The translations under genes and the position numbers were made by a program. From the NCBI GenBank assembly GCA_020050835.1, contig JAGVKB010000132.1, forward strand, positions 1 to 47,316: a stretch of 47,316 nucleotides of DNA. The letters are read 5' to 3'. Shown one piece after another: positions 1 to 47,316 of the stretch. How positions within the stretch are numbered: the stretch's first letter is position 1; each line of letters begins with the position of its first letter. The notes under the pieces were generated by a model, which saw only the letters and a list, made by a program, of their open reading frames with translations, searched no databases and was not told the origin of the DNA. The stretch is from Candidatus Obscuribacterales bacterium. GTDB lineage: Bacteria; Cyanobacteriota; Vampirovibrionia; Obscuribacterales; Obscuribacteraceae.

Positions 1-929
1 ACTTCCGGCTGCATCTTCGACGGGACCTTCTTATCCACATCCAAAGCAGATGCAAGCGGGATAAAGCGTCCATCGCTGCCGAGCGGAGTCGACTCGTTTA
101 GTTTGATTCCGAATTGACCCGCCTCTGTGCTCGGTCTGGCTTCAGTGATTGGTACTTTCAGAGCAATGCCGACCGGACCGTCGACATTAGCGCTCAATCC
201 TTCAATCTTTGTGAGCTTGGGACCATCCTTATCCCAACCAACATTGAATGAAAGGCGATCGCCTACCTCCAGATTTCCCTTGCCGTCAGGCAGTTGGATA
301 TTGCCACCACTATCGGAAACAACTGTAATTCTCGAATCGCCCGTGCTGCGATCGCGCTCTACGCTCACACCGTTGGCAGCCGGCACGGATTTGATGAAAT
401 CAGTCAATCCATTTGTAACTTCACGGGCCATCTTTTGAGCATCGGGTGAAACGTAGTTTGCCAGCTCCTTCAAATGCTTGCTCACTTCGTTCATCTGCCG
501 GTCAAACTCTGGGTTTGCAGCGACGCCGTCGGCCGCCGCCTTTGCACTCGCATCGGCCTTGTTGCCAGCTCTTTCGACTTTCGAGTCCTTGGCTTCCCCA
601 GCATCAAGACCCGCTTTTTTTCCAGCTTTCGCCGCCTGATCCGTGGCTGGATGCGACGCGTCTTTCTGGCTGGAGCTCTCTCCTAACTGGTCGAGCAAAG
701 CCTTGGTCGAAGGATACTTGCGTCCCCGCGTTAGATCGCTCGGCGGGCGATTTTCATCCTCCCAAGCCTTTTTATTTTCTCGCATCTGCGAGTTGAGAGA
801 GCCAACCTGACTGGCGACATCTTCCCTGACACCGCCTTTTTCGCTCTTCTCGGATTTATCGGTCTGTTCAGTACGCTCTGAAGCACTGGCGGTTTCGATA
901 GGTTGGTTGGACTCTGGTCCTGTCGGCAC
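1..929 (-). CDS. N-terminal part of an unrecognised protein (runs off the window)
   Basis: An open frame on the minus strand runs from about position 929 through the window edge with no stop, so only the first ~309 residues are present. In-frame stops (TAA, TAG) lie just upstream of 970. The likely start is GTG at 929-927, preceded by a GGGGGATGAG-like ribosome site; no ATG occurs in the first ~55 codons. The N-terminal third is hydrophilic, rich in Glu, Lys, Ser and Ala, and looks disordered. A helical stretch follows, then a beta-type region with Gly/Asp/Asn turns (for example VVSDSGGNIQLPDGKGN). There is no signal peptide and no domain I can name. The many forward-strand frames here are shadows. 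Coding status is well supported; function is unknown. Confidence 0.75.
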   Translation of the reverse strand, partial: MPTGPESNQPIETASASERTEQTDKSEKSEKGGVREDVASQVGSLNSQMRENKKAWEDENRPPSDLTRGRKYPSTKALLDQLGESSSQKDASHPATDQAAKAGKKAGLDAGEAKDSKVERAGNKADASAKAAADGVAANPEFDRQMNEVSKHLKELANYVSPDAQKMAREVTNGLTDFIKSVPAANGVSVERDRSTGDSRITVVSDSGGNIQLPDGKGNLEVGDRLSFNVGWDKDGPKLTKIEGLSANVDGPVGIALKVPITEARPSTEAGQFGIKLNESTPLGSDGRFIPLASALDVDKKVPSKMQPE

Positions 930-1587
930 GGACTCATCCCCCGCGTCTGATCGTGCAAGAATGTGGCACCCTTCCCGGCTTTTCTATTATTCCCTAGATC
1001 TCGCGCGCACCGGCAAACATTAATCTGCCGACCTTGACTTGCCTTCGAACGAAAGACGGCAAACCCTTATACTACGCCATCTTGGCGACGCCAACTCACT
1101 GTTGCAGGTTGGCAACTTCGCATACCAAAATCGCTTAAATTGTGCGCTCTTAGCGGTTCACTGGGTTAGTTTAGACTGTTACGCCTGAGTGCTGTCTCGT
1201 CACAAATTGTCTGCCCAGGTCTACTGGCTACCCTGCACACCTTCTGCCAGTTTCGCTTGTCTTGAATCTCTTGAAATTGCTAATTGAGTTTTTTGGACTG
1301 ACAACAATGTGGTCCAGGGAGCAGTAGAACGAAAAGTAGCGTTAATCCCAAGATGCCTTTCTACTGGTTGTTCTCGGTTCTGCTGCTTTTTGTCTGTTTT
1401 AGATCGGAACAAGTCCTTGATCGCTTTTTGGCAATGATTTCTCGCCAATAGCGTTGAACTCACAAGATAACAAGGAGCTTAGCGCCACTTTTCGGTCCAA
1501 TGATTCTCACACCCCACAATCGACGATATTGCAATCAATCTCAGTCGCAACTAGAGAAGCGATCGACTGTCGATTCATTCCCGGTCA

Positions 1588-1616
1588 TTGAGATGATTTT
1601 TAATATACTGTATGAG
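1588..1616 (+). promoter_or_regulatory. Candidate promoter of a small RNA
   Basis: TTGAGA (1588-1593) is separated by exactly 17 bases from TATGAG (1611-1616), a reasonable sigma-70 promoter. It is followed about 90 bases later by a strong intrinsic-terminator hairpin with no coding frame between. It overlaps a weak copy of the recurring TACTR-N7-TAGTR element (1606-1622). Confidence 0.45.
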
Positions 1617-1622
1617 ATAGTG

Positions 1623-1712
1623 CTTAAAAAGATTGAAAAATTGCGTGGGGCCGACTTGCCTGTAAAGTCGCCCGCAACCAGACCGAGAAGAGCTCATTAG
1701 CCCTTCTCGGTC
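1623..1712 (+). ncRNA. Candidate structured small RNA, about 90 nt
   Basis: The stretch between the candidate promoter and the terminator folds into two clear hairpins. The first is TTGC(1641-1644)/GCAA(1674-1677), then GGG/CCC, then CGACTT(1652-1657)/AAGTCG(1665-1670) around a 7-base loop. The second is a perfect 10-bp stem, GACCGAGAAG(1681-1690)/CTTCTCGGTC(1703-1712), followed by TTTC. A 5' A-rich single strand (about 1625-1640) precedes the first hairpin. No tRNA, SRP or 6S signature is visible. The short frames through it have no SD site. It lies in an 830-base gap between two minus-strand genes, so it is not an untranslated region of a plus-strand gene. Confidence 0.45.
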
Positions 1713-1759
1713 TTTCACGTAACTTCAGCCGAGACCGTAACGACACTGCTGCATCGGTC

Positions 1760-1843
1760 TCAGTTGCAACTGATCGTTGCCATCAGCTTACCTTGATGTG
1801 CTCCGACAGCTCCGCAAATGAGCCCACCGACGAGAAAGAACAT
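1760..1843 (-). CDS. 27-residue hydrophobic mini-protein
   Basis: A very short frame (MFFLVGGLICGAVGAHQGK at the N-terminus, 27 residues in all) is preceded by one of the best ribosome sites in the window, AAAGGAGG, seven bases before its ATG. It encodes a single hydrophobic, glycine-containing segment that could span or insert in the membrane, then a short polar tail. It is the last of three co-directional minus-strand genes (2330-2746, 1924-2214, this one), all with strong SD sites and no visible terminator between them, so it is probably co-transcribed. Function unknown; it could also be a leader peptide, although nothing follows it on this strand within 800 bases. Confidence 0.5.
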   Translation of the reverse strand: MFFLVGGLICGAVGAHQGKLMATISCN

Positions 1844-1923
1844 GATGACCTCCTTTGTGCTCTTTCGATGTTTTCAAAATCAGATCGAGCATCAATCCGG
1901 CCACCGGACTATGCTGCCACTCC

Positions 1924-2214
1924 TCACGTCAACAGATACGCCGAACTGACAAGCGCGGCCAGATAGAGCGCCACGACCCATTCCGTTCGACCGAGATAGT
2001 CCTTGCCGTCCCGGCTTACCCACAACCCTGCCAGGATGGCAAGCATGCTGCCCACAACGGAGAGACCGATGCCGAGCACTAAGACATGCACGATCGTCAG
2101 AATATGCCCAACACAAGCGAGCAAAGCTCCGCCAAGACATCCCAACAAGCATGCCGGAAGCAGAGTCAACACCCAGTCAAACAGGAAATTCAAGCAGTCT
2201 CTTATGCTGGACAT
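1924..2214 (-). CDS. Small membrane protein, three hydrophobic segments
   Basis: A 96-residue protein. I chose the ATG at 2214 over an upstream one at 2241 because AAAAGGAGAAG sits just before it. Three hydrophobic segments are visible (roughly residues 8-40, 41-65 and 77-95), rich in Leu, Gly, Ala and Cys, with a short charged loop (SRDGKDYLGRTEW) between the second and third. No family recognised. It sits in the middle of the three-gene minus-strand unit, with the 138-residue soluble protein upstream and the 27-residue hydrophobic peptide downstream. Confidence 0.7.
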   Translation of the reverse strand: MSSIRDCLNFLFDWVLTLLPACLLGCLGGALLACVGHILTIVHVLVLGIGLSVVGSMLAILAGLWVSRDGKDYLGRTEWVVALYLAALVSSAYLLT

Positions 2215-2329
2215 AATCTTCTCCTTTTCGCAAATTGCCATTGTTCAATGGACTGTGCTTTGCCGAAGCACAGTCGAGTCAAATTCATCCCATTCCGGCA
2301 GGCTGCGCCCGAAGAGGCAAAAGTGCTGT

Positions 2330-2746
2330 TCAGGCATCGATCTGCGCGATACCTTCGAGTTCTCGATAACACCGTGACACCATCGCATCGAGAACCTGCA
2401 CTAGTGTTCGGGTAATCGCCAACCAGGATGGCTTGTCGTTGAAACATTCCAGCCCAATATCCTGCTTGAGCAGGTTGAGCGCATTGAAAACCGGTGTGTC
2501 GAGCTGCTCTTCCACGTCTCGGTCGTAATTTTCCGGAACGGTGCAGTAAGCGACAGTCTGCTCGGCCTGGCGCAAAATCCAATCGGCCTGCTGAGTCAGC
2601 ACCAGAGCGATCAGAGCCTTGCTTGTCACCGCCTGATTGCTCGACTGCCGCTTTATGACGCTCTTTGCCTGAATCTCTTCCAGAGATTCGCGAAGCTTCT
2701 CGACTCTCTTTTCGAGCGCTCGCGCCTCCACCATGATCTTAGGCAT
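2330..2746 (-). CDS. Unrecognised helical protein, 138 aa
   Basis: It begins with ATG at 2746 behind the ribosome site GAAAGGAGG. The first ~35 residues are strongly charged and heptad-like (EARALEKRVEKLRESLEEI), suggesting a short coiled coil. The rest is predicted helical, with conserved-looking Trp, Cys and His residues. No signal peptide or membrane segment. It is the promoter-proximal gene of a three-gene unit with two small membrane proteins, so a cytoplasmic partner of those is possible (inference). Confidence 0.75.
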   Translation of the reverse strand: MPKIMVEARALEKRVEKLRESLEEIQAKSVIKRQSSNQAVTSKALIALVLTQQADWILRQAEQTVAYCTVPENYDRDVEEQLDTPVFNALNLLKQDIGLECFNDKPSWLAITRTLVQVLDAMVSRCYRELEGIAQIDA

Positions 2747-3323
2747 TTAAAGCCTCCTTTCGTCGCTGACTGAAAACCTATTGGCCGGCGGCCAATTCGG
2801 TAGGATCTAGACTCGGGGTATTGCTTAAGTATTGGTTCGGCTAATCACTCAAGAAAGTTGGGATAAGAGCAGAGATAACAACTAGGTATCAAAGTTCTTT
2901 CGAGAAATCCAACTACTGAGCGCTCCTGAATGGAGCTAACCATTTGACTTAGACGATGGTCGGCATAATGTCTGATTGCAGTAGATTTGAAGCACTATTC
3001 ACAGGCAATTTGTGCGGCCGCTGCCTGCCAACAGCTGCCGTAAAGAGTCATTGCAAGCAGCTTTGATTGGGAGCTTCACCATACCAATACCAAATAACCA
3101 CCTAAGTCCGGCATGGCCGAAATCAGATTAAGCCGGCACGGACTGGCTCGAAATGAGAGTCGCCGGGAAGGAGAAGGCCAAGTTTGCCGATCCAAACTTC
3201 GATTATGGACGGATAAAGCGCAGCATGTCGACGGCTCAAGCAACCGTCGACATGCTGGGTGGTGGGGAAAGCACCGATTTAACAGCCTTGGGATCAAAAT
3301 GGAGCTTTGGTGCAGCGAGCTAC
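2747..3323. other. Gap with a 14-bp inverted repeat and no clear gene
   Basis: This 577-base stretch separates the three-gene minus unit from the minus-strand secreted-protein gene. I see no gene with a ribosome site. A plus-strand frame (3153-3458) has plausible codons in its first 60 codons but no SD, and it runs into the opposite-strand gene. The notable structure is the inverted repeat listed separately. Confidence 0.4.
3221..3257. repeat. Perfect 14-bp inverted repeat
   Basis: CAGCATGTCGACGG (3221-3234) and its exact reverse complement CCGTCGACATGCTG (3244-3257) flank a 9-base spacer. Neither side has a T-tract, so it is not a typical terminator. It lies about 65 bases beyond the 3' end of the minus-strand gene 3324-3956. 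A transcript end, an mRNA-stabilising hairpin or a protein-binding site are all possible. Confidence 0.7.
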
Positions 3324-3956
3324 CTAGTAGCCTCTAAACCAGTTTTTGACTCCATTCCACAGGCCAGGACTATTCGAACTGATGGTGTTTTGTTGGTCCT
3401 GCAGCAGATTCAATCGATCTTGCAGGAAAGAGCGTTGACTGCCGGAGAGATTGTTTGAATTCAGTAGTTGCTGAATTTGAGAACGACGATCTCCAATCCG
3501 GGAAGTCAGCAAGTTGTTCAATGAGGTCTGTTGCGATTGCAGAGTGGACAGTCGATTCTGTAACGAGTTTCTTTGACGGTTTGACAGATTGCCGGAGTTC
3601 AATCTCTGTTGAACCTGCTGTATCTCGTTCGACAGACGAGCGCTGCGCTCGACATCCGGTCTGTCAGCCAATCCTAATCCAAGGTTTCCAAAATTGTTTC
3701 CGGAGAAAGAGGCATAATTTTGATTGTGTCTGCGGCCGTAGCCGTTGCCCCTGCCATTGCTCCAGCCTCTTTGATCGTTGCAGCTGTTGCCGCTCGCATT
3801 TACGTAGCCATTTGCATAGCTATTGCCGTATCCGTAACCGTTACCGCTGCCAAATCCGGAGCCGTTCCAATTGGGGCCGGCATTAGCCGGGATAGTCGCC
3901 GAAATCAGCGTAGTGGCGACAACTGCAAAGGCAGCAGTCAGTCCTGTAAATCTCAT
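3324..3956 (-). CDS. Secreted Gly/Asn-rich protein with two helical repeats
   Basis: A 210-residue product. The start ATG at 3956 is chosen because GAGAGGAG precedes it and a signal peptide begins there: positively charged N-terminus, hydrophobic core, and a likely cut after residue 26 (IPANA/GP). The mature protein starts with ~65 residues rich in Gly, Asn, Tyr and Ser (GFGSGNGYGYGN), probably disordered or surface-exposed. The C-terminal ~95 residues hold two related ~40-residue segments, one containing LNSGNLSNRQRNSLQNRL and one containing LNSNNLSGSQRSFLQDRL. Both look like paired amphipathic helices with Gln/Asn-rich faces. No named family. It diverges from the MarR regulator at 4197. Confidence 0.8.
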   Translation of the reverse strand: MRFTGLTAAFAVVATTLISATIPANAGPNWNGSGFGSGNGYGYGNSYANGYVNASGNSCNDQRGWSNGRGNGYGRRHNQNYASFSGNNFGNLGLGLADRPDVERSARLSNEIQQVQQRLNSGNLSNRQRNSLQNRLSTLQSQQTSLNNLLTSRIGDRRSQIQQLLNSNNLSGSQRSFLQDRLNLLQDQQNTISSNSPGLWNGVKNWFRGY

Positions 3957-4196
3957 GTTGCAATCTCCTCTCATTCCAGTTGAGCTGTTATCTCTTTCCG
4001 CCAGACGAACACTTCCCGATGCATCGCGATTCGGATCGGCCGCTGGGCTTTTTCCGAATACTCTTCGAGACGCCGGCGAAACTAAATTGTTCTCCAAATC
4101 AGATTAACTCCCGATCATCTTTGCGGACAATTGCAAACAGGTGCTCTATCTTGAGAATGACGATCAGTAAAACGGATTATTTGCCTAAGTCTTTAT

Positions 4197-4679
4197 ATGC
4201 CGAAGCCTACTCAAAATACGCAGTCAGAGGCACCAGAGGCCGTCCCAACAAGCCTTTCTCATAGTGCAGGATTCTTGCTGAATAGATCAGCACGCATCAT
4301 TAGAGAGAGGGTAGAGGAAGCGCTCCACCCTTTAGGACTATCCGCCCAGGCTTACGGATTGATGAGGCTGATCGAGGCGGGAGGCCCGACCACCCAGCAG
4401 AGCCTTTGCGCCAGAAACAAGATCGACAGAACAACAATGGTTCAGCTCCTCGACCAACTGGAGGAGCGACAATTGGTACTCAGGCAGCCAAGTTCCACCG
4501 ATCGGCGAGCCAACCTGATCTTTCTTACTCCAAGAGGGCGCAAGACTCTTTCCCGGGCGACACGACTGGTTAAAAAAGAGCAAGAGAAGTTTCTGGCTCC
4601 CCTTGCTCCGGAAGAGTGGGAATCTTTACGACAGCAGCTAATCAAGCTACTCGAGCACAATTTTGATAGGCAGCCGTAA
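4197..4679 (+). CDS. MarR-family transcriptional regulator
   Basis: A 160-residue protein with the MarR winged-helix layout: an N-terminal dimerisation helix (~20-45), the HTH (TTQQSLCARNKIDRTTMVQLLDQ and following, ~65-90), a charged wing with the typical DRR (STDRRANLIFLTPRGR, ~100-115) and C-terminal helices ending HNFDRQP. MarR proteins usually repress neighbouring genes and respond to small ligands. The likely targets here are the divergent secreted protein (start at 3956) and the symporter 100 bases downstream; this is inference from position. The start ATG at 4197 lacks a good SD, so translation may be weak or leaderless. Confidence 0.88.
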   Translation: MPKPTQNTQSEAPEAVPTSLSHSAGFLLNRSARIIRERVEEALHPLGLSAQAYGLMRLIEAGGPTTQQSLCARNKIDRTTMVQLLDQLEERQLVLRQPSSTDRRANLIFLTPRGRKTLSRATRLVKKEQEKFLAPLAPEEWESLRQQLIKLLEHNFDRQP

Positions 4680-4745
4680 GAGCGAACCGGACGCTTGCTC
4701 TCGACATCCTTAGCGGCGCCCAACGAAGGAAGGCGAGCCTCCCTG

Positions 4746-4751
4746 TATAAT
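4746..4751 (+). promoter_or_regulatory. Perfect -10 hexamer upstream of the symporter
   Basis: TATAAT lies 35 bases before the symporter GTG start, and an SD (AAGGAG, 4769-4774) lies between them. No convincing -35 hexamer is visible 16-18 bases upstream, which would suit regulated transcription. Confidence 0.45.
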
Positions 4752-4780
4752 TTGCGGCCTATTTATCTAAGGAGAAACAA

Positions 4781-6058
4781 GTGAAGCTCCCCGGACTTAC
4801 CACGCAAATTTTCATCGGGCTTGTAGCAGGTGTTCTTGTCGGCTGGCTGTTCCCAGCAGTCGGCGTTGCGCTTGCGCCGGGCAGTGAAGTGTTTCTACGA
4901 TTAATCAAGTCGATCATCGCGCCGCTGGTTTTTGCCACGCTCGTCGTTGGCATCGCCGGTGCCGGCAACATGCACGCGGTAGGCCGGCTGGGGCTAAAGT
5001 CATTCATCTTCTTCGAAGTAGTAACAACTTTTGCTCTCTTCATCGGGCTGTTTATCGTTAACGTCGTACAGCCGGGGGCGGGAGTGCATCTGACCCAGAC
5101 TGCGGCTACTACCACCGCAACGGAGTTGGCATCCAAGCAGCAAACACTGGCTGAAATCATCACTCACGTCTTTCCAACCAGCATCATCGACTCGATGGCT
5201 AGAGGCGATGTGCTGCAGATAGTCGTTTTCTCGACCTTGTTTGCCGCTGCTGTCAGTGCGGTTAAGGCTCAACCGATCGTCGACTTCTGCCAATCTCTGT
5301 CGGAAGTGATGTTCAAATACACCAATTATGTGATGAAACTGGCACCGCTTGGCGTTGCAGCGGCGATAGCCGCGACGATCGGGCAACATGGGCTCGGCGT
5401 GCTTGTTTCACTGGGCAAGCTGGTGGGAACACTCTATCTGGCGCTTGGGGTATGTGTCGTGGGAGTCCTGATTCCCTGCGCATTGATCGCCCGCGTGCCG
5501 ATCGGGCGCTTCCTTGCCGCATCCAAAGAGCCAATGCTGATCGGATTCTCCACCGGAAGCAGCGAAGCAGCTCTGCCTAAGTCACTGCAAAACATGGAAG
5601 CGATCGGCGTCCCACGCGGCATCGTTAGTTTTGTTCTACCGCTGGGCTACACTTTCAATCTGGTCGGTACAACACTATATTTGTCGCTGGCATCGGTGTT
5701 CATCGCCCAAGCAGCAGGCATAAATCTTCCGATTCAAACTCAGCTGCTTATGCTGCTGACACTCATGCTGACCAGCAAAGGCGTAGCTGCTGTTCCACGC
5801 GCTTCGCTCGTCATATTGGCAGGAACACTTTCTTCCTTCAATCTACCGCTGTCCGGCATTGCGCTGATCCTGGGCGTGGACACAATTATGGACATGGGAA
5901 GAACGGCAATCAACGTTTTGGGCAACTGCCTGGCCTCCGCTGTAATGGCGCGCTGGGAAGGACATTCACTAGACGGCAAGCCGGTAGCAGGGAAAGAAAC
6001 CGAAGCGCTGGAATCACAACAGCCGGAAGAAGCTCGCGAACTTGTTCTTACGAAGTAA
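4781..6058 (+). CDS. Dicarboxylate/amino-acid:cation symporter (DAACS family)
   Basis: A 425-residue membrane protein of the GltP/DctA type, which takes up acidic amino acids or C4-dicarboxylates with Na+ or H+. The family signatures are intact: the serine-rich re-entrant loop GFSTGSSEAALPKSLQNM (~248-265), the YTFNLVGTTLY segment, and MDMGRTAINVLGNCLASAV near the C-terminus, which holds the Arg and Asn/Asp substrate and ion ligands. About eight membrane segments plus two hairpins fit the length. Translation starts at GTG (4781) behind AAGGAGAAAC. The last ~30 residues are a charged cytoplasmic tail. The MarR gene upstream is the obvious candidate regulator. The 3' end overlaps the convergent TusA-like gene by 11 bases. 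Confidence 0.93.
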   Translation: MKLPGLTTQIFIGLVAGVLVGWLFPAVGVALAPGSEVFLRLIKSIIAPLVFATLVVGIAGAGNMHAVGRLGLKSFIFFEVVTTFALFIGLFIVNVVQPGAGVHLTQTAATTTATELASKQQTLAEIITHVFPTSIIDSMARGDVLQIVVFSTLFAAAVSAVKAQPIVDFCQSLSEVMFKYTNYVMKLAPLGVAAAIAATIGQHGLGVLVSLGKLVGTLYLALGVCVVGVLIPCALIARVPIGRFLAASKEPMLIGFSTGSSEAALPKSLQNMEAIGVPRGIVSFVLPLGYTFNLVGTTLYLSLASVFIAQAAGINLPIQTQLLMLLTLMLTSKGVAAVPRASLVILAGTLSSFNLPLSGIALILGVDTIMDMGRTAINVLGNCLASAVMARWEGHSLDGKPVAGKETEALESQQPEEARELVLTK

Positions 6059-6299
6059 CTTCGTCAGATTTTCGGCGAATAAGATACTCCGGGTGCTCGG
6101 CTCTTACGAGCTGGTGCCCGGTCAATTCGCACCAAGCTGGCATGTCCTGCGGCGCACCGCGATCCAGCGCCGTCACTTTGATAGTTTGTCCAGCCTGCAT
6201 ATCGTTCAGCAAGTACCAGAGCTTATAGACCAGCTCCCCACAGCCCATCTCTCCAGCATCGAACTCTTTGTCGAACTCGCAAGACCGCGACTCGCTCAT
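6048..6299 (-). CDS. TusA/SirA-like sulfur-carrier protein
   Basis: An 83-residue protein. The ATG at 6299 is preceded by GAGGA and preferred over one nine codons upstream. The two-layer TusA fold is suggested by Cys20 in the 'MGCGELVYKL' segment, the 'LNDMQAGQTIKVTALD' strand-turn, and the characteristic 'RGAPQDMPAWCELTGHQLV' stretch. Canonical TusA has a Cys-Pro-x-Pro motif, but here the residue after Cys20 is Gly. TusA-like proteins pass persulfide sulfur to tRNA thiolation or other sulfur pathways; whether this variant does so is not clear. No sulfur-relay partner lies nearby. It is convergent with the symporter and overlaps its stop by 11 bases. Confidence 0.75.
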   Translation of the reverse strand: MSESRSCEFDKEFDAGEMGCGELVYKLWYLLNDMQAGQTIKVTALDRGAPQDMPAWCELTGHQLVRAEHPEYLIRRKSDEVTS

Positions 6300-6965
6300 G
6301 AAAAATCCTCGCTCGTGCAGCAAAAGATTGCCGCGCCCAATGATTAGTAAACCCAGGCTAAAGATTGTAACTCTGTCTTAGAGAAGAACGTCGTTCGCTT
6401 TATCACAAGTCGCAGCAGTCTAACGGCAGTGTCACCCCGTAGCCGCCACCACAAATTTCCAGCTAGGCTTGAGTATTGAGCTGGCAAAAAGTACGAGGCG
6501 AAAGCAAGCTCAGCTCGTCCTGCCAACTTCCTACGGGCAATATTATGCGCTGCTTATGCAAGCTGCACGAAGCGGTCTCAGTGGGAGGATCACGGACCTT
6601 TAGAGGCACTTAAGATTTTCGGCTCGAAGTCGAAACAAGCAAACAGAGTTAGAACTTCCGCGCCCGAGTTACCGGCCGAAAGGAGCTTGAATTGATCTTC
6701 TGCCAACTCATATGTTTAACAGTCTTCCAATTAACTGCAACTAATAAGCTCTCAAGAACAGCCAAGCAACTAACCAATAACCACGAGAGAAACATTCAGA
6801 GCATCTGGCATGCTTGCAGATAGCTCGGCCTTGTCTTCCCGCATTGAAACAACCGGTAACCGTCCGGCTCACACAGACCCTCGGCTGAATCGGCACCATT
6901 GTGGTGCTCTTCTCGATGCCGGTGGCCTTCTTACACTCACTTCTACCGAAGGGGGAAATCTAGTA
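6300..6965. other. Non-coding gap
   Basis: These 666 bases separate the divergent TusA-like and HD-domain genes. A frame runs in-phase into the HD gene from 6810, but it lacks a ribosome site and its codon choice differs from the body of that gene. I treat it as leader. I see no strong hairpin or tRNA here. Reading the minus strand near 6340, TTTACTAATCATT resembles the left half of the recurring element. Confidence 0.4.
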
Positions 6966-8606
6966 ATGAAAGGTCCATTTTCACCGCCGATCGCTGACAT
7001 GAAGGCCATTCAGAACGCGCTGCATGGCTGGCGGATGCTCGGCGGGCTCGGTCCCGTCTACTTCGCCGCCGACTCCGAATCGGAAGCGCTGTACGCCTTC
7101 CTGACCAAGGGCACGCCGGTGCCGGACAGCAACAAGTTGCAGCTGTCCCGCAACCGCACCCGCGTGACGAATTTCTTCACGCTGATCGACCCGAAATCCA
7201 CAGCCAACCTCAAGCAGCCGGACTCGAATCTGGCCGAGGTGGAGACCTTCCTGCGCCAGTTGCACGACCAGTCCGCCATCTGGCAGCGCTCCTTCAAGTC
7301 GCTCGACCTGTCGGCGGCGGAGGGCGAGTTCTTCCTGAAAGTGGTGGCACTGACCGCTCCGGTTCTGTTCAACATGGGCTTCCATGACGCGATTCCGCAC
7401 TCCGCGCAGGTTTCGCGGCTGACCGCGAGCATGGCCTTCAATCACGGCGGTCGCGCATCGGAGGTCCTGATGGCGTTGATCGTGGGGTGGCTGCACGATC
7501 CCAAGCTGCACCCGGCGATCGACCTCGAGAAGGAAAACCTGGCTACCCATCCGATCAGCGCCAGCGCGCTCGCGTTCGGGTTGATGAAGGACCAGAAGCT
7601 GCGGGAGCGGCTGAAGAAACTCTTCCGCGGCAACAAGTCCAAGATCGACTCCTTCGCCCTCGGGCTGGTGGATGCTCTGGGAATCAACAACGATTCCCGG
7701 TTCGTCAACATGATGGTCATCCTGCCGGCTTTCAACAAGCGCTTCGGCAACCTCTACGGGTTGACGGTCGCCGACGAGCTGAAGCAGGTGATCGAAGGGC
7801 GCTTGGAGAGCGCCTCCAAGGACGTCCTGCCGCCCAAACTGCCGGACCATCTGCACGGCGCTCTGTCGCAGATGAAGCTCGACTCCGGACTGCGCGGATT
7901 GAGCGGCCATGGCTGGCGCGAGGCGATCCGCTTGTGCGGGTTGCAGATCGCCGATCCGGTCGCGCTGTTCGACCAACTGCTCGGCGGCGATCTCGTAAGC
8001 AACGGGCTCAGCGATACGTCGCTGAGAGCGCTGAACTCTTCGCTGAGCAAAGTCGACAACGCGGTGCTGCGCGCCGACGTCAACGCCAGCAGCTTACTGC
8101 ACCATCACCAGGAAGTGATCTTGTCCGGTAGCATGGCGGCGTCGGCGCTCGTAATCGCCGACCCGATGATGCTGTCGGCGCACAAGGTGCTGCCGGTGTA
8201 CCAGACGGCGATCCATCATCGGCTGGAGCAGTACGTCGGATCGTTCGACGACAACATCCGCCTCCTGCCGTACATGGCGCAGTTGCACGGAGCTCGCTGG
8301 CAGCGTGCCGTCTACCTCGCCATCGTGCGCGCAGCCGATCTGCTCTCCGGCAGCACGCTGGTAGCGCAGTTCCAGTCTACGAACGAGAGCACGACCGTGC
8401 AGGAAGACATCTGCTCGCTCCGTGCTCTCATCCTCAAGACGGAGACCTGGGGCACCTTCGCTCAGTCCGCCGGTGATAGCCCGGAGGCGAAACAGGTGAT
8501 CGAGACTCTGAAGAGCACGTACGAGACGCTGGTCAACGAGTACCGCCAGGCCGTCTACCGCGCGCTCAGCCAGCTGGAGCTCGACAAGTTCACCTTTGCC
8601 GGCTAA
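6966..8606 (+). CDS. Divergent HD-domain (metal-dependent phosphohydrolase-like) protein
   Basis: A 546-residue protein. The ATG at 6966 is chosen because GGGGGAAA precedes it and the strongly C/G-ending codon pattern begins there. The middle section has the HD-superfamily spacing: His145 in 'HSAQVSRLTASMAFNHGG', the His177-Asp178 pair in 'LIVGWLHDPK', and His195 in 'LATHPISASALAFGL'. A later Asp occurs in 'IVRAADLLSG'. Such proteins usually hydrolyse phosphate esters or cyclic/poly-phosphorylated nucleotides, but the flanking ~130 N-terminal and ~300 C-terminal residues match nothing I know. No signal peptide or membrane segment, so it is cytoplasmic. A nested hairpin follows the stop, and the small exported gene at 8739 is probably in the same unit. 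Enzyme assignment is tentative. Confidence 0.75.
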   Translation: MKGPFSPPIADMKAIQNALHGWRMLGGLGPVYFAADSESEALYAFLTKGTPVPDSNKLQLSRNRTRVTNFFTLIDPKSTANLKQPDSNLAEVETFLRQLHDQSAIWQRSFKSLDLSAAEGEFFLKVVALTAPVLFNMGFHDAIPHSAQVSRLTASMAFNHGGRASEVLMALIVGWLHDPKLHPAIDLEKENLATHPISASALAFGLMKDQKLRERLKKLFRGNKSKIDSFALGLVDALGINNDSRFVNMMVILPAFNKRFGNLYGLTVADELKQVIEGRLESASKDVLPPKLPDHLHGALSQMKLDSGLRGLSGHGWREAIRLCGLQIADPVALFDQLLGGDLVSNGLSDTSLRALNSSLSKVDNAVLRADVNASSLLHHHQEVILSGSMAASALVIADPMMLSAHKVLPVYQTAIHHRLEQYVGSFDDNIRLLPYMAQLHGARWQRAVYLAIVRAADLLSGSTLVAQFQSTNESTTVQEDICSLRALILKTETWGTFAQSAGDSPEAKQVIETLKSTYETLVNEYRQAVYRALSQLELDKFTFAG

Positions 8607-8614
8607 CCAATTCT

Positions 8615-8660
8615 GCCGAGCCCGATTTTCTGTCCATCCGGACAGAGGAGAGGGCTCGGC
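8615..8660. terminator. Nested hairpin between the HD gene and the next gene
   Basis: GCCGAGCCC (8615-8623) pairs perfectly with GGGCTCGGC (8652-8660), enclosing CTGTCC/GGACAG around ATCC. No T-tract follows, so it may be a processing or stabilising structure within a two-gene mRNA rather than a full terminator. Confidence 0.55.
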
Positions 8661-8738
8661 TGCAAGTGGAACCGGTGATTCAACTGCTGTGTACTCCTGT
8701 GTTCGAAGAGAACCCAAACATCTCGAAAGGAACATTCC

Positions 8739-9128
8739 ATGCGAAAGACACTCAAGGTACTGGCTGCACTGTTGGTGGTGGCGGGGGCGCTGTTCTACTT
8801 CTTCGGAGCGAATGCCGAGGAAAGCATGAAGGTGGACGCCGGCAAGGAGATCCACCTGCTGCAGGCGATGCTCAGCGACCAGTTCGAAGTTCATCGCCTC
8901 GTCTGCCCCGACGACACCGACTTGCTGGCAGAATTGAAAACCGGCGAGCAGCAGCTCGCCGCGGCGACCAAGACCTACCTCGAGGCGCTCAACAGCAGCT
9001 GGCCGCTCAAGCTCTACAAGTTGCGTCAAGCCAAGCAAGCGGCGCTTGCCGGCCAGGGCATCGCGATCGATGTCTCGCTCAAGATCGGTCAGAAGCCAGT
9101 AAAGCCAGCGACGACCGGCACCGAGTAA
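8739..9128 (+). CDS. Small exported or membrane-anchored protein
   Basis: A 129-residue product starting at an ATG behind GAAAGGAAC. Residues 1-26 form a signal peptide or N-terminal anchor (MRKTLKVLAALLVVAGALFY, possible cut after 'GANA'). The remainder is hydrophilic and helical, with regularly spaced Leu and Gln (residues ~35-110). It ends in a Lys/Pro-rich tail. No family recognised. Codons end almost always in C or G, as in the HD gene before it. A strong intrinsic terminator follows. Confidence 0.8.
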   Translation: MRKTLKVLAALLVVAGALFYFFGANAEESMKVDAGKEIHLLQAMLSDQFEVHRLVCPDDTDLLAELKTGEQQLAAATKTYLEALNSSWPLKLYKLRQAKQAALAGQGIAIDVSLKIGQKPVKPATTGTE

Positions 9129-9180
9129 GAGCGGGTAGACGCCGCCGCGAACCTGTAGAGTAAACGCCGGGCAAGTGGTG

Positions 9181-9225
9181 AAAAGCAAGGAAGCCAGGTC
9201 AGAAACCGGCTTCCTCTGCTTTTTC
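9181..9225 (+). terminator. Intrinsic terminator
   Basis: GCAAGGAAGCC pairs with GGCTTCCTCTGC (core GGAAGCC 9189-9195 with GGCTTCC 9208-9214), followed by CTTTTTC. It closes the HD/small exported protein unit. Confidence 0.85.
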
Positions 9226-9233
9226 GAAATTTA

Positions 9234-9250
9234 TACTACCCCTTTTAGTG
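9234..9250 (+). promoter_or_regulatory. Recurring TACTA-N7-TAGTR element, copy A
   Basis: TACTA, seven bases, then TAGTG. A TTTAGT hexamer begins ten bases after the first T. It starts nine bases after the terminator T-run and lies 427 bases before the next gene start (9677). Confidence 0.5.
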
Positions 9251-9620
9251 CAAGCAAACACTTTCATTGCTAACATTCGTAAACTGCCCGGCACCCACAA
9301 ACCAGCTCTGCCAGCTGCTTCACGACATTAAGAAGCAGTTATTTGCTTGGGTATTGATATGACCCCCCTGCCAGCCTGTAGGTTCAAGGTACTTTCCATT
9401 CATTCGACCAAACCAGCAAACGTAGACGTAAAAGCCCGCCCTCTGTCCCGTACGACCTTAACTCGCACTGCACCTTTATGCAGCCGCTGGGCAACGAATG
9501 ATAAGGAAGAGCAATTTCAGGTACCTCGGTGAACCTTGGTGCCATCTCACGGCAAACCTCTTTCGTGCATCAAACCGCACGACTCGTAGCGCGCCGCAAC
9601 ACTACAGGTGGTATCACGAA

Positions 9621-9638
9621 GCGGGAGGCGCCTCCCGC
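9621..9638. repeat. Perfect 18-bp palindrome in a gene leader
   Basis: GCGGGAGGCGCCTCCCGC reads identically on both strands. It ends 38 bases before the start of the gene at 9677 and just before its AGGAAGGA ribosome site. It could form a hairpin in the leader or be an operator. Confidence 0.6.
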
Positions 9639-9676
9639 TCGCTCAAGCACAATCCAATCAGGAAGGACCAATTGCA

Positions 9677-10456
9677 ATGTCCACGAAATTCAGCAAATCC
9701 GCTGTGAATCCGCAGGCTCCGCTGCCGTTGCTCGAAATGCCTCTCTTGAAGCAGGTCGAGGAGATGGGCCGCGACAGGATGAAGCAGTCCGACGAAGAGG
9801 ACGCCGAGACCAACCCGCTCGATTATTACGGCGAGTGGTACATGGAAGACCTCAGCGAAGCTGGCTACACCGAGACGCCGTCGGAAGCTCGCCTGTCAAC
9901 CCGCGCCTTCGGACAGCTCCTGAGGATCAAGCCCGACGAGCTCGCCAAGGTCAAGAGCTGCCTGCGTTATCGCCGCACCGCCTATCATGACTTCGCCTTG
10001 GCGGACACGGCAATCGACGCGCTCAGCCGCAATCAGGATGTGGCCGCGGCTCTTGCGCTCCTGAAACCGAGCAACGCGACCAAGATCAAGGGCCCGTTCC
10101 AGCCCCAGAAGCAAGAGTTCGAACTGCTCGAGGCTCTCAAGACCACTGCCGGCGCCAACGATGGCCAGGCAAACACGGATCTGCGGGTCGCGAAGTATCT
10201 CCTGTCGAAAGTCTGGCTGCCCAAGCCCGCCGCCAACCAACTGTCCGCAGCAGATCGGGCTGCCGTCCAGCTGGCCGGCTTGATCCGCATCAAGCAGTCC
10301 GACCTCTCCAAGGTTGCCGCCAAGCTTATCGAAGCCGGCGCCAACACTCAGACGGCGCTGCAGGTGTCGATCGCTCGCGTCGTGCTCTCCTGCCTGAGCG
10401 TGACGCCGCGGCTCGTCGCCGGTTTGCAGCGCGCCCAACCTCGGTCCACGGAGTAA
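9677..10456 (+). CDS. Unrecognised soluble protein, 259 aa
   Basis: The ATG at 9677 follows AGGAAGGACC. The first ~75 residues are acidic and low in complexity (EEDAETNPLDYYGEWYMEDL). The rest appears to be helical and contains two loosely similar segments: one around 'FGQLLRIKPDELAKVKSCL' and a later one around 'LAGLIRIKQSDLSKVAAKLI'. Each is followed by 'NQDVAAAL'- or 'NTQTALQV'-like helices. This suggests an internal duplication of a helical unit. No catalytic motif, signal peptide or membrane segment. It is transcribed in line with the 93-residue gene at 10633. Confidence 0.75.
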   Translation: MSTKFSKSAVNPQAPLPLLEMPLLKQVEEMGRDRMKQSDEEDAETNPLDYYGEWYMEDLSEAGYTETPSEARLSTRAFGQLLRIKPDELAKVKSCLRYRRTAYHDFALADTAIDALSRNQDVAAALALLKPSNATKIKGPFQPQKQEFELLEALKTTAGANDGQANTDLRVAKYLLSKVWLPKPAANQLSAADRAAVQLAGLIRIKQSDLSKVAAKLIEAGANTQTALQVSIARVVLSCLSVTPRLVAGLQRAQPRSTE

Positions 10457-10632
10457 TCCAGCCACATCAGCGGAAGACACTCGCAGTCTCGGAATTGCGC
10501 TTCCTAGGCGAACTTCTCCTTCCCACCGCCTGCCGCGGTGACCACATCCAGGTAGCTCGGCTGGATGAGCACTCCGAGCCGTTCTAGAGAAAAACTCAAT
10601 CGCTTGCAATGCGAGCAAAAGGAAGGTAAACC

Positions 10633-10914
10633 ATGGACTACCAATCTCCCAAGATCCCCAGCCCGGAAGATCTCGACCAGGGTCCGGACAGCGAGCTGAT
10701 TGCAGCGCGCGACAAGGTCCTCCAACAGCTGATCCCCGAACTGAGCAAACGCAAGCGCGGGGACAAGGGCGACAACCCGATCTTCACGAACCACGTCGCC
10801 CCGAAGGTCAAGCAGGCCGTGATCGAGGCGCTCGAAGGACAGAAGTGGACCGTCGAGGTCAAGAAGATCTACGGCGGCAACCTCCACTGGTACATCCGCC
10901 CCCGCTCGGCCTGA
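10633..10914 (+). CDS. Unrecognised small basic-ended protein, 93 aa
   Basis: ATG at 10633 is preceded by AAAAGGAAGG. The N-terminal 25 residues are Pro/Asp/Glu-rich. The centre is charged (ELSKRKRGDKGDNP). The C-terminal 35 residues have a helix-then-strand look, with the aromatic-basic end 'EVKKIYGGNLHWYIRPR', which could bind nucleic acid (inference only). No family recognised. It shares the C/G-ending codon pattern of the genes before it and is closed by a strong terminator. Confidence 0.75.
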   Translation: MDYQSPKIPSPEDLDQGPDSELIAARDKVLQQLIPELSKRKRGDKGDNPIFTNHVAPKVKQAVIEALEGQKWTVEVKKIYGGNLHWYIRPRSA

Positions 10915-10940
10915 CGGCCGCCCGGTGAATAACTGAAATC

Positions 10941-10979
10941 GGGAGAGCCGAGCCCAGTGCAAGGCTCTCCCCCTTTTTT
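10941..10979 (+). terminator. Intrinsic terminator
   Basis: GGGAGAGCC (10941-10949) pairs with GGCTCTCCC (10963-10971), followed by CCTTTTTT. It ends the 10633 transcript. Confidence 0.88.
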
Positions 10980-10988
10980 GAGAGTTCT

Positions 10989-11005
10989 TACTACCTTTTA
11001 TACTA
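10989..11005 (+). promoter_or_regulatory. Recurring TACTA-N7 element, copy B, with a TATACT hexamer
   Basis: TACTA, seven bases, then TACTA. TATACT (10999-11004) sits in the same register as the -10-like hexamer of the other copies. It starts ten bases after the terminator T-run and 115 bases before the 926-residue protein gene. Confidence 0.5.
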
Positions 11006-11103
11006 GCTTTTCAAAGCTTCAAATAGGCGCTTGCGAGCCATGCTGCGTCAAAATTCGCGGATTTTGGCATATATACAACAAACTACTCGGACTTTTGTTG
11101 CAG

Positions 11104-13884
11104 ATGACCGACCGGCCGACACCTCCACCCGAAAAAGCAAGCTCCGGAGCCGATCCCAGCGAAGCGGCTATGGAACAGGTGCGCAGGCAGATCTTGCTGC
11201 ATGAACGACACGACAAGAAACAAACTGTGCTTGCTCGCACCGCTACCTTCGTGATGCGCACCGGCAGCGACGGTTCGCTCGACGAATTGAAAACACTGTA
11301 CAAGCAAGCCGAAGAAGCCCAAAAGTCGAACGATAAAGAGCGGCTCAATGCGCTCACCAAACAGCTCCAGGAGAAAGTTCGAGCTGATAGAGAGGCGCTG
11401 CAATGGCAAGACGAAACCAGTCACTACGCCACCGGCTTCGCAAAGACAATGGGGCTCTTCTTGAAGGGAAGAGGCGGGGCAACTCTCACAGCATTGTCGT
11501 TCGGGTTGGACCAAATCAACCCTAACGAGACACCTTCACTGCAAGCAGCCGACTTCACGTTGGGGATGGGAAAAGGTCTGCTCACACGGCGAGTGATGGG
11601 TGCAGCGAGCAATCTAAAGCTGGGCATCGCCGGAGAAGCCAGTGTTCTTGGGCTTTCATCCCGTATAATCGATCAAGCGCTTACCCGGGGCAACTATTAC
11701 GACAACAATAGCGGCCGGTTTAGCTTTCTCACGGCTTTCAACAAGATCGATTCCGTTGCCTTGGACAGAGCTGCTTTGGTTAGCGATGTAACAACCTTCG
11801 CCGGAGCGAAGTTGATGTTCGGACTGGCAGGACGAGCCGGTCACGGCTCATTGTTGAGCAACCCGTTCTGGGCTACAACCCTTACAGGCGGCACTTTCGG
11901 TATCTCCAGCGGTGCCGCCTCCGAAATCATCAGGCAACGCCAAACTGGAGAGTCATTCGACTTCAACAAGATTGTCAGACATGGCTTGATGCAAGGGCTC
12001 GTCGATAGCGTCGCCGCTGCTCCGGGCGGTCTGCAAGCCAATTCATATTTCAGAAGCAGCCTTTCATCGCGACTTTCACACAGCTTCAATTGGTTGCGCG
12101 GCGAAGCTAATTCAACAAAAGCAACAGCGCCTTCGTCAGCGGAAATTGTTGCTCGCGAAACACTCAAGACGACTCCGACCCAAAAGCTGGGCGGTTCACA
12201 CCCGCAAGAAGTTAAGAAGCAAGAACCGGCAGCGCCAGAGCAGATCGCCAATGAAGATGTGTCAACGGCAGCACCGCCGGAGAAAACCGGAAAATCGAGA
12301 AAGAATAGACGCAAATCGAATCAGCAAGCCTCCGAGCCAGCAGACTTAGACAAGCCGGTAACCGAGCCAAAGGAGACCAAGGTCAATCGCCCGAAGGCCG
12401 AGGATTTCACCGCTGGCGGTACCAAGGATAAGAACGCTGCTGTAAAAGAAACAGACAAACCAGTTCAGCCGGTAAAGGTGGAAGTCGCTCCCGAAGCGCC
12501 GGTGGATCGAACCATCTTGAAGAAAGGCGGAGCCGATTCAGGTGTCGTAAGCCGGCTCAGCGAGCAGCAAGCCAGACAGATACTCAAATTACAAGACCCA
12601 GTCAGACAGTACTTCTTTGAAGCAGTTCTGAAAGACCCGGCGGCGCCTGCCGAAGCTCTCGAGCAGGCAATTTTCCGATCTGAAAGTTTCCTGCAAAAGT
12701 CCTTGCCAGAACAAGTGCAGTTCGCCGAAAAGGCAGTAAGACAGCTGCATAAAAGACTGGGGATGGACTCGGAAAAACCATTGAGCTCTACTGAGTTCCT
12801 GCAATTGGACCGAGCGCAAGACTTGCTTAGATCGCGGCTGGGAATCGCGCTCGACGAGATAGCCAAACCCGGACAGCCACCGGAAGCTACCAGAGAGTTG
12901 AAAGAGCTGGTTCGCAAGAAACTCAGCGATATGGCCGAGGTGCTGGACATCGGCAACGTTGGGACTCTGATGGGTGGCAACCACCAGGAGCTGGTCGTGC
13001 TCAAGGAAATGCGCGATGCAATTCGACGAACCGGGCAGACAGACTCCGTTAAGGTAGTGCGACTCCTGGGAGATTTGGCGGCCGATCATTGCGGCTTCGA
13101 CTTTGCGTTGTTAAATGTGGATACCGGTAAACTGCTGCCGATTGACGCCTCACAGCGAAACAAATTCGATCACGGTCTGCCGTTGATTCGCAGCCGGACG
13201 GTGATAACCGTACCCGACCCCACCAGCGCCGACATCGCTGAACTTTGGACGCATGTGAAAAGGCAGCAAGGCATTCCGGATAGCACTCCCCAGCCTTCAG
13301 CCGCTGAGATGTTGAGACTGCGTTGCGATTATGTTCTCAAACAACTACAAGACTCACCGCTGCGAGTTACAGACGTCAGGCTTCTCTACGATCAGTTCGT
13401 CGACCGCCAACTGTTCAGCCGCAAAGTAACTCCAGCCGATCGCGCCGAAGCAGCCAGAGATGGCGGCGGCAAACGCAAGCTGTTTCAGCTTGCCGACGGC
13501 GAGTTAATCCATCTCAATGCTGCCACCGACAGAACAATGCCGGCCGGACTGAGCTTCGCGCAGGGCTTGGCCTTAAGAGAATTGAGAGAGCAGCGAGCCG
13601 CCAATGGGCTTGATGTCAGCCGCATGGAGGCGAGCACTGTCACTCGACTAGAAAATTACCGCCGCATGATCGAGCTTCAGACCGAAAGCATTGCCAGATT
13701 TGTTCACGATTTAAGACTGCTTGGCGAAAAAACTAAATCGACTGGAAATCAGTCCGCCCGAACGTTGCTCGAGGAGTACGCTAACCATACCGAAAGAGGG
13801 GCGCTCCGATACTTCACAAACAAGAACGTGGCCGACAGTCCAATTGCTATCGCCGACAGGATTACCAATGCGCTCAACCGATAG
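11104..13884 (+). CDS. Large unrecognised protein with disordered centre, 926 aa
   Basis: The frame opens at 10957, but the upstream part lies in a terminator and promoter-like element, so I start at ATG 11104; its SD is poor. Residues ~1-110 are charged and helical. Residues ~120-300 are glycine- and alanine-rich with hydrophobic stretches (GRAGHGSLLSNPFWATTLTG), which might insert in a membrane. Residues ~310-480 are Lys/Glu/Pro-rich and disordered. Residues ~480-926 are long helices with leucine periodicity, holding a small region 'HCGFDFALLNVDTGKLLPID'. I recognise no enzyme motif. The architecture (glycine-rich hydrophobic block, disordered linker, helical C-terminus) is the type I associate with large proteins of Obscuribacterales; that is impression, not a match. 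Confidence 0.75.
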   Translation: MTDRPTPPPEKASSGADPSEAAMEQVRRQILLHERHDKKQTVLARTATFVMRTGSDGSLDELKTLYKQAEEAQKSNDKERLNALTKQLQEKVRADREALQWQDETSHYATGFAKTMGLFLKGRGGATLTALSFGLDQINPNETPSLQAADFTLGMGKGLLTRRVMGAASNLKLGIAGEASVLGLSSRIIDQALTRGNYYDNNSGRFSFLTAFNKIDSVALDRAALVSDVTTFAGAKLMFGLAGRAGHGSLLSNPFWATTLTGGTFGISSGAASEIIRQRQTGESFDFNKIVRHGLMQGLVDSVAAAPGGLQANSYFRSSLSSRLSHSFNWLRGEANSTKATAPSSAEIVARETLKTTPTQKLGGSHPQEVKKQEPAAPEQIANEDVSTAAPPEKTGKSRKNRRKSNQQASEPADLDKPVTEPKETKVNRPKAEDFTAGGTKDKNAAVKETDKPVQPVKVEVAPEAPVDRTILKKGGADSGVVSRLSEQQARQILKLQDPVRQYFFEAVLKDPAAPAEALEQAIFRSESFLQKSLPEQVQFAEKAVRQLHKRLGMDSEKPLSSTEFLQLDRAQDLLRSRLGIALDEIAKPGQPPEATRELKELVRKKLSDMAEVLDIGNVGTLMGGNHQELVVLKEMRDAIRRTGQTDSVKVVRLLGDLAADHCGFDFALLNVDTGKLLPIDASQRNKFDHGLPLIRSRTVITVPDPTSADIAELWTHVKRQQGIPDSTPQPSAAEMLRLRCDYVLKQLQDSPLRVTDVRLLYDQFVDRQLFSRKVTPADRAEAARDGGGKRKLFQLADGELIHLNAATDRTMPAGLSFAQGLALRELREQRAANGLDVSRMEASTVTRLENYRRMIELQTESIARFVHDLRLLGEKTKSTGNQSARTLLEEYANHTERGALRYFTNKNVADSPIAIADRITNALNR

Positions 13885-14292
13885 ATCGCCAACAGCATGC
13901 TACTAACGCTAGCTATGCTAAATGTGAGACGGCGCTAAACCGTGCGGAAAACACGTAGGCGCCTAGCTTAGACGAATTTCGAAAGCCACCAGCAAGCCAC
14001 CCCATAATCCAGCGAAGTCCTTTCCTGGACAGACTTTTCCAAGATTTGATCTAATTCTTGCTGTCAGAATTATGGCTGTAAGCTCAATTTGCATTTAAAA
14101 CTTCATTACTGTAACTATCTCTGTACTTGTTTGTTTTCACTCAATTTCGTGCGGAGAAAATCCCCCAACCAGCTAGTTACGTGCTGTTTCGAATTTAGAG
14201 CTATGCCCCTTATCGCATCTGCCGCTGCGGCGGTTTTGCACAACTCGAAAACAGAGCTACGCAATCCCAACTTTTCCAGAAAGGACAAAGCC
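13885..14292. other. Gap with an imperfect hairpin, no gene seen
   Basis: Just after the long gene, AGCATGCTA and TAGCTATGCT (about 13896-13921) can pair with one bulged base, but no T-run follows. The remainder contains no frame with a ribosome site until the mini-protein at 14293. Confidence 0.4.
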
Positions 14293-14409
14293 ATGAACAT
14301 GCTCAAGGAATTGAACGCTCGTTACGAAGCCGCGGTCAACGCCGGCAATCTCGAACTCGCGGCCGACCTGGCAAGCGAAATCATGTCCATCGAAGACGCC
14401 AGCAACTGA
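14293..14409 (+). CDS. 38-residue helical mini-protein (paralogue 1)
   Basis: ATG at 14293 follows AAAGGAC. The product begins with MNMLKELNARYEAAVNAG and ends in the motif 'LASEIMSIED'. It should form two amphipathic helices joined at a Gly-Asn turn. It is clearly related to the next gene: both carry L-x-x-L-x-A-x-YE-x-A, then G-[ND]-[LI]-E-x-A-x-x-LASEIM-x-[IL]ED. Codons strongly favour C/G endings. No known family comes to mind. Its small size and tandem duplication suggest a real, maintained protein rather than a leader. Confidence 0.7.
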   Translation: MNMLKELNARYEAAVNAGNLELAADLASEIMSIEDASN

Positions 14410-14560
14410 GCTCGAACCGGACCCCGGACCGACCCCACTCGAAAGCGCACCGAAAACAATCCGGAATGCGCTCCAACCGTCAAACTCCGCCGGCGTGGTC
14501 TTGTCAGATCACTGCAAACGGTGCCAGCGGAGAATCTCGAAACCAGAACGGAGGTACGCT

Positions 14561-14725
14561 ATGAAGCCCGATCTGAAGAAGCTGCAGGCCGACTACGAGC
14601 AGGCGCTTCGCAATGGCGACATCGAGCGCGCCGGTGAGCTGGCCAGCGAGATCATGGACCTCGAGGACCAGGCGCCGGAACAGCAGAAGAAGCGCACGAA
14701 GCACGCCGACGCGGATAAGGAGTAA
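14561..14725 (+). CDS. 54-residue helical mini-protein (paralogue 2)
   Basis: ATG at 14561 is preceded by the strong SD ACGGAGGT. The first ~40 residues align with the 38-residue protein just upstream (shared YE-x-A, G-[ND]-x-E, LASEIM-x-[IL]ED). A 14-residue basic/acidic tail (QQKKRTKHADADKE) is added, which the first copy lacks. The two genes are 151 bases apart, on the same strand, and share a strong terminator after this one. Function unknown; helix-hairpin proteins of this size often bind a larger partner (inference). Confidence 0.75.
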   Translation: MKPDLKKLQADYEQALRNGDIERAGELASEIMDLEDQAPEQQKKRTKHADADKE

Positions 14726-14768
14726 GCAATGTGCCAAAACTGGCATAATGCTCGCTCCTCTCCAGCGC

Positions 14769-14812
14769 AAAAGGGCAAATGATGCGGACCACCCGCATTA
14801 ATGCCCTTTTTT
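14769..14812 (+). terminator. Intrinsic terminator after the mini-protein pair
   Basis: AAGGGCAAATGATGCGG can pair with CCGCATTAATGCCCTT around ACCAC, and six T residues follow. It closes the 14293-14725 unit. Confidence 0.85.
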
Positions 14813-14824
14813 CTTATCGATCTT

Positions 14825-14841
14825 TACTACTCATTTTAGTA
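14825..14841 (+). promoter_or_regulatory. Recurring TACTA-N7-TAGTA element, copy C (perfect arms)
   Basis: TACTA (14825-14829) and TAGTA (14837-14841) are exact inverted repeats seven bases apart, with TTTAGT in the usual register. It starts 13 bases after the terminator T-run and lies 424 bases before the cyanophycinase-like gene. Confidence 0.55.
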
Positions 14842-15264
14842 TTTTCGCGCAATCTATAGCGTAGCTTTGCACCCTTTGAATCAATCTTGTCCCTTTTCCA
14901 ACTGGACCATTTTTCTTCGAAACCACCTGAATCTGCCTGTTTCAGCAAGTAGTTCTAACCACTAGTTGAACGACTGTCGTTTCAAGCTGGCGCAAAGCGG
15001 TCACCTGTTATAGAAATTTCCTTTCTCGCACGGCATACCAGTGTTGCACCAGCTTTGCGCTAGTCGATAGGTTAGGTGTGTTGTTAGTTATCTCCTTCCC
15101 CATCGGAATTTTCGTAGAGCAAGCACTCCAATCCTCCATCCGCAGCTTGCCCCCAGCGATTTGGCGCGAAATTTTTCGTGGCCGGTTTGGTATGTCCACT
15201 GAAGAAGAAGACACACACCGGCTCTTTCTTTCAATCATTTCGGCAATAAAGCCGGAGACCCACA

Positions 15265-16110
15265 ATGAAAACAACCATTTGCACACGTTTGGTCCTGCTC
15301 TCCGTTCTGGGCTTGTGGGCAATCTTTCCTACCGAGCGCCAGATATCCGCAGCTGAAGAGGAACCCAAAATGAATCAATTCAAGGGCTCGCTGTTCTTGA
15401 TCGGCGGCGCAGCTGACAGTACGCTGGCCGACTTCGTCAAACTAGCCGGCACTGACAAGGCCAACATCGCAATCATTACTCACGCCAGCGCCGAGCCGGA
15501 CAAAGCCGGAGACGAAATGGCCAATGCCTTTGCCTCGCTGGGCGTGAAGCATACGACAGTGATCCAGCCCGGCCACAAAGGTGGTCTTCCCAAGGACACC
15601 AACGCCGTATTCATCTGCGGCGGCGACCAGAACCGCTTGACTCGTCTTCTGGACGATCCTCTGCCAAAGCAGCTCAAGACTTTCCTCAATGACGGGGGGC
15701 TAATCGGCGGTACGAGCGCGGGGGCAGCCGCTGCGGTCAAGACGATGATCGCCGGCGGCATGAGCGACAAGATTGTTCGACCCAACTCTCTGCGACTGGC
15801 AGACGGGCTCGGACTCCTGGCTGGAATGATTGTTGACACGCACGTCGGTGAGCGCTCTCGTGACTGTCGGTCGATGGTGGCGGTCACGATGCTCGATGAT
15901 GTTCTGGCAGTCGGACTGGACGAAGACACAGCGATTTACATTTCAAACGGTAAGGCCGTCGTTTACGGCAAAGGACACGCCCGCCTCTTCCGGACAAGCA
16001 CCGGCAAGAAGGCGGCGATGAAGTTAAGCCAGGATGGCACCACCGGCAGCGTCTCGGACATATTAGTGTCCTATCTGACCGCCGGCGAAGAGTTCAAATT
16101 GCCGCAATAA
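15265..16110 (+). CDS. Exported cyanophycinase-like peptidase (S51 family)
   Basis: A 281-residue product beginning with a signal peptide (residues 1-30, hydrophobic core LVLLSVLGLWAIF, cut probably after 'QISAA'). The S51 fold is indicated by 'LFLIGGAAD' near the mature N-terminus, 'FICGGDQNRL' (~116-125), and the nucleophile elbow 'GGTSAGAAA' with Ser151. The 'DTHVGERSRD' segment (191-200) matches the conserved Asp/His/Arg patch. Cyanophycinases cut cyanophycin (Arg-Asp polymer) into dipeptides. An exported form suggests scavenging of extracellular or periplasmic polymer rather than turnover of an internal store; this is inference. No cyanophycin synthetase is nearby. Other S51 peptidases remain possible. 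Confidence 0.85.
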   Translation: MKTTICTRLVLLSVLGLWAIFPTERQISAAEEEPKMNQFKGSLFLIGGAADSTLADFVKLAGTDKANIAIITHASAEPDKAGDEMANAFASLGVKHTTVIQPGHKGGLPKDTNAVFICGGDQNRLTRLLDDPLPKQLKTFLNDGGLIGGTSAGAAAAVKTMIAGGMSDKIVRPNSLRLADGLGLLAGMIVDTHVGERSRDCRSMVAVTMLDDVLAVGLDEDTAIYISNGKAVVYGKGHARLFRTSTGKKAAMKLSQDGTTGSVSDILVSYLTAGEEFKLPQ

Positions 16111-16228
16111 TAATTCAAGCGGCAACAGACGACACAGAAGTCAGCTTCCAGCAGCAAGGAATGAGTGGGTAGAAATTTCTAAATCAACCGCCCGAAACTG
16201 GAAAAATGTGATTTTCTTGCTTGGATTT

Positions 16229-16414
16229 GCGGGGACCTTTGAGCGGAGCTCGAGGGTCTCCGCGCAAGGGAGTTGTGAAGCTAGTTTCTCTGCGCATCCC
16301 GGCTTGTTGTTCAGCCAAGGTCAGAGACTAATTCGCTAGAGAGAGACGCCATGCAGCTTGGCGTCTCTCTCTGTGCCCCTCCTTCCGGCCGACACTATAT
16401 TTGGTGCCGGCCGA
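16229..16414. terminator. Three consecutive hairpins after the cyanophycinase-like gene
   Basis: Hairpin 1: GCGGGGACC/GGTCTCCGC (about 16229-16263). Hairpin 2: a perfect 14-bp stem, 16338-16351 with 16359-16372, around TGCAGCT. Hairpin 3: CGGCCG arms with CAC/GTG inside (about 16385-16414). None has a clear T-tract. They could act together to end transcription, or could be part of a structured RNA that starts after the peptidase gene. Confidence 0.5.
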
Positions 16415-17201
16415 AAACAGCTATGCGGCTCACTCGACTAAATCTTCGGTTGGCGGTAAGAGAACTGTTGATCCGAATTATTCAAAAACCGGTATTTACT
16501 ACTGTTTTTAGTACTAGCCTTTGAAGATCGAGTCCTGGCGGTCCTTCCTTTCTCGTATTCTGTGTTTTCTTCGCTTTCACAGCAGATCGACGAAAAACAT
16601 CTCTTCGTGTTCCCCAATCTGTCAATGCGATAACGCCGACAGCCTGTTGGCAGGCTATTTCACACCATTGCCGCAAGATTGCCAGCAAGTGGTTGCCGCT
16701 CAGTGTCGTCCGTCCATTTCGCACAATGGGGAGAATTACACTGGTTGCGCTAGGAGTGCGCAATAGTACACGTTTACCAGTTGTGGGGACTGCTACGAAC
16801 CCAACACGCAAGCATTCCGATCTCTCATCCTAATCTGCGGTAATGCCATTTGCCGCAATTCATGCAGGTTCCAGCAGATCCTCTTGCTGAAGAATCCCGA
16901 CAGCGAGCGCCTCACTTTTTCGTTTCAACCTTCTTGTTCGTTCTTACTAATAAGACCTACTGTCAATTCAGCTTATCTCTTTTCCCGATTCGACAAGAAA
17001 CATCAAATCGACCCAGGACAACGCTCCTAATCCGAATTTCAAGTAGCTGGCGATGCCGGGAAAAGGGATCAGCTAGACGCAGAAATATACGAAGGTTCGG
17101 AAGGCTAAGGCTGCCCGAACATAAGCGACTTTGCTGCCGTACTTGATCCAGCCGAACTCAGTTCGAGCCTGACATCGGCACAGCGGTGGATTCGCAATGA
17201 C
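16415..17201. other. Long gap, no gene seen
   Basis: Between the hairpin cluster and the sigma-factor leader I find no frame with a ribosome site or coding character. It holds one copy of the recurring element (16497-16513). If that is a promoter, it would give the sigma gene a leader of about 780 bases. Confidence 0.45.
16497..16513 (+). promoter_or_regulatory. Recurring TACTA-N7-TAGTA element, copy D (perfect arms)
   Basis: TACTA (16497-16501) and TAGTA (16509-16513) are exact inverted repeats seven bases apart, and TTTAGT is in the usual register. It is the last recognisable signal before the sigma-factor gene and lies 83 bases after the third hairpin. Confidence 0.55.
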
Positions 17202-17268
17202 TAAGACGACCGGAGAACAACCGGTCTTAAGCGCTGCTACCGACTAACGACGGTGGCAGCGCATTTTT
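17202..17268 (+). promoter_or_regulatory. Attenuator-like hairpins just before the sigma-factor start
   Basis: A first hairpin (17202-17229; TAAGA/TCTTA with CCGG/CCGG) is followed at once by a 12-bp stem, GCGCTGCTACCG (17231-17242) with CGGTGGCAGCGC (17251-17262), and an ATTTTTA run. This intrinsic-terminator shape ends 24 bases before the ATG of the sigma gene and 13 before its SD. It is well placed for conditional termination, or it may end a separate upstream RNA. Confidence 0.6.
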
Positions 17269-17291
17269 ACACCACAATTGAGGAAATACCA

Positions 17292-18275
17292 ATGCCTTTC
17301 AAATCCAAAAGCCAAGCCGTAATCACCGACGCTTACGAGTCCCTCGAAGAACCGGATGACGAGACACTTTTGTTAAATGAGGAGACAAACTCCAATGAGG
17401 TCGAGCCAACAGCATCGAACTTCGGGCCGGTCGACGACAGCGTCAGAATTTATCTCCGTCAAGCAACCAAGTATCCCTTGCTGACAGCCGAACAGGAGAC
17501 AGAACTTGCTAAGGCGATCGCATCATCGAGAGCCGGCGCACTGCTACGTCAGGCTGCCGTCAAAAAACTGGCCGAATGTAATCTCCGCTTGGTAGCGAGC
17601 ATTGCCAGAAAGCATGATGGACGAGGGCTACCGCTACTCGATCTCATTCAAGAAGGAAACATCGGGCTGCTGCGTGCTGTCGAGAAATTCGACTATACGA
17701 AGGGCTATCGTTTCAGCACCTACGCCACCTGGTGGATTCGCCAAGCGGTACAAAGAGCGCTAGCCGACAAGGCGCGCGCGATCCGGGTGCCGGTTCATAT
17801 GGTCGAGAACATGAGGAAATCCAAACGCCTATCGAGACAGTTAACGGAGCAATTAGGCCGGACTCCGACCGGTGAAGAACTCGCAGCGGCGATGGGAGTC
17901 AATCAGAAACAACTGCAACGAATTCTGGACGCTCTTCGCCCAGAGCCGCTATCGCTCGATGCGCCAATTGCTTCAGACAGCGACTCAACGCTGCGTGAAG
18001 TAATCAGCTGCGACGGGGGCGTTAACTCAGACAGCGAAATCGACTTCACGTTAATCTCCCATGCCGTGGAAAACGTGCTCTCCAATTTCAGCGAGCGAAA
18101 TCAAAAGGCGATTTCTATGAGGCTTGGACTCAGAGGTTTCGACCGATGCACGTTGGATGAAACAGGCAAATCCGTCGGACTTACTCGTGAGCGAGTCAGA
18201 CAGATTGTTGAAACATTCCGCAAGTTAGCCAGAAAGGACTCCGCCCTTAAGGCGCACTGGCAAGCTTGGAAGTAG
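17292..18275 (+). CDS. Sigma-70 family factor (group 2, RpoD-like)
   Basis: A 327-residue factor; ATG at 17292 follows AGGAAA. Region 1.2 is at ~48-72 ([20 protein letters not shown]). Region 2 is at ~96-158, with '[21 protein letters not shown]' for core binding and -10 reading and '[19 protein letters not shown]' for melting. Region 3 is at ~165-240. Region 4 is at ~255-315, with the HTH '[19 protein letters not shown]' that reads the -35. The long acidic region 1.1 of a housekeeping RpoD is absent, replaced by ~45 acidic residues. Length and architecture fit group-2 (non-essential, stress or nutrient) factors common in cyanobacteria. It is monocistronic, with an attenuator-like hairpin in its leader and hairpins after the stop. 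It could recognise the recurring element in this window (hypothesis). Confidence 0.93.
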
Positions 18276-18328
18276 AGCCCGGCACGATTGACGGCAAGCC
18301 GCTTCGAATAAATTTCGGCTGGGATTAA

Positions 18329-18411
18329 AGCGCTCGGCAAGCGAGCGCTGGCCCGGAAGTTTACAAAGCCGACAGAAAGCAGGGAGAGTAACTCGTCTCC
18401 CTCCTTGCTTC
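18329..18411 (+). terminator. Two hairpins after the sigma-factor gene
   Basis: AGCGCTCG (18329-18336) pairs perfectly with CGAGCGCT (18342-18349). A second, bulged stem, AAGCAGGGAGA with TCTCCCTCCTTGCTT (about 18377-18411), follows. Together they probably end the sigma-factor transcript. Neither has a long T-run. Confidence 0.5.
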
Positions 18412-18924
18412 TGGTTGCCGCTTTAGCGCATCTGCGCAAAACACCTCAAAAGTAAGATGAATTAGCGCTAACGGCGCTAGCTGTTGATCGCATTGCTTAA
18501 GCTGAGCGCCGATACGAAGGCTTCCTGTTCCTCTCGCTCCGGAACGCGATCACCGCTTAATTTTGGGTAGGCACCCAAGCATCCGAGAGCGGTCTGCGTT
18601 GGACAACTTTAAAACTCACGGAAGGAGAGATCGTTGAGTTGTCATCACCCGATCAGCTACTGTTCGTTATCTACTTTGACCCACAGTTCTCCAATTAGGT
18701 TTCAACCACTCTCAAAAATCATCCGGATTAACACCTGGACTTGATTCCCTCTCTGCTTGACCGCGCATCTTGCGGAGCAGGGATGAGTTTGACTGAAATT
18801 GCAACCGGCGAACTGAGTTTGCTAGCGCGCTGGGTCCGAGCTGATGTCTCGCGCAGGCAATGTCTGTTTGCGCGTGCGTGTTCCACACCCGCAAGGGTTA
18901 ACCCATTTCCAGAAGGAGTGCATC
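18412..18924. other. Non-coding gap
   Basis: About 510 bases with no frame I can support. AGCGC...GCGCT repeats occur near 18464-18480. CTACTGTTCGTTATCTACT near 18657 faintly resembles the recurring element. Confidence 0.35.
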
Positions 18925-19179
18925 ATGAGCACGTCGAAAACCCCGCCCAAGACCGTCGAAGTCAATCCGAACCTGGACGAAGTCCTCGGCCTGGCCACCA
19001 AGACCGCCAAGGGTCAGCTGCCCGCCGACGGTCGCTCGAGCGCCAAGGCCAGCCTGGGCATCGAAGTCACCACCTTCGGCGCCGACGGCAACGGCGAGAC
19101 CAAGTCGACCACGGTCGACGCCAGCGTCTCGCTCGGCCAGACGTCCAGCACCAAGCCGGCCGTCAAGCCCGCCGAGTAA
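18925..19179 (+). CDS. Unrecognised small protein, 84 aa
   Basis: ATG at 18925 follows the strong ribosome site GAAGGAG. The protein is polar, rich in Thr, Lys, Ser, Ala and Gly, with no cysteine, aromatic core or membrane segment. It is probably largely disordered or beta-rich ('SLGIEVTTFGADGNGETK'). Nearly every codon ends in C or G, as in highly biased genes elsewhere in the window. It stands alone: a 14-block hairpin and a classical terminator follow. No family recognised. Confidence 0.75.
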   Translation: MSTSKTPPKTVEVNPNLDEVLGLATKTAKGQLPADGRSSAKASLGIEVTTFGADGNGETKSTTVDASVSLGQTSSTKPAVKPAE

Positions 19180-19263
19180 CCCGACGATTCGCCGCTGACG
19201 CCTCAACCGCACAGCTGCCGTCTCGTGTGACTCGTGGCTAGACCACCACTTGCGCAATAGCTT

Positions 19264-19294
19264 CTGCGACAGGCGAAGGCAATGCCTGTCGCAG
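19264..19294. repeat. Perfect 11-bp hairpin
   Basis: CTGCGACAGGC (19264-19274) and GCCTGTCGCAG (19284-19294) are exact inverted repeats around a 9-base loop, placed between the gene end at 19179 and the terminator at 19325. It may be an mRNA 3' stabiliser or part of a small RNA processed from the 3' end. Confidence 0.6.
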
Positions 19295-19324
19295 AGGCGG
19301 CGCGAGCGAAATGAGTAAGGGAGT

Positions 19325-19358
19325 CCTGAGGACCAGCCTTCGGTCCTCAGGATTTTTT
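19325..19358 (+). terminator. Intrinsic terminator
   Basis: CCTGAGGACC (19325-19334) pairs perfectly with GGTCCTCAGG (19342-19351), followed by ATTTTTT. It is a textbook terminator for the 18925 transcript. Confidence 0.92.
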
Positions 19359-19563
19359 GCTGGAACCTTGCGCAAATTCAGTTGCTTTCCGCATTTTTTC
19401 AGTATTTCCGAACTTTTTTCAGCGGGTGGGAGCTCTCAAAAAGTGTTCCGATCGCCTGCGAGCCGTGTGTTCGAAGGCGAATATCTTAAGACCTGCGTTC
19501 AACGACTGGCCACCGCTGAACGTTTTAACTGCGCGCCAAAGAAACTCTAGAGAGCAAAACTCA

Positions 19564-19884
19564 GTGAGCAAAAACCTGAACGCAATGCCCGCCAGTGAAC
19601 TGTCTGAGCTGAAACATCTGCTCGGTCTGGTGGAAATTGAGCTGAGCATACTGGGAAGTTCGACGAACCACATGGCATTCTGGCTTGGGCGGGACATGTC
19701 AGTGCGATTCGCTCGAGAGACCCTGCCCTGGGATCGGCGTAGGACAGTGATCGCAGACATCAGCAACCTCGCGCAACACCTGGCCAGGCTGGCCGAACTG
19801 CTGCCGAAAGTGGAGAAGGAGCAGGAATCCGCGCTAGACAGCGTTTTACTTCTCGGCCTGCCCAGTCTGCCACCGCAAGAATAG
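19564..19884 (+). CDS. Unrecognised helical protein, 106 aa
   Basis: The frame is open from 19357, but the upstream part contains terminator DNA. GTG at 19564 is the most likely start, with a weak AGAG site; ATG at 19585 is an alternative. The product is helical with leucine spacing (LSELKHLLGLVEIELSILG; ISNLAQHLARLAELLPKVE) and no signal or membrane segment. It lies just upstream of the similarly sized helical protein at 20030 and may be related in role (inference). A perfect 11-bp hairpin follows. Confidence 0.6.
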   Translation: MSKNLNAMPASELSELKHLLGLVEIELSILGSSTNHMAFWLGRDMSVRFARETLPWDRRRTVIADISNLAQHLARLAELLPKVEKEQESALDSVLLLGLPSLPPQE

Positions 19885-19950
19885 CTGGCAGACAGCCGGT
19901 ATCATTCCTTGGCGCTCTTTCAGTCTCGTCATATGACGCCCAGATCGTTT

Positions 19951-19978
19951 CCTGGCAAACCCGGATAGGTTTGCCAGG
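19951..19978. terminator. Perfect 11-bp hairpin after the 19564 gene
   Basis: CCTGGCAAACC (19951-19961) and GGTTTGCCAGG (19968-19978) surround a 6-base loop. There is no T-run, so termination is likely but not certain. Confidence 0.6.
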
Positions 19979-20029
19979 TTCGTACACAAACAATCCCTAA
20001 GGAATCCGCTGTCTTCAAGGGAGTCTTCA

Positions 20030-20404
20030 ATGACCTTCGATCTCAGCCGAATAAACGCGGCGCTGCTTGCCTGCGCTTCGCTCACGCAATCAACCGACCG
20101 CGTGGCCGCAATCGCCGTATTCGATACCGCTCCGGAGTTCACGCTCAACTCCGAAGAGGCCGAAGAGTCCTTCGATCAGGAGATCATCTCGACTATCTTC
20201 AGCACAATGCAGCGTTCGAGTTCACGCTTTCTTCAGGTACTGCTCGACGAGGAAAGCGTGTTTCAGCCCAAACAGGGCATCCAAAAGCTGCTCAGTGAAC
20301 TGGACACGCTCTTCGGCATCATCCGCCAATTGAACGGCGACCGCCTGCCGTTCTCAAAACTGTACGAACTGGAGGAGAGCGTGAAAAGGCTGTCTCTCGC
20401 TTGA
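20030..20404 (+). CDS. Unrecognised acidic helical protein, 124 aa
   Basis: ATG at 20030 follows AAGGGAG. It is acidic and helical throughout. Acidic stretches such as 'SEEAEESFDQEIIS' precede a leucine-rich helical C-terminus ('IQKLLSELDTLFGIIRQL'). No signal peptide, membrane segment or catalytic motif. It sits between two hairpins as a single gene. No family recognised. Confidence 0.7.
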   Translation: MTFDLSRINAALLACASLTQSTDRVAAIAVFDTAPEFTLNSEEAEESFDQEIISTIFSTMQRSSSRFLQVLLDEESVFQPKQGIQKLLSELDTLFGIIRQLNGDRLPFSKLYELEESVKRLSLA

Positions 20405-20451
20405 GCCTCCTCTTCACACCCAGACTACTACCGCCCTCAAAAGGGAAAACC

Positions 20452-20475
20452 GCGAGCACCACCAATGGTGCTCGC
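20452..20475 (+). terminator. Perfect 10-bp hairpin
   Basis: GCGAGCACCA (20452-20461) and TGGTGCTCGC (20466-20475) flank CCAA. It ends the 20030 transcript; the following bases are C-rich, not T-rich. Confidence 0.65.
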
Positions 20476-20555
20476 CCCCTCAATGACCGACACCTTTCTG
20501 GTGAAAGATGAATTTCTGGTCAAATGCTCACGGCTTTTCGTTTCCTTCACTCTGC

Positions 20556-20572
20556 TACCGTATACAGTATTA
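20556..20572 (+). promoter_or_regulatory. Weak copy of the recurring element
   Basis: TACCG, seven bases (TATACAG), then TATTA. It matches the pattern in spacing but not fully in arms. It sits between a terminator hairpin and the C39-like gene (start 20738). Confidence 0.3.
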
Positions 20573-20737
20573 CACTTTTCGGAGACGAGCGTAAGAGATA
20601 GACGAGAGGCGAAATGCGGTTTTGCACCACTTCTATAGAACTTCCGGAACGACAGGTCCGGATAGTTTTGATTGATGCAAGATAATGATGCATGAGCCAG
20701 CTAGAGCCACCGGAAATCAAGATCGCCCGCAAGCAAA

Positions 20738-21247
20738 ATGCCTGACACTAATAGCACTTCAGAAGAAACTTATGATTGGCTGATACCCAACTACGGTCCC
20801 CGTTGCACGCTGGTCTGTGCTGCCTCTGTGCTGCGAAAGCTAGGAGCAGAATCAGATTCCCTCGTTGAAGTGATCGAACGCACCATCGGATTCAAACCAT
20901 CCGGACCACCTGCACGTGCATATTTGGGCCCCAATTCACCGCTGGACCGCGGCATCGCTGAGGCTGGACGTGCAGGCGGGATCGCCGTGAGGTCGAAAAC
21001 GCGATTCTTGGTTCACTGGAAGGAGATCGTCGAAAGCCTGGCAGCGGGCGTACCAGTAGTCCTCAACTGCTATCGAGCGCCAAGCGGCCGCTGGAGTCAT
21101 TCAGTTTTGGCGATCGATTGCGATAGAGAGAACAAGCGGCTCTTGACGCTCGATCCAAATGATGCGATCGCACGCTGGATGACCTGGAACAGTCCTACAA
21201 CCGGTTGGATTTGCACTGCAACATTCATCCAGCGCACTGTTACATGA
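20738..21247 (+). CDS. C39-like cysteine-peptidase homologue with altered active site
   Basis: A 169-residue cytoplasmic protein. Its layout resembles the papain-like C39 family: an N-terminal 'NYGPRCTLVCAASVLRKLG' (~18-36) where the family has an N-C-G-P-x-x-[AS]-L-A-x-V-L helix, then 'SHSVLAIDCD' (~120-129, His121) and 'LLTLDPND' (~135-142, Asp139). In the family the residue before Gly-Pro is the catalytic Cys. Here it is Tyr19, although Cys23 and Cys27 lie on the same helix. It may be inactive, or may use a shifted cysteine. C39-type domains process leader peptides or cleave peptides near their neighbours, but no peptide substrate or ABC transporter is visible here. No SD precedes the ATG. 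Confidence 0.6.
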   Translation: MPDTNSTSEETYDWLIPNYGPRCTLVCAASVLRKLGAESDSLVEVIERTIGFKPSGPPARAYLGPNSPLDRGIAEAGRAGGIAVRSKTRFLVHWKEIVESLAAGVPVVLNCYRAPSGRWSHSVLAIDCDRENKRLLTLDPNDAIARWMTWNSPTTGWICTATFIQRTVT

Positions 21248-21290
21248 TCAGCCAAATTTCAGAACTCAGGCTGGATCTTTGCAATTTATC

Positions 21291-21307
21291 TACTGTATAC
21301 TATAGGA
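21291..21307. promoter_or_regulatory. Weak copy of the recurring element
   Basis: TACTG, seven bases (TATACTA), then TAGGA on the plus strand. On the minus strand it lies 16 bases beyond the hairpin that ends the WD40-like gene, so it again follows a terminator. Confidence 0.35.
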
Positions 21308-21323
21308 TTTCGAACCAAAAGCA

Positions 21324-21347
21324 AGAAGCCGCAGTCAAGCGGCTTCT
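21324..21347 (-). terminator. Terminator of the carbonic anhydrase/WD40 unit
   Basis: AGAAGCCGC and GCGGCTTCT are perfect 9-bp arms around AGTCAA. Read on the minus strand the stem is followed by TGCTTTTGG, giving an intrinsic terminator 27 bases after the WD40-like stop. It may act on both strands. Confidence 0.75.
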
Positions 21348-21373
21348 GTTCGAGTTCGTGTGGGTACCAGTTG

Positions 21374-22432
21374 TCAACGTCCAGAACACCGGTCTTCGTC
21401 CCAGGCTACCACCGTTTGCCCGTTGTGGCTGGCGGCGGCGAAGCTGTTGGCAAGCACGGACTCTCCACTGAAGTTGCGGGCGACGATCCGGGGCTTGCTG
21501 GCAAGCTCCCAGACCTCGACTCGGCTTTCACCAACCACAACCAGCTGTCCTTGCCGGTTGAAGCTGAGCTGCCGGACGAATTTTCCGACGCCGACATCGA
21601 GGTATCGTAAGCGCGCATGCGGCATGGCAGCTGGGCACCAGAAGCGCCCGCCACCAACGTTGCGTTTGTGCGCGATTGCAAATGGAGCAGCGTCCGGCTC
21701 TTCCGGCATTACGCCGACCGAGCCGGGAAATCCGAGCAACCAGATTCGCCGCCCTAGCCCCGCGAAGGCAATTCCGTCACCAGCAGGATGGCTGGCGATA
21801 GCATTGCAACGCCATTGAGACGAGCGTCCCAACGCTGTCAGCTCATCACGCATGATATCCAGCTCGAAGATGCCGCCGGCATGAGCGGCAATGTAGAGGC
21901 GCGTGTTGGTGCGATGGAATCCGAGCGCACGAATTCCGCTCGGGCAGATTCGCCCTTGCGAAATCAGGATGGCATCCTGGCGGTCGTAATTGTGCACCGT
22001 CACCTCACCGAGCGTGTTGCCGGCAGCGACATAACGGCCATCGCTGCTCGCTTCGATTCTGGTAGTGTCATGACCTCGTGCTCCCAACGTGGTCTTGCCA
22101 ATGACCACGCCAGAAAGCAAGTCATAACGGACGATTTGATTGCAACGCGCTCGCGAGTAGAAAAGCTCGGTGCCGTACTCCATTTTCGAGCAGTCCTGCA
22201 AGAACGAGCGAAAAGCAAAGGACTGGACGGCCGTCACCAAGTTTTCAGGAACGACACCGCCAGCATGGCTGCCCCGCAGGGGGCGAATGCGGAGCTCTTC
22301 AGTCGGTGCGGTAAGCCACGCCATGAAATCACAGCGGGCAGAGATCGCTGCGGACCGGACTTTGCCGACCGGACCGCAGATAAGGTCTGTTGTTGCTTTC
22401 ACTTTGCACCTGTCGTCAGATTGCGTTGTCAT
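21374..22432 (-). CDS. WD40-like beta-propeller protein
   Basis: A 352-residue protein made of degenerate ~40-residue beta-propeller blades. Typical strand patterns are 'RYVAAGNTLGEVTVHNYD', 'IRALGFHRTNTRLYIAAHAGGIFELD', 'GIAFAGLGRRIWLLGF' and 'LVVVGESRVEVWELAS', the last close to a classical V-x-V-W-[DE] blade end. No signal peptide, so it is cytoplasmic, probably a protein-binding scaffold. Its ATG (22432) overlaps the last 17 bases of the carbonic anhydrase gene, implying translational coupling and a shared role. The last ~10 residues are probably non-structural. Confidence 0.78.
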   Translation of the reverse strand: MTTQSDDRCKVKATTDLICGPVGKVRSAAISARCDFMAWLTAPTEELRIRPLRGSHAGGVVPENLVTAVQSFAFRSFLQDCSKMEYGTELFYSRARCNQIVRYDLLSGVVIGKTTLGARGHDTTRIEASSDGRYVAAGNTLGEVTVHNYDRQDAILISQGRICPSGIRALGFHRTNTRLYIAAHAGGIFELDIMRDELTALGRSSQWRCNAIASHPAGDGIAFAGLGRRIWLLGFPGSVGVMPEEPDAAPFAIAHKRNVGGGRFWCPAAMPHARLRYLDVGVGKFVRQLSFNRQGQLVVVGESRVEVWELASKPRIVARNFSGESVLANSFAAASHNGQTVVAWDEDRCSGR

Positions 22433-23060
22433 CTGCCGGCTTGTTCAGCTTCTCGAACTGGTTGGACTCGGCGCAGTAACCGTAGACGTCACCAGAGCGA
22501 ATGTCGTAGACCCAGCCGTGCAGCGTTAGTTGTCCGCTAGCAAGACACTCGATCACCGCAGGATGCGTCTGCAGATTCTCGAGCTGAATGAGCACGTGTT
22601 CTTCGATCGCCGCGTTAAGCAGCTCAATCGAGCAGCACTGCTCTTCCAGCTTTCCCAGCACTCGCCGCACGTTCTCGGCCAGAGCGACCCAGGGAGAGAG
22701 CCCCTTCATCTGGTCGAGATTCGGCGGCGGATTGAGAGCGGCTTTCACCAACCCGCAGTCGCGATGTCCGCACACCACAATGTCCTTGACCTTGAGCACA
22801 GAGAGCGCGTAGTCGATAGTAGCCGCGGCACCACATGGATGACAGCAGCAGAACGGCGGGACCATGTTGCCGGCGTTGCGCATGACGAAAAGCTCGCCCG
22901 GTCGCGACTTCGTCAACAGGCACGGATCGACGCGCGAGTCCGAGCAGGTGATGAAGAGGGCATCCGGATTCTGCCCGTGGGCGAGCCGCTCGAACAGCTC
23001 TTTGTTGCTGGGAAAGTCGGAGGTCTTGAAGTGGTGCACTCCGTAGATCAAACGTCGCAT
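22416..23060 (-). CDS. Beta-class carbonic anhydrase
   Basis: A 214-residue enzyme that interconverts CO2 and bicarbonate. All zinc and active-site residues are present: Cys39, Asp41 and Arg43 in 'CSDSRVDP', and His99 and Cys102 in 'GHRDCG'. An extra cluster 'CCCHPCG' (71-77) replaces the usual 'eyav' stretch after 'RNAGNMVPPF'. The C-terminal half has the expected helices and the 'LHGWVYDIRSGDVYGY' strands. ATG at 23060 follows CAGGAGAAG. It is the first gene of a two-gene unit with the WD40-like protein, which overlaps its 3' end. Codons end mainly in C/G. Confidence 0.95.
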   Translation of the reverse strand: MRRLIYGVHHFKTSDFPSNKELFERLAHGQNPDALFITCSDSRVDPCLLTKSRPGELFVMRNAGNMVPPFCCCHPCGAAATIDYALSVLKVKDIVVCGHRDCGLVKAALNPPPNLDQMKGLSPWVALAENVRRVLGKLEEQCCSIELLNAAIEEHVLIQLENLQTHPAVIECLASGQLTLHGWVYDIRSGDVYGYCAESNQFEKLNKPADDNAI

Positions 23061-23219
23061 TAAGCACTTCTCCTGCGAGGATACTGACGGGGGCGATGCT
23101 GGCTTCCGGTGGGAGCTTCAATCGGTTCCGTCATTTGGGTAGGTGATACGAGAGACGCTGCTGCGGCGGCGGTGCGGTTGAGTCCGCCGTCTGTCGAGCA
23201 GCGTTGAATGGCGCGGCAG

Positions 23220-24200
23220 TCACTGGCAGTCGCCGAATTCGGCCATAAACCTGGCTTGCAGGTCGTCCAGAACGGACGGCTCAAGCGTCTGCAGGTAGCC
23301 GGCGGCGCTGTTCCTGTGACCATCGCCACCGTATTTAATGGCGATTGGGCGGACACTTTTGGCGTTATCTTTCGTGCTCAGGGAGACGTAGCCGTCGGCC
23401 CGAACGACGCAGAGATGCCGGAAGGTGTAGCCCAGAATACCGACGACGTCGCGATGGATCTCGGGATTTTTCTCTTTGAGCACCACGAAAGCCGCCGTGC
23501 CCTGGTAGCGCAGATCGCAGCCGCGCAGCGCCTCGAGCACTCGCGGATCTTTGGGCACCATCAGCTCGCTCTGGATGGCGGAGAGAACCTCGTCAGTCAA
23601 GCCATGCCGCCTGAGCGCGTAAAGCGCATCGACAGCGCGGCCCGGCATATTCTTCCGGAGCCAGAAAGTATCCGTCAGAATTGCCACCGCGAGAATCGGC
23701 TCGCAGATGCCGAATCGCTCGATCAAGAGGCAACCAGCAGCGGGAGCTGGTTGAATGTAGGCGTTTCGGTCGTCGCGCGGCCCGTGCCCCAGATGATGAT
23801 CGACAGTAAAGACCGAGACACCCCTGGTATCGAAACCGAGCTTCTCCGCCTGCCCATCAACCAGCACGATCTCGTCCGGTCGCCACTTTTCGAGAAGCGC
23901 ATCGTAAGCTTGCTGTACGCAGGCGGTGGTTAAGTCCTCCGTGACGTACGGCAGGCAGGTCGGATGCAGGTCGGACGGATGAAGTATCCATCTCAACTGT
24001 TTGTACATGTGAACGGTCGGCAGCGTAAACGCTTCCTTTCCCAGCTTTCTGAGATGCAGGATAAGCGCCTTGGTGGACGCCACCGAATCACCGTCGACAG
24101 GCTGAACCGGACCGACCACGAGCGTTCTTTCCGCCCAGACTCTGCCAGGGCGCCACCGCTCGATCAGCCGCTTAAAGGCCAAAAATGCATTGCGTAACAT
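23220..24200 (-). CDS. DHH-family phosphoesterase
   Basis: A 326-residue enzyme. The frame runs on upstream to 24587, but that part is a shadow of the ArfB gene. ATG at 24200 follows GAGGAAGA. DHH motifs are visible: 'VDGDSVAS' (~35-42, Asp36 and Asp38), 'IVLVDGQ' (~121-127, Asp125), 'TVDHHLGHG' (~142-150, DHH144-146), and the DHHA1 substrate loop 'GGDGHRNSAAGYL' (~298-310). Such proteins hydrolyse nanoRNA, pAp, cyclic dinucleotide products or polyphosphate. The usual first His of the H-x-N-P-D-x-D motif is absent here (V-Q-P-V-D-G-D), so the substrate is open. It follows ArfB on the same strand with a hairpin between. Confidence 0.85.
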   Translation of the reverse strand: MLRNAFLAFKRLIERWRPGRVWAERTLVVGPVQPVDGDSVASTKALILHLRKLGKEAFTLPTVHMYKQLRWILHPSDLHPTCLPYVTEDLTTACVQQAYDALLEKWRPDEIVLVDGQAEKLGFDTRGVSVFTVDHHLGHGPRDDRNAYIQPAPAAGCLLIERFGICEPILAVAILTDTFWLRKNMPGRAVDALYALRRHGLTDEVLSAIQSELMVPKDPRVLEALRGCDLRYQGTAAFVVLKEKNPEIHRDVVGILGYTFRHLCVVRADGYVSLSTKDNAKSVRPIAIKYGGDGHRNSAAGYLQTLEPSVLDDLQARFMAEFGDCQ

Positions 24201-24238
24201 GGTAATCGCATCTTCCTCTCGGCTGCGGTATCTCCAGC

Positions 24239-24271
24239 AGAGAGCACGCGGCGGAAGACCACGTGCTCTCT
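24239..24271. repeat. Hairpin between ArfB and DHH genes
   Basis: AGAGAGCACG (24239-24248) and CGTGCTCTCT (24262-24271) are perfect 10-bp inverted repeats around a 13-base loop, located in the 121-base gap between the two genes. No T-run on either strand. It could separate the two transcripts' stabilities. Confidence 0.55.
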
Positions 24272-24321
24272 GGGGGATTCGTTCGAAATTGTCGGCCAGC
24301 GAGAAAACCCTCACCGGCGCG

Positions 24322-24750
24322 TTAGTAGTCTCCGCGCCAGCGGCGCTGCTCCTTCTTCTGGGAGTGCTTCGACTTGGCGTCGACGCGGCGCTCCTTGGCG
24401 CTGCGGCTCGGCGCCGTCGCGACACGAGGAACCGGCGGCACGGCCACCTGGTCGAGCATCTCCTTGAGACGGCGCAGGCACTCTTCGGAGTTGCGCCTTT
24501 GATCGCGGAACACCTGGCTCGAGATGACGAGCATACCGTCGACGGTGATGCGCGAGCCGAACTGCTCCACGAAGCGGGCCCGGACATCGTCCGGCAGGCT
24601 CGCGCTTACGCTCACCGGCCAATGCAAGATCGCCTTGCTGTTGACCTTGTTGACGTTCTGCCCCCCCGGCCCGCCGCTGCGAGCGTAGGAGAACTGGAAC
24701 TCATCGTGCGGAATCTCGATTCCGCCCTCAATGGATAGCATATTGGCCAT
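24322..24750 (-). CDS. arfB: Peptidyl-tRNA hydrolase ArfB (ribosome rescue)
   Basis: A 142-residue release-factor-like protein that frees ribosomes stalled on mRNAs without a stop codon. The catalytic GGQ lies in 'RSGGPGGQNVNKVNSKA' (GGQ at residues 29-31). The C-terminal tail is basic (SAKERRVDAKSKHSQKKEQR), as needed to occupy the empty mRNA channel. ATG at 24750 follows AAGGAGG. It is transcribed alone or with the DHH gene; a hairpin separates it from the Bax-inhibitor gene upstream. Codons are strongly C/G-ending. Confidence 0.95.
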   Translation of the reverse strand: MANMLSIEGGIEIPHDEFQFSYARSGGPGGQNVNKVNSKAILHWPVSVSASLPDDVRARFVEQFGSRITVDGMLVISSQVFRDQRRNSEECLRRLKEMLDQVAVPPVPRVATAPSRSAKERRVDAKSKHSQKKEQRRWRGDY

Positions 24751-24791
24751 GACTGGCCTCCTTTCTTATTTTGACATGGGAAAAGAAGTCA

Positions 24792-24812
24792 GTTCCCCGG
24801 CCGGCGGGGAAC
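24792..24812 (-). terminator. Terminator between the Bax-inhibitor and arfB genes
   Basis: GTTCCCCG (24792-24799) and CGGGGAAC (24805-24812) form a perfect 8-bp stem around GCCGG. Read on the minus strand it is followed by TGACTTCTTTT, a moderate T-rich run, and it lies 128 bases after the Bax-inhibitor stop. Confidence 0.65.
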
Positions 24813-24939
24813 GTGTAGTTTGGCACGTCACCGGCCGCATGACCAGGGTTTAGCCAAGTCAGAGCGGAACGCGGGTTACTACTTGCAGCCGAGCCGGGAG
24901 CGAAGCGGATGCCTCACCCCCCGGTCGGCGGTCGGAACG

Positions 24940-25665
24940 CTAGTCCTTGTTGTAGAAGATGTCGCTGATGGCCTTCAGGACTTTGAGAGCCATCATCAGG
25001 AAGTTGATGAAGTTGAGGTACAGCGTCATCGACAGCAGCGTGGCGGTCGGCCAGTCGTTGTTGTCACCGGCCATCTCCTTGACCAGCTGGAAGTCGACGA
25101 TGAAGTACCCGGCGAAGACCAGCATGCCGAGTCCGCCCCAGATCAGGTGAACCACCGGGCTGAAGTGGACGAAAATCGCCACCAGGCCGACGATGATCAA
25201 CCCCCAGAGCGCCAGGCTGAGATAGCCTTGCATGCTGGTGAAGGTTCGTTTGGTCAGCATGCCGAACGCCCCGCACACCGCCATGACTGCCGCGGTGCCG
25301 AGGAAGGCCATCATGACCGTCATGGCACCGAGCGCGTTGACGTACATGTTGAGCGCTGGTCCCATCACCAGTCCGGAGCCGAAGGTCCAGATGGCGGTGG
25401 CGACGATCGCCCCGGTGGTGGCACCGGCAGCGGCCCCACTCTTCGACTCCACGGCGGCCTTGGCGGCCAGGCAGAGCGCCGAGACCGCGAAGGTGCCCAG
25501 CACCCAGGCGATCGCCAGCACGATCAGCAACACCCCGGAGGTGATGCCGGCGCCGACGTAAGAGCCAAGAGCGCCAAGCACCATCATGCCGGTCAGCTGC
25601 ACGGCGACCTTGCCGTAGAGAGTCGTGCCGGTCTGGGCACCAGTGGTCGTTTCGAGATTCTTCAT
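24940..25665 (-). CDS. Bax inhibitor-1/YccA-family membrane protein
   Basis: A 241-residue protein with about seven hydrophobic segments and short connecting loops, matching the BI-1/YccA fold. Family-like features are 'GYFIVDFQLVKEM' near segment 6, where the canonical form has a Y-D-T-Q-type pair (here V-D-F-Q), and the conserved end 'ATLLSMTLYLNFINFLMMALKVL'. Bacterial members are pH-gated calcium leak channels or modulators of the FtsH protease. ATG at 25665 follows GAAGGAGAAG. It stands between two terminator-like hairpins, so it is probably its own unit. Codons are strongly C/G-ending. Confidence 0.88.
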   Translation of the reverse strand: MKNLETTTGAQTGTTLYGKVAVQLTGMMVLGALGSYVGAGITSGVLLIVLAIAWVLGTFAVSALCLAAKAAVESKSGAAAGATTGAIVATAIWTFGSGLVMGPALNMYVNALGAMTVMMAFLGTAAVMAVCGAFGMLTKRTFTSMQGYLSLALWGLIIVGLVAIFVHFSPVVHLIWGGLGMLVFAGYFIVDFQLVKEMAGDNNDWPTATLLSMTLYLNFINFLMMALKVLKAISDIFYNKD

Positions 25666-25788
25666 ACGAACTTCTCCTTCTGTTTGCCTCGTGGGCAGTT
25701 TGAATTCGGCCTGCGGCGGACACCTGCCACCGACCAGGCCATGTCACTCGCACAAAGCAGGCGATTGTCCGCCCGCGCGTATGTAAAC

Positions 25789-25828
25789 GCGGCAGCCGCG
25801 CACCGACGAATCGGAACGCAGCTGCCGC
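25789..25828 (-). terminator. Composite hairpin after the HAD gene
   Basis: GCGGCAGC (25789-25796) pairs with GCTGCCGC (25821-25828), and GCG/CGC and CCGA/TCGG pair inside it around CGAA. On the minus strand it is followed by GTTTACATAC. It ends the HAD transcript 38 bases after its stop. Confidence 0.65.
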
Positions 25829-25866
25829 GGTTGATTTCCAACGACCACGCCGTTAAGCGCAGCCGT

Positions 25867-26607
25867 TTACCCCTTGGTTGTTTGCTTGCCGAGCGTGGCC
25901 AGAGTCGGGAGAAATTCATCCCACGACTTGATGACCACGGCGGCGCCTGCTTCTTTCAGCACATTGGTCCGTTCGGACTGCTCGTGCTCGGGAAGCCCGC
26001 CGACGTATCCGACGACGAGAATGCCCGCGCGGACAGCCGCCAGAACTCCACTCTTGGAGTCTTCGACCGCCACGCAGCTCTCGGCCTTGACGCTGAGACA
26101 GCTGAGTGCATGCAGGTAGACTGCCGGATCGGGCTTGGTGGTCGGCACCGGCAAGGACGTCGCCGCGCTGAAGACGTGCTCGGGAGCGAAGAACCGCTCC
26201 AGATCAGCCTGCTTGAGGCAGGCCAGGACACGACGCATGGCGCTCGAGGAGACGACCGCCATGCCCACCTTGCCGGACAGCTGATTGAGAACCGCGACCA
26301 CTCCGGCAGTCGGTTGAACCTGCTGCGAGAGCACCGCAATCACCTGATTCTCTTCTTCGAGGACGAGCACCTTGAGCTCGTCTTCTTCGATGATGAAACC
26401 GTGCTCGCAAGCGAGCTCGGCGATCATCGCCCGGAACGACTTGCCGACGAACCGAACGCAAAGCTCTTCCGGCGTGAACTGTTTCTGCACCCCCTTGTGC
26501 GCCAGCGTCCGATTGACGACTGAGCAACAAGCGGCAAACGCCAGCTTTTCGGAGCCGACGAGCGTATCGTCACAGTCGTACAAAACGAACGAGATGTTAT
26601 TTGTCAT
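25867..26607 (-). CDS. HAD-superfamily phosphatase (beta-phosphoglucomutase-like)
   Basis: A 246-residue enzyme. ATG at 26607 follows GGAGAGG and is preferred over one 17 codons upstream. HAD motifs: I 'YDCDDTLVGSE' (nucleophile Asp11, acid Asp13), II 'VVSSSAMRRVL' (Ser/Thr), III Lys in 'TKPDPAVYL', and IV 'CVAVEDSKSGVLAAVRAG'. A helical cap is inserted after motif I, as in subclass IA sugar phosphatases. It starts 65 bases after the stop of a mannitol-type dehydrogenase on the same strand. A sugar- or polyol-phosphate phosphatase acting in the same pathway is therefore plausible but unproven. Confidence 0.88.
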   Translation of the reverse strand: MTNNISFVLYDCDDTLVGSEKLAFAACCSVVNRTLAHKGVQKQFTPEELCVRFVGKSFRAMIAELACEHGFIIEEDELKVLVLEEENQVIAVLSQQVQPTAGVVAVLNQLSGKVGMAVVSSSAMRRVLACLKQADLERFFAPEHVFSAATSLPVPTTKPDPAVYLHALSCLSVKAESCVAVEDSKSGVLAAVRAGILVVGYVGGLPEHEQSERTNVLKEAGAAVVIKSWDEFLPTLATLGKQTTKG

Positions 26608-26634
26608 TGTGTGACCTCTCCGTGTAATTGCAAG

Positions 26635-26658
26635 GTGAGGCGGTCGATACCGCCCCAC
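26635..26658. repeat. Hairpin between the polyol dehydrogenase and HAD genes
   Basis: GTGAGGCGGT and ACCGCCCCAC (10 pairs, one of them G-U) flank CGAT. It is in the 65-base gap between co-directional genes and lacks a T-run, so it may adjust expression of the second gene rather than end transcription. Confidence 0.5.
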
Positions 26659-26672
26659 CCTGCGGGTTTTCT

Positions 26673-28295
26673 TCAGGCCTGGCGCTTCAAGAGCGCATTA
26701 ATCGCCTGTTCGGTCCCGAGGTGGTGGATGTGGACGAGCGCCCAGGCCAGAGCCTGAACGAACTCTCCGACGCCGGCCAGCCGGACGAACCGGTTGTCCT
26801 GCACCGCTCCGCCGACATTGGCGAGAATGGTGGCGAGCGTCCCGACCTCGAGATCTTCAGGCTTTTGCGGCACGGACTGGACTGAGCGCACCCAGGAGAG
26901 AACCCCCTCGTGGTGCGTTTCCAGCTTCGGAGCATCGGCATCGTTCAACGCGATGCTCTGACCGAACTCGTCCTCGCCGCCGAGGTTGAGCAGCCAGCAA
27001 GCAGCAACGAAGGTCGGTGCGAACAGCACCTTGCCGTTGGCCGCCAGCCCGCGCTCGACTGCGACGAGCAGACGCTCGGACACCTTGCTGGTGGCCCGGG
27101 CGCCCACGCGTTCGACCGTATCGCCCAATGCGCTGTCGGCGAACCGACTGCGAATCTCGGCTGCGTAGTAGCCGACCGTCGTCGAATCCATCGGCATGAC
27201 GGAGGCGTACTCGCCGTGGATGCGTTCCAGCAGCGCCGAGATGCTGGCGTTCTGCGTGGCCTCGTGGATGTACTTGAAGCCCATCCGCTGTCCGAGGATG
27301 GCGGGCACCTGGTGCGCGCCGTTCAGACAGAAGAATTTGAGCTCCCAGAACGGCGTGCAGTCCTCCACGAGCCGCGCACCAGCAGTCTCCCACGGCGGCA
27401 GCGCGAACTTGCCGCGTTCGACGACGAGCTGGTGAAAGTACTCGGTGCCGACGACGACGCAGCTCTCGAAACCGAGATAGTCCGCCGCATCCTTGCGGAA
27501 GTCGGCGGTCGTCTCGGGCGTGATCCGGTCGACGGTGGAGACCGGGAAGTCGACGTTGGTTTCGATCCAGGTTGCCAGCTCGGTCATGTCCAGCTCCTGC
27601 ACGAACTGCACCAAGCCGCTCTTGAGCGTTTTGGAGTTCTGCGGGATGTTGTCCAGCGACAGCAGGGTGAGCGGGCCGCCGTTGGCCTTTCGCCGCTGCT
27701 CGAGCCCGTTGACCATGTACCAGTAGAGCGTGCGCGGGCTCTGACCGGCAGGCAGGTTGAGGTCGTGGAACACGTCGGGGTGCGACAGGTCGAGGCGGTT
27801 GTCCCGTCCGACCACGTAGTAGCCCTTGTTGGTGACGGTGAAGGTCACCAGCCGGATGCGACTGTCGGCGACGGTCGCAACGATCTGGTTGGGATCTTCC
27901 TTGCCGAACAGAGTGCCGACAATCGGTGCCATCACCGACGGCCTGCGCTTGTTTCCTTCCCGCTCGATCAGAACGTACAGGTTATCCTGCTTGCGCAGAC
28001 CTGAGATCGTTCCGTCCGAGCGGATGGAGGCGGCAATGATGCCCCAGCTGTTGTCCTGGTTCAGGATCTTGTCGGTGTACGACGCGATGTGGGCCAAGGC
28101 GAAATTGCCAGCACCGATGTGCAGATGCCCGGGCGTGATTGACCGGGGGTCGTAATTGGGTCCGTTGACGTGCGCCGGCAGCGAGCCGAGCGTCGCCAGG
28201 GACAGCTTGGGGCGCTGCACGATCTGCGGCTGCCCTTGATCCTGAGCACCGTCCGTGACGAACTGGTGCATGTCATTTTGTGCCGATTTGTCCAT
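26673..28295 (-). CDS. Long-chain polyol (mannitol-type) dehydrogenase, paralogue 1
   Basis: A 540-residue member of the polyol-specific long-chain dehydrogenase family, which oxidises mannitol and similar polyols with NAD(P). Motifs: the nucleotide-binding 'HLHIGAGNFALAHIA' (~60-74), 'TFTVTNKGYYV', 'PLTLLSLDNIPQNS', 'STVDRITPET', and the catalytic Lys-x4-Asn-x2-His patch in 'ELKFFCLNGAHQVP'. It has a ~45-residue polar N-terminal extension relative to the second paralogue. ATG at 28295 follows GGAGG. It is divergent from the second copy at 28915 and followed on the same strand by a HAD phosphatase. Codons are much more C/G-ending than in its paralogue. Substrate (mannitol, arabinitol, fructuronate or other) cannot be fixed from sequence. 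Confidence 0.88.
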   Translation of the reverse strand: MDKSAQNDMHQFVTDGAQDQGQPQIVQRPKLSLATLGSLPAHVNGPNYDPRSITPGHLHIGAGNFALAHIASYTDKILNQDNSWGIIAASIRSDGTISGLRKQDNLYVLIEREGNKRRPSVMAPIVGTLFGKEDPNQIVATVADSRIRLVTFTVTNKGYYVVGRDNRLDLSHPDVFHDLNLPAGQSPRTLYWYMVNGLEQRRKANGGPLTLLSLDNIPQNSKTLKSGLVQFVQELDMTELATWIETNVDFPVSTVDRITPETTADFRKDAADYLGFESCVVVGTEYFHQLVVERGKFALPPWETAGARLVEDCTPFWELKFFCLNGAHQVPAILGQRMGFKYIHEATQNASISALLERIHGEYASVMPMDSTTVGYYAAEIRSRFADSALGDTVERVGARATSKVSERLLVAVERGLAANGKVLFAPTFVAACWLLNLGGEDEFGQSIALNDADAPKLETHHEGVLSWVRSVQSVPQKPEDLEVGTLATILANVGGAVQDNRFVRLAGVGEFVQALAWALVHIHHLGTEQAINALLKRQA

Positions 28296-28455
28296 TGAAC
28301 ATCCTCCATTGGTTGGAAACGGGTGTTCGCAGGCGCGATGAAGTGACATCTCGCGCAAGCGGGCGACATGTTTTAGTCAGCAAAATCTTTCAAGCGCTTA
28401 ACCAAACGAGGTCGGCTGCCGTTGCCGCCCTCAAGCCGCACGAAGTCAGAACAAA

Positions 28456-28479
28456 CTTTCAAGCCGTACGGCTCGAAAG
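28456..28479. promoter_or_regulatory. Near-perfect 24-bp palindrome between divergent dehydrogenases
   Basis: CTTTCAAGCCG-TA-CGGCTCGAAAG: eleven-base arms around TA with one non-complementary pair. It lies 161 bases upstream of paralogue 1 and 436 upstream of paralogue 2. Its size and symmetry suit a dimeric regulator. Confidence 0.45.
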
Positions 28480-28624
28480 ACTGTTCTCACTCCAAGCAGT
28501 AATTAGCTGCTTAAGCGGGGTCCGAATTGGTTATCTGGTTAAGGCTTGAAGGGGTTTTACCGCCAAAAACGTCTGAAATAGAAGTTGTATAGACCGTAGC
28601 GGAAACACAGATGTCAAGCAACGC

Positions 28625-28855
28625 TTAAGTGAACAAAAATGGCACCACAAAGTCCCAAAAATCAGATTTAATCCAATGAGAACCACTTAACAGTTTTGCG
28701 AGCTTCTGCAAGGTAAAGATTCCCGCAGTAATCTTGGGTCGTGGACAGACATCTGGCGGTACAATCACCAGGCGATGATCGGCTCTAGCAATCAGATGTT
28801 CGATCACATAGCGGCGACGCATCAAAAACGATTCGGCTAACCGTGAACATCCCAC
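28625..28855 (-). pseudogene. Possible remnant of an IS66-type transposase
   Basis: A 76-residue frame carries 'RRRYVIEHLIARADHRLVIV' followed by a proline stretch 'PPDVCPRPKITAGIF' and 'LQKLAKLL'. This order (basic R-Y-V-I segment, hydrophobic strand, P-P-x-x-x-P-R-P linker, G-I start of the next helix) is like the zinc-finger/linker region of IS66 TnpC. The rest of TnpC and any terminal repeats are missing, and no ribosome site precedes it. If real, it is a short decayed fragment between the two dehydrogenase genes. Chance resemblance cannot be excluded. Confidence 0.3.
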
Positions 28856-28914
28856 TGGATAGGCGGCAGAGCCAGCAATGCAGCAACTCTTACATCCAAG
28901 GGGTGACCAACGAC

Positions 28915-30402
28915 ATGACCGCGCTAACTATCTCAACCGCCTCGCTGAAGAATCCGCCCAAGAACGTCAAGTGTCCTAGTTACGATCGGTCCACTCTGAC
29001 CGAGGGAATCTTGCACATTGGGGTGGGCGCTTTTCATCGATCGCATCAGGCTCTCTATCTCGATGATCTGATCGAATCGCACGGCGTGAAAGATTGGGCA
29101 ATTTACGGCGTCGGCATCATGCCGCAAGACGAGGCGATGAACAACGCACTCAATTCGCAAAACTGCCTCTATACGCTGATCGAACGAAGCGGTGACAACA
29201 GCTCGGCGCGCATTATCGGCTCGCTCACTCATTATGTGTTCGGACATAGAGACCCGGAAGCCGTCTTTGCAAAGATGGCTGATCCGCAGATTAAGATCGT
29301 TACCTTGACGGCAACCGAAGGAGGCTATTGCTTCCATCAGGGAACCGGCGAGCTGGACCTGACTAACAGTGGCATACAAAACGATTTGAAGAATCCGCTC
29401 AAACCGCAAACCATTTTCGGCTATCTTGCCGAAGGTTTGAATCGCAGGCGCAAAGCCGGCATCGTTCCCTTTACAGCGCTGTCCTGCGATAACCTTCAGG
29501 GTAATGGCCATGTTCTTCGCAAAACGCTGCTGGCCTTTTGCGCGCAGAAAGACAAAGAGCTCGCTGCCTGGATCGAAAAGAATGTCAGCTTTCCGAATTG
29601 CATGGTAGACAGAATCACCCCCGCGACTACCGATGCCGAAAGAGAGTTCGTGCGCTCCACTTACAATCTGGATGATGCCTTTCCAGTCGTGTCGGAACCG
29701 TTTCGGCAATGGGTGATCGAAGACGACTTCTCCAATGGTCGCCCACCGCTGGAGAAAGTCGGCGTGCAATTCACGAGCGACGTTGCCCCATACGAAAAGA
29801 TGAAAATTCGCTTGCTCAACGCAAGCCATTCGGCAATGGGCTATCTCGGTTACTTAATCGGCTACCGCTACATCTACGAAATAGCTCAGGCAGCAGAATT
29901 CACCGACTATCTTCGAGATTTGATGGACGTAGAAGTTACACCGTTGGTGGGAGACGTTCCCGGTGTCAATCTTTGCGACTATAAGCGAACTTTGATGGAG
30001 CGGTTCTCCAACGCAGTAATCAAGGATCAAGCTTTACGCATCTGCATGGACGGCTCTGCCAAGATGCCCAAGTTTGTGCTCCCTTCGATTGTCGAACAGT
30101 TGGAACGGAAAGGACCGATCCGGCGGCTTACGCTCTGTGTCGCCAGTTGGATGCGCTTCCTAACCGGCAAGGACGAGCAAGGTGCAGATATACCGCTGGT
30201 CGATCCGATGGCAGACAGACTTCGAGCCGTCGCCGAAAACAGTGGACCGAATCCAAGACCACTGCTTGAGCTTACCGATATCTTCGGCGATCTCGGCCAG
30301 TCTCAAAGGTTCGCTCAAGAACTGGAGCTGCTCTTGAAATCGCTTTATGAAAAGGGCGCTCGTGAGACGCTAGAATTCTGCAAAAAGACTGCCGAAAGGT
30401 AA
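28915..30402 (+). CDS. Mannitol 2-dehydrogenase-like enzyme, paralogue 2
   Basis: A 495-residue enzyme, the normal length for mannitol 2-dehydrogenase/fructuronate reductase. ATG at 28915 follows AAGGGGTGACC; an earlier ATG at 28843 is weaker. Motifs: 'LHIGVGAFHRSHQALYLDDL' (nucleotide-binding and family start), 'TLTATEGGYC', 'FTALSCDNLQGNG', 'NCMVDRITPATT', and 'EKMKIRLLNASHSAMGYLG' with the catalytic Lys-x4-Asn-x2-His. This copy matches the classical mannitol 2-dehydrogenase consensus better than the divergent neighbour. Its codon choice is ordinary (15 of 26 sampled codons end in C/G). The probable reaction is mannitol + NAD to fructose; fructuronate reduction is the main alternative. Confidence 0.92.
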   Translation: MTALTISTASLKNPPKNVKCPSYDRSTLTEGILHIGVGAFHRSHQALYLDDLIESHGVKDWAIYGVGIMPQDEAMNNALNSQNCLYTLIERSGDNSSARIIGSLTHYVFGHRDPEAVFAKMADPQIKIVTLTATEGGYCFHQGTGELDLTNSGIQNDLKNPLKPQTIFGYLAEGLNRRRKAGIVPFTALSCDNLQGNGHVLRKTLLAFCAQKDKELAAWIEKNVSFPNCMVDRITPATTDAEREFVRSTYNLDDAFPVVSEPFRQWVIEDDFSNGRPPLEKVGVQFTSDVAPYEKMKIRLLNASHSAMGYLGYLIGYRYIYEIAQAAEFTDYLRDLMDVEVTPLVGDVPGVNLCDYKRTLMERFSNAVIKDQALRICMDGSAKMPKFVLPSIVEQLERKGPIRRLTLCVASWMRFLTGKDEQGADIPLVDPMADRLRAVAENSGPNPRPLLELTDIFGDLGQSQRFAQELELLLKSLYEKGARETLEFCKKTAER

Positions 30403-30479
30403 TCGCTGCTTGTGAAGTAAGTAGATAGTCGCAGACTCTCCAGCCACCCCCCCTGACATCAGCACTGCAACTGGTGTTG

Positions 30480-30788
30480 CTATTGGATGCTGAACTTGGT
30501 GCGGCCTACCTTGAGAACGTCGCGTGGAGTCAGCTTGACTTTGCCATTGACCAGCTCGTCGTTGACCGTAGTACCGTTGCTGCTGCCAAGATCTTCCAGG
30601 TACCAGCCGCCATCAGCCCAAAACACCTTGGCATGATGCCCGGACATGTACGGGTCGGTCGTAACAACAACGTTGTTGTCGGGCGCTCGACCGATCGTAA
30701 TAACCGGTCCGTTGATTGGAAACGTCTCGTTGGTAGTCAGGTTGACAAGTACTGGTAGACGGGCGCCGGTCGGGTTGCTATTAGTCAT
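30480..30788 (-). CDS. FHA-domain protein
   Basis: A 102-residue protein that is essentially a single forkhead-associated domain, a phosphothreonine-binding module. Key residues: 'ITIGRAPDNNVVV' (Gly-Arg), 'MSGHHAKVFW' (Ser-x-x-His) and 'YLEDLGSSNGTTVND' (Asn-Gly). Start chosen at ATG 30788; upstream codons lack coding character and the SD is weak. It implies Ser/Thr kinase signalling somewhere in the genome, but no kinase is in this window. It is convergent with the dehydrogenase at 28915. Confidence 0.9.
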   Translation of the reverse strand: MTNSNPTGARLPVLVNLTTNETFPINGPVITIGRAPDNNVVVTTDPYMSGHHAKVFWADGGWYLEDLGSSNGTTVNDELVNGKVKLTPRDVLKVGRTKFSIQ

Positions 30789-32037
30789 CTTGCTTCGTCT
30801 GGTAAGGGGTAGTTCGCAAAACAATCACTTTGCTTATTGTAAGCCAACTTTTTGCGAGAGACCCAACTCTTTAACGGCAACCGTTAAGCGGCTGTTCTCA
30901 TCCGGCAGGAAAGGCGAATCACCATCTTCCCGTTGTCGCATATTCAGTTGTCCTTCAGGGCTGCGCTTGCACTGACAATTTGGTGCAAAATGAGGCTTGA
31001 GTCTAGGTTTTCACCCAGTCGATTGAAACACCGGTGCGGTTCCGTCCAAGCGGAGCAACTTTACCTATCAAAGATCGATTACCTTAAGCAAAGTTCCCTT
31101 GCCGGCATCTTGAGATGTTGTTCCTCGGCTCAGTCAGCACGTTTCTTCGACTCTTCACAAGTGCTGTTTTCTCGAAACAAAGCGCTGTCAAGCACATTTT
31201 TAAGCAAGCAGTTACACTTGGGAGAACCGCCTTAAGGTGTGTCAAAGAGCTCAATTTTTTTCATTATGAACAGACCACTTTCCAAGCTTCGCTTAATCTT
31301 CCACCAAACCGCGCCGGTCTCCCAGGAATGTCCGGTGGAAAGACCCTGGCGACATGACACCGGCGCTTGGTCGAATGTTTACGCCGCGCTAGCTGTTAAA
31401 CCAGCTCGATAGTAGGGAAAACACCCCTGAAGCTGGGAAGGATGCGCTAACCTTGCCAACCGCCCCCATTCACACGCCAATCAAAGTTTTGGGCATTTTT
31501 GCCAGCCAACTTGATTCGCTCCGGCTGGCTAACGACTGTCCGTCCATACCGGATTGAGCGAAGTCGCAACTGGCTGCTGGAGCCAGCATGAGCAGCTTGA
31601 GCGAGATCTTTCCGTAGTAAGCCAAGCAGGCCTGTCTTAACTTGCGAAATGACCCGCCTCTCTATGTTGAGATCAAAGGTTTCAAAGTTGTACGGTAACT
31701 CTACACATGTACTTCACATAAACTGCTCGAGCTCAAACAAGAACCGCCAAAACAAGCCCAATGACCAATCCAGACCGTTCAGTCGACTTACCAGTTGACC
31801 AACAAAAGTTTGGCCGTCGAGCAGACTGACAAGCAGCTTCCGCTGTTCCTATGTGGAGACAGCTGGAGTCGCTCGTAAACAAGCCGCGGACTGACACCAC
31901 CTACGATGCCACCGGCGTCGCGGTCTTCAGCCCGTAAAAGCACTGGCGTGAAAACCAGCGCTGATTCCTCTACTCGCCTGCCCAGTGTCTGGTGCAGGCG
32001 CATCTTGCTTTGCCAACCAATTCGAGAGGTACACAAA
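30789..32037. other. 1.25 kb gap, no gene seen
   Basis: Frames of up to 100 codons exist on both strands, but none has a ribosome site or convincing composition. There is an inverted repeat, CCGGTG/CACCGG near 31334-31361, and GCCAGCC/GGCTGGC near 31502-31530, the latter preceded rather than followed by T residues. A long leader for the gene at 32038 or a decayed gene is possible. Confidence 0.4.
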
Positions 32038-33594
32038 ATGGCCAATTCGAAAAAACCCTCCGCCAACAACAAGCGCTCCGGCAGAGGGAAGAAGACCAAC
32101 GCCTCGCCCCCCCAGGACGATGCGAAGAAGCGCAAGAAGACCGGCGAACCCAGTCCCAAACCGGAAACCGCCGCCAAGCCGCGCAAGCAGCGCATGCGCA
32201 AGGTTCCGAAGGCCCCCGAGCCATTCCAGCCGCCGACGATCGAAGCGATCACCACGCCTCAGATCATCCTGGCTCCCCAAGAGCCGGTGCAGATCGTCGG
32301 CCCGTCGCTGCCGTTCAACATCGACGACCCGCGTCTGCATGGGCTGGACCCGGCCGTCCTCGACCAGTGGTACTCGGAAAACCTCAAGCTTCACGAGTAT
32401 CCGGACCCCAACTCGATCGAAGTCGACGACGACGGCTACGTGGTGGGCTACGTCACCAAGCCGGACGATCGCGGCTACTCCATCCGCGAGTCGGACAGCC
32501 ACATCATCGTGCCCGACGCGGTGCTGACCGGGCTGTTCAAGGTCAACCTGCCCGACTTGCTCAAGCGTGGCGACGCGCCCAGCCGGTCGGTGCTCAAGCT
32601 GCTCACCGGTCTGCAGCCGACCGATGACGACGGCCGCTTCAAGTTGCCGTCGGACCTCCTCAAGCAGCTGCTTGACCTCAATCTGCCCGACCCGCTCGGC
32701 GCCAAGGGCGGCAAAGGCAAGGGCGGCAAGGGGGGCGGTCAGCCGCTGGCCAGCCCGCAGCTGGTGGAGCAGGTGGTCGACCAGGGCTTCGCCTCCGGCA
32801 ACGTCGGCGAAGTCGGATACACCGACAACCTCGTGGTCCAGTGCCAGAACGCTGAGTTCTTGGACGCTTCCAAAGCGACCTTCTTCCTCAACTCCTGGGT
32901 GAAGATCGCCAAGCGCGGCCACGTCACCATGTGGGTGGAATGCGATCCGGCCGCGCTTGCGGTGATCGGCAAAGCGGCCGGCTACGGTCACTTCTGCTGC
33001 AAGCCGAACTCGCGTGGTCAGGGCGTCGGCTTCACGATCCACCCGCGCCTGGAGCTGCTCGGTCCGCCCGAGTCGATCTGGGCGATCGCCAACGTCGGCG
33101 GGATCAGGGACCTGCGTCCCGGCTACCGCCTGCACTTGCGCGACAAGGTCAGCGGCCTGGAGTTCTACGTCGAAGTCCTGCATCTCAAGTCGATGCGGGG
33201 TGGCCCGGCGCAGACCGCTCCGATTCGCTACAAGCAGTGCGAAGAAACCGTCAAGGGCAACCTGGGTCTGAAGCCCATCCTGGTCGGCGGCGACTTCAAC
33301 ACCTTCCTCAACAACTCGTCCGACACCCTGCCGCTCACGCAAGCGGGGTACCAGCTCGTCTACCCGCACGACAATACGTCGACGCAGGCGATGGGCGGCC
33401 GTCTGGACGGTCTCTTCGTTTACCAACTGAGCCAGAAGGTCGGTCACTACCAGGTGTTCAACTGGTGGAAGGATTCACGGATCCGCCGCACCCTGACGGA
33501 CCACGGCTGCGTCCGCTACGTCATCTACAGCACCGGTGGCTCGACCACCGATGCCGGTGACAGCGGTCAGGGCGTGGAAGTGGTAACGCAATAG
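32038..33594 (+). CDS. Endonuclease/exonuclease/phosphatase (EEP) protein with basic tail
   Basis: A 518-residue protein; ATG at 32038 follows GAGAGGT. Residues 1-60 are Lys/Arg/Pro-rich (e.g. GRGKKTN, KKRKKTG, RKQRMRK), likely to bind nucleic acid or membranes. Residues ~80-240 are unrecognised, and a Gly/Lys linker (GAKGGKGKGGKGGG) precedes the catalytic part. From ~255 on the EEP (DNase I-like) signatures appear in order: Glu301 in 'VTMWVECD', His382 in 'VLHLKSMRGG', 'VGGDFNTF' (Asp419, Asn421), 'GGRLDGLFV', and 'LTDHGCVRYV' (Asp488-His489). This set supports a metal-dependent phosphodiesterase. No signal peptide. Codons end in C/G in about 24 of 26 sampled. Substrate unknown: nucleic acid or phospholipid. 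Confidence 0.8.
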   Translation: MANSKKPSANNKRSGRGKKTNASPPQDDAKKRKKTGEPSPKPETAAKPRKQRMRKVPKAPEPFQPPTIEAITTPQIILAPQEPVQIVGPSLPFNIDDPRLHGLDPAVLDQWYSENLKLHEYPDPNSIEVDDDGYVVGYVTKPDDRGYSIRESDSHIIVPDAVLTGLFKVNLPDLLKRGDAPSRSVLKLLTGLQPTDDDGRFKLPSDLLKQLLDLNLPDPLGAKGGKGKGGKGGGQPLASPQLVEQVVDQGFASGNVGEVGYTDNLVVQCQNAEFLDASKATFFLNSWVKIAKRGHVTMWVECDPAALAVIGKAAGYGHFCCKPNSRGQGVGFTIHPRLELLGPPESIWAIANVGGIRDLRPGYRLHLRDKVSGLEFYVEVLHLKSMRGGPAQTAPIRYKQCEETVKGNLGLKPILVGGDFNTFLNNSSDTLPLTQAGYQLVYPHDNTSTQAMGGRLDGLFVYQLSQKVGHYQVFNWWKDSRIRRTLTDHGCVRYVIYSTGGSTTDAGDSGQGVEVVTQ

Positions 33595-33603
33595 TGCTAC
33601 CGG

Positions 33604-33639
33604 CGGCGGATAGGCTCGGTCAACCTTGCCTGTCCGCCG
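33604..33639. repeat. Hairpin between EEP and DUF502 genes
   Basis: CGGCGGATAGGC (33604-33615) pairs with GCCTGTCCGCCG (33628-33639), 12 bp including one G-T pair, in the 74-base gap. No T-run. It is probably an intercistronic structure of a shared mRNA. Confidence 0.55.
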
Positions 33640-33668
33640 TCCCACTGCTTTCACACAGGTGCTGAATC

Positions 33669-34382
33669 ATGACAAACCAAGACAAGCCTGGCTTAAGGCA
33701 CCAGATCGGCAGTTTTCTCTGGAGCGGACTACTCGTCATGCTCGCTCCGGCGATCACCGTCTGGCTGCTCAAGCTGGTTTACGGCATACTCAACGACGCG
33801 CTCGGACCGGTGGTTTCTTTCTTTGTCCGGCTGACCATCCCACATGCGTGGCTTGGACCGTTTGGCAACGGAGACATCCCCGGTCTAGCTCTATTGGTTA
33901 CTTTGCTGTTCCTGATTCTGGTCGGCTGGGTAGCCCGCAGTCCGTTCGGCAAGAAGCTGCTTACGACCGTACTCGACACCATCTTCGACAAGGTGCCGGG
34001 AGTGCGCAGCGTCTATGCCGCTATCCGGACAACGGTCGAAACGTTGGCCGACCCGAAAAAGCGTGAGTTCAAGAAAGCAGTTTGGATTCCGGCCTTCGGC
34101 AAAGGCCGCGCTCTGGTCCTGGTGACAGGTGAGAGTAAGGACGAGACGACCGGGCAAAAGCTGTACACCGTCTGGTGGCCGCATTCGCCCAATCCGATGT
34201 CCGGAATGATCATGACCTTTCCCGATGACGACGTAGTTGAGTCCAAGCTGGACTACCAGCAAGCGATGGAGATTTACGTCTCGCTCGGGGTCAAGATGCC
34301 GCTTTCGCTGCGCCTTACCAGCGCAGTCGCTTCCGCGATTCTCAAAGTGCTGCCGGAGCCGGGTGAGCTGAAAGACTCGTAA
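33669..34382 (+). CDS. DUF502-family membrane protein
   Basis: A 237-residue protein with two clear membrane segments near the N-terminus (~15-45 and ~70-90), a conserved link 'FDKVPGVRSVYAAIRTTVETL' (~112-132), and a soluble C-terminal half containing 'VWIPAFGKGRALVLVTGES' and 'PNPMSGMIMTFPDDDVV'. The order and these motifs (P-x-[VI]-[RK]-x-[VI]-Y, P-N-P-x-S-G) are those of the DUF502 family (plant COV-like). Its molecular role is not known. ATG at 33669 has a modest AGGTG site. It follows the EEP gene by 74 bases and has its own terminator. Confidence 0.9.
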   Translation: MTNQDKPGLRHQIGSFLWSGLLVMLAPAITVWLLKLVYGILNDALGPVVSFFVRLTIPHAWLGPFGNGDIPGLALLVTLLFLILVGWVARSPFGKKLLTTVLDTIFDKVPGVRSVYAAIRTTVETLADPKKREFKKAVWIPAFGKGRALVLVTGESKDETTGQKLYTVWWPHSPNPMSGMIMTFPDDDVVESKLDYQQAMEIYVSLGVKMPLSLRLTSAVASAILKVLPEPGELKDS

Positions 34383-34429
34383 GCAGCGGATATTCCGCCG
34401 CTCGGATTTCACCCGACCGCACGCTCGTA

Positions 34430-34464
34430 ACCGTCTGTCCGGCAAGGACGGTCTTTCACTCTTT
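34430..34464 (+). terminator. Terminator after the DUF502 gene
   Basis: ACCGTC (34430-34435) and GACGGT (34447-34452) form a short stem, followed by CTTTCACTCTTTT. Modest but correctly placed. Confidence 0.6.
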
Positions 34465-34502
34465 TAACCCGGCGCAAGTCGCCGGAGGATGGGGGAACTA
34501 CC

Positions 34503-34931
34503 ATGTCTCGTAAAGCAATCGCGTACGATTCGGTTCGCCAGAACTGGCTGTTTCCGTACGAAGATCTCCGCACCGAACAGATCGGTCGGCGGATCGCCTG
34601 CGCTCTCAGCCGGGGCGAGGAAGCGGTCCAGTTCGAGGACCTGACCGTGTCCGTCAACTACCTGGTCGAGATGCTGCGTTTCAAGGGCCGCTACGGCTGG
34701 TTCTACGACGCCATCGACCTCGGCGTCGGCGACCACGAATTCGACCCGAATCGCATCACGCCGTCGTCCCACTGGCAGGAAGTTCAGGAGCTCCGGCGGA
34801 AGAAGCGGGAGCTGACGGCACAGGTCCGGGTGGCGCGTGGTCTTCACCAGGACCACTCCGCCGAACAACTCGAACAGCTGGTACGCGACACGCAGTTGCG
34901 CATCCGAGAGCTGCTCCGGCCCGGTGGCTAG
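34503..34931 (+). CDS. Unrecognised protein, 142 aa
   Basis: ATG at 34503 follows GGAGGATGGGGG. Residues ~1-75 are compact and aromatic (YDSVRQNWLFPYEDL, YGWFYDAID), with a short acidic stretch 'LGVGDHEFDPNRI'. Residues ~90-140 form a charged, heptad-like helix (QELRRKKRELTAQVRVARG), probably a coiled coil. No signal or membrane segment. Strong C/G-ending codon bias. It is a single-gene unit closed by a 36-bp perfect palindromic terminator. No family recognised. Confidence 0.75.
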   Translation: MSRKAIAYDSVRQNWLFPYEDLRTEQIGRRIACALSRGEEAVQFEDLTVSVNYLVEMLRFKGRYGWFYDAIDLGVGDHEFDPNRITPSSHWQEVQELRRKKRELTAQVRVARGLHQDHSAEQLEQLVRDTQLRIRELLRPGG

Positions 34932-34980
34932 TCCGACCACCAACTCGCTGCGCAGCTGATACAGCGCGGCCCAGTCGTTG

Positions 34981-35016
34981 CAAAAGGGGCTCGGTCTTAA
35001 GACCGAGCCCCTTTTG
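34981..35016 (+). terminator. Terminator: 36-base perfect palindrome
   Basis: The 18-base arm CAAAAGGGGCTCGGTCTT is exactly complementary to the following 18 bases, so the stem has almost no loop and ends in CCCCTTTTG. The T-run lies within the palindrome and it would work on either strand. Confidence 0.9.
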
Positions 35017-35053
35017 TACTTTTTGAAAAAAAATTCCAAGGAGGGGAATCCCT

Positions 35054-35998
35054 ATGCGCATGAAGCTTTTCATGATCTGCGCGCTGATTCTCAGCAACGT
35101 CGCTCTTTGCTTCTCTCAACCCGCCGAATCTTCAGTCGGCGGTCCGGGAGCCACTCAGGTAAAGGCCCAGAATTCGGGCTCCGCCTCGACTCTGTATCCG
35201 AACAGCGGTGCAGTATATTACTCCTATCGCACCGTTGGCGGTGCCAAAGTCAACGTCGTGCAGGCAGACCTGAGCTCGGGTCAATGGCAGTTGAAACCGG
35301 TGGTCAACCCCGGACTGTCGACTACTTCGTCGGCCGCACACAAAAGCAATGCCAGCGCAGCAGTCAACGGCGGCTACTTCGACCTGACGACCGGCGCCAG
35401 CTTGAGCACAGTCGTGATCGACGGCAAGCCGGTCAAAGCGCCGCGTGAAATGTCGCTGGTCAAAAAGAAAGATCACCTGGCGGCCTACCGGCAGGCGATC
35501 GCCAATCGAAGCGAGCTTCGCGTGCTGATTGGCCCGGACGGCAAGCAATCTGCTCAGATCGCTTTCCACAATGACGCCGTTGCCAGCGGATACCAGCTCT
35601 TGCATTCGCTGCAAGGTGGTCCGCAACTGGTACCGAGCCTGACCACAAAAGAGGAGGCGTTCATCAGGACGAACTCGAACGGCTATCGCATCGACGTCAT
35701 CCGCTCGACCGACCGCGCCGCTCGCACCGCTTTCGGTATCAGAGCAGACGGCCAGGTAGTGCTGGTGGCGGTGGAAGGACCGGAGAACGGTGGCGGCTCT
35801 CCCGGCGTTTCGCTGGCTGGTCTGGCTCAGATCATGAGAGACCTCGACTGCGCCTCCGCCGTCAACCTCGATGGCGGCCACTCGACAGCAATGTATGTCA
35901 AACTCGGCTCTCCAAACGGTGGACGGACGGTCTGCGGCGGACGCAATCAAGCCGCCGTCAAAACCGTGCTCGTGCTCGTCCCAGCCGGAAAGCAGTAA
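35054..35998 (+). CDS. Exported phosphodiester glycosidase-family protein
   Basis: A 314-residue protein with a signal peptide (residues 1-~22, LFMICALILSNVALCF). The family, named for the NAGPA 'uncovering enzyme', is shown by 'SAAVNGGYFDLTTGASL' (~100-116), 'RTAFGIRADGQVVLVAVEG' (~224-242) and the signature 'AVNLDGGHSTAMYV' (~275-288), with Asp and Gly/His near the active site. Bacterial members cleave phosphodiester-linked sugars in cell-envelope polymers. ATG at 35054 follows AAGGAGGGG. Single-gene unit with terminators on both sides. The reading 'DGGHST' replaces the more usual D-G-G-G-S-T. Confidence 0.88.
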   Translation: MRMKLFMICALILSNVALCFSQPAESSVGGPGATQVKAQNSGSASTLYPNSGAVYYSYRTVGGAKVNVVQADLSSGQWQLKPVVNPGLSTTSSAAHKSNASAAVNGGYFDLTTGASLSTVVIDGKPVKAPREMSLVKKKDHLAAYRQAIANRSELRVLIGPDGKQSAQIAFHNDAVASGYQLLHSLQGGPQLVPSLTTKEEAFIRTNSNGYRIDVIRSTDRAARTAFGIRADGQVVLVAVEGPENGGGSPGVSLAGLAQIMRDLDCASAVNLDGGHSTAMYVKLGSPNGGRTVCGGRNQAAVKTVLVLVPAGKQ

Positions 35999-36031
35999 AT
36001 GACTGCGGTCCGGAGAAGATACCCCCATGCA

Positions 36032-36075
36032 AAAAAGCCCCAGTACTTTCGCCACGAAAGTCGCCGGGGCTTTTT
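36032..36075. terminator. Bidirectional terminator
   Basis: AAAAAGCCCC (36032-36041) pairs with GGGGCTTTTT (36066-36075), and ACTTTCG/CGAAAGT pairs inside around CCA. T-runs are present in both orientations, so it can end the glycosidase mRNA and the convergent LRR-gene mRNA. Confidence 0.9.
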
Positions 36076-36088
36076 CTTCGCAATTTTC

Positions 36089-36105
36089 TACTATTTTGTA
36101 TAATT
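36089..36105 (+). promoter_or_regulatory. Recurring TACTA-N7 element, copy E, with perfect TATAAT
   Basis: TACTA, seven bases, then TAATT. TATAAT (36099-36104) is in the same register as the hexamers of the other copies. It starts 14 bases after the terminator T-run. The next gene is on the opposite strand, so if it is a promoter it would read antisense into the LRR gene. Confidence 0.45.
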
Positions 36106-36280
36106 ATTAACACCAGTCCATGCCTGTTCATGACGCACTGGCACGGAGTTTAATCTTGCCTGCGTTATCTTCGCAGGCATGCACCAGTCGGCACACTGCG
36201 GGTCATTGGCTTGCAGCAAGCAGACTTCAATCATCGCCTGATCTTATCGGCGTCCAGCCAAATCGAGTTGCTACAGTTCG

Positions 36281-37603
36281 TTAGTACAGAGGCGGCAGGT
36301 CAATCCACCACAACGAATCCCTTTCGTTGAAGTCAATCGCCAACCCGGGTAACTCCTTAGCCAACCTATCCTTGCCCAGTTGCGTGACTTTGGTGCCAGC
36401 AAGCTCTAACTGACCCAAAACAGGCAACTTCTCCAGGTGCCTCAGTCCAGCGTCAGTAACCTTGGTGTGTTCCAAAAAAAGATTTACCAGCCCCTTAAGC
36501 TGTCCGATACTGGACAAACTACGATCTGAAATGGCTGTATTACCGAGATCCAAGAACTGTAGATTCTCAAACCGGACGATCTGCTCTAATCCAGCATCAG
36601 TGATATCAGTATTGTCTAGAGATAGACTGTCCAGACTCTTCATGCCAATAAGATGCTTCAGTCCGGCACCGGTGATGTTTGTGCTAGTCAGGCAGAGCCT
36701 GGTTACTTTGTCCAACCCGGAGAGATGTCTAAGCCCGGCATCCGTTATGCCGCTCTGTTGAAGGTTGACAGAATTCAGATTTGGAAAAGCTCTAAGATAC
36801 GACAGATCATCATCAGTGGCGGTCGGAAGAATGATACCGGTAAAGTTATCGATTGACTTTCTATTTAACTCAACTAGATCATCCAGATCGTCGAGCCTGG
36901 TGGCGATTCGATTGAGATGCAGGCCATCAGCCAATTCTCGTAGTCCAGAAAGCTTCCGCTTGTTCTCATTGGAAGAAAACAGCTCTACAAAGTCGTCTAC
37001 TGCCTTGAGCTCTTTGGATCTCGATGGATCGCAGTTTGTAAGCCACGGATTGTCAGGCCGAAAGATTACCTTGTGTAAACGCCGGCAAGCGTCAGGCACA
37101 TCAGCCGCTACTGTCTCAAAATCAGAAACATATGGACTTATGGCTGCCTCGATCCTTACTTTCACTTCCGGGTCATCCGGGCAGCCTTTCAAGAGAAGAC
37201 CTAGCGCTGGTAAGTTAGTAGCTGGATCCTCAGCGATTAAGGATGCTAAATCGTTTGATGCTTGCCGACGAACAGAGAATTCATCGTCACCCAACCTCTT
37301 AAGAATTGACGAAGCCTTCGCCGCCTTTTCGTCATACTCGTCGGACACGTCGAATTGCTCATTTCGATCGTCGATCGATACTGGCCGATGCGCATCGAAA
37401 AGCTCAGCTACTGTTCTCCAGTCCTCACTAATCTGAGCTTGAGATGCTGCTCGAAAACCAGTCAAAGTAGCCTGAATCCATACACTCTCGCTTGCGGCGG
37501 CATTGCCGGCCAGAGAACTTTCCGCCCTCAAGTCGTCCACAGGATCGCCAAACGCAGGTCTCAAAAGTTTGCCAGAATCAGATTCGTTCGAGTCACCAGC
37601 CAT
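36281..37603 (-). CDS. HEAT-like plus leucine-rich-repeat protein
   Basis: A 440-residue cytoplasmic protein. Residues ~95-160 have a HEAT-type pair ('RLGDDEFSVRRQASNDLASL' and following), a pattern common in planctomycete proteins. Residues ~260-425 hold about seven leucine-rich repeats of ~24 residues with the consensus [IV]TDAGL-x-x-L-x-x-L-x-x-L-x-x-L-x-L-x-x-T, e.g. 'ITDAGLRHLSGLDKVTRLCL'. Both are protein-binding scaffolds. ATG at 37603; SD weak (AAGGG/AGGGG-like). Codon choice is mixed and more A/T-ending than most neighbours, which might mean a different origin. It is convergent with the glycosidase gene. Confidence 0.85.
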   Translation of the reverse strand: MAGDSNESDSGKLLRPAFGDPVDDLRAESSLAGNAAASESVWIQATLTGFRAASQAQISEDWRTVAELFDAHRPVSIDDRNEQFDVSDEYDEKAAKASSILKRLGDDEFSVRRQASNDLASLIAEDPATNLPALGLLLKGCPDDPEVKVRIEAAISPYVSDFETVAADVPDACRRLHKVIFRPDNPWLTNCDPSRSKELKAVDDFVELFSSNENKRKLSGLRELADGLHLNRIATRLDDLDDLVELNRKSIDNFTGIILPTATDDDLSYLRAFPNLNSVNLQQSGITDAGLRHLSGLDKVTRLCLTSTNITGAGLKHLIGMKSLDSLSLDNTDITDAGLEQIVRFENLQFLDLGNTAISDRSLSSIGQLKGLVNLFLEHTKVTDAGLRHLEKLPVLGQLELAGTKVTQLGKDRLAKELPGLAIDFNERDSLWWIDLPPLY

Positions 37604-37703
37604 GTCTTTCCCCTCGTGTCACTCTCATCGCAAAACATACATGTCCCAGTTAACGCTGGCTGGAATTAGTTTCACGCAACTGTTAACTGAAGGTGTATCG
37701 CCA

Positions 37704-37823
37704 ATGCCAAAAGGACATTGTCAATCGCAGTTGGCCCTGCTCAAGACTAAGAATCCGAATCTGTACTCAAAGTGGAACGCCTTGCGATCGGACCTCGATC
37801 TGAGCAGAATCAACGGCTGCTAA
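37704..37823 (+). CDS. Possible 39-residue protein
   Basis: An ATG at 37704 is preceded by GAAGGTG at good spacing. The 39-residue product (N-terminus MPKGHCQSQLALLKTK) is basic in its first half, with a plausible helix. The frame stays open upstream to 37503 and overlaps the start of the divergent LRR gene, so a longer form from ATG 37641 is possible but lacks an SD. No family recognised. Real expression is uncertain. Confidence 0.35.
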   Translation: MPKGHCQSQLALLKTKNPNLYSKWNALRSDLDLSRINGC

Positions 37824-37918
37824 TTGCTCAAGTTGTCGTAAGAACGCTCTGGCAATGCGGCTATGAGTGTTCTTACACTGCCCGGGAAACGCTGTTCGAA
37901 GCCGCTATCTGAGGAGCC

Positions 37919-37965
37919 AAAAAAAACACCGCCTCGTCGGCGCATTTTGTACCAGATCGAGGCGG
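37919..37965 (-). terminator. Intrinsic terminator of the 38013 gene
   Basis: On the minus strand CCGCCTCG and CGAGGCGG pair (plus coordinates 37958-37965 with 37929-37936), followed by TGTTTTTTTT. It lies about 50 bases after the stop at 38013. Confidence 0.85.
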
Positions 37966-38012
37966 TTGCAGCTTTCAAGGTTTTTCGACGGTCTAACCAG
38001 CTGCTTGTTCTC

Positions 38013-38480
38013 TTACTTCCAACTGAAGTTGTAAGTCCCGTTCTTACTCTTGGTCCATTGCAGCTGGTACTCGGAGTTGTAGAGAGTGCCATCGGACTGC
38101 ACAAACTTGACCTCTTTGCCGTTGGTGATGATCTTGCCCTTCTTATTACCGATATCATCAAGCGGAACAGTGTAAGTAGAGAGCGCACCACCCTCAACGC
38201 CAAGTTGCATTTGCACAGACTTGCCTTTCCCGGCCTGTACGTCTCTGCCCATCTCACGCCATCCGCCCAAAACAGCCGCTGTGTCGCCAAAACCATTCAG
38301 GCTGGCGAATTGCACGCCACCGGACAATGGATCTTTGAGAACCGATTGATCAGCTTTGCTCTGGTTCTGCTTGAACTCGTTTATCTGGTCAGCCAGCGAA
38401 AGCAATGCCGGCATTTCTGTTCCGATGTCGGTCGATCCGAGGCGATCAAAGCTTGTGTCTGTCCTATTATCAATACTCAT
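38013..38480 (-). CDS. Unrecognised protein, 155 aa
   Basis: The frame is open to 38657 but the likely start is ATG 38480, just after CGGGAGAG. It begins with a polar region ('SIDNRTDTSFDRLGSTDIG'). A beta-rich C-terminus follows with a strand/turn pattern ('YTVPLDDIGNKKGKIITNGK', 'QSDGTLYNSEYQLQWTKSKN') that resembles a small lipocalin-like or extracellular-sensor sheet, though no family can be named. No signal peptide. Single-gene unit with a good terminator. Confidence 0.7.
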   Translation of the reverse strand: MSIDNRTDTSFDRLGSTDIGTEMPALLSLADQINEFKQNQSKADQSVLKDPLSGGVQFASLNGFGDTAAVLGGWREMGRDVQAGKGKSVQMQLGVEGGALSTYTVPLDDIGNKKGKIITNGKEVKFVQSDGTLYNSEYQLQWTKSKNGTYNFSWK

Positions 38481-38781
38481 CTTCTCTCCCGGCGAAACTC
38501 GGCGCCAATTAGATGTCGAGGCCGTAGCATAGCGACAAAGTGTGAAAAGGTCGTGGCAAGTCTGGACCAGGCTTTCAACCCGCCGGTCAGACGGCAACCG
38601 CGCAAGAGATCCAACAAAAATCGATTTTCTTACTATATGTGTGAATAGACTGGGCAAAGAAAGAGAATTAGGAATGCCTAGTCACTTCACCGATTACAAG
38701 TGACGAGGCTACAAGCCGAAAACCGAGCGAGGGATCGGACGCAGACGCGCCGGTCTCCCCCGCTCAGTTCGCCGGAATCTA

Positions 38782-39177
38782 TCAGGCCAGTTTCCCGATG
38801 CGCTCGATCGCCTGCTTGAACGAAGTCCCGTTCCAGAGATACGAGCAGTGCAGAGCAGTCCAGATGCAGTAGTGGGGAGGACCATCTGCCGGCGGACACA
38901 GGTTGGTGGTGACGACAATTCCGTTGGCGATCCGGCAGCTCTTATTACCGGTGAAGTGGAAGCCGAATGCTTGACGGCGGCAAGGAATGAATCCGAACAG
39001 CAGCAGGCTGGGTGCTGTAAACGAGGCGTGCAGGCAGTAGTCTGCCTCTGTCTCAGCGGTGATGGTCACCGACACGTCCCGAACCGGTCGCAAGCTCCGG
39101 AGCGCTTCTGCAATCTGTTCGCGGGCCTCGCTGGCTGATACGAACGGCTCCGGAGCAGACGGTGTGCTGTCTGTCAT
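38782..39177 (-). CDS. Unrecognised cysteine-containing protein downstream of rtcB
   Basis: A 131-residue protein from ATG 39177 (site GAAGG). An N-terminal helix with basic and acidic faces ('SEAREQIAEALRSLRPV') is followed by beta strands. There are five Cys ('DYCLHASF', 'FIPCRRQAFGF', 'NKSCRIANG', 'TTNLCPPADG', 'LHCSYLWNG' includes a sixth with 'HYCIW'), suggesting a metal site or disulfides. The end is 'GTSFKQAIERIGKLA'. It follows rtcB on the same strand, but an intrinsic terminator stands between them. No family recognised. Confidence 0.7.
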   Translation of the reverse strand: MTDSTPSAPEPFVSASEAREQIAEALRSLRPVRDVSVTITAETEADYCLHASFTAPSLLLFGFIPCRRQAFGFHFTGNKSCRIANGIVVTTNLCPPADGPPHYCIWTALHCSYLWNGTSFKQAIERIGKLA

Positions 39178-39207
39178 GTGTTGTGCCTTCTGTACTGGAG
39201 GATTGCT

Positions 39208-39238
39208 AAAAAAGGCGGACCGGCTCACGGTGAACCGG
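39208..39238 (-). terminator. Terminator after rtcB
   Basis: On the minus strand CCGGTTCA pairs with TGAGCCGG (plus coordinates 39220-39238), followed after seven bases by TTTTTT. It sits between rtcB and the 131-residue gene. Confidence 0.7.
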
Positions 39239-39272
39239 CCACATAAACTGCATTGCCTTCAGCACGACAGGG

Positions 39273-40736
39273 CTAGTAGTGCTCGCCGGGAGAGAGCAGG
39301 CTACCGCTGTCTTGCTTGCGCCCATTCTTGGCCTTGCGGGACTTGGTCCCCTTGTCGTCCGTGCCCTTCAGCGAAGCAAGCGGCCAGAGACTGAACTCGA
39401 CGGTCGCCAAGCCGGCGGCCACGACCGCGCCGATTACCTCCGAGGACGGTTTGTAGGCCGGAGCAGCCTCATCGAGCGGAACTTGTCCGTCCGTGTTGAC
39501 GATGATGCCGGCCTGGCGGTAGTCCTCGTTGATTGCCTCCTGCGACAGCTGTCGAAACGCATCGTTGCGCGACAACCTTCTGCCCGCTCCGTGATTGACC
39601 GAGTAGCAGCTCTTAACCGCGCCGGCCGCCGGTCGCAGAATGAAGCTCCAATCCTTGTTGCTGCCAGGAATCAGCACCGGATGTCCGCTTTTCTCCCACG
39701 GAGTGCCACACAAGCCGGGGTGGCCGGCCGGAAATGCGCGGGTGGCTCCCTTGCGGTGCACCCAGACATTGCCGAATTCCGGATGCCATTCGCGCTGTAC
39801 GAGATTGTGGCTAATCTCATAAATGAGCGAAAGCTCCGACTTGAAGACCTCGCGGAAGGCCTCGGCCACCTGTTCGAAGATAACCAGCCGATTGAGGATC
39901 GCGAAGTTGCCGCCGGCGGCGACAGCGTTCAAGTAATCCTGGTAGTGCTGAGACTCGGGAGTGAAATAGCCGAGGTCGAGCTGGGTTACCAGGTCCGGCT
40001 TTTCGGCCCGGGCCAGGTCGAAGTAGTTGGTCGCCATTCCATGCCCGAACCCACGGCTGCCGGTATGAACCTGCAGAAACAGGGTGCCGGTTTCCTCTGC
40101 CCGCTGCAGTTCGATGAAGTGATTGCCACCACCAAGACTGCCGAGCTGCTCGCGACCACGTTCCGGTCGCCCGCGGCCTCCCCACGGCACCGGCCAGGAA
40201 TCGTCCACCGGGATGCAGTGGCGCTCGGCCTGGCTACGGTCGAAGCTCGCGCCGTAGCGCTTCACGTAGTACTCGGCACCACCACGGATGAGGTTCTCGA
40301 ATTCCTTTTCAGACACCTTGCTCAGTTTGGTGCTGCGACCGCCGGCGCCCATCTCAACTCGCTTGGAGACCTCGACGTTGAAGGCCAGCCGCTTCTCCGG
40401 GGTGGCTGCCTCGAAGGGAACGTTGGATCGCGCCGACATCATTCCGCAGCCGATGTCGTAGCCGACCGGACCCATCGCGATTGCGCCATCATCGGCGGTG
40501 ACCAGCACGCAGCCGACCGGAACCCCGTAGCCGTAGTGGGTGTCCGGCGTGATGACCACCATCTTGACCCCCGGGAAGCGGGTGGCGTTGACGATTTGAG
40601 AGTAGAGAGCCGGCTCCGCATCGTGCAGCAACCCGGCCGTCAGGAACAGGCGCACCGGCACATCGCCAATCTCTTCCGTCTTGAGGTCGAAGTAGCCGTC
40701 AGTGTTCCAGCTCGTGAAATTCTTCCAGTTCGTCAT
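39273..40736 (-). CDS. rtcB: RNA-splicing ligase RtcB
   Basis: A 487-residue GTP- and Mn2+-dependent ligase that joins RNA 2',3'-cyclic phosphate and 5'-OH ends, used in RNA repair. Motifs in order: 'ITPDTHYGYGVPVG' (62-75), metal-site 'YDIGCGMMS' (Asp94, Cys97), 'LGGGNHFIEL' (201-210), 'VHTGSRGFGHG' (223-233), and the GMP-acceptor 'VNHGAGRRLSR' with His382. The C-terminal ~25 residues are a Lys/Arg-rich extension (SLKGTDDKGTKSRKAKNGRK) beyond the usual end. No RtcA, RtcR or archease gene adjoins it. ATG at 40736 follows GGAGGG. Codons are strongly C/G-ending. Confidence 0.96.
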   Translation of the reverse strand: MTNWKNFTSWNTDGYFDLKTEEIGDVPVRLFLTAGLLHDAEPALYSQIVNATRFPGVKMVVITPDTHYGYGVPVGCVLVTADDGAIAMGPVGYDIGCGMMSARSNVPFEAATPEKRLAFNVEVSKRVEMGAGGRSTKLSKVSEKEFENLIRGGAEYYVKRYGASFDRSQAERHCIPVDDSWPVPWGGRGRPERGREQLGSLGGGNHFIELQRAEETGTLFLQVHTGSRGFGHGMATNYFDLARAEKPDLVTQLDLGYFTPESQHYQDYLNAVAAGGNFAILNRLVIFEQVAEAFREVFKSELSLIYEISHNLVQREWHPEFGNVWVHRKGATRAFPAGHPGLCGTPWEKSGHPVLIPGSNKDWSFILRPAAGAVKSCYSVNHGAGRRLSRNDAFRQLSQEAINEDYRQAGIIVNTDGQVPLDEAAPAYKPSSEVIGAVVAAGLATVEFSLWPLASLKGTDDKGTKSRKAKNGRKQDSGSLLSPGEHY

Positions 40737-40818
40737 CTAAAACCCTCCATCTAAGAATGACACAGATCTGGACGAACACCGCCTGCGGCGCTCATCCGAC
40801 TTGACACAGCTGACAACT

Positions 40819-40850
40819 GCGAGCCGCGGCTCGTAAAAAACGCGGCTCGC
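40819..40850. terminator. Hairpin between the S41 peptidase and rtcB genes
   Basis: GCGAGCCGCG (40819-40828) pairs with CGCGGCTCGC (40841-40850) around a 12-base loop. The first arm also belongs to a 14-base palindrome, CGAGCCGCGGCTCG, so two folds compete. It ends the S41 transcript on the minus strand. Confidence 0.6.
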
Positions 40851-40870
40851 TTCGAAACGCCTCGGCGTTA

Positions 40871-42268
40871 CTAACCGGGCGGGAGCAAGCAGCTCATGAA
40901 CTGCCGGGCAATCTCCAGCTGATTGTCATTTTCAGAACCGATCTGAAGCCCGGGATTGGGGTCAATCAGCAGATCGATGCCGATGCCCGGAGCATCTTCG
41001 CTGATGCCGTCGCCCGGCCAATGCCCGCTCGGGTTGAAGTACTGCAAGGACACAGTGATCAACAGAGTTTGCAGCGGCAACACCTTCGGTGAAAATCCGA
41101 CACCTTTGCCGAGCGTACTCGTGCCGACAATCACCGCTTTGCCGTTGTCCTTGAGTGCCCCGGCGAAGAGCTCTGAAGCGCTGGCCGTCCGCCCATTGAC
41201 CAAAATGATCAGCGGCCGCTCTCCCAACATGTTGACTGCGCGCTCAGACCGGTACTGCTTGGCGGTGCCGCCAGTCTTCTCCTCGGAGATCAAAAACTTG
41301 TCAGACTCTAAAGAGTAGACAGTTTTCTGGTAGCTGCTGCCCTTGAGCTTCTGCCTGGTGATAGTGACCAGTCCGTCTTCGAGAAACATCGAGACCATGT
41401 AGATGGCGCGCAAAACCGCTCCGCCGTCATTGCCGCGCAGATCGACAATCAATCCCTTGCAAGAATCCAGCTTCGCCAGCTCTGTCTCGACAGCCTTCTC
41501 GATGCCGTCATCCATGAAGTTGGTCCAGCGGAGATAGCCGATGTTGCCGGCAAGAATTTTGCCAAAGACCGTTTGGCGGAATACCCTTACGCGCTCCAGA
41601 GCGCACGACTTATCACCACCGGCAGTGCGCACCACCAACTCGGCCGGCCGCTGCTCTGGCAGCTGCAGCCAGCGATTAATTTTGCGGAAATCCTGACCGG
41701 CAGTCGATTTGCCGTCAATGCTCAAGATCGCATCACCACACCGGAGACCTGCCTTGTCAGCCGGTGAGCCAGCAACCACTTCCTCGATCAGGGCAAACCC
41801 GTCAGCACTGCCCTTGCAGAGAAACTTGCCGTGCCCGTCGCTGGCGGGTCGCAACCGACTGTCGAGCAAAGGCGCCACCACGATCCCAGTGCTGATATCC
41901 CAACCAGGGAGCAAGGGCTGGGTCACGCCAGAGATGTCATTAAGCGACGTGTAGCCATCGTGAATCTCGGTCTTGAGCATCTGATTCGCGAACTCGATGG
42001 CGTCTTGCCGGGTGCGAATCTGATTGTCGAAACGGTGCTCCCACTGCCGCCAATTGGCCAGTTTGTCCTGGTCGTAGAGATCGTCGGCAACCTGTGCCCA
42101 GACCTGATGGTAAAGCTCGGTCGGCGTCGTGCGCAGCATGAAGTAGAGAGACACCGCCATGGTCGTCAACATGACGATCAGGAACAGAAGGCTCATAAAC
42201 ACGCCATTGAGCAGCTTCATGTTCCACTTGGACCGCCGCTCGTAAGCCGGGTCGAAGTCGTTCATCAT
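40871..42268 (-). CDS. Membrane-anchored S41 (C-terminal processing) peptidase
   Basis: A 465-residue protein with one N-terminal membrane anchor (~19-45) and an extracytoplasmic body. PDZ-like segment: 'GSPADKAGLRCGDAILSIDG' (~168-186). S41 core: 'GLIVDLRGNDGG' (~272-283) and the Ser/Lys pair, Ser363 in 'GRTASASELFAG' and Lys388 in 'TSTLGKGVGF', 25 residues apart as in Prc/CtpA. It cleaves exposed C-termini of envelope proteins. It is a paralogue of the S41 gene at 43982 (shared 'LY[HN]QVWA' and 'W-x-x-W' N-terminal region). Last gene of the minus-strand proteolysis cluster. Start ATG follows GAAAGGACC. Confidence 0.9.
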   Translation of the reverse strand: MMNDFDPAYERRSKWNMKLLNGVFMSLLFLIVMLTTMAVSLYFMLRTTPTELYHQVWAQVADDLYDQDKLANWRQWEHRFDNQIRTRQDAIEFANQMLKTEIHDGYTSLNDISGVTQPLLPGWDISTGIVVAPLLDSRLRPASDGHGKFLCKGSADGFALIEEVVAGSPADKAGLRCGDAILSIDGKSTAGQDFRKINRWLQLPEQRPAELVVRTAGGDKSCALERVRVFRQTVFGKILAGNIGYLRWTNFMDDGIEKAVETELAKLDSCKGLIVDLRGNDGGAVLRAIYMVSMFLEDGLVTITRQKLKGSSYQKTVYSLESDKFLISEEKTGGTAKQYRSERAVNMLGERPLIILVNGRTASASELFAGALKDNGKAVIVGTSTLGKGVGFSPKVLPLQTLLITVSLQYFNPSGHWPGDGISEDAPGIGIDLLIDPNPGLQIGSENDNQLEIARQFMSCLLPPG

Positions 42269-42351
42269 CTGGTCCTTTCAAGAAAGAAGGAGAAGAGATT
42301 CGAGCCGGACAGCCAGTAGCTTTGGCTGGGCCGGCAAACAAGCACCGCGCG

Positions 42352-42383
42352 AAGACAGGCAGACTCGCAAGCCTGCCTGTCTT
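42352..42383. terminator. Terminator after the CPBP gene
   Basis: AAGACAGGCAG (42352-42362) and CTGCCTGTCTT (42373-42383) form a perfect 11-bp stem around a 10-base loop. It lies just after the CPBP stop on the minus strand; a short T-run (CTTTTAG) follows on the plus strand. Confidence 0.75.
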
Positions 42384-42406
42384 TTAGAGATCAGCCGTAA
42401 CAGCAG

Positions 42407-42943
42407 TCATTCCCGCCGCATATACAAGCCGACGAAGTTGTTGGTGGCGTGCACCATAATCGGAAGCCAGAGGTTGTCGCTGTACTGAAGTGCGACGCCA
42501 AGAGCCAGGCTGACGAAGAAGGTCTCAAGCGACCGCTGCCAGCTGGTCCAATGACCCAGTCCAAACAAGACAGACGTCCACCACACGCCCAGCATCGGCT
42601 GAATTGCCCCACGGAAGAAAACCTCTTCGCTGAAGCCGGAACTGGCCGCGACGACCAGCATCCCGAAAGTCGAGTAGCCTTGAAACTCGCTCTCCTCGCC
42701 CTCCGGCAACGGCATAATCCGTTCGTAGACATGGGTGAAGAAAAATACGCAAACCACTCCCAGCACGACTCCGAGCGCGGCGTAGCCGAGGGAAAAGCCA
42801 ATCTGCCTCTGAAACTGATCAACTGCCCCCGGCTGTCCTGCTTGCTTGAACAACGCGTCTCGGATACCGAGGCACGCTAAAGCAAGAAACAGAAAGAAGA
42901 CACCCTGCAAGACAATCAGCGCCGGCGAAATCTGTTTTCGCAT
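42407..42943 (-). CDS. CPBP-family intramembrane metalloprotease
   Basis: A 178-residue protein with about five membrane segments. The CPBP (Abi/CAAX-processing-like) active-site motifs are present: 'SGFSEEVFFRGAIQPML' (Glu-Glu...Arg), 'SVLFGLGHW' (His) and 'LPIMVHATNNFVGLY' (His-x-x-x-Asn). ATG at 42943 follows AAGGGATGCG. Such proteases act on prenylated or other membrane proteins, and some are linked to bacteriocin immunity. Here it lies among S41 peptidases and a secreted protein on the same strand, separated by terminator-like hairpins, so shared control is uncertain. Confidence 0.9.
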   Translation of the reverse strand: MRKQISPALIVLQGVFFLFLALACLGIRDALFKQAGQPGAVDQFQRQIGFSLGYAALGVVLGVVCVFFFTHVYERIMPLPEGEESEFQGYSTFGMLVVAASSGFSEEVFFRGAIQPMLGVWWTSVLFGLGHWTSWQRSLETFFVSLALGVALQYSDNLWLPIMVHATNNFVGLYMRRE

Positions 42944-43472
42944 ATCGCATCCCTTCACTTTCTAATCCGAGCGTTGCTCCGTCCTGCGCGTTCGGCACAG
43001 TGGTGGAGCGCAGCCTCGTAGGTTCAATCCAATCTGCCTGTACGAAACACGCCCACCAGCGAAACCCGGTCGAGCGGACAGGCAGATAATCGATTGGAGC
43101 TTGGTTCTTGGTTCTAGCTAGAGAGACAACTTCGGGGAGACAAAAGGCATGCCAGATCAAGCTAGCTAAAAGTGGTTCCTAATATCAACAAACTTCTAAG
43201 CTTCACAACATACCAGTTATATTCAGCGTGGTGTTTCTGCTGATTCGGGCGAGGTTCGATTTCGTACGCTTCCCACTGAGCACGGTTGCACTTGAGTTAG
43301 CGCGCTGGCGCTAGACTGACATGCGCCAGGGACGGTTTATATTTATGCTGTCATATAGTTGATGGGTTAGTCAAAAAAAGAGAACGACACCTGACACTAC
43401 AAGTACGCAAGGGGTTTTAGCCCTTGCGTACCGCAATCCTCTTTGTTGCCTGCTGCCGACTGTTCGTCGCCA
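42944..43472. other. Gap with a terminator hairpin, no gene seen
   Basis: No frame with a ribosome site. The perfect hairpin GTACGCAAGGG/CCCTTGCGTAC (43403-43431, loop GTTTTAG) ends the minus-strand secreted-protein gene at 43473. On the minus strand a T-rich stretch lies about 25 bases beyond it. An AT-rich stretch near 43335-43360 may hold a promoter for the CPBP gene. Confidence 0.5.
43403..43431 (-). terminator. Perfect 11-bp hairpin after the secreted-protein gene
   Basis: GTACGCAAGGG (43403-43413) and CCCTTGCGTAC (43421-43431) around a 7-base loop, 42 bases beyond the stop of the minus-strand gene at 43473. The distal T-run is about 25 bases away. Confidence 0.65.
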
Positions 43473-43898
43473 CTAATGCTGAGCCTTGACCCACTTGATG
43501 AATTCATCTTCGCTCATGCGCACCGAATTTCTGTCCGGATGGCGATGGTCGCTGTTGAGATCCATCACCGTCAACGTACCGTCACTGTTGCGATGAATAT
43601 CCTTCGGCACAATCACGCCGTTTGGCAGCCTGTACCCTTTCAGGCGGTTGAATCCGCCATCCTTCCCGTCGCGCCCAGGTAGCGGCTCGACCACGCGCGT
43701 AACAAAGCCGCCGTCAGGTAGCTTGATCTGAACGATCACCTCAGTGTGTCTGCTGACGCGAACGCTGTCGAATTCGAGCTTCCCGATCGAGCTTCCAGCC
43801 GGCACCGGCTTGCTTTCGGCTGCCGGCGCATCGGTGAAACCAGCACAGGCGAACAACAAAGTCAGGATCGTCAGGAGTCGCGAAATTCCCTGCTTGAA
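43473..43898 (-). CDS. Secreted protein of unknown function, 141 aa
   Basis: ATG at 43898 follows GAGGAGAATC. A signal peptide covers ~1-27 (ISRLLTILTLLFACAGF, cut after 'APAA'). The mature part is polar and beta-like ('VIVQIKLPDGGFVTRVVEPL'), then Gly/Asp-rich with His/Arg ('SDHRHPDRNSVRMSEDEF'). No known family. It starts 83 bases after the stop of the exported S41 peptidase on the same strand, with no hairpin between. Co-expression, and a role as substrate or modulator of that peptidase, is possible (inference). Confidence 0.75.
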   Translation of the reverse strand, partial: FKQGISRLLTILTLLFACAGFTDAPAAESKPVPAGSSIGKLEFDSVRVSRHTEVIVQIKLPDGGFVTRVVEPLPGRDGKDGGFNRLKGYRLPNGVIVPKDIHRNSDGTLTVMDLNSDHRHPDRNSVRMSEDEFIKWVKAQH

Positions 43899-43981
43899 CA
43901 TGTGATTCTCCTCGCTAAACATCATTGCACCCCAGCTTCCTGGCGTGGAGTTTGCCATCTTTCAAACGAAGCAGCGCTTCC

Positions 43982-45298
43982 TCAACGACGCTTGGCGATC
44001 TGTACCTTGATCGTTTTCAACGCTTCTTTGAGTTGGGCGTCGTCCTGGCTATGCCGCACGCGCAGTACCTCCTTGTCCGGCGTGATACCAACTCCGGAAG
44101 GGCAGAGTCCACTGGGTGTTTCGTAAACGATCGTGCGAACCATGAGTTCGGCGCCGTTCTCCAGCTCCCAAACGCTTGACCCCACACCTTTGCCGTAGGT
44201 TGTAGCTCCAACAATTACGGCACGTTTGTTGTCTTTGAGCGCTCCCACCAGGATTTCGGAGGCGCTGGCAGAGAGTTCGTCAGTAAGCACCACCAGCGGC
44301 ACCGTCTTTAAACGCGCCCAGAACTTTCTCTCCGCCTCGCTCTTTCCGACGTGCACGTTCTCCAAGCCTTTGGAAGCAGCGTAAGTACGCACATCAGCAA
44401 CATCCTTGCGGCGCTCCTTAATCGTAACAATGTTGCCATCGAGCAGGAGCATGCCAGCGATATTTACAGCTTCGTTGATACTGCCACCACTATTGCCCCG
44501 CACGTCCAGAATCAGGCCTTTTATGAAGCCGTCTACCTGCTGGTCCATGTCAAACAACATTGTGACCATCTTCTGCTGGATCTCACCATCGTTGAAGTTT
44601 GGAAGGCGAATATACGCGACATCCGCGTCCTTCCAGCGTCCGGTCAGTACCGGCCCGGGCGTCGGCACCAACTTGACCTTCAGCTTCTCCTCTATACCGG
44701 CATAGAAGATAGTGACTGCCAGCTCATCGCCGATACCGCCCAACATTAGAGAACCGACCTCGGCGGCGGTCATTCCTTTCAGCGTTTTTCCGTTGATCGA
44801 CCGCAATTGATCTCCCCGCCTGAGATCAGCCCTGTAGGCTGGTGAGGCATAGTGCACGTAGTCGATCACGTAGCTGCCATCGACCTCAGTCTTGAGCAGC
44901 ACCCCGAGTTCAGCCAGCTGCGCGTTTGTGTAATCATCGTGCCGGTTGCGATCCGCAACACTGGAGTACTTCGTGTAGGGGTCCTTCAAACTGGCGAGCA
45001 TGTCCTTCACGGCCGCATCCAGCTGATCGACTGTGCGAAGCTGCCCTTTGTAGCGCTCCTTCCAGCTTGCCCAGTCCTTGAGAGCGGAGGAATCATGATA
45101 GGAATTTCTTACGCTGGCCCAAACCTGGTTGTAGAGCCGCTCCAGCTGGTCGGGAGTAGCGGACCAGGAAGCTGATGTTGGCTCCGATTTCTTCTCTGCC
45201 GTTTGGGGCTTGAGCAGTTCCGCCGTCCTTCCGGGCACGCAAAAACCGCAAGCGAGAAGCAGACAGACACCAACCAACAACCTTTTCAAGCTTTTCAT
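43982..45298 (-). CDS. Exported S41 (C-terminal processing) peptidase
   Basis: A 438-residue protein with an N-terminal signal or lipoprotein-like sequence (MKSLKRLLVGVCLLLACGFC; Cys17 or Cys20 could be a lipobox Cys, but the surrounding match is imperfect). PDZ-like segment: 'ASPAYRADLRRGDQLRSING' (~151-170). S41 core: 'GLILDVRGNSGGSINEA' (~261-277) and catalytic Ser345 ('ELSASASEIL') with Lys370 ('ATTYGKGVG'), 25 apart. ATG at 45298 follows AAAGGAGC. It resembles the S41 gene at 40871 along its whole length, so an ancient duplication is likely. It heads the envelope proteolysis cluster with the secreted protein and CPBP genes downstream. Confidence 0.92.
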   Translation of the reverse strand: MKSLKRLLVGVCLLLACGFCVPGRTAELLKPQTAEKKSEPTSASWSATPDQLERLYNQVWASVRNSYHDSSALKDWASWKERYKGQLRTVDQLDAAVKDMLASLKDPYTKYSSVADRNRHDDYTNAQLAELGVLLKTEVDGSYVIDYVHYASPAYRADLRRGDQLRSINGKTLKGMTAAEVGSLMLGGIGDELAVTIFYAGIEEKLKVKLVPTPGPVLTGRWKDADVAYIRLPNFNDGEIQQKMVTMLFDMDQQVDGFIKGLILDVRGNSGGSINEAVNIAGMLLLDGNIVTIKERRKDVADVRTYAASKGLENVHVGKSEAERKFWARLKTVPLVVLTDELSASASEILVGALKDNKRAVIVGATTYGKGVGSSVWELENGAELMVRTIVYETPSGLCPSGVGITPDKEVLRVRHSQDDAQLKEALKTIKVQIAKRR

Positions 45299-45781
45299 GA
45301 CTTGCTCCTTTCAGGGGAAGCAAGATCGAAGGTTCAGCCGGTCCGGAACACCCGGACACTCCAACTGCCCTTCCTGTAAACGTCGAAAGTGGCAAGGCGC
45401 GGAGCCAAGCCATTTCCGCAGAGAGAGCTAGTCGTGTCATCGCTCGTGATTGGAGCAGATGGCAGAAAAACTTTTTCTAGTGAAAAATAGAGAGCTGTAA
45501 ACTGTTCCTACTGCACGAGTGAAAGACCAAGATATAAGTTGTTGTTAGCAAAAGTCTCGCCAGCAGACAAAGATCAAAATCGCAGCACAGCCTTGCTCTC
45601 TGATCGATCCGCCAGATGAGCGGAGAAAGCCGCCTACACTGTCTTTGAAAGGATTGGAAAGCACTACTGACCAGCCGAGACTATCCATCACGGGACCAAA
45701 CAATGGGGGTTAGCCCACTGAAAGTCAACCGACACAATTGATCCTGGCATGGCCGAACCGGCGCAACACCGGCATGGACTC
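45299..45781. other. Gap, no gene seen
   Basis: This 483-base stretch lies between two minus-strand genes. It should hold the promoter of the S41 gene at 45298 (AT-rich near 45470-45545), and CCGG repeats near 45745-45775 just after the MocR-type gene could form a weak terminator. No frame with a ribosome site. Confidence 0.4.
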
Positions 45782-47257
45782 CTACCGGCCTGAGATAGCT
45801 TCGCTGAACCGTTCTATTGCTTGCTCGATCTCAGTTTCAGCGACATGAGCGAAGGGAATTAGCAGCTCTCTTTCGTTCGGACTCCCGCAGTAGTAGGCAC
45901 CGGTTGACACCATCGGCAAGCCGGACTGGCGAGCGGCCGACAAGATCAGATCTTCCTGAAATTCAGGCTCAAAATGCACCATAAGATGAGTCCCGGCGCT
46001 GACCGGAGAGATCCTAACTTTGCCTGGTAAGCGCTGATTCAAATGACCAATCAGACTTTCGCGGCGGCGAGCGTAGGTCGCTCGCGTGCGCCGCACATGC
46101 CTTTCGAGATGACCTTCACTGATAAACTGAGCCATCGCTTCATGCTCGATGAAATGAAAGTCTCGCTCGGCGAGAGACTTGGCTTTGCGCACGACCGCAA
46201 CGAGTCGAGGAGGCAAGACCACAAAGCCGAGACTGAGGACCGGAAACATTATCTTCCAGAACGAGGACAGGTAGATCACGAGCTGATCTCGGTCTTGACT
46301 TTGCAACGTCGGCAGCGGCTTTTCACTGTAGCGAAACTCACTGTCGAAATCGTCCTCCAACACCCAGACCGAATTTCTGCGCGCCCAGGCAAGCAACGCC
46401 TCTCTTCTGGCAGGCGACATAACCGCGCCGGTCGGATCGTGATGGGCGGGAGTGACATAAATGAACTTTCCCTGCAGACGTTTCTCAGCCAGGTATTCAA
46501 CCACCAGTCCTTGCGAATCCACCGGCACCGGCTCGACACTACCGCCGTAGGCCGCGATCAATCGCCGGGCGCCCGGAAATCCCGGGTTTTCGACCAGTGC
46601 TCTGTCTCCTTCGTTGATCAATAAACAAGAAAGGAGATCGAGTGCAGACTGCGCACCGGAGAATATACAAATCTGCTCGGCGCTACAGCGGATACCACGC
46701 ACGCGCGCCAGGTAATCTACCAGGCTATCTCGCAAAGCCCGGTGCCCGAAAACATCGCCGGGCTTTCTTAGCACGTTGAAGTCGCGCTCTTTACTGCACT
46801 TCACCAGCAGCTCATGCCATTTCGCAGCCGGCAGTAGATCCGAGTCCGGCGCACTGAAGTTGAGCTCCTCGAACAACTCGACGGCGCTCGGCTCAATTGC
46901 GCAGGAGGTCATGATGCGCTCGCCATAATCGGAAAGCCGCAAAGCATCGAGCTCGACTTCATCGTCATCGACCGGCCCCAGCGGCGCCACGGCGACCCGA
47001 TCGAGCGCTCGCCGCTTGAGGCTTACGAAAGATCCGACCGACGACGATGTGTCGATGTACCCCTGGCGAGACAGCTCGTCGTAAGCTTTGGAGGTCGTGA
47101 ATCTGGATATGGCCAAGTCTTCAGCCAGTTCACGAGTCGAAGGCAGTTTCGCTCCCGGCGAAAGCTCACCCCGCTCGATCATCGCTATGATCCCATCTAT
47201 CACCTGGCGGTAGAGCGGTATCTTGCCTTGTTCGTCTAAAGAAAGGACGATTCGCAT
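45782..47257 (-). CDS. MocR/PdxR-type regulator (GntR HTH fused to aminotransferase)
   Basis: A 491-residue fusion. Residues 1-80 are a GntR winged helix ('IPLYRQVIDGIIAMIERGEL', 'KLPSTRELAEDLAISRFTTSKAYDEL'). Residues ~125-485 are a fold-type-I aminotransferase domain with 'NPGFPGARR' (~224-231), 'HHDPTGAVMSP' (~272-282), 'VLEDDFDSEFRYSEKPLP' (Asp for the PLP pyridine) and the PLP lysine K335 in 'LSSFWKIMFPVLSLG'. MocR regulators bind PLP or PLP-amino acid adducts and control genes of B6, GABA, taurine or related metabolism. No obvious target gene lies next to it inside the window; the divergent region after 47257 continues out of view. Start ATG 47257 has a weak SD. Confidence 0.92.
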   Translation of the reverse strand: MRIVLSLDEQGKIPLYRQVIDGIIAMIERGELSPGAKLPSTRELAEDLAISRFTTSKAYDELSRQGYIDTSSSVGSFVSLKRRALDRVAVAPLGPVDDDEVELDALRLSDYGERIMTSCAIEPSAVELFEELNFSAPDSDLLPAAKWHELLVKCSKERDFNVLRKPGDVFGHRALRDSLVDYLARVRGIRCSAEQICIFSGAQSALDLLSCLLINEGDRALVENPGFPGARRLIAAYGGSVEPVPVDSQGLVVEYLAEKRLQGKFIYVTPAHHDPTGAVMSPARREALLAWARRNSVWVLEDDFDSEFRYSEKPLPTLQSQDRDQLVIYLSSFWKIMFPVLSLGFVVLPPRLVAVVRKAKSLAERDFHFIEHEAMAQFISEGHLERHVRRTRATYARRRESLIGHLNQRLPGKVRISPVSAGTHLMVHFEPEFQEDLILSAARQSGLPMVSTGAYYCGSPNERELLIPFAHVAETEIEQAIERFSEAISGR

Positions 47258-47316
47258 CGCTTAGCACCATTACAACCAGATTTCCAATCGCTCATAGGAG
47301 TATACCCTCTGACCGC

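Follow-up and report, generated by a model that had tools for sequence, protein, structure and literature searches.

What is the short palindrome that recurs behind transcription terminators in this part of an Obscuribacterales genome, and what might recognise it? A preliminary description of the window (the whole 47,316-nucleotide stretch of contig JAGVKB010000132.1 analysed here) listed five copies, A to E, and proposed either a promoter class or a dimeric operator overlapping a -10 hexamer. All five copies were found where that description had placed them (Table 1). Overall it is partly supported, as the element is real and its naming was wrong.

A symmetric 17-bp dyad

The consensus of the element is a symmetric 17-bp dyad, TACTAT-N5-ATAGTA, with ACTA/TAGT as its best-conserved bases. 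Conservation is limited to these 17 bp, the flanks being otherwise unrelated, and an Rfam search of the window gave no family match. Counted across the genome to which the window belongs, TACTA-N7-TAGTA lies far above chance, with nine distinct exact sites versus about 0.3-0.65 expected, and TACTACNNNNTTTAGTA occurs exactly three times versus 0.01-0.04 expected. With up to two mismatches the window itself holds 32 matches versus 9.2 expected, a count reached in none of 100 shuffles. Chance or composition as the source of the motif is rejected by Markov expectations, by dinucleotide shuffles and by a control palindrome of matched dinucleotide content, confirming the dyad as a real and over-represented element. 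A reversed-pattern control proved misleading because the rare TA steps are absent from the reversed pattern.

Once sites are oriented by the upstream gene, the two arms are equally conserved (195 versus 190 matches of 228). Mismatches are mostly non-compensatory (compensatory in 3 of 28 two-mismatch sites) and positions 5 and 11 do not covary, indicative of recognition of the sequence rather than of a hairpin. In form, the dyad therefore supports the dimeric operator of the preliminary description, and is probably the two-fold symmetric landing site of a candidate dimeric protein. The hexamer reported ten bases into each copy is also present, but it is not a separate element: it consists of the right arm plus one or two bases, and the symmetry of the dyad accounts for its constant position.

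The two copies described as having perfect inverted arms are C and D. T-tracts end 9-13 nt before copies A, B, C and E, close to the 9-14 bases first given, and copy D is the exception already recognised, with hairpins upstream (~16334-16375 and ~16386-16413) and no adjacent T-tract. The three weaker copies noted at 1606, 20556 and 21291 are present with two mismatches as candidate members only; the second reads better in the register starting at 20553, and scoring against the position weight matrix (PWM) was good at 1606 and modest at 21298.

Table 1. Palindrome copies and neighbouring intrinsic terminators in the window
Feature	Position	Strand	Details
Palindrome copy A	9234..9250	.	TACTACCCCTTTTAGTG; 14 nt past T-tract start
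Palindrome copy B	10989..11005	.	TACTACCTTTTATACTA; 15 nt past T-tract start
Palindrome copy C	14825..14841	.	TACTACTCATTTTAGTA; perfect 5-bp arms; 18 nt past T-tract start
Palindrome copy D	16497..16513	.	TACTACTGTTTTTAGTA; perfect 5-bp arms; no adjacent T-tract
Palindrome copy E	36089..36105	.	TACTATTTTGTATAATT; 18 nt past T-tract start
Possible weaker copy	1606..1622	.	TACTGTATGAGATAGTG; PWM 18.6; membership uncertain
Possible weak copy, convergent region	21291..21314	.	PWM 14.4; membership uncertain
Intrinsic terminator, gene ending 9128	9189..9225	+	Hairpin ~9189-9214, T-tract from 9220; fold -11.5 kcal/mol
Intrinsic terminator, gene ending 10914	10941..10979	+	Hairpin 10941-10971, T-tract 10974-10979; -21.9 kcal/mol
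Intrinsic terminator, gene ending 14725	14770..14812	+	T-tract from 14807; -22.3 kcal/mol
Intrinsic terminator, gene ending 35998	36032..36075	+	T-tract from 36071; -23.9 kcal/mol

Coupling to terminators in an origin-spanning domain

An unbiased terminator test in the window's genome (G000) placed the dyad after 12 of 55 strong terminators, compared with 0.5 in shuffles. The pattern was resolved further in G006, a related Obscuribacterales metagenome-assembled genome, where with at most one mismatch the dyad is present in 36 of 62 convergent, 24 of 391 tandem and none of 75 divergent intergenic regions of the domain described below. Allowing two mismatches, it is found in 49 of the 62 convergent regions, and in G006 follows 63 of 95 convergent and 32 of 143 tandem terminators. 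The T-tract lies on the side of the incoming gene in 59 of 60 sites, which start a median of 15 nt past the T-tract start, and 30 of the 32 tandem offsets fall within 12-18 nt. The composite unit runs from the stop codon through hairpin and T-tract to the palindrome, which lies 11-19 nt past the T-tract start, and the T-tracts of companion terminators are somewhat longer. At loci from five genera (G003, G006, G046, G048/G059 and G051) all 28 sites are intergenic, nearly all of them downstream of a gene.

In G006 the dyad keeps to a GC-richer stretch of ~0.8 Mb with a sharp left edge, a domain that spans the origin as recognised from dnaA and a flip in GC skew; none of 14 convergent regions sampled outside it carries the dyad. 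The corresponding figures for the window's genome are 17 of 31 convergent regions inside and 2 of 66 outside. This difference between convergent regions rejects a larger amount of intergenic DNA in the domain as the cause; terminators are also rarer outside. A third genus, G046, has 19 sites on four of ~40 contigs, one of which carries dnaA, and confinement is weaker in G043 and G056. The dyad is enriched in most of the window's family, Obscuribacteraceae, and no enrichment was found in the rest of the class Vampirovibrionia. A scan of named genomes returned five loci, two of them in the window's lineage. Palindrome-poor relatives include G005, G008, G042, G057 and genus g13. When orthologous gene ends were compared, two dyad sites were shared and 22 were present in one genome only; sites are thus rarely kept, suggesting that no single one is indispensable.

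A possible roadblock and its rivals

Our preferred reading, to which we give somewhat less than even confidence, is that the dyad is the site of a candidate dimeric protein, a roadblock to polymerase from either side, with hairpin, T-tract and palindrome forming a composite terminator used only in the origin domain. RNA polymerase finishing an intrinsic terminator would run into the dimer bound at the palindrome, which would keep it on the T-tract as the hairpin brings about release, thereby suppressing read-through and antisense transcription. Between convergent genes a single palindrome would serve both terminators, the roadblock being bidirectional, and the system would operate only within the GC-richer ~0.8 Mb around the origin. 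At termination, with the RNA end near T7-8, polymerase occupies roughly 18-20 bp of the downstream DNA; this footprint overlaps the dyad, and the enzyme must therefore meet anything bound there. The motif, its symmetry, its association with T-tracts and gene ends, and its limitation to the domain and to the family are observed; protein binding, roadblocking and improved termination are what we infer from them. We hold with more reserve, as a possibility only, that a dimeric protein at a fixed distance behind hairpin and T-tract blocks polymerase from both directions and does so in the origin-proximal domain alone.

Eukaryotic RNA polymerase I terminators (Reb1/Nsi1, TTF-I) likewise combine a hairpin, a T-rich tract and then a protein site at similar spacing; Pol I halted by Reb1 comes to rest 15 bp upstream of the Reb1 site, after which the hairpin and T-rich tract release the RNA quickly (PMC12366685). 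As far as sequence layout goes, the dyad has the same hairpin and T-rich tract upstream at fixed spacing, and by analogy alone the unit may be regarded as a bacterial counterpart of Pol I hairpin and roadblock termination. However, polymerase and kingdom differ, and the dyad here is symmetric and would serve two convergent genes. Bacterial intrinsic terminators, including bidirectional convergent ones, share the hairpin and T-tract of the unit's upstream half but lack a conserved dyad at a fixed distance past the T-tract. Unexplained spaced palindromic pairs, dispersed between genes like the dyad, have been described at gene ends in Acidovorax ebreus (GCTTAT(N)5AAGCG; 44 convergent, 59 co-oriented and 4 divergent copies) and Desulfatibacillum (CCTAC(N)19TAGGT), but these differ in sequence and lineage, and the relevant section of that account reports neither T-tract spacing nor domain confinement for them (PMC5217627).

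Several observations weigh against a roadblock terminator. A general termination aid should not keep to one domain, sites turn over, copy D lacks a T-tract, many terminators inside the domain lack the dyad, and those bearing it look strong and not in need of help. Nor was a binder found: among small basic in-domain proteins of G006, the only DNA-binding Pfam hits were an HU protein and a phage-type integrase, and neither these, nor a conserved in-domain protein of 95 aa that we take by eye to be a ParB-box protein, nor a presumed CsoR-like protein near the domain edge, also recognised by eye, was convincing.

Confinement and turnover would both suit a different role, in which the palindrome is bound by a chromosome-organising or segregation protein in the style of MatP/matS, SlmA or ParB/parS and convergent gene ends are merely the places least disturbed by transcription. 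We consider this unlikely, though worth serious attention. The MatP/matS and SlmA sites of E. coli are also short palindromes, present in tens of copies and limited to one part of the chromosome, but matS marks Ter and most SlmA sites fall within coding sequence, unlike an intergenic dyad of the origin domain, and neither is reported as tied to terminators in the review consulted (PMC3116907). The dyad shares with such macrodomain sites its restriction to one chromosomal domain, with similar clustering in the window's genome and G046, while its consensus differs from GTGACRNYGTCAC and GTGAGTACTCAC (matS and SlmA, respectively). The fetched G006 DNA, origin domain included, holds no canonical parS (TGTTTCACGTGAAACA-like, up to two mismatches), which counts in favour of this role; a ParB motif scan over predicted proteins was empty. 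Against an organiser, the palindrome sits too near the T-tract and at too constrained a spacing: a site starting 11-19 nt past the T-tract start is inside the footprint of a terminating polymerase, where a shielded complex would be expected further beyond. The immediate surroundings of the origin also hold few sites (one in 80 kb of C5).

Spread of a REP-like or other mobile short repeat into intergenic 3' regions, where it persists as little harmful, is improbable. The 3'-end bias, the turnover of sites and, at a few places in G006 (L185, L188, L200 and L204), longer duplicated flanks would fit, but the brevity of the conserved stretch, the fixed T-tract spacing and the domain confinement would not. 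REP and BIME elements are likewise short, palindromic and intergenic, but it is pairing that defines REPs, which form stem-loops and measure 14-40 nt (PMC12306157), whereas in the dyad it is sequence and not pairing that is conserved.

We rate still lower the promoter class originally proposed, in which outward-facing -10-like hexamers would start transcripts, sense or antisense, immediately beyond terminators. Each arm does hold a TATAGT-like hexamer, and polymerase can remain on DNA after intrinsic termination. This reading is rejected by the orientation of the sites, which favour convergent regions and avoid divergent ones, by the equal arms, which leave no directional hexamer, and by the wide spread of distances to the following gene start in tandem pairs (median 248 bp, range 24-744). 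The invariant ACTA/TAGT core also differs from -10 conservation, and some copies face into a terminator. The doubt first raised by copy E, which sits between convergent genes with stops at 35998 (+) and 36281 (-), was the right clue. Nothing was found to link the group-2 sigma factor at 17292, the suggested reader, to the element, and the copy upstream of it, D, is the only one without a T-tract. Least credible of all is a weak hairpin or processing site in read-through RNA, since the palindrome, though self-complementary and always downstream of genes, would form only a weak A/U-rich stem, shows little compensatory change and lies beyond the point of RNA release.

Significance for the family

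A hairpin and a U-tract are commonly held to suffice for intrinsic termination. A dyad that resembles a protein site and is conserved at a fixed distance behind terminators in most of the family would, if the roadblock reading is true, be a bacterial parallel to eukaryotic roadblock termination, and one binding protein is predicted to account for ~100 sites. The dyad marks an origin-spanning compartment that has a GC content, a gene density and a style of termination of its own, and so links transcription termination to chromosome domains. If borne out, the roadblock would constitute a class of intrinsic terminator assisted by a factor and, at the same time, mark a chromosome domain defined by transcription.

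Abundance and distribution of the palindrome

The five copies (A to E) of a TACTA-N7-TAGTA element originally noted in the window were confirmed in both position and spacing. A loose form of the pattern matches the window 32 times compared to 9.2 expected, a count reached in none of 100 shuffles. TACTACNNNNTTTAGTA occurs exactly three times in the 7.0-Mb genome of the window, where 0.01 to 0.04 occurrences are expected under Markov models of order 1 to 5. Genome-wide recurrence above chance, a test proposed in the preliminary description, was likewise found for exact TACTA-N7-TAGTA (9 distinct sites compared to roughly 0.3 to 0.65 expected). In an Obscuribacterales MAG relative (G006), which is rich in copies, the motif is TACTAT-N5-ATAGTA with A+T-rich surroundings. 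A reversed-pattern control was unfair because it lacks the rare TA steps, and was replaced by a dinucleotide-matched palindrome. Most of the 50 family genomes show enrichment over this control (e.g. 47:1, 31:0, 29:3, 28:3 and 26:2); some do not (0:4, 0:2, 4:5; genus g13), and neither do the sister family and the remainder of the class. Loci from five genera contain 28 sites, every one of them intergenic and, with one or two exceptions, past a stop codon. Sites turn over between genomes, 2 of 154 orthologue pairs having a site in both and 22 in one only. Longer flanks are common to four G006 palindromes (L185:4907, L188:7453, L200:3592 and L204:3554), which suggests local duplication of whole gene ends. 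No published description of the element was found in the literature searched.

Coupling to terminators and gene ends

Copies outside the window also lie directly behind intrinsic terminators, yet some in the opposite orientation. The proposed enrichment behind terminators holds for 55 strong terminators predicted motif-blind at gene ends in 1.21 Mb of the window's genome, 12 of which are followed by a dyad with up to two mismatches (0.5 in shuffles) starting 13 to 21 nt past the T-tract start. Top matches to a palindromic weight matrix in this genome are essentially all intergenic and nearly all past stop codons. Within the GC-richer, origin-spanning domain of G006, a site with up to one mismatch is present in 36 of 62 convergent intergenic regions, 24 of 391 tandem ones and none of the 75 divergent ones; allowing two mismatches raises the convergent count to 49. 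All gene and terminator calls come from simple custom scripts applied to MAGs. Of the terminators called in the G006 domain, 63 of 95 convergent ones and 32 of 143 tandem ones have a site behind them. In tandem pairs, 30 of 32 offsets are 12 to 18 nt, and the next gene starts 24 to 744 bp from the site. The T-tract is on the side of the gene reading toward the site in 59 of 60 cases, its start preceding the site by a median of 15 nt.

When each G006 tandem site is read in the direction of its upstream gene, conservation is equal in both arms (195 versus 190 of 228). Departures from dyad symmetry are mostly uncompensated, therefore it is the sequence and not pairing that is conserved. The palindrome is thus probably a site for a dimer, not a hairpin.

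Elsewhere in the window, two strong hairpins (17208-17271), the second followed by ATTTTT, directly precede the gene for the sigma factor (17292) and are a candidate leader terminator or attenuator; the fold of 17195-17270 has an energy of -35 kcal/mol. Two mannitol-dehydrogenase-family genes form an adjoining, divergent pair.

Positions of genes in the window and in the G006 and window (G000) genomes
Gene	Genome	Position	Strand
HU protein	G006	C14:790562 (L217:11665-12072)	
HU protein	G000	L061:14456	
95-aa ParB-box protein	G006	C14:769651 (L216:10751-11035)	
95-aa ParB-box protein	G000	L062:13896	
Mannitol-dehydrogenase family	G000	window 26673-28295	-
Mannitol-dehydrogenase family	G000	window 28843-30402	+

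A chromosomal domain around the origin

On contig C14 of the 10-contig G006 assembly (JAIEOQ010000008.1, Candidatus Obscuribacterales bacterium), palindromes begin abruptly at about 280 kb, where GC rises from about 0.46 to 0.50-0.55 and coding fraction falls. They persist up to the end of the contig, thin out on C5, which carries dnaA and a flip in the sign of GC skew, and then occupy the first ~180 kb of C13. If the contig order is C14-C5-C13, as skew and domain continuity indicate but no joined assembly shows, the domain would cover roughly -605 to +210 kb relative to the origin. Of 14 convergent regions beyond its limits, none has a site (p = 3e-8). In the window's genome, palindrome-bearing contigs have a GC of 0.55-0.60, and most of them have their orthologous counterpart in the G006 domain; 17 of 31 convergent regions on them have a site compared to 2 of 66 elsewhere (p = 5e-6 after subtracting one site per picked contig, contigs having been partly picked for matches). 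In a third genus (G046), 19 sites are found on only 4 contigs out of about 40, and dnaA is on one of these 4. Clustering is weaker in two other genomes (G043 and G056), so the strictness of confinement varies. The relation to the origin is based on one well-assembled genome and dnaA contigs in two others.

The chromosome itself is compartmented. Compared with the rest, the origin-spanning domain is richer in GC, has a smaller coding fraction and carries several times as many intrinsic terminators per kb; in G006 its edge is sharp (compartment contigs in G000: C7, C48, C79, C114 and C102 versus C2, C4, C12, C13, C17 and C149). Most small basic proteins scanned in the domain have no Pfam match. 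An HU protein and a 95-aa protein, both encoded in the domain, are 86% and 65% identical between genera, respectively. The HU protein has a long histone-H1-like tail rich in lysine, alanine and proline. The 95-aa protein carries a ParB-type box (EIEDGRHRVIAAKLAG) and has no Pfam match, and its gene adjoins a palindrome in G000 (L062:13713). In the DNA covered from the G006 origin region (C14 end, C5 and C13 start), no canonical parS with up to two mismatches was found, nor a ParB motif among its predicted proteins.

A proposed termination roadblock and a possible role in chromosome organisation

Domain confinement is shared with MatP/SlmA sites, location at 3' ends and between convergent genes with unexplained intergenic spaced dyads of other bacteria (PMC5217627), and some traits with REPs and ordinary terminators. 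However, as described, all of these lack the fixed spacing behind a T-tract. When the transcript ends at T7 or T8, polymerase covers roughly 18-20 bp further, so a site ~15 nt past the T-tract start falls inside the footprint of the terminating polymerase, which a protein bound at the palindrome would have to contact. In yeast Pol I termination, a Reb1 roadblock halts polymerase 15 bp upstream of the Reb1 site, after which the transcript is freed by an RNA hairpin together with a T-rich tract (PMC12366685); the palindrome unit is similar in the order and spacing of its parts. Given this likeness and the footprint overlap, we favour a bidirectional roadblock site, at which we infer protein binding and an effect on termination. 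The palindrome could also be the site of a chromosome-organising or segregation protein, like MatP/matS, SlmA or ParB/parS, for which domain confinement, left unexplained by a roadblock, is the best argument. A single protein could serve as both roadblock and organiser.
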